A stretch of 34,618 bases of DNA, taken from Verrucomicrobiota bacterium (lineage in GTDB: Bacteria > Verrucomicrobiota > Verrucomicrobiia > Opitutales > Opitutaceae). The stretch spans positions 1 to 34,618 of the forward strand of contig JANYDX010000137.1 in NCBI GenBank assembly GCA_025363395.1. The letters run 5' to 3'. The stretch's first letter is position 1. The number at the start of each line of letters is the position of its first letter. Under the pieces are notes generated by a model. It was not told the DNA's origin and searched no databases. It worked only from the letters and a program-made list of their open reading frames with translations. This document shows positions 1 through 34,618 of this stretch, piece by piece. The translations under genes and the position numbers were made by a program.

Positions 1-2
1 GC

Positions 3-362
3 CGGCGGCGCGCCGCCGCCCGGTACGACGAACTCCTCCGCGGCACAGCCGGCGTCGTGCTGCCGGTGGAAGCCGATTACGGCGGGCACATTTATCATAT
101 CTATCCGGTGCGCGTCAGTAATCGCGACAGCCTCCTGAAACAACTGGGCGAACGCGGCATTGGTGCGGGAATTCATTATCCTGTGCCGGTGCATTTGCAA
201 AATGCCTACGCCAATCTGGGCTACAAGAAGGGCGATTTCCCCGTCAGCGAGGCTTGCGCCGATTCATTCCTTTCCCTGCCCATGTTTCCGGAATTGACCG
301 ACCAGCAGATCGAGACCGTCGTGACTGAATTCAAAGCCTGCCTCAAAAACACCCCCGTTTGA
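3..362 (+). CDS. DegT/DnrJ/EryC1/StrS-family sugar aminotransferase, C-terminal fragment (5' end outside window)
   Basis: The open frame continues upstream of the listed start to the window edge (RRRAAARYDELLRGTAGVVLPVEADYGG...). The C-terminal signature GIGAGIHYPVPVHLQNAYANLGYKKGDFPVSEACADSFLSLPMFPELTDQQIETV is typical of the family. Confidence 0.93.
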   Translation, partial: RRRAAARYDELLRGTAGVVLPVEADYGGHIYHIYPVRVSNRDSLLKQLGERGIGAGIHYPVPVHLQNAYANLGYKKGDFPVSEACADSFLSLPMFPELTDQQIETVVTEFKACLKNTPV

Positions 363-389
363 TCCAACCGGCGCCCGTTTGGAATTCCG

Positions 390-1460
390 ATGCCACCCAA
401 GGATTTTCCCTCCGAAAAGGGCCCGGAGGGTGTCCAGCTGGTAAATCCGCTGGCGATCGCCAATTGGGACACCCAATTGGCCGCTTTCCCGGACTCCGCT
501 TTTTTCCACACGGCCGCTTGGGCTCGGGTACTGCACAGCACTTATCGCTATAATCCGTTTTATTTTATTCTGGGCACTCCGCAAAAGCCCGACGCCCTCC
601 TGCCAATAATGGAAGTGAACAGCTGGGCCACCGGCCGGCGGGGAGTTTCACTGCCGTTCACGGATGCAATCGAACCACTGTGCGCCGATGCCTCCGCTTT
701 CCACCGCTTGGCCCGAGCAGCCCTGCTTCAGGCCAAAAACCGCCAATGGAAATACCTTGAATACCGAGGCACGAAAAAATGGCAGGGCGATGCCTCCATT
801 TCCACCTCGTATTTTTCCCATCTACTCAACCTCACTCCCGATGAATCGACCCTCTTTCGCGGCTGCCACGAATCGGTCCGACGGGCGGTGCGCAAAGCGG
901 ATCGCGGGGATCTGACCATCGAATTTTCCCAAAGCCTGGATGCCATCAAGGCGTTTTACAGGCTCCTCTGCCAGACTCGCAAACGCCACGGCGTGCCGAC
1001 CCAGCCGTTTTCTTTTTTTGCCAATATCCAACGTCATATCCTTGCCCAAAACCAAGGCTGGGTCGTTCTCGCCCGGAAGGGCGAAACACCCGTGGCTGGC
1101 GCCGTATACTTCCATCATGGCCGGACCGCTCTCTATAAATTCGGCGCTTCCGACGAAAATTTTCAGCAGTTGCGCGCCAACAATCTTGTCATGTGGCGGG
1201 CTATCCAATGGTACGCCGGAAAGGGATTTGCTTCGCTGGATTTTGGCCGCAGTTCGTTGGACAATGAAGGACTGCGCCGTTTCAAGCTCAGCTGGGGCAC
1301 CCGGGAGGAACGCATCGACTACTTCAGATATGACCTGCGCAAAGCAGCCTTTGTGACGGTTCAAGACAAGTCCTCCGGCTGGCATAGCGGGGTTTTCAGA
1401 ATGATGCCTCAAATTTTATGCCGCCTGTGCGGGGAAATGCTCTATCGTCACCTCGGATGA
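390..1460 (+). CDS. FemAB-like / GNAT-fold (BioF2-type) acyltransferase, similar to PEP-CTERM/EPS-associated FemAB proteins
   Basis: 356 aa. Motifs: FFHTAAWARVLHSTYRYNPFYFIL, LEYRG, GCHESVRRAVRKADRGDLTIEF, AGAVYFHHGRTALYKFGASDENFQQLRANNLVMWRAIQWYAGKGFASLDFGRSSLDNEGLRRFKLSWGT. Confidence 0.8.
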   Translation: MPPKDFPSEKGPEGVQLVNPLAIANWDTQLAAFPDSAFFHTAAWARVLHSTYRYNPFYFILGTPQKPDALLPIMEVNSWATGRRGVSLPFTDAIEPLCADASAFHRLARAALLQAKNRQWKYLEYRGTKKWQGDASISTSYFSHLLNLTPDESTLFRGCHESVRRAVRKADRGDLTIEFSQSLDAIKAFYRLLCQTRKRHGVPTQPFSFFANIQRHILAQNQGWVVLARKGETPVAGAVYFHHGRTALYKFGASDENFQQLRANNLVMWRAIQWYAGKGFASLDFGRSSLDNEGLRRFKLSWGTREERIDYFRYDLRKAAFVTVQDKSSGWHSGVFRMMPQILCRLCGEMLYRHLG

Positions 1461-1554
1461 ATATGCATAATTCCATTGGACGCATTCCCCCGGTACGCTT
1501 ATCAACAGCTCAGCTGGGATTAGAATCCACCTGTCCCTTATAAACACAAAAAGT

Positions 1555-3807
1555 ATGGCAACCCCGGACTACGATAACATGGCGTCTGCACCCAGCTTCC
1601 AACTGGGTGACATCTACTACACAGTGTTCCGCCATAAATGGAAGATCGTGCTCTGCATGCTGGCCGGCTTGGCAGCTGCATATGCCTATTACAAGCTCGC
1701 CCCCACGCCCTATTACTCACAGGCAAAGCTCTTGATCCGTTACGTGGTAACGGAGGAAAGATCGTCCATGGGAATTAAAGCCGATCCCACCAAGTCTCCC
1801 GATCAATTCGGAGAGACGATCATGAATACCGAGCGTGAAATTCTGATGAGCCTGGATCTGGCTGAACAGGTGGCAAAAAGCATCGGGCCGGAAAAAATCC
1901 TGGCCAAAGCCGGCGGCGGCAACAACCCCGGCGCTGCGGCAATGCTTATCCAAGGCAGCCTGCTGGTCGACGCCCCACCCCGGAGCAGCGTCATTCTGGT
2001 CGGTTTCAAACATCCCGATCCCGCCATGGTCCAGGTCGTCCTGGGTGAACTGGTGGACAGCTACCTCAAACGACATGTCGAGATCCATCTGGCCGCGGGT
2101 ATGATCAGCGACGCCATGTCTCAAGAAGCAGATCAATTGCGCGCCCAACTTTCTCAAACCGAAGAAGAATTACGCAAACTCATGAACAACGCGGGTATTA
2201 TCTCGCTGGAGGATGCCAAAAAAGGATTCGGGGACCAAATCGCACGGTTGCGCCAGGAAATTTTTGCGGTCCAAGCCCAGCTGGCTGAACAATCCAGCCT
2301 TTTTCAGGACATGAACAGGTCGAGTTCCGCCCCCGCTCCCGACGCCTCACCCGAGGGAGAGCAGACGGCACCATCGGCAGACCAAATCTCCGCTTACCAG
2401 AAAATCGCGGCAAATATCGGCAGGCTCCAGCGCAGGGAGCAGGATTACCTGAACATTGGTTTCGCCGAGGAAAGCACCCGGGTTAAAGAAGTCAGAGCTC
2501 AGCTGGCTGAAGCCGATGAGCAAAGAAAAAAGCTGGAAGCCGCCGCGCCCGGGTTGAGCCGCATCCCAGCGGTAGCGCAGGGACCCGCCAATCCCAACCT
2601 GATTGCGGGCGCCTTTAATCCTGGGAGTGCCGCCGCTCAGATCTCAGGCCTCAAGGCAAGGGTCAGGACATTAAACGAGCAACTCGACATGGTGCGCGCC
2701 GAGGCCGCGAAGGTCGACAATCTCGAAACCTCCATTCTCGAACTGCGCCGCCGCAAAGAACTTGAGGAAGCCAATTACCGCAATATCTCCGCCAGCCTCA
2801 AGGCCTCCCAGATCAACGAACGCCTCGGAACCGGGCGTCCGCCTAACATCATCAAGATCGAAGCGCCCACTCCTCCGACCAAAAATACCAGCAAGGTCAA
2901 CAAGACCATCGGCATGATTGCGGTCGGCGGAATTTTTGTGGGTCTCGGGTGGGCATTTTTCCTTGAGCTGTATTTGGATCGCTCGATCAGGCGTCCCACC
3001 GACATCGAACGGACCCTGCGACTCCCGCTCTTCCTTTCCATTCCCAAAACCGGATCGCAGGCGCTGCTTCCGAGCGGAACGCGGTCAAATTCGCGGGCCC
3101 CGATGCTAACTGACGCGGCGGGGAGTAGCTCGACTTCGCTGGAAATTTCCCCTTCGCGCGGCGCCGCCACTCTGGCGCTCAATCCTTTTTACGAGACCCT
3201 GCGCGATCGATTGATCAATTACTTCGATTCATTGAATATCCGGCACAAACCAAAACTCGTCGCCGTGACCGGCATGGGCAAGGACTCGGGTGTAACCACC
3301 ATTGCCGCAGGACTCGCCCGCAGCTTTTCGGAAACCGGTGAAGGCAATGTCCTGCTCGTCGACATGACCCAAGGCCAGGGCTCCGCCCAACATTTCCACA
3401 AGGGCGCCACGGTCGTCGGCCTGGAGCAACTGCTCGACACGAAGGATTCCGGGCGCGTACAGGATAATCTCTACGTCGTTTCGGAAAATTCCAGTAGCGA
3501 CCGTCTGGCCAAGGGCATGCCTCAACGCTTCAACCAGCTCATCCCGAAGCTCAAGGCCAGTGACTTTGACTACATCATCTTCGACATGCCACCGGTGAAC
3601 CAAATCAGTATCACGCCGCGTCTGGCCAGTTTCATGGACATGATGCTGTTGGTGGTCGAAGCGGAAAAAACCGACCGGGATCTGGCCCTTCAAGCAAGTG
3701 CCATGCTTTTAAAATCAAAGACTCCGGTTGGCGTGGTGCTAAATAAAACCAAATCCTACATTCCCACTTCAATCCACCAAGATCGGGACTCGCTGCTCGG
3801 GAGCTAA
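1555..3807 (+). CDS. Wzc/GumC-like polysaccharide chain-length determinant with C-terminal BY-kinase-like P-loop domain (catalytic motifs degenerate)
   Basis: 750 aa. N-terminal Wzz TM segment, long coiled-coil, second TM (IGMIAVGGIFVGLGWAFFLELYLDRSIRRPTDIERTLRLPLFLSIP), then KLVAVTGMGKDSGVTTIAAGLARSF...VLLVDM...FDYIIFDMPPVNQ. Confidence 0.88.
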   Translation: MATPDYDNMASAPSFQLGDIYYTVFRHKWKIVLCMLAGLAAAYAYYKLAPTPYYSQAKLLIRYVVTEERSSMGIKADPTKSPDQFGETIMNTEREILMSLDLAEQVAKSIGPEKILAKAGGGNNPGAAAMLIQGSLLVDAPPRSSVILVGFKHPDPAMVQVVLGELVDSYLKRHVEIHLAAGMISDAMSQEADQLRAQLSQTEEELRKLMNNAGIISLEDAKKGFGDQIARLRQEIFAVQAQLAEQSSLFQDMNRSSSAPAPDASPEGEQTAPSADQISAYQKIAANIGRLQRREQDYLNIGFAEESTRVKEVRAQLAEADEQRKKLEAAAPGLSRIPAVAQGPANPNLIAGAFNPGSAAAQISGLKARVRTLNEQLDMVRAEAAKVDNLETSILELRRRKELEEANYRNISASLKASQINERLGTGRPPNIIKIEAPTPPTKNTSKVNKTIGMIAVGGIFVGLGWAFFLELYLDRSIRRPTDIERTLRLPLFLSIPKTGSQALLPSGTRSNSRAPMLTDAAGSSSTSLEISPSRGAATLALNPFYETLRDRLINYFDSLNIRHKPKLVAVTGMGKDSGVTTIAAGLARSFSETGEGNVLLVDMTQGQGSAQHFHKGATVVGLEQLLDTKDSGRVQDNLYVVSENSSSDRLAKGMPQRFNQLIPKLKASDFDYIIFDMPPVNQISITPRLASFMDMMLLVVEAEKTDRDLALQASAMLLKSKTPVGVVLNKTKSYIPTSIHQDRDSLLGS

Positions 3808-3956
3808 CGAGCCGGAATTCAACTCGGATTTTTTCTTTCGCCGGACCTTCGGTGCGCTTGGACAAAACCCACCATTCCCAACCACTGTGTCTTGAAAAAA
3901 TGGGCGGGCATCATCAGGCCAAATCCCAGGGATTTTTATAGGCCGCACCTTCCGTC

Positions 3957-6116
3957 ATGCTCATCCAAAACATTTATTATTTGCTGAAACCCTTGCTGCC
4001 ATGGGACGTGCGGATGGCCTTGCGCCGGCCCGCGGCGCGGCGAAAGAGAGCCGCCACTACATCAGTCTGGCCCATAAAGCAAATAGCAGGGCGCACCCCC
4101 GCAGGTTGGCCGGGATGGCCAGGCGGCAAAAAATTTGCGCTGGTCCTGACTCATGACGTTGAAGGCCCGAGTGGCCTGGCCAAATGCCGCAAGCTGATGA
4201 AGCTGGAGCAGGAGCTTGGATTCGTTTCGTCGTTCAATCTGATTCCAGAAGGTCCGTATGAGGTTCCTCCTGAATTGCGCTCGGAACTCGCGCAAAACGG
4301 CTTCGAAGTCGGAGTGCATGATCTCAAACATGACGGCAAACTTTTTGGTTCCCAAAGTGGGTTCGCCCGAAAAGCCCCCCGCATTAATCACTATCTCCGC
4401 GAATGGGGCGCCCAAGGATTTCGGGCGGGATTCATGCTCAGAAATCTGGATTGGCTCCATCAGCTGGATATCCGGTACGACATGTCCACGTTCGATACCG
4501 ATCCCTTCGAAATGCAATCGGACGGAATGGACACAATATTTCCCTTCTGGATTCCTACTCCCTCATCCGCGAGCAACCCGGGCCGCGCAGCAACAGATCC
4601 TGATGGCGCAGCGGCTGCCCCCTTGCGCAACGGATATGTGGAACTCCCCTATACCTTGCCTCAAGATTCACCGGTGTTCATGGTTCACGGCGAAACCTCA
4701 CCCGATATCTGGACAAACAAACTCGACTGGATTGCACGGCACGGCGGAATGGCGTTGGTCAATGTGCATCCCGACTATCTGCAATTCGACGGCGAGCCGG
4801 CCTCAGCCAAGACATTTCCCGTCAAACATTACCTCCGCTTCCTGCAACACGCCCGGGAAAATTACGGCGACGTTTTCTGGCAGCCGTTGCCGCGGCAAAT
4901 GGCGGAGTATGTCGCGCAGATAAAGCCGCTGGCCCGCAAATCCCGAACGATCGGAATGGTCACGCATTCGTTCTACGAAAGTGACAACCGGGTGGTCCGA
5001 TACGCAGAGACCTTGGCCGCGCGGGGGGATACCGTTAATGTTTTTGCCCTGCGCCGTTCCCCGCAGTTGCCCAAGATGGAAGTGATCGAGGGCGTGAACG
5101 TTTTCCGGATCCAGGACAGATTTGGCAAAAACGAGCGCTCGAAATTTTCCTACTTCTGGCCTCTGGTCCGGTTTCTTGCTGTGTCATCCTGGTGGCTGAC
5201 CCGCTCCCACCTGCGAAAGAAATATGACCTCCTGCATATTCATAACATTCCGGATTTCCTGATTTTCTCTGCTTGTTATCCCAAATTGACCGGGACCCCG
5301 GTCGTTCTTGATGTGCACGACATCGTCCCGGAATTCTTTTCCAGCAAATTTGGCACGAACAACAAGGGCGCTGCGTTTACCCTGTTAAAATTGATGGAGC
5401 GGGTTTCCGCCGCCATGGCCGACCAGGTAATTATCGCCAACCACCTCTGGCTCGAAACCTACATGGCTCGGACGCACACGCGGGGCAGATGCACCGCGTT
5501 TATCAACAATGTCGACTCGGGGATTTTCGCCCCGGTTCCGCGCAAACGAAACGACGGCAAACTCATCATCCTTTTTCCCGGCGGGCTCCAGTGGCATCAA
5601 GGCTTGGACATCGCGATACGGGCGTTTGGGAGAATCCGCGCCCAGGTGCCCAATGCCGAATTCCACATCTATGGCGATGGCAATGCCAAGGAATCATTGG
5701 TCGCCTTGACCGCCGAGCTGAATCTGAACGACCGGGTAAAATTCTTCGAACCGCTGAATGTCCGGAAAATTGCCGCGATCATGGCTGATGCCGACCTCGG
5801 AGTCGTGCCTAAGCGGGCCGATTCTTTCGGCAACGAAGCTTACAGCACAAAAATCATGGAGTTTATGTCCGTCGGTGTTCCCGTCGTGATCGCGAACACC
5901 AAAATCGACCGGTATTATTTTAACGACTCGATCGTACGATTCTTCGAATCCGGCAATGACGAAGCGCTGGCGACGGAAATGCTGGATCTTCTCGGCAAAC
6001 CGGAAACCCGTCAGCGCCTCGCTGCCGCCGCCCTCCAATACGCAGCCGATAATTGCTGGAATACGAGAAAGGTCGAATACCTCGCGCTGGTCGACAACCT
6101 GATTGAACGAAAATAG
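3957..6116 (+). CDS. Fusion protein: N-terminal NodB-type polysaccharide deacetylase + C-terminal GT4 glycosyltransferase
   Basis: 719 aa in one frame. N-half: LVLTHDVEGPSGLAKCRKLMKLEQELGFVSSFNLIPEG and VGVHDLKHDG (H-x3-H). C-half: IGMVTHSFYESDNRVVRYAETLAARGDTVNVFALRR...HIHNIPDFLIF...VLDVHDIVPEFF...LFPGGLQWHQGLDIAIRAF...EAYSTKIMEFMSVGVPVVIA. Confidence 0.88.
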   Translation: MLIQNIYYLLKPLLPWDVRMALRRPAARRKRAATTSVWPIKQIAGRTPAGWPGWPGGKKFALVLTHDVEGPSGLAKCRKLMKLEQELGFVSSFNLIPEGPYEVPPELRSELAQNGFEVGVHDLKHDGKLFGSQSGFARKAPRINHYLREWGAQGFRAGFMLRNLDWLHQLDIRYDMSTFDTDPFEMQSDGMDTIFPFWIPTPSSASNPGRAATDPDGAAAAPLRNGYVELPYTLPQDSPVFMVHGETSPDIWTNKLDWIARHGGMALVNVHPDYLQFDGEPASAKTFPVKHYLRFLQHARENYGDVFWQPLPRQMAEYVAQIKPLARKSRTIGMVTHSFYESDNRVVRYAETLAARGDTVNVFALRRSPQLPKMEVIEGVNVFRIQDRFGKNERSKFSYFWPLVRFLAVSSWWLTRSHLRKKYDLLHIHNIPDFLIFSACYPKLTGTPVVLDVHDIVPEFFSSKFGTNNKGAAFTLLKLMERVSAAMADQVIIANHLWLETYMARTHTRGRCTAFINNVDSGIFAPVPRKRNDGKLIILFPGGLQWHQGLDIAIRAFGRIRAQVPNAEFHIYGDGNAKESLVALTAELNLNDRVKFFEPLNVRKIAAIMADADLGVVPKRADSFGNEAYSTKIMEFMSVGVPVVIANTKIDRYYFNDSIVRFFESGNDEALATEMLDLLGKPETRQRLAAAALQYAADNCWNTRKVEYLALVDNLIERK

Positions 6117-6160
6117 CCCCTCCCTGCGATCCGACCGAAGCTCCCCCCGCCTCTTTACGC

Positions 6161-7327
6161 ATGAACCCCTCACCCGCCACCACCGCTGCCGCTAGCCTAG
6201 ATGCCGTCCAAAAATGGGTCGAGGACCGGAACTACAAAGGATACGATCCGGGTGACGGACTAACCAGCTACCTGCGGTCACTCACATTCGGGGATCTCTT
6301 CGCCGAACGGTTGCTCCAACAGGCCATTTGGAAGTCGCCGATCAATCTGCGCCCGATTCTTGGCGTGAAGCCGTTGGATTCCACCAAAGGGCGCGGTTTC
6401 ATGGCATGGGGCTATTTGTTCCGCTACCGCATTGACCGGAACGTCGAGTACCTCAACAAGGCGATCGCGTGCCTGGAGTGGCTTGATCAAAACCGGGAAC
6501 ACGGCCAGATCGGCTGCTGCTGGGGAAACCATTTTGATTTCACCACGCGTTCCGGCCGGATGAAAGCCCACACACCCACCATCGTTTGGTCAGGCTTGAT
6601 CGGGCAAGCGGTGCTGGAAGCGTACGAACAAACCCTCGATCCCAAGTGGCTCGCGATGGCGGAGGGTATTTGCACTTGGATCCTCGCCCTGCCCAAGGAA
6701 ATCACGCGAGAAGGCAACTGCCTCAGCTATACCGCGGTGTTTCAGAATTCGGTCCACAATTCCAACCTGCTTGGCGCTGCCGTCCTGGCCCGCACTTGGA
6801 AACACACCCGCAACCCGGCGTATCTCGAAGTCGCGCGGGAAGCGGCCACCTACACTTGCGCGCGTCAGCGGCCGGATGGCTCGTGGTGGTACGGTGAAAA
6901 TCCCAAATACCAGTGGATCGATAATTTCCACACGGCCTACAATCTGGACAGCCTCAAACGCTACGTCGATTACACCGGCGACAGTTCATTCCGCGTGAAT
7001 ATCGATCATGGTTACGACTATTTCAAAAAGGTATTTTTTGATCCGTCGGGTTGCCCCCGGTATTACCACAATCGCCGGAATCCAATCGATATTCAATGTG
7101 CCGCGCAGGCCATCGACACCTTCAGCTTTTTTTCGGAGCAGGACTCGGATGCGCTGCGCCAGGCTTCGCGGGTCGCTGAATGGACCATTGAAAACATGCA
7201 GGATCCGAAGGGATTTTTCTACTACCGAAAATATCCCCTGCTGACGGCCAAGACTCCTTACTTCCACTGGGGACAGGGAACGATGTTCAAGGCCCTGGCT
7301 CATTTACTGTACAAGCTTTCCCGTTAA
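6161..7327 (+). CDS. Alpha/alpha-toroid (six-hairpin glycosidase-like) EPS-associated protein of unknown activity
   Basis: 388 aa, no signal peptide. Repeated helical-hairpin pattern (GRGFMAWGYLFRYRIDRNVEYLNKAIACLEWLDQN..., LGAAVLARTWKHTRNPAYLEVAREAATYTCARQRPDGSWWYGENPKYQWIDNFHTAYNLDSLKRYVDYTGD). Confidence 0.6.
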   Translation: MNPSPATTAAASLDAVQKWVEDRNYKGYDPGDGLTSYLRSLTFGDLFAERLLQQAIWKSPINLRPILGVKPLDSTKGRGFMAWGYLFRYRIDRNVEYLNKAIACLEWLDQNREHGQIGCCWGNHFDFTTRSGRMKAHTPTIVWSGLIGQAVLEAYEQTLDPKWLAMAEGICTWILALPKEITREGNCLSYTAVFQNSVHNSNLLGAAVLARTWKHTRNPAYLEVAREAATYTCARQRPDGSWWYGENPKYQWIDNFHTAYNLDSLKRYVDYTGDSSFRVNIDHGYDYFKKVFFDPSGCPRYYHNRRNPIDIQCAAQAIDTFSFFSEQDSDALRQASRVAEWTIENMQDPKGFFYYRKYPLLTAKTPYFHWGQGTMFKALAHLLYKLSR

Positions 7328-7345
7328 CTTCAGTTCCGTCCTGTC

Positions 7346-8239
7346 ATGCCCGCCTCGACCCTCACCTACGCCCTCATCACGCCAGCGCGCAACGAGGAAG
7401 CGTTGATTGAACAGACCATCCAGTCGATGCTGGCGCAGACTCTTCGCCCGATGAAGTGGCTGATTGTCAGCGATGGTTCAACAGACCACACCGACGCCAT
7501 CGTCAGCCGGTATGCCGCAGATCATCCCTGGATCGACTTGCTCCGCTTGCCCGAACGGCGCGACCGTCAGTTCGCGGCCAAAGCACGCGCCTTCAACACG
7601 GCCTATGAAAAAATCCGCGGGCTCGATTTCGATCTGATCGGCAATCTCGACGCGGACATCACCTTCGAGCCCGACTACTATGAATTCCTCGTGGGGAAAT
7701 TCGCCGGAGCGCCCAAACTGGGCGTGACCGGAACCCCGTTTGTGGAAGACACGCAGGACCACACCTACGCGCACCGGTTCGCCGACCTTCGCCATGTGTC
7801 GGGCGCCTGCCAGTTGTTCCGAAGAACCTGCTTTGAAGAGGTCGGAGGATATGTTCCGATCAAAGGCGGCGCGATCGACTGGGTCGCGGTCACGACCGCC
7901 AGAATGAAAGGCTGGGAAACCCGCACCTTCGTTGAGAAAACCTGCTTTCATCATCGAAAGATTGGCACCGCCAACGACAGCTCTTGGATGGTCTATTTTC
8001 ACTATGGGAAAAAAGCCTACTACGTGGGCGGACATCCCGCGTGGGCCTTGATGCGGGGTTTCTTCACGATGCGACGCAAGCCCTGGATCATCGGCGGTTT
8101 CCTGTTTCAATGGGGTTATTTCTGGTCATTCGTCACCCGAATGCCACGGGCGGTCAGCCCTGAACTGATGGCCTTTCATCGGGGTGAACAAATGTCCCGT
8201 CTGAAACGGCTGGTCGGATCCGCCTCCGCCGGGGACTGA
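7346..8239 (+). CDS. GT2-family glycosyltransferase
   Basis: YALITPARNEEALIEQTIQSMLAQTLRPMKWLIVSDGSTDHTDAIVSRYA; DADITFEPDYYEFL (DxD-like). Confidence 0.92.
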   Translation: MPASTLTYALITPARNEEALIEQTIQSMLAQTLRPMKWLIVSDGSTDHTDAIVSRYAADHPWIDLLRLPERRDRQFAAKARAFNTAYEKIRGLDFDLIGNLDADITFEPDYYEFLVGKFAGAPKLGVTGTPFVEDTQDHTYAHRFADLRHVSGACQLFRRTCFEEVGGYVPIKGGAIDWVAVTTARMKGWETRTFVEKTCFHHRKIGTANDSSWMVYFHYGKKAYYVGGHPAWALMRGFFTMRRKPWIIGGFLFQWGYFWSFVTRMPRAVSPELMAFHRGEQMSRLKRLVGSASAGD

Positions 8240-8243
8240 GCGA

Positions 8244-8975
8244 ATGCTGATTATAAACGCAGACGATTTAGGCCGTTCGCCTGCGGCCACCGACAACACG
8301 CTCGCCTGTCACGCGCACCACCGACTCAGTTCAACCAGCGCGATGGTTTACATGGTTGATTCGGAGCGGGGCGCCGAAAGGGCGCTGGCCTCGGGCATCG
8401 ACGTGGGATTCCACCTCAATCTCTCGGAAAGTTTCACCGGTCCGGCGGTTCCCTCCCGACTGCGCGAGAGTCACGAACGCATCCGCCGCTTCCTAAAATC
8501 CAGCAAGTACGCCCTACTGCTCTTCCATCCCTTTCTACGGGCGCAGTTCCGCGAAGTGTTCCACATCCAGCACGAAGAGTTCCTGCGACTTTATCGACGA
8601 CCGCCTTCACACTTGGACGGCCATCAACACCTGCATCTCTCAAGCAATGTCCTGCTGGAGGGTCTGCTTCCCCCCGGCACCAAGGTGCGGCGGAGTTTTT
8701 CATTTCAAGCCGGAGAAAAAAGCCTGGTTAACCGCTGGTATCGGGGTGCGGTGGATCGCCGACTCGCCCGGCAGCACCAACTGACCGATCATTTTTTCGC
8801 CCTCTCGCAGAATATGCGTCCGGATCGTCTGACCCGAATAATGACTCTCGCACAAAGTTCGAATGTAGAACTCATGACTCACCCTGAAATTCCCGTCGAA
8901 CATGCGTACCTGATGAGCGACGAGTTCCAACGCGCTTTGTCTCCCGTACGCCTCGCAGGTTATGATGCCCTCTGA
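8244..8975 (+). CDS. YdjC/ChbG-family carbohydrate deacetylase
   Basis: MLIINADDLGRSPAATDNTL, GIDVGFHLNLSE, HLDGHQHLHL, MTHPE are canonical YdjC-like metal-site motifs. Confidence 0.88.
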   Translation: MLIINADDLGRSPAATDNTLACHAHHRLSSTSAMVYMVDSERGAERALASGIDVGFHLNLSESFTGPAVPSRLRESHERIRRFLKSSKYALLLFHPFLRAQFREVFHIQHEEFLRLYRRPPSHLDGHQHLHLSSNVLLEGLLPPGTKVRRSFSFQAGEKSLVNRWYRGAVDRRLARQHQLTDHFFALSQNMRPDRLTRIMTLAQSSNVELMTHPEIPVEHAYLMSDEFQRALSPVRLAGYDAL

Positions 8976-9912
8976 TTCCAACCAGCCCAGCCCGCCGGAG
9001 CAGGGCAAGACCACCACCTCCTGTGCCCTCCCGCACATCAGCGTTGCCGCATGCACTTTCAAACGACCCGAATTACTGGAAAAACTCTTGCATGAACTGG
9101 CCCGCCAAAAAACTGGCGGAAAGTTCACTTTTTCGATCATCATTTCCGACAACGACAGCAAACAATCCGCGCGCCCGGTCGTGGAAAAATTCGCCGCGGC
9201 ATCCCCGGTTAAAACGATCTATTGCGCCGAACCCCGCTCCAACATTGCGCTGGCGCGAAACAAGGCGTTGGAACACGCGAAGGGCGACTATGTCGCCTTC
9301 ATCGACGACGACGAGTTCCCCCTGCCCGACTGGTTGGCCGAAATGCTCAAGGCCTGCGAAAATTATCAAGCAGCCGGTACGCTGGGACCGGTCCGTCCCC
9401 ACTTTGATCTGACCCCGCCAAAATGGATTATCCAAGGCCGCTTTTGCGAACGGCCCGAGCCGGCGACGGGCAAAATCATGGACTGGGAGGAAAGCCGGAC
9501 TGGCAATCTTCTGTTTCGCCGCAGCCTCCTCGCGGGGCTGCTCCAGCCGTTTGATCCCCAATTCGGCAACGGGGGCGAGGACAAGGATTTTTTCATGCGC
9601 ATGACCCAGCAGGGTCATGTCTTCCGCTGGTGCAATGAAGGAGTCGTCTACGAAGCGGTTCCTCCCTCGCGCTTGACCCGGAGTTATATGCTTAAGCGCG
9701 CGCTGTTGCGGGGAAAAAACATCCTCAAACACCCCACCAACCGCGCGCGCATGCTGGCGACCTCATTTGTCGCGACCCCCGTTTATTGTCTGGTGCTCCT
9801 GCCTGCCCTGATCGCGGGGCATCACCACTTCATGAAATATTGCATCAAGCTTTGCGACCATGTGGGTCGATTGCTCGCTTTTGTCGGCATCAATCCGGTC
9901 GATGAACGTTGA
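8962..9912 (+). CDS. GT2-family glycosyltransferase
   Basis: ISVAACTFKRPELLEKLLHELARQ...FSIIISDNDSKQS...GDYVAFIDDDEFPLPDWLAEML...GGEDKDFFMRMTQQGH. Overlaps the upstream gene by 14 bp. Confidence 0.93.
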   Translation: MMPSDSNQPSPPEQGKTTTSCALPHISVAACTFKRPELLEKLLHELARQKTGGKFTFSIIISDNDSKQSARPVVEKFAAASPVKTIYCAEPRSNIALARNKALEHAKGDYVAFIDDDEFPLPDWLAEMLKACENYQAAGTLGPVRPHFDLTPPKWIIQGRFCERPEPATGKIMDWEESRTGNLLFRRSLLAGLLQPFDPQFGNGGEDKDFFMRMTQQGHVFRWCNEGVVYEAVPPSRLTRSYMLKRALLRGKNILKHPTNRARMLATSFVATPVYCLVLLPALIAGHHHFMKYCIKLCDHVGRLLAFVGINPVDER

Positions 9913-11143
9913 ATCTGCCACGCCCGTCCACCCCGCGGCGAAACCACTGGTCTGCATTGGTTTTTCCGAGGCGCTGTCAGCGCCCGAAGTGGCGTGGAGC
10001 CTTCTCGCCGCCGGCTGCGAGGTGGTTGGATTTGCCCGCCGCGGACGGCGTTCCGCCTTGCGCCATAGTTCTCAGGTGAAGGTGCATGAAATCACCCCGC
10101 CGGAAAAGGACAGCACTGCCGCCCTGGCTGACCTGCAGCAGTTGCTGAAAACTTTGCCATCATCGGCCGGCCGGAGAGTGCTGCTTTTTCCGCTCGATGA
10201 TACCGCGGTGTGGTTGTGCAACCAAGTGCCTCCCGCTCCGGGCTGGTCACTCGTTGGACCGTCGGGCGCCAACACCCACCTGGCGCTCAGCAAAACAATT
10301 CAAGTGCGGGCCGCCGAGGCAGCGGGATTGCACGTTCCGACAACCACGATCACCCGGGTGCCGGCGGAAGTGATGGCCTTCAGACCCAACCTGCCGCTCG
10401 TGCTCCGTCCATCCGATGCCGTTCTGTTTGAAAACGGCCGGTTGAAAAAAGGGCGTAATTGGATTTGCGCCACTGAAGCCGAATTGCAGCAAGCCGTCGA
10501 CGCGTGGGCCGGATCCTGCCCGCTCATGGTCCAACCTTTTATTGACGGCGTCGGCGAAGGGGTGTTCGGCCTCGCGACTGCGGAAGGCGTCATCGGTTGG
10601 AGCGCGCACCGCCGGCTGCGCATGATGAATCCACATGGATCCGGCTCCAGTGCTTGCATTTCCCAGCCCGTTCCCGAAGAAGTCAAAGTTCCGATCGAGC
10701 GCTTGATCAAGCAGACGGGTTGGCGCGGATTGTTCATGGTCGAATTGCTCCAGGATCGCTCCGGAAACCACTGGTTCGTCGAACTGAACGGGCGCCCGTG
10801 GGGGAGCATGGCGCTCGCCCGCCGGCAGGGAATGGAGTATCCCGCGTGGGCGGTGCATCAAATATTGCACCCGGGCCAGCCCGTCGGAGTGCCGGAACCG
10901 TCTACAACTCCCCTCGTCTGCCGGAACGCGGGGCGGGAGATCATGCATCTGTTTTTTGTCCTGCGCGGTCCCAAATCCACCGCCTTGAAAAAGAAATGGC
11001 CCTCCGTCTGGCAAACCCTTTTCGAACTGCTGCGAGTGCGCCGTGGAGATTCGCTCTACAACTGGCAGCGCGGTGACTTGAAGGTTTTTTTCCGCGACAC
11101 CTGGTACACGCTCCGGAGCAATCTTCGGAAATCGAACGATTGA
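9902..11143 (+). CDS. ATP-grasp superfamily ligase (carboxylate-amine ligase-like)
   Basis: Start chosen at ATG 9902 (MNVESATPVHP), overlapping the preceding stop. ATP-grasp core: PLMVQPFIDGVGEGVFGLATAEGVIGWSAHRRLRMMNPHGSGSS...GWRGLFMVELLQDRSGNHWFVELNGRPWGSMALA. Confidence 0.85.
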   Translation: MNVESATPVHPAAKPLVCIGFSEALSAPEVAWSLLAAGCEVVGFARRGRRSALRHSSQVKVHEITPPEKDSTAALADLQQLLKTLPSSAGRRVLLFPLDDTAVWLCNQVPPAPGWSLVGPSGANTHLALSKTIQVRAAEAAGLHVPTTTITRVPAEVMAFRPNLPLVLRPSDAVLFENGRLKKGRNWICATEAELQQAVDAWAGSCPLMVQPFIDGVGEGVFGLATAEGVIGWSAHRRLRMMNPHGSGSSACISQPVPEEVKVPIERLIKQTGWRGLFMVELLQDRSGNHWFVELNGRPWGSMALARRQGMEYPAWAVHQILHPGQPVGVPEPSTTPLVCRNAGREIMHLFFVLRGPKSTALKKKWPSVWQTLFELLRVRRGDSLYNWQRGDLKVFFRDTWYTLRSNLRKSND

Positions 11144-11153
11144 TCCGCCCACG

Positions 11154-11891
11154 ATGATCGCCGCCGCCTGCCACATTCACTCAACCTGGTCCTATGACGG
11201 GAAATGGACCCTGCCTGTCCTCGCGGCCGAATTCAGCCGGCGGGGTTATCGGGTCCTGCTGACCACCGAGCATGATCTCGGTTTTACCGAAGCGCGAAGA
11301 CTGGAACATCGTGCGGCCTGCGCGGCCGCCAGCACTTCCGAGATCCTGGTGGTGTCGGGCATTGAGTACAGCGACGCGGCAAACCGGATCCATGTACTGG
11401 TGTGGGGACCGGTGCCCTTCGTCGGGGAAAGGGTGCCCACGACAGAAATGCTGAAGGCCGTTAAAGCCGCCAACGGCGTGGCCGTCCTGGCTCATCCCTC
11501 GAGAAAAGAGGCGTGGAAATTTTTCGAGTCCTCGTGGACCGAACATCTGCTGGGCATCGAAATCTGGAATCGCAAGACGGATGGCTGGGCGCCCAGCCGA
11601 ACCGCGTCGGAATTGATTAAAAATTCCCCGGCAATCCCGTTCGTCGGCATGGATTTTCACGACCGAAATCAATTTTTTCCGCTCACCATGGCCTTGGACC
11701 TTACCGGAATTATCGACGAAGAATCCGTGCTCGCGTGCTTGCGTGACCGCCGGTGCCGCGCGTTGGCCTTGAATCGGCCGGTTGAAGCAACCGCCCAAGG
11801 CTGGTTCAATGTCGCTCTGCGTTCAGTCGAACGCTGTCGACGCAGCGCCGCGGTCGTTTACCGCGCCGTGCGCAAACGCAGAACTTCCTGA
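11154..11891 (+). CDS. PHP-domain metallohydrolase
   Basis: Motifs HIHSTWSYDG, LLTTEHD, SGIEYS, VLAHPSRKEAW, GMDFHDRNQF. Confidence 0.82.
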   Translation: MIAAACHIHSTWSYDGKWTLPVLAAEFSRRGYRVLLTTEHDLGFTEARRLEHRAACAAASTSEILVVSGIEYSDAANRIHVLVWGPVPFVGERVPTTEMLKAVKAANGVAVLAHPSRKEAWKFFESSWTEHLLGIEIWNRKTDGWAPSRTASELIKNSPAIPFVGMDFHDRNQFFPLTMALDLTGIIDEESVLACLRDRRCRALALNRPVEATAQGWFNVALRSVERCRRSAAVVYRAVRKRRTS

Positions 11892-11978
11892 GACACAATT
11901 TCGGCCCTTGTTCTCTCGAAGAGTCGGAACCAATTTACCCCAGCCAGATCTATCCGTAAACGCAATGACCTGTCCCAA

Positions 11979-12935
11979 ATGGAAATAACCACCCACCAAA
12001 TCAGCGTTAAAGGCCGCCAGGTGTCCGTCCCCTGCCTCCAACTCAACGACACGCGGGTGGTTGCGTCGGGGAAATTTTTGCGAGTGGCCTTCATTCACGA
12101 CGAAGAATGGCTGGAACCGGCCGCACTGGCCGATCCCCTGCCCTTGATCGAATCGCTGAAAAAGCATCATTTAAAAGCCGATATTTTTTCCTTCAGCCAG
12201 CGACCGCCCGACGTGGTTCCTCGCTATCAGTATCCCATGGAGTGGGACAATGCCGCCATGATTGCCATTTCCACCTATAAGGATTGGTGGGAAGGGTTGC
12301 CGCAGGTGGCGCGCCGAAATGTCCGGATCACTGAAAAGAAAGGGCTCACCTTTCGCGTGACGCCATTTGATGACGAACTGGTCCGGGGCATCGTCACGAT
12401 TTATAACGAAGCGCCGGTTCGTTTGGGCAAGAGTTTCTGGCACTATGGAAAGGACTTCGAGACCGTTAAGCGGGAAAATTCCACGTATCTTGATCGCAGC
12501 ACTTTTATCGGAGCCTATTGTGAAGAATCACTTATCGGTTTTATCAAACTGGTGACGGTTGATCGGATCGGCAGCATGATGCAAATTCTCTCGATGATCA
12601 AACATCAGGACAAGCGCACAACCAACGGGCTCATCGCGAAGGCGGTGGAGGTCTGTGCGACCCAAGGCCTGGGCTACCTGATGTATTGCAAGTACGTTTA
12701 CGGCTCCAACGAATCCAGCCTCCTGACCGATTTCAAAAAGCGCAATGGCTTTGAAAGAATCAAATTTCCACGCTACTATGTTCCATTGACGGCCCGGGGC
12801 GGCTTGGCGCTCAAAATTCGGGCGCACCATGGACTGCGCGGAATGGTGCCTGCACGTTTGTTCAATTTCGCTTTGCATCTGCGCACGAAATACTACAGCC
12901 TCAAAGAACAGCGTGCTACCAACACGGCTGAGTGA
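11979..12935 (+). CDS. GNAT-like acyltransferase, EPS-associated
   Basis: 318 aa. GAYCEESLIGFIKLVTVDRIGSMMQILSMIKHQDKRTTNGLIAKAVEVCATQGLGYLMYCKYVYG...FKKRNGFERIKFPRYYVPL resembles a GNAT/FemX-type core; N-terminal ~100 aa unassigned. Confidence 0.6.
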   Translation: MEITTHQISVKGRQVSVPCLQLNDTRVVASGKFLRVAFIHDEEWLEPAALADPLPLIESLKKHHLKADIFSFSQRPPDVVPRYQYPMEWDNAAMIAISTYKDWWEGLPQVARRNVRITEKKGLTFRVTPFDDELVRGIVTIYNEAPVRLGKSFWHYGKDFETVKRENSTYLDRSTFIGAYCEESLIGFIKLVTVDRIGSMMQILSMIKHQDKRTTNGLIAKAVEVCATQGLGYLMYCKYVYGSNESSLLTDFKKRNGFERIKFPRYYVPLTARGGLALKIRAHHGLRGMVPARLFNFALHLRTKYYSLKEQRATNTAE

Positions 12936-12976
12936 CTCGGAATGAACGTTGCGTGTTTCGAGTAGGTGAAGATTTC

Positions 12977-13051
12977 GCGGGTGTAGCTCAACGCTAGAGT
13001 GCTTGGTTTCCAATCAGGAGATGGAGTGTTCAATTCCTCCCGCCCGCTCCA
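12977..13051 (+). tRNA. tRNA-Gly (anticodon UCC) with encoded CCA; atypical, possibly a pseudo-tRNA
   Basis: GCGGGTG TA GCTC AACGCTA GAGT G CTTGG TTTCCAA TCAGG AGAT GGAGTG TTCAATT CCTCC CGCCCGC T CCA. Full 7-bp acceptor, 4-bp D stem, 5-bp anticodon stem with wobbles, T-loop TTCAATT. Defects: D-loop GG replaced by GC, one extra T in the 5' T-stem strand. Confidence 0.7.
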
Positions 13052-13122
13052 CTTTACTTCCGTCTCCAGACTTACTTCACCGGTGCCCTCGGGCGCTTGC
13101 AGCCTTTCGCCCCCTAAATTTC

Positions 13123-14910
13123 ATGCCCGGCATCGCTGGAATCATTCATCACCCTGCAGGCCCTGACCGACCGGATGAAGTTTCACGCATGGTGCAGTCA
13201 ATGGTGGGAGCTGACGCCAATTCGAGTGGTCAACTCGCGGTCGCGCAGAGCGGAGTTCACGCCGGATGGGTGGCCCGTTCCGGTTCCTTCGCCGATCGGA
13301 TGCCGGTTTGGAATACCACCCGGACGATCTGCCTGATCTTCACCGGCGAGGATTTTCCCGCCGCCAGTAGTGGACTTGCGGGGGTAGTTGCTTCGTTGGT
13401 CGACCGCTACGAGAAACACGGAGCGAAATTTTTCGCACAACTGAACGGCTGGTTCAGCGGGCTCCTGATCGATCTGCGGACCCACCGGGCCATCCTTTTT
13501 AACGACCGCTACGGATTAAACCGGCTTTATTATCATGAATCGCAGGAGGGATTTTATTTCGGCTCCGAGGCCAAATCGCTGCTCGCGGTTCTGCCCTCAC
13601 TTCGGCAAATCGACCAACGGGGTCTGGCCGAAGTATTCTCGGCCGGTTGCGTGCTGCAGAATCGCTCGATTTTTTCCGGCATCTTCCTCCTCCCTCCCGG
13701 CTCGCAGTGGATATTTCACGCCGATGGACGGATCGACAAGACCCGGTATTTTGATCCGTCTGCGTGGGAACAACAGGAGAAATTGGATCCCGCCGGCTAT
13801 ACGGAACAATTGATCGAGGTGTTTGGGCGCATTACCCCCCGTTACTTGAGCGGCCCGGAGCCCGTTGCCATGTCGCTCACTGGAGGACTGGACAGCCGCA
13901 TGCTGCTGGCTTGGTCGGGAGCGTCGCCCCGCACGCTGCCCTGCTATTCTTTCTCCGGGCCCTATCGCGATTGTGCCGATGTCACAATCGCACGCAGGCT
14001 CGCCGAGGTTGCGCAACAGCTTCACTCGACTCTCCGGATCGAGAAAGATTTTTTCCAGGACTTCCCCTCTCTGGCCGCGGAAACAGTTCGAATCTCGGAC
14101 GGAAGCATGGACGTGTCCGGCGCGATTGAACTTTATGTGAACCGGAAGGCCCGACAGATCGCCCCGGTTCGACTAACCGGGAACTACGGGTCGGAAATTC
14201 TCCGCTCGAACGTCGCCTTTCAGCCTCGCCGGCTCGATCCGTCTTCCTTCACGCCCGAGTTCAACGAATTGTTGCAGCAGGCGGCCGACACGTATCGACA
14301 GGAAGCAGCCGGTCATCGGCTCTCCTTCATCGCGTTCAAGCAGGTTCCCTGGCACCACTACCCCCGCCATTCCATCGAGCGCTCCCAAGTCACCCCGCGA
14401 GCCCCTTTCCTCGACAATGAACTGGTGGCACTGGCCTACCGCGCACCCACCCGGCTTGCCACGTCCCCCCAGCCTCTTCTGGAGCTGATCGCCGCCGGCA
14501 ATCCGAGACTGGAATCCGTCCCCACTGATCGCATGCTCCAGCGCGGGAAACCCTCCTTGGTCGCAAAGCTCCGCCAACAATGGCAGGAATTCACCGCAAA
14601 AGCCGAATACGCTTACGACTACGGCATGCCGCGCCGGCTGGTTCAGGCTGACCACATTCTTTCCCGCCTTCACTTGGAACGTCTGTTCCTGGGCCGTCAT
14701 AAGTTCTACCATTATCGCATCTGGTATCAAAACCAGTTAAGCGACTACCTGAGAACCCGAATTTCCACCGGTTCTCCCAGCTGCTATCGCGACGGCGCAG
14801 TGGCGCAAATGATCAACGAGCACCTCGGCGGCCGCTCAAATCGCACTTTGGAATTGCATCGCATGCTCACCGTTCAGCTCATTGACCAGAGTCTAATCCG
14901 ACCACGATGA
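13123..14910 (+). CDS. Asparagine-synthetase-like ATP-dependent ligase lacking the N-terminal glutaminase cysteine
   Basis: Start set at ATG 13123 (MPGIAGIIHHPAG), the position equivalent to MCGI in AsnB. PPi-loop SLTGGLDSRMLLAWSG retained; NDRYGLNRLYYHESQEGFYFGSEAKSLL is typical AsnB. The track ORF start at 13003 lies inside the tRNA and is not used. Confidence 0.88.
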   Translation: MPGIAGIIHHPAGPDRPDEVSRMVQSMVGADANSSGQLAVAQSGVHAGWVARSGSFADRMPVWNTTRTICLIFTGEDFPAASSGLAGVVASLVDRYEKHGAKFFAQLNGWFSGLLIDLRTHRAILFNDRYGLNRLYYHESQEGFYFGSEAKSLLAVLPSLRQIDQRGLAEVFSAGCVLQNRSIFSGIFLLPPGSQWIFHADGRIDKTRYFDPSAWEQQEKLDPAGYTEQLIEVFGRITPRYLSGPEPVAMSLTGGLDSRMLLAWSGASPRTLPCYSFSGPYRDCADVTIARRLAEVAQQLHSTLRIEKDFFQDFPSLAAETVRISDGSMDVSGAIELYVNRKARQIAPVRLTGNYGSEILRSNVAFQPRRLDPSSFTPEFNELLQQAADTYRQEAAGHRLSFIAFKQVPWHHYPRHSIERSQVTPRAPFLDNELVALAYRAPTRLATSPQPLLELIAAGNPRLESVPTDRMLQRGKPSLVAKLRQQWQEFTAKAEYAYDYGMPRRLVQADHILSRLHLERLFLGRHKFYHYRIWYQNQLSDYLRTRISTGSPSCYRDGAVAQMINEHLGGRSNRTLELHRMLTVQLIDQSLIRPR

Positions 14911-16310
14911 CACGGCTGATTCTTTTGATCTTCCTCGCGGGGGTTGCCTGGCTGATCCGGCGGGACACGGCACGACGGACCGGTGTTTCCGGTGCAGTGT
15001 GGATTCCCACTCTTTGGGTCGGTATTCTCGCTTCGCGGCCACTGTCTTCCTGGATCGGAATCGGGGGTGGCGAAGGGGGCGATGATTACTCAATCGAAGG
15101 CTCTCCGACTGATCGGTACTTCTTCATCGTCATGATCTTCTCCGCCATCATGGTGTTGTCGCGGCGCAGGCTTAACTGGCCGAGGTTGATCGCATCGAAC
15201 TGGGCGATTGTTATCTTTTATGCCTTCTTTTTTGTGAGCGTCCTTTGGGCGGATTCGTCAATTGTATCTTTCAAAAGATGGTTCAAGGACCTCGGAAACA
15301 TCTTTGTGGCTCTGGTCATTTTAACGGAATTGAATCCTCTGCAGGCCTTCCGGGCCGTCTTTGTCCGGTGTGCGTACCTGCTGATCCCGCTTTCCATTAT
15401 TTTCATCCGCTATTTTCCGGATCTGGGCCGGCGCTATAACATTCACTCTGGCGAGATGGAGGCGACGGGGGTCACGTTTCAAAAAAATTCACTCGGCGCG
15501 CTGGTCATGGTTTGCGGCATGATTATTATCTGGGATTGGTTTGAACGCGAAAAAGTGAGGAAGAAAGGAAGCGAAAGCTGGATCGAAAAGTACCTGCCGC
15601 TCATTATTTTTGCGATGGGAGGCTGGCTTCTCTTAATCAGCGACAGCAAGACATCGATCTTATGCCTGGGTGTGGGCACTCTGATCATTGCCGGTACGCG
15701 CCTGCCATTTGTCCGAAAATATGTGGGGTCGCTTGGCCGCTACGCGCTCGTGTTCATCATTGTCGGTTTCCTCCTCGATTCGATGTTTGGAATCAAAGAA
15801 TGGATTCTGGCCAGCATGGGGCGAGACATGACTTTTACCGGCCGAACCGATGTCTGGCGCGTGCTGCTCGATCTCAACACGGACCCGCTTTTCGGCACAG
15901 GTTTCTGCAGCTTTTGGTCGGATATGTCGTATCGTTCGCAGCTGCCCTACTGGGTGGCGTATTCAGCGCACAATGGTTATTTAGAAACCTATCTTGATGG
16001 AGGATACCTCGGTGTGACCTTCCTTGCCATAATGTTAATTGCCGTCGCCGGAAAAATAAACCGTCAGCTATCGGTCGCGGGTAACTATGCGGTCGTCCGT
16101 TTCGCGGTTCTTCTGGTCACCATCCTGGGAGATTTCTCCGAATCCCATTTTATTCGGATGAGTCCCCTCTGGTTTATCTTTCTGCTTTCTGCACTGGATG
16201 TGCCCCTGCCGGATACGGTACCCTCCGCCCAAAGCAGAACGGAAGAACTCCCCGGGGAGCCGGCGGCCTACGAAACCTCGAAACTCAATCCAAAGGGCGC
16301 TCAAACATGA
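14907..16310 (+). CDS. O-antigen ligase/polymerase (Wzy/WaaL-like) membrane protein
   Basis: 467 aa, multi-TM. YNIHSGEMEATGVTFQKNSLGALVMVCGMIIIWDW; FTGRTDVWRVLLDLNTDPLFGTGFCSFW; AHNGYLETYLDGGYLGV. ATGA overlap with upstream stop. Confidence 0.88.
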   Translation: MTRLILLIFLAGVAWLIRRDTARRTGVSGAVWIPTLWVGILASRPLSSWIGIGGGEGGDDYSIEGSPTDRYFFIVMIFSAIMVLSRRRLNWPRLIASNWAIVIFYAFFFVSVLWADSSIVSFKRWFKDLGNIFVALVILTELNPLQAFRAVFVRCAYLLIPLSIIFIRYFPDLGRRYNIHSGEMEATGVTFQKNSLGALVMVCGMIIIWDWFEREKVRKKGSESWIEKYLPLIIFAMGGWLLLISDSKTSILCLGVGTLIIAGTRLPFVRKYVGSLGRYALVFIIVGFLLDSMFGIKEWILASMGRDMTFTGRTDVWRVLLDLNTDPLFGTGFCSFWSDMSYRSQLPYWVAYSAHNGYLETYLDGGYLGVTFLAIMLIAVAGKINRQLSVAGNYAVVRFAVLLVTILGDFSESHFIRMSPLWFIFLLSALDVPLPDTVPSAQSRTEELPGEPAAYETSKLNPKGAQT

Positions 16311-17113
16311 GCCTACCGGGAAGAATTATCCAAACCGGCAAAACCCGAAACCTGCCTCTTTCCGCCAAAGCGTCGGCGACCAATTTGCGATTGTTGCATC
16401 CGGATTGGGAATACTTGTTTTTCGATGACGACGATGTTCGCCGATTCATCGATCAAGAATTCCCCCAATACCGGGCCACTTTTGACTCATTTCCCTATCT
16501 GATTCAGCGTTTCGACTTCTTCAGGTACCTCGCCGTTTTCCATCATGGAGGATTCTATTTCGATCTGGATGTTTTTCTTTCCGAGAGTCTCTCCGACCTT
16601 CTCGACTGTCGGAGCGTTTTCCCATTTGAGCAGTTAACAATCAGCCGGTTTCTCCGGCGGCAGCACGGCATGGATTGGGAAATCGGCAATTATGGGTTCG
16701 GGGGCGCGCCGGGAAATCCTTTCCTCGCGGCAGTCATCGAAAATTGCGTGAGGGCGCAAAGAGACAAATTGTGGACGAAGCCCATGCTCGCGGGGGTTCC
16801 ACGTTTTTTCAGGGCCGATTTCGACGTTTTAAATTCCACCGGGCCCGGATTGTTGTCGCGGACCTATGCCGAAACCCCCGCCGCTGCTTCTAACGTTACC
16901 GTGTTGTTCCCGGCCGACGTTTGCGCCCCAAAAAACTGGCATAATTTTGGACATTATGGAGTGCATATGATGGAAGGCTCTTGGAGGAGCAAAGGCAGCA
17001 TCCTCTACCGCCGGCTGGCCGGATTGTGGGAATCGAATATTCAAAATAAATATATGCCTGAAAGCAGCAAACTCGGGCCGAAAAGATCGGGGCGACTCGC
17101 CCAATGGGCCTAA
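16307..17113 (+). CDS. GT32-like glycosyltransferase (capsular polysaccharide/OCH1-like, DXD)
   Basis: IIQTGKTRNLPLSAKASATNLRLLHPDWEYLFFDDDDVRRFI...RFDFFRYLAVFHHGGFYFDLDVFLSESL. ATGA overlap with upstream stop. Confidence 0.87.
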   Translation: MSLPGRIIQTGKTRNLPLSAKASATNLRLLHPDWEYLFFDDDDVRRFIDQEFPQYRATFDSFPYLIQRFDFFRYLAVFHHGGFYFDLDVFLSESLSDLLDCRSVFPFEQLTISRFLRRQHGMDWEIGNYGFGGAPGNPFLAAVIENCVRAQRDKLWTKPMLAGVPRFFRADFDVLNSTGPGLLSRTYAETPAAASNVTVLFPADVCAPKNWHNFGHYGVHMMEGSWRSKGSILYRRLAGLWESNIQNKYMPESSKLGPKRSGRLAQWA

Positions 17114-17326
17114 AAGGTCAAGTCACGGACGTGAGCTCGTATAATTCCGGTTTTGAAGGCCAACATATTTTCTCCCCGCCCCAAGTCGACAGCCCAGAGG
17201 AGCTGCTCAAGGAATCGATCTAATCAGGAATGCCTGCCGTGTTCCGCCCGGGTGCTGCCAGCACAACTATCGCATTCCTTATCCGATCAGATTCATCATT
17301 CGATCGACGCGAACACGCCTATTGTC

Positions 17327-18124
17327 ATGGACCAAAACTTTTCATCAACCCTGCATCCTTTTGCCACACTGGGTGCGAAAATAAAAAACCGCTCTCAGCG
17401 GATGGCCGCAAAGTTTTTGGGCCGGCGGCCTTTTCAGATGAAAAATGAACGGCCACTGATTTCCTTTACCTTCGACGATTTCCCCCGTTCGGCGCTGCAT
17501 ACCGCCGGGGCTATGTTGGAACAGCAGGGTGCTCGCGGAACCTACTACACATCGCTCGGCCTGATGGGCCAGACCGCACCCACCGGGGAAATGTTTCGCC
17601 GGGAAGATCTGTCAGACGCGCTCGCGCGTGGGCATGAACTCGGATGCCATACCTACGCTCACTGCCATTCCTACACCACCCCTTCCGCAGAATTTGAGCG
17701 TTCGTGTGTGGAAAACCGAGAGGCGATGCACCAACTTGAGCCTGGGGTTAAATTTCAGAGCCTGTCCTATCCAATCAGCTGGCCACGGGTGGACACGAAA
17801 CGCCGGTGCGGTCGTTATTTTTTAGGCTGCCGCGCAGGCGGCCAGACTTTCAACTCGGGGACCGTAGACTTAAACTATCTAAACGCGTTTTTCATTGAGC
17901 AAAGCCGTGACAACGCAGACGCGATCAAACGCATCATTGATGAAAATCAACGTGCGGGCGGCTGGTTGATTTTCGCCACCCACGATGTCTGCGCAAACCC
18001 AACCCGCTTTGGTTGCGAACCAGGGATGTTCGAAGACATCCTCCGCCATTCCGTTACCTCGGGGGCCAGTCTTCTTCCCGTGTCGGCCGCGCTGGCCGCA
18101 ATCGGTGTCGTACCGAAATTGTAG
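17327..18124 (+). CDS. NodB-type polysaccharide deacetylase
   Basis: Start chosen at ATG 17327 (MDQNFSSTLHPF). LISFTFDDFPRSALHTAGAMLEQQGARGTYYTSLGLMG; HELGCHTYAHCHSYTT (H-x3-H); WLIFATHDV. Confidence 0.88.
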   Translation: MDQNFSSTLHPFATLGAKIKNRSQRMAAKFLGRRPFQMKNERPLISFTFDDFPRSALHTAGAMLEQQGARGTYYTSLGLMGQTAPTGEMFRREDLSDALARGHELGCHTYAHCHSYTTPSAEFERSCVENREAMHQLEPGVKFQSLSYPISWPRVDTKRRCGRYFLGCRAGGQTFNSGTVDLNYLNAFFIEQSRDNADAIKRIIDENQRAGGWLIFATHDVCANPTRFGCEPGMFEDILRHSVTSGASLLPVSAALAAIGVVPKL

Positions 18125-18137
18125 TCCCCCTTCCTCC

Positions 18138-19142
18138 GTGACCATTCCCAGCGTCTCGAAACCCAGAATCGAAGCCCTTGATTTGACCAAGGGAATTTTG
18201 GTCGTGCTGATGGTCGTCTATCACAGCTTAAACTACACGAGTGAATATTATTTGTCGTTCCGGTATTTGGCTTTCCTCCCGCCTTCGTTCATTTTTATCA
18301 CCGGTTATTTAATCTCGGCGGTTTATTTCACCCGGTATGACGGCCGCGGTGGACAGGTTCAGCAGCGCCTCCTGACCAGAGGGCTTAAATTATTGGTGCT
18401 TTTCACCGCGCTTAATATTCTGGCCCATCTCTTCCCCCGGCCGAATAGCACGGGTGAAATGGTGGACGTTTTCGGTTTTTTCGAGCACTGGCTCGATGTT
18501 TTTGTGAGGGGCTCGGGCCGAGTGGCCGTTTTTGAAGTTCTCCTTCCGATTTCCTATCTGCTTATGCTGGCGCCAGCGCTTATTTGGGCGGGACATCGCC
18601 AGCGCTTCTTTCTGCCTCTCGTGACTTTGGCCCTCGTCGCTTCCTGTCTCTTTCTTGACCGGCAGGGATATTCCTTGCCCAACCTCAATCTTTTGGGCGC
18701 CGGTGGCCTCGGGATGCTGGCGGGGCGGCTGCCCTCAAGCAGTTTGGGGGTGGTGAGCAAAAATGTGATCATCACTGCCGCAAACTATGGGTGCTATGTC
18801 TATCTCAGTGCCACCCTAGGCCAACCCTATTGGCTGCAGCTCATGGGAGCCACCATCGTGGTGGCCCTCATTTTTGGTCTTTGCGGCCGCTGCCCCTTGC
18901 CCGCCTCTTTGGGCGGCGGACTGATAAGACTCGGCCAATATTCCCTTGTCGCCTACATCGTACAAATTGGTTTTCTACAGCTCCTCGCTCACTTTGTCCA
19001 CCGGCCTGATTCATTCTCCGCCGGTTCCGCGCTGTTGTTTGGTGGCACCTTGGTCCTGACGATCATCAGCATTAGCTTTATCCACCGCGCCCGCGCCCGC
19101 TCGACCCGCGTGGAAAAACTGTACCGCGCCTTGTTTGCCTGA
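18138..19142 (+). CDS. Multi-TM acyltransferase-family protein (OpgC / heparan N-acetyltransferase-like)
   Basis: GTG start at 18138 proposed. RIEALDLTKGILVVLMVVYHSLNYTSEYYLSFRYLAFLPPSFIFITGYLISAVYF plus about 10 TM helices. Confidence 0.62.
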   Translation: MTIPSVSKPRIEALDLTKGILVVLMVVYHSLNYTSEYYLSFRYLAFLPPSFIFITGYLISAVYFTRYDGRGGQVQQRLLTRGLKLLVLFTALNILAHLFPRPNSTGEMVDVFGFFEHWLDVFVRGSGRVAVFEVLLPISYLLMLAPALIWAGHRQRFFLPLVTLALVASCLFLDRQGYSLPNLNLLGAGGLGMLAGRLPSSSLGVVSKNVIITAANYGCYVYLSATLGQPYWLQLMGATIVVALIFGLCGRCPLPASLGGGLIRLGQYSLVAYIVQIGFLQLLAHFVHRPDSFSAGSALLFGGTLVLTIISISFIHRARARSTRVEKLYRALFA

Positions 19143-19158
19143 GCTGAATCAGCGTCCC

Positions 19159-20601
19159 ATGCTTTTCAATTCACTCGAGTTCGCCCTGTTTTTTCCGACC
19201 GTATGTGCGCTGTATTTCGGGCTGCCGCTTCGCTGGCGCACGCCGCTTCTGTTGGTCGCGAGCTGCGGCTTCTACATGGCATTCGTGCCGGCTTACATCC
19301 TGATCCTGTTCGTCACGATCCTGATTGATTATTTCGCCGGCATTTATCTTGAGCGGATCACCGGCAAGGGCCGGCTCTTGTTGTTATGGGTGAGCATCAT
19401 CGCAACCTGTCTGGTCCTCTTTGTCTTCAAATATTTCTACTTCTTTACCCACGCGTTTGTGGATCTCGCCGGGTTCGCGGGATGGAAACTGACCGATCCC
19501 ACGCTGAAGATCCTTCTGCCTATCGGGCTGTCGTTTCACACCTTTCAAAGCCTGAGTTACGTCGTCGAGGTCTATCGCGGCAACCAGAAAGCCGAACGTG
19601 GTTTTGTGACCTACGCCACCTACGTCATGTTCTTTCCACAGCTGGTCGCCGGACCAATTGAGCGACCGCAAAACCTTTTGCACCAATTCCACGAGCGGCA
19701 TGATTTTAACTACGACAACATCACCGCCGGAACGAAGCGTATGGCGTGGGGCTTCTTCAAGAAGCTCGTGATTGCCGACCGGCTCGCCCTGTACGTAAAC
19801 GACGTCTATACCAGGCCCCAGGCTTTCAATGGACTGCAGCTGACCATTGCCACGGTCTTTTTTGCCTACCAGATTTATTGCGATTTTTCCGGTTACTCAG
19901 ACATCGCAATTGGCACCGCGCGCATTCTGGGCTTCAGGCTGATGGAAAATTTCCAAACGCCCTATTATTCGGCATCGGTTTCGGAGTTCTGGCGCCGATG
20001 GCATATTTCCCTTTCCACCTGGTTTCGCGATTATCTGTATTACCCGCTTGGGGGCAACCGGGTCCGCCGACCGCGCTGGATGATGAATATCTTAATTACC
20101 TTCGGGGTTAGCGGTCTCTGGCATGGAGCCAACTGGACGTATGTGGTGTGGGGTTTGCTGAATGGCGTTTACTTGATCTGCGGCGCCCTAACCGAGGGGA
20201 TTCGAAATCAATTTTTCGGACTGTTTGGGTTGAACACCAGCAGCCAATTCCGCCGGGGCCTCCGAGTCGCGACAACCTTTACCTTAATCTGTGCTGCTTG
20301 GGTGATCTTCCGGGCCAATCGCTTAAGTGATGCCGGCTATATCTTCACGCATTTCTGGCAAAATTGGAATTTCGGACAAATCCGAACCGAACAATTCTTG
20401 TTGCGCCAAATGCCGGTCGCTCTCGCCGGCATTCTCCTGCTGGAATTCGGCCATTGTCTCCAGCCACGTCTCCCTAGATTAGAGCGATACACCGCCAATG
20501 TGCCTACGAGTCTCCGCTGGATCTGCTATTCGGCCCTCTTGCTGAGCGTTGTCCTTTTCGGGGTATATCGCAAATCACAGTTCATCTATTTCCAGTTTTA
20601 A
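19159..20601 (+). CDS. MBOAT-family O-acyltransferase (AlgI-like)
   Basis: MLFNSLEFALFFPTVCALYFGLPLRWR; LPIGLSFHTFQSLSYVVEVYRGNQKAE; FPQLVAGPIERPQNLL; YSDIAIGTARILGFRLMENFQTPYYSASVSEFWRRWHISLSTWFRDYLYYPLGGNR; LWHGANWTYVVWGLLNGVYL. Confidence 0.96.
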   Translation: MLFNSLEFALFFPTVCALYFGLPLRWRTPLLLVASCGFYMAFVPAYILILFVTILIDYFAGIYLERITGKGRLLLLWVSIIATCLVLFVFKYFYFFTHAFVDLAGFAGWKLTDPTLKILLPIGLSFHTFQSLSYVVEVYRGNQKAERGFVTYATYVMFFPQLVAGPIERPQNLLHQFHERHDFNYDNITAGTKRMAWGFFKKLVIADRLALYVNDVYTRPQAFNGLQLTIATVFFAYQIYCDFSGYSDIAIGTARILGFRLMENFQTPYYSASVSEFWRRWHISLSTWFRDYLYYPLGGNRVRRPRWMMNILITFGVSGLWHGANWTYVVWGLLNGVYLICGALTEGIRNQFFGLFGLNTSSQFRRGLRVATTFTLICAAWVIFRANRLSDAGYIFTHFWQNWNFGQIRTEQFLLRQMPVALAGILLLEFGHCLQPRLPRLERYTANVPTSLRWICYSALLLSVVLFGVYRKSQFIYFQF

Positions 20602-20607
20602 ACCCAA

Positions 20608-21585
20608 GTGACAGAACCGGTCCCTATTTCCACCCGACAAGGCTTGGCCCGAATCATCGCATTCGTTGGTTTGTTCACCGCGGTCTCATTCGCGACAGAC
20701 TGGGCGGTGAATCATGGACTGCGCAACATCAGCCAGTCGGACTATGGAGTTTCGAACCGTCTGATGACGGGACGCGCGAACGCGGAGATCGTAATCAGCG
20801 GCTCCTCCCGTGCTTTAACCCACTTTGACTCTCGCATCATCCAATCAATCACTGGCCGTACCACCTTCAACATTGGGCGGAACGGGTCACAGACTGATAT
20901 GCAAGTGGCGTTCCTGAAAACCTATCTGCGCCACAACGCCAAACCAAAGCTCGTGGTGCATAATCTGGATCTATTTTCTTTTGTGACCTCCCGGGAAATT
21001 TACGACCCGGCCCAATACCTTCCGTATATCAACGAAGAGGCGATCTACACCGCCGTTCGCCGGATCTATCCGGATGCATGGAAATGGAAATACCTGCCGC
21101 TTTATGGATACCTGGTCGAAGACATGCGCTTCACTTGGATTAGGGGTCTCGCGGGACTCGTCGGCATCCAACCGGAGGAAGATCATTTTCAAGGTTACCT
21201 GCCACGCTATTCACGATGGACGGGGGATTTTGAAAGATACAAGCGAGACAATCCCGCTGGAGTGAAGTTCGAAATCGAGCCACAAGGAGTACGCGATCTT
21301 CGCGAGATTGCCGAGGTCTGTCGCAGTCAGGGTATTCCCCTCCTGTTTGTTTATACACCGGAATACTACGAAATCCAGCAGTTGGAGTCGAATCGGTTGG
21401 AGGTCTTTGGCAAATTCCATGAAATCTGCCACGAATTTCAAGTTCCGCTCTGGGATTATAGCGAGTCTCCGATCTCCAAAGATCGTTCGAATTTCTACAA
21501 TTCCCAACACCTGAATGCCGAGGGGGCTAACGCATTCTCCATTGATGTCGCGCATAGACTCGCTCAGAGCAGCTTTCTGAAATAA
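20608..21585 (+). CDS. SGNH-hydrolase-like membrane-anchored protein, probable MBOAT partner
   Basis: GTG start. N-terminal TM; IVISGSSRALTHFDSRII (block I-like); C-terminal FYNSQHLNAEGANAF (block V-like). Directly after the MBOAT. Confidence 0.72.
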   Translation: MTEPVPISTRQGLARIIAFVGLFTAVSFATDWAVNHGLRNISQSDYGVSNRLMTGRANAEIVISGSSRALTHFDSRIIQSITGRTTFNIGRNGSQTDMQVAFLKTYLRHNAKPKLVVHNLDLFSFVTSREIYDPAQYLPYINEEAIYTAVRRIYPDAWKWKYLPLYGYLVEDMRFTWIRGLAGLVGIQPEEDHFQGYLPRYSRWTGDFERYKRDNPAGVKFEIEPQGVRDLREIAEVCRSQGIPLLFVYTPEYYEIQQLESNRLEVFGKFHEICHEFQVPLWDYSESPISKDRSNFYNSQHLNAEGANAFSIDVAHRLAQSSFLK

Positions 21586-21616
21586 TTTGAGGGAATCACT
21601 GTTAAATCCCTCCGGA

Positions 21617-21641
21617 AGGGGACCGTCACCGACGGTCCTCT
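21617..21641 (+). terminator. 11-bp stem-loop 3' of the SGNH-like gene (candidate terminator or processing hairpin; no U-tract)
   Basis: AGGGACCGTC (with one G-T pair) / loop ACC / GACGGTCCTCT; begins 31 nt after the stop at 21585. Confidence 0.5.
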
Positions 21642-21860
21642 GAATTCTGCAAGAAGAGTGAGATTCACAAATTATTTGATGCACAATACGCGAACGAGCG
21701 GGTCGCATCGGGATGATCAGTCTCAGCCAGACGGCCTCTTACCCTCAGCTCCGGCTCGCACGTCGCGATCCAACTCGATCGCAGGCCGCATCAAATTTGC
21801 GTCAATAAGCGACTGCAGGTGAAAAATGCGTTGAGACGACCGATATCATAGCAACCAAAT

Positions 21861-23600
21861 ATGACCATGAAGATCTTCAGATTCGCCACCGCAACACTGG
21901 TGGCCTCCTTTACGCTCGTTGTTTCACACGCTGTATTGATTCCAGCCGCCCGGCTGTTTAACTGGCAGGCCGGAGTTAATGTCGGCGTCCCCGGCGGCAT
22001 ACCCACCAACCGGACGACGACCATCAATGTGACGACCGCTCCCTATAATGCAGATTCGTCGGGCGCAACGGACGCTTCCGACGCGATCACCCGTGCAATC
22101 AATGCGGCGGGGGCGGGCACGATTGTTTATTTGCCCGCTGGTACTTACCGACTGAATAATCCCATCGATTTAGGGTTTAAGTCCAATATCACGCTGCGCG
22201 GAGCCGGGCCGGCCCAAACTATTCTCGATGTTCGTATCGCAAATGGCAGCTTCGCAATTAACCTCGGGGGAGATACCCAATGGCCTCACAACTATGGCGT
22301 TGGCGGTACGGCGATCACCGGCGGTCTTACCCAAGGCAGTACCATGATCACGGTCAGCGATCCAAGCCTTTTTGCCGTTGGCGACGTCGCCATCTTGACT
22401 GAGGACAACGATTCAACCCTGCCCGTGGTGAGCGTAAGCGCATTTCCACGTGACCGCGGACAAATGAGTCGGGTCGTCGGGAAAAGCGGGTCCAACCTCA
22501 CGCTTTCGCCCGCTCTTTTTTGGTCCTTTGGTTCGACCCGAAGCCCCAAAGCACATAAACTGTTAAGCAAAACGTCCAACGTCGGCATTGAAGATCTCGC
22601 CCTGAACCTGACCAATAGCCCAGTATCTTTCGCCATTTGGTTACAACAGGCCGACCGGTGCTGGGTGAAAAACGTCAATATTTCCCAGCAGTCCAACTAT
22701 GGCATCTACCTTACCTATGCTTTTGAATCCGAAATCCGCCACTGTGATATTCGTGATCGCAAGGCAGGGGGCAGCAATGGCGCAAGCATCTTGGTCGAGA
22801 GGACCACCGCGGCCCTGATGGAGGATAATATCTTGGTGAGAAGCTTCCCCCACTTGGAGGTAAATTTCATGTCGAGCGGCAACGTATTTGCCTACAATCT
22901 TTGCGACGACAGCTCCATTTACGGAATGATCGGAGGATCCATCGATTCGAATCACGGCCCCCACAACTGTTTCAACCTGTATGAGGGAAATGTTGCGCCG
23001 AATGTACAATGCGACGGGTATTTTGGCAGTACCTCGGACGATACCATCTTTCGAAATTGGTTACATGGAACCTCGCCTACCGCGGCTAACCGGCAGCCCA
23101 TTCTGTTACAACGCTTCACGCGAAATTATTCAGTAGTCGGAAATATTTTGGGGAAAACCGGTCAAATCTATCCCGGACTCTACAGCATTGGTCTTCCGAA
23201 CATGGGTAACAGTGGTTCCGCCGGGATGGTTCAGCTGAGCACGGGAACTACTTGGGCAGATTGGGGCGCGGCTCCGGGACCGAATGGATTTCAGGAACTC
23301 GACAAAGATGTTCAGGCCACCACGGTATTCAAAGCCAATTACAACGCCGTGAGCTCCAGCATACCCTCTGGGGAGGCACTCGGCGGCGACACGCTGCCAA
23401 ATTCACTTTACCGTTCCAGCAAGCCCGGTTGGTTTGGAAATCTGGCTTGGCCGGCTTTTGATCCATTCAGCCCAAACCAGAACCTCCAAGCGATCCCAGC
23501 GGGTTATCGCTACGTGACAGGGACTGAAGCACCTGGTCAAGTCACTCCTCCTCCCCCGAGCGTGGTACCTCCGACCAACGCTGTGCTTTCGATTCAGTAA
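21861..23600 (+). CDS. Secreted right-handed beta-helix / pectate-lyase-superfamily protein (EPS lyase or epimerase candidate)
   Basis: 579 aa. Signal peptide MTMKIFRFATATLVASFTLVVSHA; YNADSSGATDASDAITRAINAAGAGTIVYLPAGTYRLNNPIDLGFKSNITLRGAGPAQTILDV; repeated beta-helix turns; proline-rich C-terminus. Confidence 0.85.
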   Translation: MTMKIFRFATATLVASFTLVVSHAVLIPAARLFNWQAGVNVGVPGGIPTNRTTTINVTTAPYNADSSGATDASDAITRAINAAGAGTIVYLPAGTYRLNNPIDLGFKSNITLRGAGPAQTILDVRIANGSFAINLGGDTQWPHNYGVGGTAITGGLTQGSTMITVSDPSLFAVGDVAILTEDNDSTLPVVSVSAFPRDRGQMSRVVGKSGSNLTLSPALFWSFGSTRSPKAHKLLSKTSNVGIEDLALNLTNSPVSFAIWLQQADRCWVKNVNISQQSNYGIYLTYAFESEIRHCDIRDRKAGGSNGASILVERTTAALMEDNILVRSFPHLEVNFMSSGNVFAYNLCDDSSIYGMIGGSIDSNHGPHNCFNLYEGNVAPNVQCDGYFGSTSDDTIFRNWLHGTSPTAANRQPILLQRFTRNYSVVGNILGKTGQIYPGLYSIGLPNMGNSGSAGMVQLSTGTTWADWGAAPGPNGFQELDKDVQATTVFKANYNAVSSSIPSGEALGGDTLPNSLYRSSKPGWFGNLAWPAFDPFSPNQNLQAIPAGYRYVTGTEAPGQVTPPPPSVVPPTNAVLSIQ

Positions 23601-23612
23601 TCGGCGAAATTC

Positions 23613-23639
23613 TCCCAAACGGAGCCAATCCGTTTGGGA
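23613..23639 (+). terminator. Perfect 11-bp stem-loop 12 nt after the beta-helix gene stop (candidate terminator)
   Basis: TCCCAAACGGA GCCAA TCCGTTTGGGA; no downstream U-tract. Confidence 0.6.
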
Positions 23640-23934
23640 TCGTCTCGAACGAAAGCATGTGGCGGGCAAACCGCCCGCGCGTTTCCTTCAGTTAACGCGC
23701 TATGCATCGGCCGGCGGGGCCTAAAATCGCCCAGGCGCTCGGGTAAACCGCGAGGGAAAATGTGTTGGTGCCCAAGGCAGCTCCCGCCTACGGGACGGGC
23801 CGCAAATGGAATCCACTTTCGTCCCACATAACCGGAAATACGTCAGCGTATCCCGGAAATTTTCCAGCTTAGCGTTGTAATTCGCGGCTGTAAATATTGC
23901 ACTGGCCATCCCCTTCCCGATTCAATCAAGCCCA

Positions 23935-25458
23935 ATGGCCGACGATCCCCACCAACAAAAGCATTTTTCGACGGCCCATTTGTTGACGAATCTGAGGGGC
24001 AGGACGATTTCCAGCGGGGTAATCACCCTCATATCACAGGGGATGCAGTTCTCGCTGATTATGGTCTCGACCATGGTCATGGCACGCCTCCTCGTTCCTG
24101 CCGATTTCGGTCTGCTCGCCATGGCCATGACCGCCATGGGATTTTTGCGGGTGTTTAAAGATGCGGGGCTTTCGACTGCGACCGTGCAGCGGGATGAAAT
24201 AACACATGCCCAAGTCTCCAACCTTTTTTGGATAAATGTCGCGCTGAGTGGCGTGAGTAGCGTGGTCCTCGCCGCCTGCGCGCCGGTGATCGCCTGGTTC
24301 TATCATGAGCCGCGCCTGATTGAAATTACCGTGGTCATGTCCGCCAGCTTTCTGCTCACCGGACTGGGCGTGCAACACCTGGCCCTCTTGAATCGCCAGA
24401 TGCGGTTCAAAGCTATTGCCGTGATTCAGATCGGATCCCAGGTAATCAGCGTGATTGTGGGCATCGTGATGGCTTGGTTTAATTACGGTTATTGGTCGCT
24501 CGTCTGGTTCCAGCTCTCCCAACCTCTCGCCGCACTTTTACTTACCTGGTGGGTTTCCAGCTGGCGGCCACAGCTTCCCCAGCGCAACACGGGGGTGCGA
24601 TCAATGCTCCAATTCGGAGTGAACTTAACCGTCACGAGTTTTATCTACTCGATCGCGGCGGGAACCGACAGTCTGTTGATCGGCAAATATTACGGCGCTG
24701 GTCCGGTCGGTCTTTACTCCAGGGCAGGCGCGTTGCTCCGGAGACCGTTGGACCAGTTTCTGACCCCCATCAATGCCGTTTTTCTTCCCGTATTGTCGCG
24801 CATTCAATCCGAACCCGAGCGATACCGCCGCACGTTTTCCCAAGTCTACGAAGCAATTGTTCTCGGCTGTTCCCTTTTCACCGGCCTTTTCCTGGCTCTA
24901 TCCGTTCCAGTGACGCTTGTCCTCCTCGGCCCAAAGTGGAGGGATGCCGCGGCCATCTTTGGAGCGTTCAGTCTTTCCGCGGTTTATATTCCACTGACCC
25001 ACGTCTGCGGGTGGCTGTTTGAAAGCCAGGGGCGGGGCAAGGATGCGCTCGTGACAAGTCTGGTTAGCACAGTGCTGGGTTTGGGCGCCATTGTGGTCGG
25101 TCTGCCGTACGGGGCAGTTGGCGTCGCCGTTTCAGTCTCAATTTCCGGCATTCTCATTCAACTGCCTCTTTTCTTTTATATGGTCGGCCGCTCGGGTCCA
25201 GTCAGCGCCTTCGCCCTCTGGGCCGGCTTTCTGCGTCATTTGCCGATCTTTGGCGCTGCTTACGTGGCAACTGCAGGATTACAGACCTTGGTTCCCAGCC
25301 GATCCTCGCTGCAGCAATTGCTGATCTGCTCAAGCGGGGGGTTGGTGGCCGCAGTTATCGTAATCCTCCTTTATCCTCCTTCGCGGCGCACTGCGTTCGG
25401 TCTGGTCAAAATCGGCCGGGAGTTTCTCGGCCGGAGGAAAAATAGTGCCGCAATCTGA
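23935..25458 (+). CDS. Wzx-like lipopolysaccharide/EPS flippase (MOP superfamily)
   Basis: 507 aa, multi-TM. LRGRTISSGVITLISQGMQFSLIMVSTMVMARLLVPADFGLLAMAMTAMGFLRVFKDAGLSTATVQRDEITHAQVSNLFWINV. Confidence 0.94.
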   Translation: MADDPHQQKHFSTAHLLTNLRGRTISSGVITLISQGMQFSLIMVSTMVMARLLVPADFGLLAMAMTAMGFLRVFKDAGLSTATVQRDEITHAQVSNLFWINVALSGVSSVVLAACAPVIAWFYHEPRLIEITVVMSASFLLTGLGVQHLALLNRQMRFKAIAVIQIGSQVISVIVGIVMAWFNYGYWSLVWFQLSQPLAALLLTWWVSSWRPQLPQRNTGVRSMLQFGVNLTVTSFIYSIAAGTDSLLIGKYYGAGPVGLYSRAGALLRRPLDQFLTPINAVFLPVLSRIQSEPERYRRTFSQVYEAIVLGCSLFTGLFLALSVPVTLVLLGPKWRDAAAIFGAFSLSAVYIPLTHVCGWLFESQGRGKDALVTSLVSTVLGLGAIVVGLPYGAVGVAVSVSISGILIQLPLFFYMVGRSGPVSAFALWAGFLRHLPIFGAAYVATAGLQTLVPSRSSLQQLLICSSGGLVAAVIVILLYPPSRRTAFGLVKIGREFLGRRKNSAAI

Positions 25459-25484
25459 GTTTCCAGTCGTTTTCTCGCTCCCTC

Positions 25485-26696
25485 ATGAAACCTATCCGCA
25501 TCCTTTTTGTGTGCCCGTGTTGGCCGCATGATAAAGCCCATGGCGGGCAATTGCGGGCGCTCCAAGTCACGCGGGCATTGCGGCAGATCGCCCAAGTCAC
25601 CTTGGTCGTGGCGGGCGCCCACGAAGTCAGCGAGGCCACCCGCGAGAAAACTGTGGCTGAATTCGGCCCAGTTCGGCAAGTGGAAGTGAAGGAATTCCCC
25701 GTCAAGGGACTGCGAGCGCGGCTCCATTCCCTTTTCAGCCGGGACTTCACCAATATCCACGGCATGCAGGTCGCGCCCGCGGACGAACAATGGCTCCTGG
25801 AGGCCGCGGCCCAGCATGACTTGGTTTGGTTTTTCAAACTGCGCACGGCAAATTATTTCCGAAATGCGCGGTGGCAGCGGTCGGTCGTCGACATTGACGA
25901 TCTCCCCAGCACCATGGAGCAAAGCAGCCTGATCCAGTCTAAATCCGCGGCAAACTGGCTGCGCACGTGGCTGCGAATGTGGCAACTGCGACGACACGAA
26001 AACCTACTTTGGCGCCGATTTGATGTTCTCGCCACCTGCAGTGAAGTCGATCGCGCGCAGTTGGGAACCCGCCGGCCCGTTTATATCATTCCAAATGGTT
26101 TTGCCGAACCAAAGGAAACTCCCCCACGCCACCGGGCCCACCCACCCCGCATCGGTTTCATCGGGCTCTACAACTACCTGCCGAACTCCGAAGGCGTCCG
26201 CTGGTTTCACGAGCAATGCTGGAGTCGCATCAAGCAGGAAGTGCCTGACGCCAGGCTGCGTCTGATCGGCGATGGAACGGACGGACCGCTCAAACCTGAC
26301 GACCCGTCGGTTGATGGCCTGGGTTGGGTCGATAATCCAGCGGAGGAAATCGCCAGCTGGTCGGTGATGATCGTGCCTATTCGGATTGGCGCCGGTACTC
26401 GGGTGAAAATTGCCGACGCCTTCAGCAGAAAATGTCCCGTGGTTTCAACCCGGTTTGGTGCTCTCGGATACGAGACTACCAGTGATCGCGAATTGATTCT
26501 AGCCGATGAGCCGTCAAGCTTTTCCGCAGCGTGCGTCAAGTTGATCCAGAACCCGGAAATGGCGGAACAAATGGCGGGGCGGGCGTACGATACTTTTCTG
26601 GGTAAATGGACGTGGAAAGCAATCACACCGCAGATTCTCGCAACCGTCCAGGAGGCTCTACGGCAGAATCGCCTTCGCCGCCCCATTGAGCCTTAA
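25485..26696 (+). CDS. GT4-family glycosyltransferase (resembles PEP-CTERM/EPS-associated sugar transferases)
   Basis: ILFVCPCWPHDKAHGGQLRALQVTRALRQIAQVTLVV; VVDIDDLPSTMEQ; VYIIPNGFAEP; RIGFIGLYNYLPNSEGVRWF; VPIRIGAGTRVKIADAFSRKCPVVSTRFGALGYE. Confidence 0.88.
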   Translation: MKPIRILFVCPCWPHDKAHGGQLRALQVTRALRQIAQVTLVVAGAHEVSEATREKTVAEFGPVRQVEVKEFPVKGLRARLHSLFSRDFTNIHGMQVAPADEQWLLEAAAQHDLVWFFKLRTANYFRNARWQRSVVDIDDLPSTMEQSSLIQSKSAANWLRTWLRMWQLRRHENLLWRRFDVLATCSEVDRAQLGTRRPVYIIPNGFAEPKETPPRHRAHPPRIGFIGLYNYLPNSEGVRWFHEQCWSRIKQEVPDARLRLIGDGTDGPLKPDDPSVDGLGWVDNPAEEIASWSVMIVPIRIGAGTRVKIADAFSRKCPVVSTRFGALGYETTSDRELILADEPSSFSAACVKLIQNPEMAEQMAGRAYDTFLGKWTWKAITPQILATVQEALRQNRLRRPIEP

Positions 26697-26922
26697 AAAG
26701 ACCCCCCGCCCGATTTCGCCTCTTGTCCGCTCTGTTCCGGTCAGGCGCAATTGCCATCAATGATCTTGCCCATGCCGCTAATTTTGTCTCGCAGCTCAAT
26801 CAGTCCGAATTCAAACTTTAAACGTTTCATGTCTCAATTTGGTCCCCTCATTTAATCCGTATTTGCCCCGTGGATGCTGGTAAATCCTCCCTGCAGCTTT
26901 TCTCCCCGATCGAATAAACATT

Positions 26923-28209
26923 ATGAAAATTGCCATCGTTGGTTTAGGTTATGTCGGCCTTCCCCTCGCACTTCAATTTGCCCGTTCCGGCGGCATCGTG
27001 CTCGGCTTGGACATCGACATTTCCAAGGTGGATGCGCTCAACCAAGGGCGCAGCTACATCAAACACATCACAAACGAGGCCATCCTGGCCCAGCGGCAGG
27101 CCGGCGCATTCGAAGCCAGCACCGATTTTTCGCGGATCAAAACGATGGATGCCGTGATCATTTGCGTCCCCACGCCGTTGAACAAAAACCGGGAGCCGGA
27201 CATTTCCTACATCGTGGACACCGGCAAAGCGATGGCACCCCACCTGCAAAAGGGCACGCTGGTCGTGCTCGAATCCACCACGTACCCCGGCACCACGGAC
27301 GAAGATCTGCGCGAGGTGCTTGAGGCCGGTTCCAAGCTAAAGGCTGGCACGGACTTTCATCTCGCATTCTCCCCGGAACGTGAGGATCCGGGTAATCCGC
27401 AGAGCGTAGTCGCGACCATTCCCAAGGTGGTCGGCGGCTTCAGCCCCGCGTGTCTGGAAAAAGCCGTGGCGCTTTATTCGATCGCCATCAAAACGCTCGT
27501 CCCCGTGTCGTCCTGCCGCGTCGCTGAAGCGACCAAACTACTCGAAAATACCTTCCGCAGCGTAAACATCGCCCTCGTTAACGAGCTGAAGATTGTTTAC
27601 TCGGCCATGGGGATTGACGTTTGGGAAGTGATCAATGCCGCCAAAACCAAGCCCTTCGGTTTCATGGCGTTTTATCCCGGTCCGGGACTGGGCGGCCACT
27701 GTATCCCCATCGACCCGTTTTATCTGACTTGGAAGGCCCGCGAATACGGCCAGCACACCCGCTTCATCGAACTCGCAGGAGAAATCAACACGGGTATGCC
27801 GGAGTACGTCATCCACCGCGTGACCGACGCGCTGAACGAACGCAGCAAATCCATCAAGGGCAGCCGCATTTTGATTCTCGGCCTCGCGTACAAGCCCAAC
27901 GTTGATGATGACCGCGAATCGCCCAGCTACGTGCTCATGGACCTGCTGAAACACCGCGGCGCGAACGTTTCCTACCACGATCCCTTTGTGCCCGTGATTC
28001 GGCCAACGCGCGAACATCCACATTGGGCGGGCACCACCTCGGTCGCATGGAACCGCGAGACCGTGCAGGGTTTTGACGCTGTCTTGCTCGCCACCAATCA
28101 CCAAGTCGTGAACTATCAGGAGCTGGCTGATTGGGCCGGATGCATCATCGACACGCGGAATGCCATGAGTAATATCAAGTCGAGACCGGGCCAAGTCTGG
28201 AAGGCATGA
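26923..28209 (+). CDS. UDP-glucose/UDP-N-acetylglucosamine 6-dehydrogenase family (WbpA/TviB-like)
   Basis: MKIAIVGLGYVGLPLALQFARSGGIVLGLDIDISKVDALNQGRSYIKHI; catalytic Cys motif GPGLGGHCIPIDPFYL; SRILILGLAYKPNVDDDRESPSYVLMDLL. Confidence 0.95.
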   Translation: MKIAIVGLGYVGLPLALQFARSGGIVLGLDIDISKVDALNQGRSYIKHITNEAILAQRQAGAFEASTDFSRIKTMDAVIICVPTPLNKNREPDISYIVDTGKAMAPHLQKGTLVVLESTTYPGTTDEDLREVLEAGSKLKAGTDFHLAFSPEREDPGNPQSVVATIPKVVGGFSPACLEKAVALYSIAIKTLVPVSSCRVAEATKLLENTFRSVNIALVNELKIVYSAMGIDVWEVINAAKTKPFGFMAFYPGPGLGGHCIPIDPFYLTWKAREYGQHTRFIELAGEINTGMPEYVIHRVTDALNERSKSIKGSRILILGLAYKPNVDDDRESPSYVLMDLLKHRGANVSYHDPFVPVIRPTREHPHWAGTTSVAWNRETVQGFDAVLLATNHQVVNYQELADWAGCIIDTRNAMSNIKSRPGQVWKA

Positions 28210-28336
28210 TGCCCTCAAGCTAAAATTAAAACGCCGACGGGGGCTCCGGACAGTTGGCGGCGAATCCTGGCCACAATCCTCTCCCACTATCGCCCAAAGC
28301 GATTCCAAGAGCGGTGCCGGCTGCGATGACAATCCG

Positions 28337-29071
28337 ATGAACTTCCACCTGTTTCAGCGCCGCTTGGGTTGGTTTCCAACCTGGTTGGGCTGGATGGTCC
28401 TCTTGTTTTTAGTGATTGGTCCAGTTTCTTTCTGGTGGTTTAGAGGGGAAGCATTCCTGGCCGAGACCACGCGAATTCCGGCCGAGGTTCTGGTGGTCGA
28501 GGGATGGATCGGCCGGGAAGGATTTCAGGCAGCTTTGGCAGAATTCAGACAAGGCACGTATCGCTATCTGGTGACTTCAGGCGGAGTGAGTACCAATAAT
28601 TGGGACAATCAGCGGTGGAACTACGCTGAAAGTGCCCGAAATGAGTTTATTCGCCTTGGCGTGCCCTCGGAAGTGATTATCGCAGCGCCCGCGGGAGACA
28701 ACGCCGAACAACGCACTTACGAATCGGCCGTCGCCGTTGCCCGCGAGCTTGAAGCACGCGGCATTCATCCCCACGCGCTGGTTGTATTCACCATCGGTGC
28801 TCACGCCCGCCGAAGTCGGTTGGTGTACGCGAAAGCTTCCCCTCAATCTATTGCCGTCGGGGTCATATCGTGGACCCCTTCATTCCTCCCCAAGGGTCCG
28901 TGGTGGAAATCGAGTGTCCGCGCTGAGGCCCTGTTAAAGGAAACCGTTGGCTGGTGTTTGGAAATCCTGTTCAATTCCGGTCGCAGCACCCATTCGTCCC
29001 TACCGGCCAAACCCATGGGGCTGATCGTTGACATACGGAAGCAGGCGGGACATATGAAATCTGCCGCGTAA
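28337..29071 (+). CDS. YdcF/DUF218-like membrane-anchored protein
   Basis: 244 aa. One N-terminal TM, AEVLVVEGWIGREGFQAALAEFRQGTYRYLVTSGGVS...ARNEFIRLGVPSEVIIAAPAGDNAEQRTYESAVAVARELEARGI. Confidence 0.7.
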   Translation: MNFHLFQRRLGWFPTWLGWMVLLFLVIGPVSFWWFRGEAFLAETTRIPAEVLVVEGWIGREGFQAALAEFRQGTYRYLVTSGGVSTNNWDNQRWNYAESARNEFIRLGVPSEVIIAAPAGDNAEQRTYESAVAVARELEARGIHPHALVVFTIGAHARRSRLVYAKASPQSIAVGVISWTPSFLPKGPWWKSSVRAEALLKETVGWCLEILFNSGRSTHSSLPAKPMGLIVDIRKQAGHMKSAA

Positions 29072-29119
29072 CTTCTTCCTGTCGTCGATTGAGATGCGGG
29101 CTGGGAGTCATTTATCCTT

Positions 29120-30391
29120 ATGAGTTCATCACATTGCATTTCGACCTCGTCCGTTAAATTTTCCGCTCCGTTGGGCCGGGCTCTCAACCAAACAGTCGGA
29201 GGACTGGCCCTGCTCGCCCTGGCTGTTGCCGCGTCAGCGCAAGAGACCATCATGACGACCCCGCAACCGGAGCTCACAGCTCCCATTCAGCGGGTGGAAG
29301 CGCCGCCGCTCATGAGTCAACCATCGGGACCCGGGGAGACACCTTTTCAATACGGCTCCTGGAGTCTGCATCCCCACCTTGACTATCGCTATCTCCACGC
29401 GACCGGCTTAGCCATCGCCCGGGGCCAGCAGGTCAGCAGTGAAATTAACACCTTTTCCGCCGGCCTTAGGGTGGATGCAGGGACCCACTGGACTTTCGAT
29501 TACACTCCCACTTGGACGTATTATTCCGTTTCTTCTTATCGAGATACTTTTGACCAAAGCGCGAGCGTCATCGGAGCCACCAGTTACGAGAATTGGAAGT
29601 TTCGTATTTCTGAAACCTATCTGTCGGCCTCCCCCACGCTCATTGAAACCGCCCAGCAGACAAAAGTTAACAACTGGGGCACCCAGGCTGGCGCGATCTA
29701 CAACTTTTCCCCTGACCTCAAATTCGATTCCACGGTCGGTTTGAATCAACGAAAAGCGGACATTAGCGCCAACACTCGTGACTGGACGACGATGAACTGG
29801 CTTATGGCTACGTTCCGGGCGAAAGTTGACGCGGGAATCGGCTTGGGTTTGGGCTACACGGAAATCGCCCGCGCGCCGGATAGATCTTACGAACAATACA
29901 TGGGACAAGTCAGATGGACCATCACGCCAAAACTCTCCGCCGCATTCCAAGGAGGCTTGGATGTGCGACATTCGCGAGCGTCCAATTCCCAAGATCTGCG
30001 CAATCCGCTTCTGCAGGCGTCGCTTAACTATCAGCCGTTTGATACCACGAAAATCTCCCTCGTGGCATCACGTACAGTATCAAATTCCTATCTTGGCAAC
30101 GGCGTGACCAAGGGAAGCCAGTGGAGCACTAACCTGGATCAGCGCCTGCTTGGTCGATTATTTTGGGGGGTGAGTTACAGTCGGGGTGAAACATCGTATA
30201 CGATTCCCTCCTCTTTCGGCGTGTTTGATCGGTCTGACCGCGTACGCACCTTTACCAATCGGCTGACTCTCCAATTTCTCCGGCGGATCAGTTCAACCGT
30301 TTTTTATTCGACCAGCAGGAACGATTCGAACCAGACCGGATTTGGATTTTCGAGCAACCAATACGGCTTGGAATTGAGCTGCCAATTTTGA
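29120..30391 (+). CDS. Outer-membrane beta-barrel protein (exosortase/EPS-associated)
   Basis: 423 aa. N-terminal export signal (GGLALLALAVAASAQE), alternating amphipathic strands, C-terminal ...QYGLELSCQF ending in Phe. Confidence 0.75.
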   Translation: MSSSHCISTSSVKFSAPLGRALNQTVGGLALLALAVAASAQETIMTTPQPELTAPIQRVEAPPLMSQPSGPGETPFQYGSWSLHPHLDYRYLHATGLAIARGQQVSSEINTFSAGLRVDAGTHWTFDYTPTWTYYSVSSYRDTFDQSASVIGATSYENWKFRISETYLSASPTLIETAQQTKVNNWGTQAGAIYNFSPDLKFDSTVGLNQRKADISANTRDWTTMNWLMATFRAKVDAGIGLGLGYTEIARAPDRSYEQYMGQVRWTITPKLSAAFQGGLDVRHSRASNSQDLRNPLLQASLNYQPFDTTKISLVASRTVSNSYLGNGVTKGSQWSTNLDQRLLGRLFWGVSYSRGETSYTIPSSFGVFDRSDRVRTFTNRLTLQFLRRISSTVFYSTSRNDSNQTGFGFSSNQYGLELSCQF

Positions 30392-30423
30392 ACAGGGCCC
30401 AAAAAGCATCGCAGGAACTTTTC

Positions 30424-30543
30424 ATGGCGTCCCGTCCTTGGGCACCGAAAAAGCCGGTGAGCCCGCCCGATTCTGAGATTGGTCCCCTCCCGCCGATCCG
30501 ACGGGCGGATCAACAATTATTCGGCACCCCATGCGCAATTTGA
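30424..30543 (+). CDS. Possible 39-aa small ORF overlapping the exosortase start
   Basis: ATG...TGA encodes MASRPWAPKKPVSPPDSEIGPLPPIRRADQQLFGTPCAI; preceded by an SD-like AGGAA; overlaps the exosortase start by 13 nt. Too short for a coding-statistics call. Confidence 0.3.
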   Translation: MASRPWAPKKPVSPPDSEIGPLPPIRRADQQLFGTPCAI

Positions 30544-31406
30544 CCGTTCCGGCTCTAATTCTGCTGCTCGCAGTCAGTCTGCCACTTTATCAAGTGGGCC
30601 GATTTGCTCTGCAGAGTCATCTCTATTCCCACCTCATCCTGATACCCCTGATCAGTGTCTACTTGCAGTGGTTGAAACGGTCGCATTTTCAGGTTTGGGA
30701 AAGGCCCGCCCCTCGGGCTTGGGTGGTCGCTTTCAGTGCGCTTAGTTTGATTTGCCTGACCGGCTACATCCTGATGCTGAATTCGTCGGAGCCAAGCTCC
30801 CCGCAGGATTTGCTCGCGCTGGAGGTCTATGCCCTGGCGTTTTTCACCGCCGGCTGGGCCTGCCTTTTTCTGGATGCCAGGGTCCTGCCGAGCACCATCT
30901 TCCCCATCGGCTTCCTCTTCCTGATGGCTCCCTTTCCCGTCGTCATCGAGACCGCGCTGGAAAATTTTCTGCAACACGCGTCGGCGGTGGTGGCGCACGG
31001 AATTTTCAGCCTCGTTGGAACGCCTGTGTTGCGAGAAGGAACTTATTTCCATCTTCCCGATTTCAATATGGAGGTCGCCCCCGAATGCAGCGGCATCAAC
31101 TCGACCCTGGTCTTGTTCATCGTCAGTTTGGTGGCTGGTCAGCTTTTTCTGCGGTCTCCGTGGAAGCGTGGAATCCTTGCGCTGGTGGTTCTGCCCATCG
31201 CATTACTCCGAAACGGAGTGCGCATATTTACCATTGGAGAACTGTGCGTGCATGTGGGACCGCACATGATCAACTCATACATTCACCGACACGGCGGTCC
31301 CATTTTTTTTGCCGCATCGCTCGTACCCTTCATCCTGATTTTACTGTCGTTACTCAAATCCGATCGGTCAGCAGCACAGAAAATCAAACCCTCCGTTCCG
31401 TCCTGA
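30531..31406 (+). CDS. Exosortase (archaeosortase/exosortase family)
   Basis: 291 aa, multi-TM. Catalytic Cys in MEVAPECSGINSTLVLFI, Arg in ALLRNGVRIFTIG, His in YIHRHGGPIFFAASL. Subtype not assigned. Confidence 0.93.
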   Translation: MRNLTVPALILLLAVSLPLYQVGRFALQSHLYSHLILIPLISVYLQWLKRSHFQVWERPAPRAWVVAFSALSLICLTGYILMLNSSEPSSPQDLLALEVYALAFFTAGWACLFLDARVLPSTIFPIGFLFLMAPFPVVIETALENFLQHASAVVAHGIFSLVGTPVLREGTYFHLPDFNMEVAPECSGINSTLVLFIVSLVAGQLFLRSPWKRGILALVVLPIALLRNGVRIFTIGELCVHVGPHMINSYIHRHGGPIFFAASLVPFILILLSLLKSDRSAAQKIKPSVPS

Positions 31407-31407
31407 C

Positions 31408-34400
31408 ATGAAATTTTTCGTCCGCTCCATCTTCGTCTTGGGTCTCCTTTTGCAGGTCGCTTTGGGCACTGGTTGTTCCCGCCAAGCGCGGCTGGCAAAC
31501 GCCCTCCAATCCGCCGACCGCTTTTTTGATTCCGGCGAATACACAAGCGCCGAAGTTGAATACTTGAACGCACTCAAGCTCGATGCGCAAAATTCCCGGG
31601 CCATCGGCCGGTTGGGTCTGGTGTACAGTGAACAGGGTCGCATGGGGCGGGCGATTGCCTACTTGCGAAAAGGTTACGAGTTGCAACCAGACGACCTCGA
31701 TTTGCGGGTAAAACTCGCGCAATTGGCTCTGGCCACCGGAAATTTGAAAGACGCTCAGGAGCACGCGAATTTTGTCCTCGATCATCGGCCGACGGACCCC
31801 GATGCGCCGCAATTGCTCGTGGCAGGCATGATCAAGCCGGAGGAATGCGACCCCTTGCGGAAGCGGTTGCTGAATCTCCCGGCGGCGGCCGCCAAAGGTG
31901 CGCCGAGCCTCGCCGCCCAAGGAGGAATCAGCCTCCGCCAAGGCCGTCTGGATGAAGCCGAGGGTCTGTTAAAGCAAGCGCTGGCGGCCGATCCCAAATT
32001 TGCCACGGCACATACCGTTCTCGGCACATTATATCTCGCACGGGCGGATGTTAATTCGGCGGCGGAGGCGTTCAAACACGCCGCAGAGTTTTCCCCAGCC
32101 CGGTCCGCTTCCAAGCTGCAGTATGCCCAGTTCGTTCTTCAAAACGGAAACCTGCCCGCAGGGAAACAGTTACTCACGGAGATGACTAAAAAAGCCCCGG
32201 ATTTTGTACCCGCTTGGATCGCCATGGCCGAAGTAGCGCTCACCGAAAAGAACTTCACCGAGTGCAATGACTATGTGGGCCGAGCACTCGACAAGGATCC
32301 GGGCAATCTGGATGCGCTCCTGCTCGCTGGTCGGCTGCAAATCGCCAAAGGGGACGTCGAAGCCGCAATCGTCACCTTGGAGAAGTTGACTGCAGCCTAT
32401 CCCAAGTCACCTGCCACCCATTTTATTCTCGGACGTGCCTTTGCCGCTTCCGGCGAAGTCGGCCGTGCCATCGACCAGCTGAATCAGGCCGTCACTCTTG
32501 CTCCCGCTTACGCCGACGCCGTGCTGCAGCTGGCGAGCCTGTATATCCGCAAAGGGGATCCGAGATCGGCCATCACGCTACTGAGAAAACTCATCCCGCA
32601 ACGACCCGATCTGACCCACGCCCAACTACTGCTCGCCGAGGCTTATCACGCCCAAGGTGACTTGGATGCCCAGCTGGCGATTTACCAGCAGATTGAAAAA
32701 CAATTTCCAAAAAATGGGCAAATCCCACTTCTGCTCGGGGGGGTTCTCGCCCAACAACGAAAAAACAATGAGGCACGCGAAGCCTTTACTCGCGCCTATG
32801 CCATGATGCCCGAGAGCGCCCTGGCCTTGGAACAGCTGATCAACCTCGATTTGATCGAAAGTAAATTTCAAGACGCCCGGGAACGGGTCGACGCCGCACT
32901 CGCGAAAACCCCGCAGCTGGCCGGCCCGGGCCAGCTCCTCATCGCAAAAATATTTCTCGCCCAAAAAGATTTTCCAGCAGCTGAAGCAGCTCTGAAAAAA
33001 TCGATCGAACTTTCACCCGACGTTCCTACCGCATATTTTCTACTGGCGGGCATTTATAATACCACCAACCAACAGACGAAGGCTCTCGCCAGCCTCGAGC
33101 AAGCAGCCGCTCACAGCCCAAAGGACACCACCGCGCTCATGATGATCGGCATCATCTCAGAGCAGCAGAAAAGCTTTGCCGCCGCCCGCGACGCCTATCT
33201 GAAAATCCTGGCTATCAATCCCAAATCCAGTGGCGCCCTGAACAACCTTGCCTATCTGGACGCGGAGGAGTTTGGCCAGCTGGATCAAGCCTACGATCTA
33301 GCCCAGCGTGCTCGCGAACTCCAACCCGACGAACCGCATGTTGCGGATACCCTTGGCTGGATCCTGTACCGGAAACATCAGTATCCCCGGGCGCTTATTC
33401 TTCTGCAGGAAAGCGCGGAAAAAATGCCGGACTCAGCCGTGATTCACTACCATCTGGGTATGGCCCATTATATGATGGGGTTTGAAGACTCCGCCCGGAC
33501 TTCCTTGCAGGAAGCCTTGAAATCCGGAACTGAATTTACCGGAGCGGAGGAAGCGAAACAATCCCTTGCGGTCTTGACAACTGACCTTTCCCGGCCGTCC
33601 GCCGAAATCAAGCAAGCACTTGAACACACCATTGCTGGGAAAAAGACCGATCCGGTGGCGTTGGCTCGCCTGGCTAATATTTACGAACGTGAAGGAAATC
33701 GTGAAAAGGCCATCGCTGCCTATGAGTCCGCGCTACTGGTCAACGGAAAAAATGTAAACGTCTTGTTGAGTCTGGCGCGGCTTTACAGCTCAAACAAAGA
33801 TCGAGTCAAGGCCATGGAGGCAGCAAAGGCTGCCCGCAAACAATCCCCTGATGAGCCTGAAGTCGCCCATGTCCTCGGAAACCTAGCCTACGAAACAGGC
33901 GACTACCCTTGGTCCGCAAGTTTGCTTCAAGAAGCAGCGAGAAAGCAGGTCGATTCTCCTGAACTATTTTTCGATCTTGCCGAAGCGCTTTACAGCCTTG
34001 GCCAAGTGCCGGAAACTGTAACAAACCTTCGCCGCGCGATAGAACTGGACGCTGGATTTTCCCGGTCAGGAGAAGCCAGGCGTTTTTTAAAATTTATTGC
34101 CCCGGAGACAACTTCGGACGAAGACAGCAAAACCGCCACCGAGGCGGAATTAATTCTGAAATCCACGCCCAGTTATGTTCCCGCTCTGATGGTTTCAGCC
34201 AAGTTGAATGAGAAACAACAAAGAGCTGACGGGGCCCAGCAACTTTATGAAAAAGTTCTGTCGATCTTCCCCGATTTTCTACCAGCGAAAATCCGCCTCG
34301 CCGTTTTGGGTGCGTCCAAATCTGCCTTTGATCAGAAGGCCTACCTCTTGGCCGTTCAAGCCCGGGCGCTGCATACGGAGGACATCGAGCTGACAAAAGC

Positions 34401-34618
34401 CCTTGGCGTCCTCACCTATCGCAAAGGGGATTTTTCCCGTGCAACTGCCCTCCTAAACGAAGCCGTCGGTGCCCGGAAAGATGATGCGGAGGCTTGGTAT
34501 TATTTAGGAATGAGCCAGTACAGGCAAAAGGCTAAGGTTGAGTGCAAGCGATCGCTAGAACGCGCTCTGGATTTGGGTTTGGCTACCGAACTCTCTGCAG
34601 AAGCCCGCAAGATGATTG
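31408..34618 (+). CDS. Very large TPR-repeat lipoprotein, PrsT-like (PEP-CTERM-system TPR lipoprotein family); 3' end outside window
   Basis: Open frame from ATG 31408 to the window end (about 1070 codons; absent from the ORF track because there is no stop). Signal with LGTGC lipobox-like site, then tandem TPRs (e.g. SRAIGRLGLVYSEQGRMGRAIAYLRKGYELQPDD, PHVADTLGWILYRKHQYPRALILLQESAEKMPD). Confidence 0.88.
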   Translation, partial: MKFFVRSIFVLGLLLQVALGTGCSRQARLANALQSADRFFDSGEYTSAEVEYLNALKLDAQNSRAIGRLGLVYSEQGRMGRAIAYLRKGYELQPDDLDLRVKLAQLALATGNLKDAQEHANFVLDHRPTDPDAPQLLVAGMIKPEECDPLRKRLLNLPAAAAKGAPSLAAQGGISLRQGRLDEAEGLLKQALAADPKFATAHTVLGTLYLARADVNSAAEAFKHAAEFSPARSASKLQYAQFVLQNGNLPAGKQLLTEMTKKAPDFVPAWIAMAEVALTEKNFTECNDYVGRALDKDPGNLDALLLAGRLQIAKGDVEAAIVTLEKLTAAYPKSPATHFILGRAFAASGEVGRAIDQLNQAVTLAPAYADAVLQLASLYIRKGDPRSAITLLRKLIPQRPDLTHAQLLLAEAYHAQGDLDAQLAIYQQIEKQFPKNGQIPLLLGGVLAQQRKNNEAREAFTRAYAMMPESALALEQLINLDLIESKFQDARERVDAALAKTPQLAGPGQLLIAKIFLAQKDFPAAEAALKKSIELSPDVPTAYFLLAGIYNTTNQQTKALASLEQAAAHSPKDTTALMMIGIISEQQKSFAAARDAYLKILAINPKSSGALNNLAYLDAEEFGQLDQAYDLAQRARELQPDEPHVADTLGWILYRKHQYPRALILLQESAEKMPDSAVIHYHLGMAHYMMGFEDSARTSLQEALKSGTEFTGAEEAKQSLAVLTTDLSRPSAEIKQALEHTIAGKKTDPVALARLANIYEREGNREKAIAAYESALLVNGKNVNVLLSLARLYSSNKDRVKAMEAAKAARKQSPDEPEVAHVLGNLAYETGDYPWSASLLQEAARKQVDSPELFFDLAEALYSLGQVPETVTNLRRAIELDAGFSRSGEARRFLKFIAPETTSDEDSKTATEAELILKSTPSYVPALMVSAKLNEKQQRADGAQQLYEKVLSIFPDFLPAKIRLAVLGASKSAFDQKAYLLAVQARALHTEDIELTKALGVLTYRKGDFSRATALLNEAVGARKDDAEAWYYLGMSQYRQKAKVECKRSLERALDLGLATELSAEARKMI

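What the first reader, a model, noticed from the sequence alone, without database searches (positions are those of the whole stretch)
13123..14910. AsnB-like ligase that has lost its glutaminase nucleophile (MPGI instead of MCGI)
Asn-synthetase family enzymes expose Cys1 after Met removal (MCGI) to hydrolyse glutamine. Here the codon after ATG is CCC (Pro). The glutamine-site motif NGEIYN appears as TGEDFP, and the HRRLSI and SDTE motifs are not recognisable. The synthetase PPi loop (SLTGGLDSRM) is intact. This argues for an adenylating amide ligase using ammonia or an amine rather than glutamine, analogous in principle to beta-lactam synthetase. With a UDP-sugar dehydrogenase in the same cluster, amidation of a uronic acid or attachment of an amine to the EPS is a plausible role (inference).
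Basis: partly seen in the sequence, partly recalled or inferred. Interest (0 to 1): 0.62.

Follow-up and report, generated by a model that had tools for sequence, protein, structure and literature searches.

The report
Sugar-coat genes carrying their own tRNA
The odd ligase is real and belongs to a conserved family, but its gene sits next to something stranger: a sugar-coat (exopolysaccharide) gene cluster that carries its own malformed tRNA together with an enzyme of the kind that takes amino acids off tRNAs, which suggests that these bacteria keep a private, non-translating tRNA to decorate their sugar coat.

Summary
Confirmed: the 595-aa AsnB-fold protein has Pro where the glutaminase Cys should be. 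It is no sequencing error: relatives at 39-54% identity in several phyla keep Pro with varying codons (one has Ser). The rest of the glutamine site is also lost, while the adenylating half is intact (PPi loop, invariant Lys, Tyr/Glu as in beta-lactam synthetase). Best reading: an ATP-dependent amide ligase of an exopolysaccharide (EPS) locus; substrate unknown.

Following its neighbourhood gave a bigger result. Between this gene and the GNAT-like gene before it lies a tRNA gene. Such a tRNA occurs in 16 of the loci, beside the GNAT gene wherever that gene is visible (15), three of them held-out. These tRNAs are Gly, Thr, Ala or Ser type. All 17 are malformed: a bulged T-stem (Thr/Gly) or a 6- or 8-nt anticodon loop (Ala/Ser). 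The GNAT model's best structural matches are aminoacyl-tRNA-dependent enzymes (Sbb17, MprF, FemX). The GNAT tree follows tRNA isotype; trees of neighbouring genes do not.

I conclude that the cluster carries a dedicated, probably non-translational tRNA feeding an aminoacyl-tRNA transferase that decorates the polysaccharide. Chemistry is untested.

The parts
11979..12935 (+). GNAT-fold protein (318 aa), probable aminoacyl-tRNA-dependent transferase
   Evidence: No Pfam or NCBIfam name; AF2 model pLDDT 85; best PDB folds are Sbb17/Sba18, MprF/A-PGS and FemX, all aminoacyl-tRNA-dependent; conserved in 19 of 23 related loci with visible flanks
12977..13051 (+). Dedicated tRNA-Gly(TCC) gene with encoded CCA, G19 lost in the D-loop, bulged U in the T-stem
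   Evidence: ARAGORN; Rfam tRNA 50.6 bits with the U placed as an insertion in the T-stem; redundant with canonical tRNA-Gly TCC, CCC and GCC genes elsewhere in the same genome; relatives at the same place in other loci
13123..14910 (+). Cys-less AsnB-fold ATP-dependent amide ligase (MPGI family)
13126..13128 (+). Pro codon CCC in place of the glutaminase Cys codon
   Evidence: conserved Pro in the family with all four Pro codons
13870..13902 (+). PPi loop MSLTGGLDSRM (Ser251-Arg259 region)
   Evidence: S251, T253, G254, G255, D257, R259 invariant
14179..14199 (+). GNYGSEI motif (353-359): Tyr355, Gly356, Glu358 invariant; resembles LTGYGADI of beta-lactam synthetase
14692..14703 (+). GRHK motif (524-527): invariant Lys527, aligned with AsnB Lys449
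14907..16310 (+). O-antigen ligase / Wzy-like polymerase, overlapping the ligase stop codon
   Evidence: Pfam Wzy_C; present in 18 of the first 20 related loci
8244..8975 (+). YdjC-like carbohydrate deacetylase, a possible source of a free sugar amine
   Evidence: Pfam YdjC 105 bits; 7 of the first 20 loci
17153..18124 (+). NodB-like polysaccharide deacetylase
   Evidence: Pfam Polysacc_deac_1; 8 of the first 20 loci
8962..9912 (+). Family 2 glycosyltransferase of the conserved set
   Evidence: 13 of the first 20 loci
6161..7327 (+). C5-epimerase C-terminus-like protein (weak match, below cut-off), conserved in the locus
   Evidence: Pfam PF06662 E 1e-4; 10 of the first 20 loci
7346..8239 (+). 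Family 2 glycosyltransferase of the conserved set
   Evidence: 9 of the first 20 loci

Best explanation
Inside a Wzy-type exopolysaccharide locus sits a cassette of (a) a GNAT-fold aminoacyl-tRNA-dependent transferase and (b) a dedicated tRNA gene that is built to be charged but not to serve translation well; next to it is (c) a Cys-less AsnB-fold amide ligase. Proposed mechanism: a housekeeping glycyl-tRNA synthetase charges the dedicated tRNA-Gly (Thr, Ala or Ser in other loci); its bulged T-stem or wrong-sized anticodon loop keeps it out of elongation; the transferase moves the amino acid onto an amine of a sugar or lipid-linked repeat-unit precursor, freed by the YdjC/NodB deacetylases; the AsnB-like ligase makes a further amide in the same repeat unit by adenylating a carboxylate and letting an amine (less likely free ammonia) attack, with no glutamine hydrolysis. 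Shown by computation: loss of the glutaminase, retention of the adenylation residues, the tRNA-transferase pairing, the tRNA defects, the co-variation of tRNA isotype with transferase phylogeny. Inferred: charging, exclusion from EF-Tu and ribosome, acceptor identity, the ligase substrate.
For: Ligase: Pro2 and loss of Arg49/Asn74/Asp98 across the family, with invariant D257, Y355, E358, K527; whole-length AsnB fold. tRNA: present in 13 of the first 21 loci counting the window and in 3 of 5 new GNAT-bearing loci found afterwards; it stays beside the GNAT gene even when both lie away from the ligase (L041, L099) or on the other strand (L049). tRNA without GNAT: 0 of 23 loci where both can be judged; 15 both, 4 GNAT only, 4 neither (Fisher p = 0.008). 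A random 1.5-kb stretch of this genome holds a tRNA with chance about 1.4%. Defects: T-stem pairs 62% without a bulge and 100% with one, with two compensatory pairs; 29 of 30 canonical tRNAs of the same genome have perfect T-stems; Ala-type (L036, L037, L042, L098) and Ser-type (L038, L097) tRNAs have 6- or 8-nt anticodon loops. Transferase fold: top 16 PDB matches are aminoacyl-tRNA-dependent enzymes or their domains, best Sbb17, solved also with the amino-sugar compound streptothrisamine. Co-evolution: isotype needs 5 changes on the transferase tree (minimum 4, shuffled mean 10.7, 0 of 200 as low) but is random on ligase, GT2 and Wzy trees.
Against: No biochemistry. The window tRNA itself has a normal 7-nt anticodon loop and scores 50.6 bits, above two other tRNAs of the genome, so it could still translate GGA codons. 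Four loci have the transferase without a tRNA (L047, L048, L100, L101) and four have the ligase with neither. The transferase match is by predicted fold at 12-14% identity and TM about 0.55. Many loci are MAG contigs. The ligase tree does not follow isotype, so a joint pathway of ligase and transferase rests on shared locus only. Phylogenetic shuffles do not fully remove relatedness.
Confidence: 0.75

Rival explanations
1. The AsnB-like protein uses free ammonia to turn a uronic acid of the EPS into a uronamide, as WbpS-type enzymes do with glutamine.
For: TIGR03108, the family that includes WbpS/WbqG according to PMC7468200, is among the nearest named families (78 bits); UDP-sugar dehydrogenase and C5-epimerase-like genes in the window.
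Against: Score far below the TIGR03108 cut-off of 816.9 bits; the UDP-sugar dehydrogenase is not conserved in related loci (3 of 20); the acceptor region is rebuilt (QVPWHH in place of the AsnB segment).
Confidence: 0.2
2. The AsnB-like protein is a catalytically dead scaffold of the EPS machinery.
For: A second paralogue in L048 has lost the PPi loop (PLSKDLGIRV) and still keeps MPGI.
Against: In all 17 aligned members the PPi-loop core, D257, Y355, E358 and K527 are invariant.
Confidence: 0.08
3. The tRNA is an ordinary translational tRNA that happens to lie there, for instance as an integration site.
For: tRNA genes are common integration sites; the window tRNA has a normal anticodon loop and a tRNA score within the range of its genome.
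Against: tRNAs of different phyla at this place resemble each other (87% mean column identity) more than the window copy resembles any tRNA of its own genome (72%); the gene lies inside the cluster; isotype follows the transferase tree; the Ala/Ser types have anticodon loops of the wrong size.
Confidence: 0.07
4. The GNAT-like protein acetylates, or otherwise modifies, the aminoacyl-tRNA (as TacT-type toxins do) or has no link with the tRNA.
For: Weak sequence match to PaiA-type acetyltransferases.
Against: Fold best matched by aminoacyl-tRNA-dependent amide- or ester-forming enzymes; EPS context and no toxin-antitoxin arrangement.
Confidence: 0.08

Closest known systems
Beta-lactam synthetase and carbapenam synthetase
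   Same: AsnB fold without a glutaminase Cys; adenylates a carboxylate; YG(A)DI in beta-lactam synthetase versus YG(S)EI here
   Different: Different genes around it, about 14% identity, acceptor region differs (QVPWHH), likely intermolecular amide in an EPS locus
WbpS/WbqG and the XrtA-associated amidotransferase family (TIGR03108)
   Same: AsnB-like enzyme in a surface-polysaccharide locus (PMC7468200); among the nearest named families by HMM
   Different: Those are treated as amidotransferases; here the glutamine site is gone and the score is a tenth of the cut-off
Sbb17/Sba18 and Orf11 (streptothricin-type antibiotics), aminoacyl-tRNA-dependent GNAT-fold enzymes
   Same: Best structural match of the neighbour GNAT; such enzymes aminoacylate an amino-sugar intermediate from aminoacyl-tRNA (PMC12945691)
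   Different: 12-14% identity; here in a polysaccharide locus and paired with its own tRNA gene
FemX and the non-proteinogenic tRNA-Gly of Staphylococcus aureus
   Same: tRNA kept for non-ribosomal amide bonds, GG18-19 replaced and T-stem altered (PMC4052509); the window tRNA also loses G19 and has an altered T-stem
   Different: Peptidoglycan bridge; no isotype switching with the transferase and no broken anticodon loops described in the passages read
VimA/Wbp linking sugar of Porphyromonas gingivalis and Tannerella forsythia
   Same: Ser or Gly linked to an amino uronic acid, with a WbpS AsnB-like enzyme and EPS/exosortase parallels (PMC7468200)
   Different: No dedicated tRNA reported in the passages read; different gene set

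Membership tests
Asparagine synthetase B (glutamine-hydrolysing), TIGR01536/NF006949 | Cys1 nucleophile and glutamine site (R49, N74, E76, D98) | tested here: not met
   Pro at Cys1; R49, N74, D98 replaced; only G75-E76 kept
Asparagine synthetase B (glutamine-hydrolysing), TIGR01536/NF006949 | Score above the curated cut-off | tested here: not met
   93.9 of 267.1 bits and 38.4 of 499 bits
AsnB-fold adenylating synthetase superfamily | PPi loop, Mg ligand Asp and catalytic Lys; whole-length fold | tested here: met
   SLTGGxD, D257, K527 invariant; Foldseek TM 0.5-0.7 to TsnB9, AsnB, beta-lactam synthetase
Beta-lactam / carbapenam synthetase | Tyr in place of AsnB Glu348, with Asp three residues on | tested here: inconclusive
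   YGxE invariant, matches YGAD only with a one-residue insertion; HHalign placed no gap
XrtA/PEP-CTERM amidotransferase TIGR03108 (WbpS-like) | Score above cut-off | tested here: not met
   78 of 816.9 bits
Aminoacyl-tRNA-dependent GNAT-fold transferases (FemX/Orf11/MprF type) | Fold of this group | tested here: met
   Top PDB matches of the AF2 model
Aminoacyl-tRNA-dependent GNAT-fold transferases (FemX/Orf11/MprF type) | Sequence family membership | tested here: not met
   No Pfam or NCBIfam hit
Aminoacyl-tRNA-dependent GNAT-fold transferases (FemX/Orf11/MprF type) | Uses charged tRNA as donor | not testable with these tools
   Supported indirectly by tRNA linkage and isotype co-variation
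Non-proteinogenic tRNA (S. aureus type) | Loss of GG18-19 and altered T-stem | tested here: met
   Window D-loop AACGCTA, bulged T-stem; GG lost in 9 of 11 Thr/Gly-type copies
Non-proteinogenic tRNA (S. aureus type) | Weak EF-Tu binding, no use in translation | not testable with these tools
   Needs biochemistry

The most novel reading that the evidence does not exclude
Bacteria of several phyla share a mobile exopolysaccharide locus that encodes its own tRNA, reserved for decorating the polysaccharide: tRNAs of Gly, Thr, Ala or Ser type, several with anticodon loops unfit for decoding, paired with a matching aminoacyl-tRNA transferase and swapped as a cassette to change the amino acid on the sugar coat.
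Probability: 0.7. Interest if true: 0.93.

Novelty: new variant of a known kind. Interest (0 to 1): 0.85.

Why it matters
Amino acids are known on many bacterial polysaccharides, but how they are attached is mostly unknown. A locus-encoded tRNA would show that bacteria keep private tRNAs for surface chemistry outside Gram-positive cell walls, would make the amino acid on the polymer predictable from the tRNA isotype, and would offer a set of natural tRNAs that are charged yet kept from the ribosome. It also gives annotators a reason not to count such genes as translational tRNAs. The Cys-less ligase family adds another glutaminase-dead AsnB-fold enzyme, here in a sugar-polymer context.

Tried and rejected
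Sequencing error at the Cys codon: rejected by conservation of Pro. Displaced Cys or Ser nucleophile: none conserved in residues 1-160. Ligase acting with the tRNA: rejected as an obligate link, because ligase and tRNA isotype do not co-vary and ligases occur without tRNA. UDP-sugar dehydrogenase as a marker of function: not conserved. Plasmid searches with both proteins gave only distant AsnB relatives or nothing. Wider genome searches: the ligase is rare, 1 of 273 genomes of the order, 3 of 388 of the phylum at E 1e-40, of which one (G443) is an ordinary MCGI protein, 7 of 384 of the class; the GNAT was found in only 1 of 388 genomes of the phylum. Synthetase-only profile against PDB gave no useful alignment. 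tRNAs in the loci that seemed to lack one were sought with Rfam at permissive thresholds: only L042 gained one. Paper searches found no report of a tRNA in an EPS locus, but only open-licence papers were searched.

Full report
1. The observation. Window 13123-14910 encodes a 595-aa protein beginning MPGIAGII. It matches GATase_7 and Asn_synthase in Pfam, with the first 90 residues unmatched, and every NCBIfam AsnB-type family far below its cut-off. The same genome has two ordinary paralogues, MCGL (L002) and MCGI (L003). A scan of genome contigs found 19 further loci in records named as Verrucomicrobiota, Nitrospirota, Pseudomonadota, Thermodesulfobacteriota (Geobacteraceae, Syntrophorhabdus), Acidobacteriota and Aminicenantes. 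Seventeen full-length proteins, the window's included, align at 44-54% identity to it with M-P-G invariant, written with four different Pro codons. L038 starts MSGL instead. Pro is therefore a family trait and not an error, though not absolutely required.

2. What is lost and kept in the ligase. Profile-profile alignment to E. coli AsnB and paralogues (numbering) shows loss of Cys1, Arg49, Asn74 and Asp98, with Gly75-Glu76 kept. No Cys or Ser of residues 1-160 is invariant. In the synthetase half, the PPi loop (S251, T253, G254, G255, D257, R259) and Lys527 (aligned with AsnB Lys449) are invariant. The motif LTGNYGSEI resembles LTGYGADI of beta-lactam synthetase (residues 345-352), with Tyr355/Glu358 in place of its Tyr348/Asp351 if one residue is inserted; HHalign chose an ungapped alignment, so this point is inference. 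The segment QVPWHH (407-412; Q407, P409, W410, H411, H412 invariant) replaces AsnB's substrate segment. The AF2 model (pLDDT 88.8) has the complete two-domain AsnB fold; best PDB matches are TsnB9, AsnB, beta-lactam and carbapenam synthetases. From established knowledge of these families (roles of the residues are from my own knowledge), this pattern means an active adenylating amide ligase that does not use glutamine.

3. The locus. Neighbours in related loci were compared. The Wzy/O-antigen-ligase gene is in 18 of 20, a GT2 in 13, the GNAT-like gene in 13, a C5-epimerase-like protein in 10, another GT2 in 9, NodB in 8, YdjC in 7. The UDP-sugar dehydrogenase has relatives in only 3. This is a conserved, widely transferred EPS locus; in the window it is followed by an exosortase close to XrtC (245.8 of 300 bits).

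4. The tRNA. ARAGORN found a tRNA-Gly(TCC) at 12977-13051, 41 nt after the GNAT gene and 71 nt before the ligase. Scanning related loci gave tRNAs in L033 (two copies), L036, L037, L038, L039, L040, L041, L043, L044, L046, L049, and Rfam added L042. A class-wide search then gave five new GNAT-bearing loci; three (L097, L098, L099) have a tRNA beside the GNAT gene and two (L100, L101) have none. In L041 and L099 the GNAT-tRNA pair lies 1.7-2.5 kb from the ligase, and in L049 on the opposite strand, so the tRNA belongs with the GNAT gene. In L098 the tRNA precedes the GNAT gene instead of following it. Tally where both can be judged: both 15, GNAT only 4 (L047, L048, L100, L101), neither 4 (L034, L035, L050, G027), tRNA only 0; Fisher p = 0.008. 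L040 has a tRNA but its contig ends before the GNAT position.

5. The tRNAs are malformed in consistent ways. Thr and Gly types form one family. Without a bulge, 62% of T-stem cells pair; with one unpaired base between positions 52 and 53, all do, with two compensatory changes. Infernal independently placed this base as an insertion in the window tRNA. Of 30 canonical tRNAs read from the same genome, 29 have a perfect T-stem and one has a single mismatch; none fits the bulged form. GG at 18-19 is lost in 9 of 11 Thr/Gly copies. L036, L037, L042, L098 have the acceptor of tRNA-Ala (G3-U70, A73; the genome's own tRNA-Ala begins GGGGCAGTAGCTC and ends CTGCTCCACCA) but anticodon loops of 6, 6, 8 and 6 nt; L038 and L097 are tRNA-Ser-like with long variable arms and 8-nt loops. 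By established knowledge AlaRS and SerRS do not read the anticodon, whereas GlyRS and ThrRS do: loops are broken mainly where charging would tolerate it. L049 is Thr-like with an 8-nt loop, an exception. Gly types carry TCC plus a changed 3-70 pair (C-G to G-C), a joint switch of anticodon and acceptor. The genome has other tRNA-Gly TCC, CCC and GCC genes, so the window copy is not needed to decode.

6. The transferase. The GNAT-like family (A4) has no Pfam or NCBIfam name. Its AF2 model (pLDDT 85.3) is best matched by Sbb17 and Sba18 (aminoacyl-tRNA-dependent, solved with streptothrisamine), MprF/A-PGS and FemX; the top 16 are all of this functional kind or their domains. Identity is only 12-14%. 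A review describes this fold as aminoacyl-tRNA-dependent, including an enzyme that aminoacylates an amino-sugar intermediate (PMC12945691), and another describes S. aureus non-proteinogenic tRNA-Gly with GG18-19 and T-stem changes (PMC4052509).

7. Co-evolution. On the transferase tree (18 rows) tRNA isotype needs 5 changes (minimum 4); 200 shuffles average 10.7 and none is as low; Ala/Ser rows split from the rest with 98/99 support and Thr/Gly form a 100/99 group. A five-residue loop is missing in all Ala/Ser-type transferases, including held-out L097 and L098, and present in all Thr/Gly types, including held-out L099 (L100 and L101, without tRNA, lack it too). On ligase, GT2 and Wzy trees isotype is no better than shuffled (13 vs 13.7; 6 vs 7.4; 10 vs 10.1). 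L038 (Ser) and L046 (Thr) have almost the same ligase, GT2 and Wzy but different transferase and tRNA: the pair was swapped as a cassette.

8. Mechanism and limits. The favoured reading is amino-acid transfer from the dedicated charged tRNA to a repeat-unit amine, with the Cys-less ligase making another amide in the same polymer. Charging, exclusion from translation, acceptor and ligase substrate are inferred. The ligase is linked to the tRNA module by location only. Absence of a published report was checked only in open-licence full texts.

Noticed in passing
L048:12086-13801: A second MPGI paralogue in the same locus has lost the PPi loop (PLSKDLGIRV for SLTGGLDSRM) and a C-terminal stretch, a likely pseudoenzyme beside the intact copy.
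   Followed up: partly
L033:9697-9935: The dedicated tRNA-Thr is present as a tandem pair of near-identical copies.
   Followed up: no
L036:9910-9941 and L037:3869-3900: The GNAT coding sequence overlaps the tRNA gene by about 31 nt, so mRNA and tRNA share bases.
   Followed up: no
window 12684-12692 (GNAT residues 236-238): After invariant Tyr236 all Thr-type transferases have Gly (YG) but the two Gly-type ones have Cys or Arg, possibly filling the amino-acid pocket.
   Followed up: no
L038 near 9862: Ligase starts MSGL (Ser in place of Pro), next to a tRNA-Ser-type cassette; close relative L046 has MPGL.
   Followed up: no
L096 / G027:C1:339861-341629: Ligase orthologue split by a frameshift near residue 312; no GNAT or tRNA in this locus.
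   Followed up: partly
window 390-1460: FemAB-like protein (TIGR03019 141 of 260 bits), a second possible aminoacyl-tRNA-dependent transferase in the same cluster.
   Followed up: no
window 9860-11891: ATP-grasp-like protein and PHP-type metallohydrolase with no relatives in the other loci; they look locus-specific.
   Followed up: no
L047, L048, L100, L101: Loci with the transferase but no dedicated tRNA; they may use host tRNAs and could show the ancestral state.
   Followed up: partly
window 30531-31406: Exosortase close to VPDSG-CTERM-specific XrtC (245.8 of 300 bits) next to a TPR protein.
   Followed up: no
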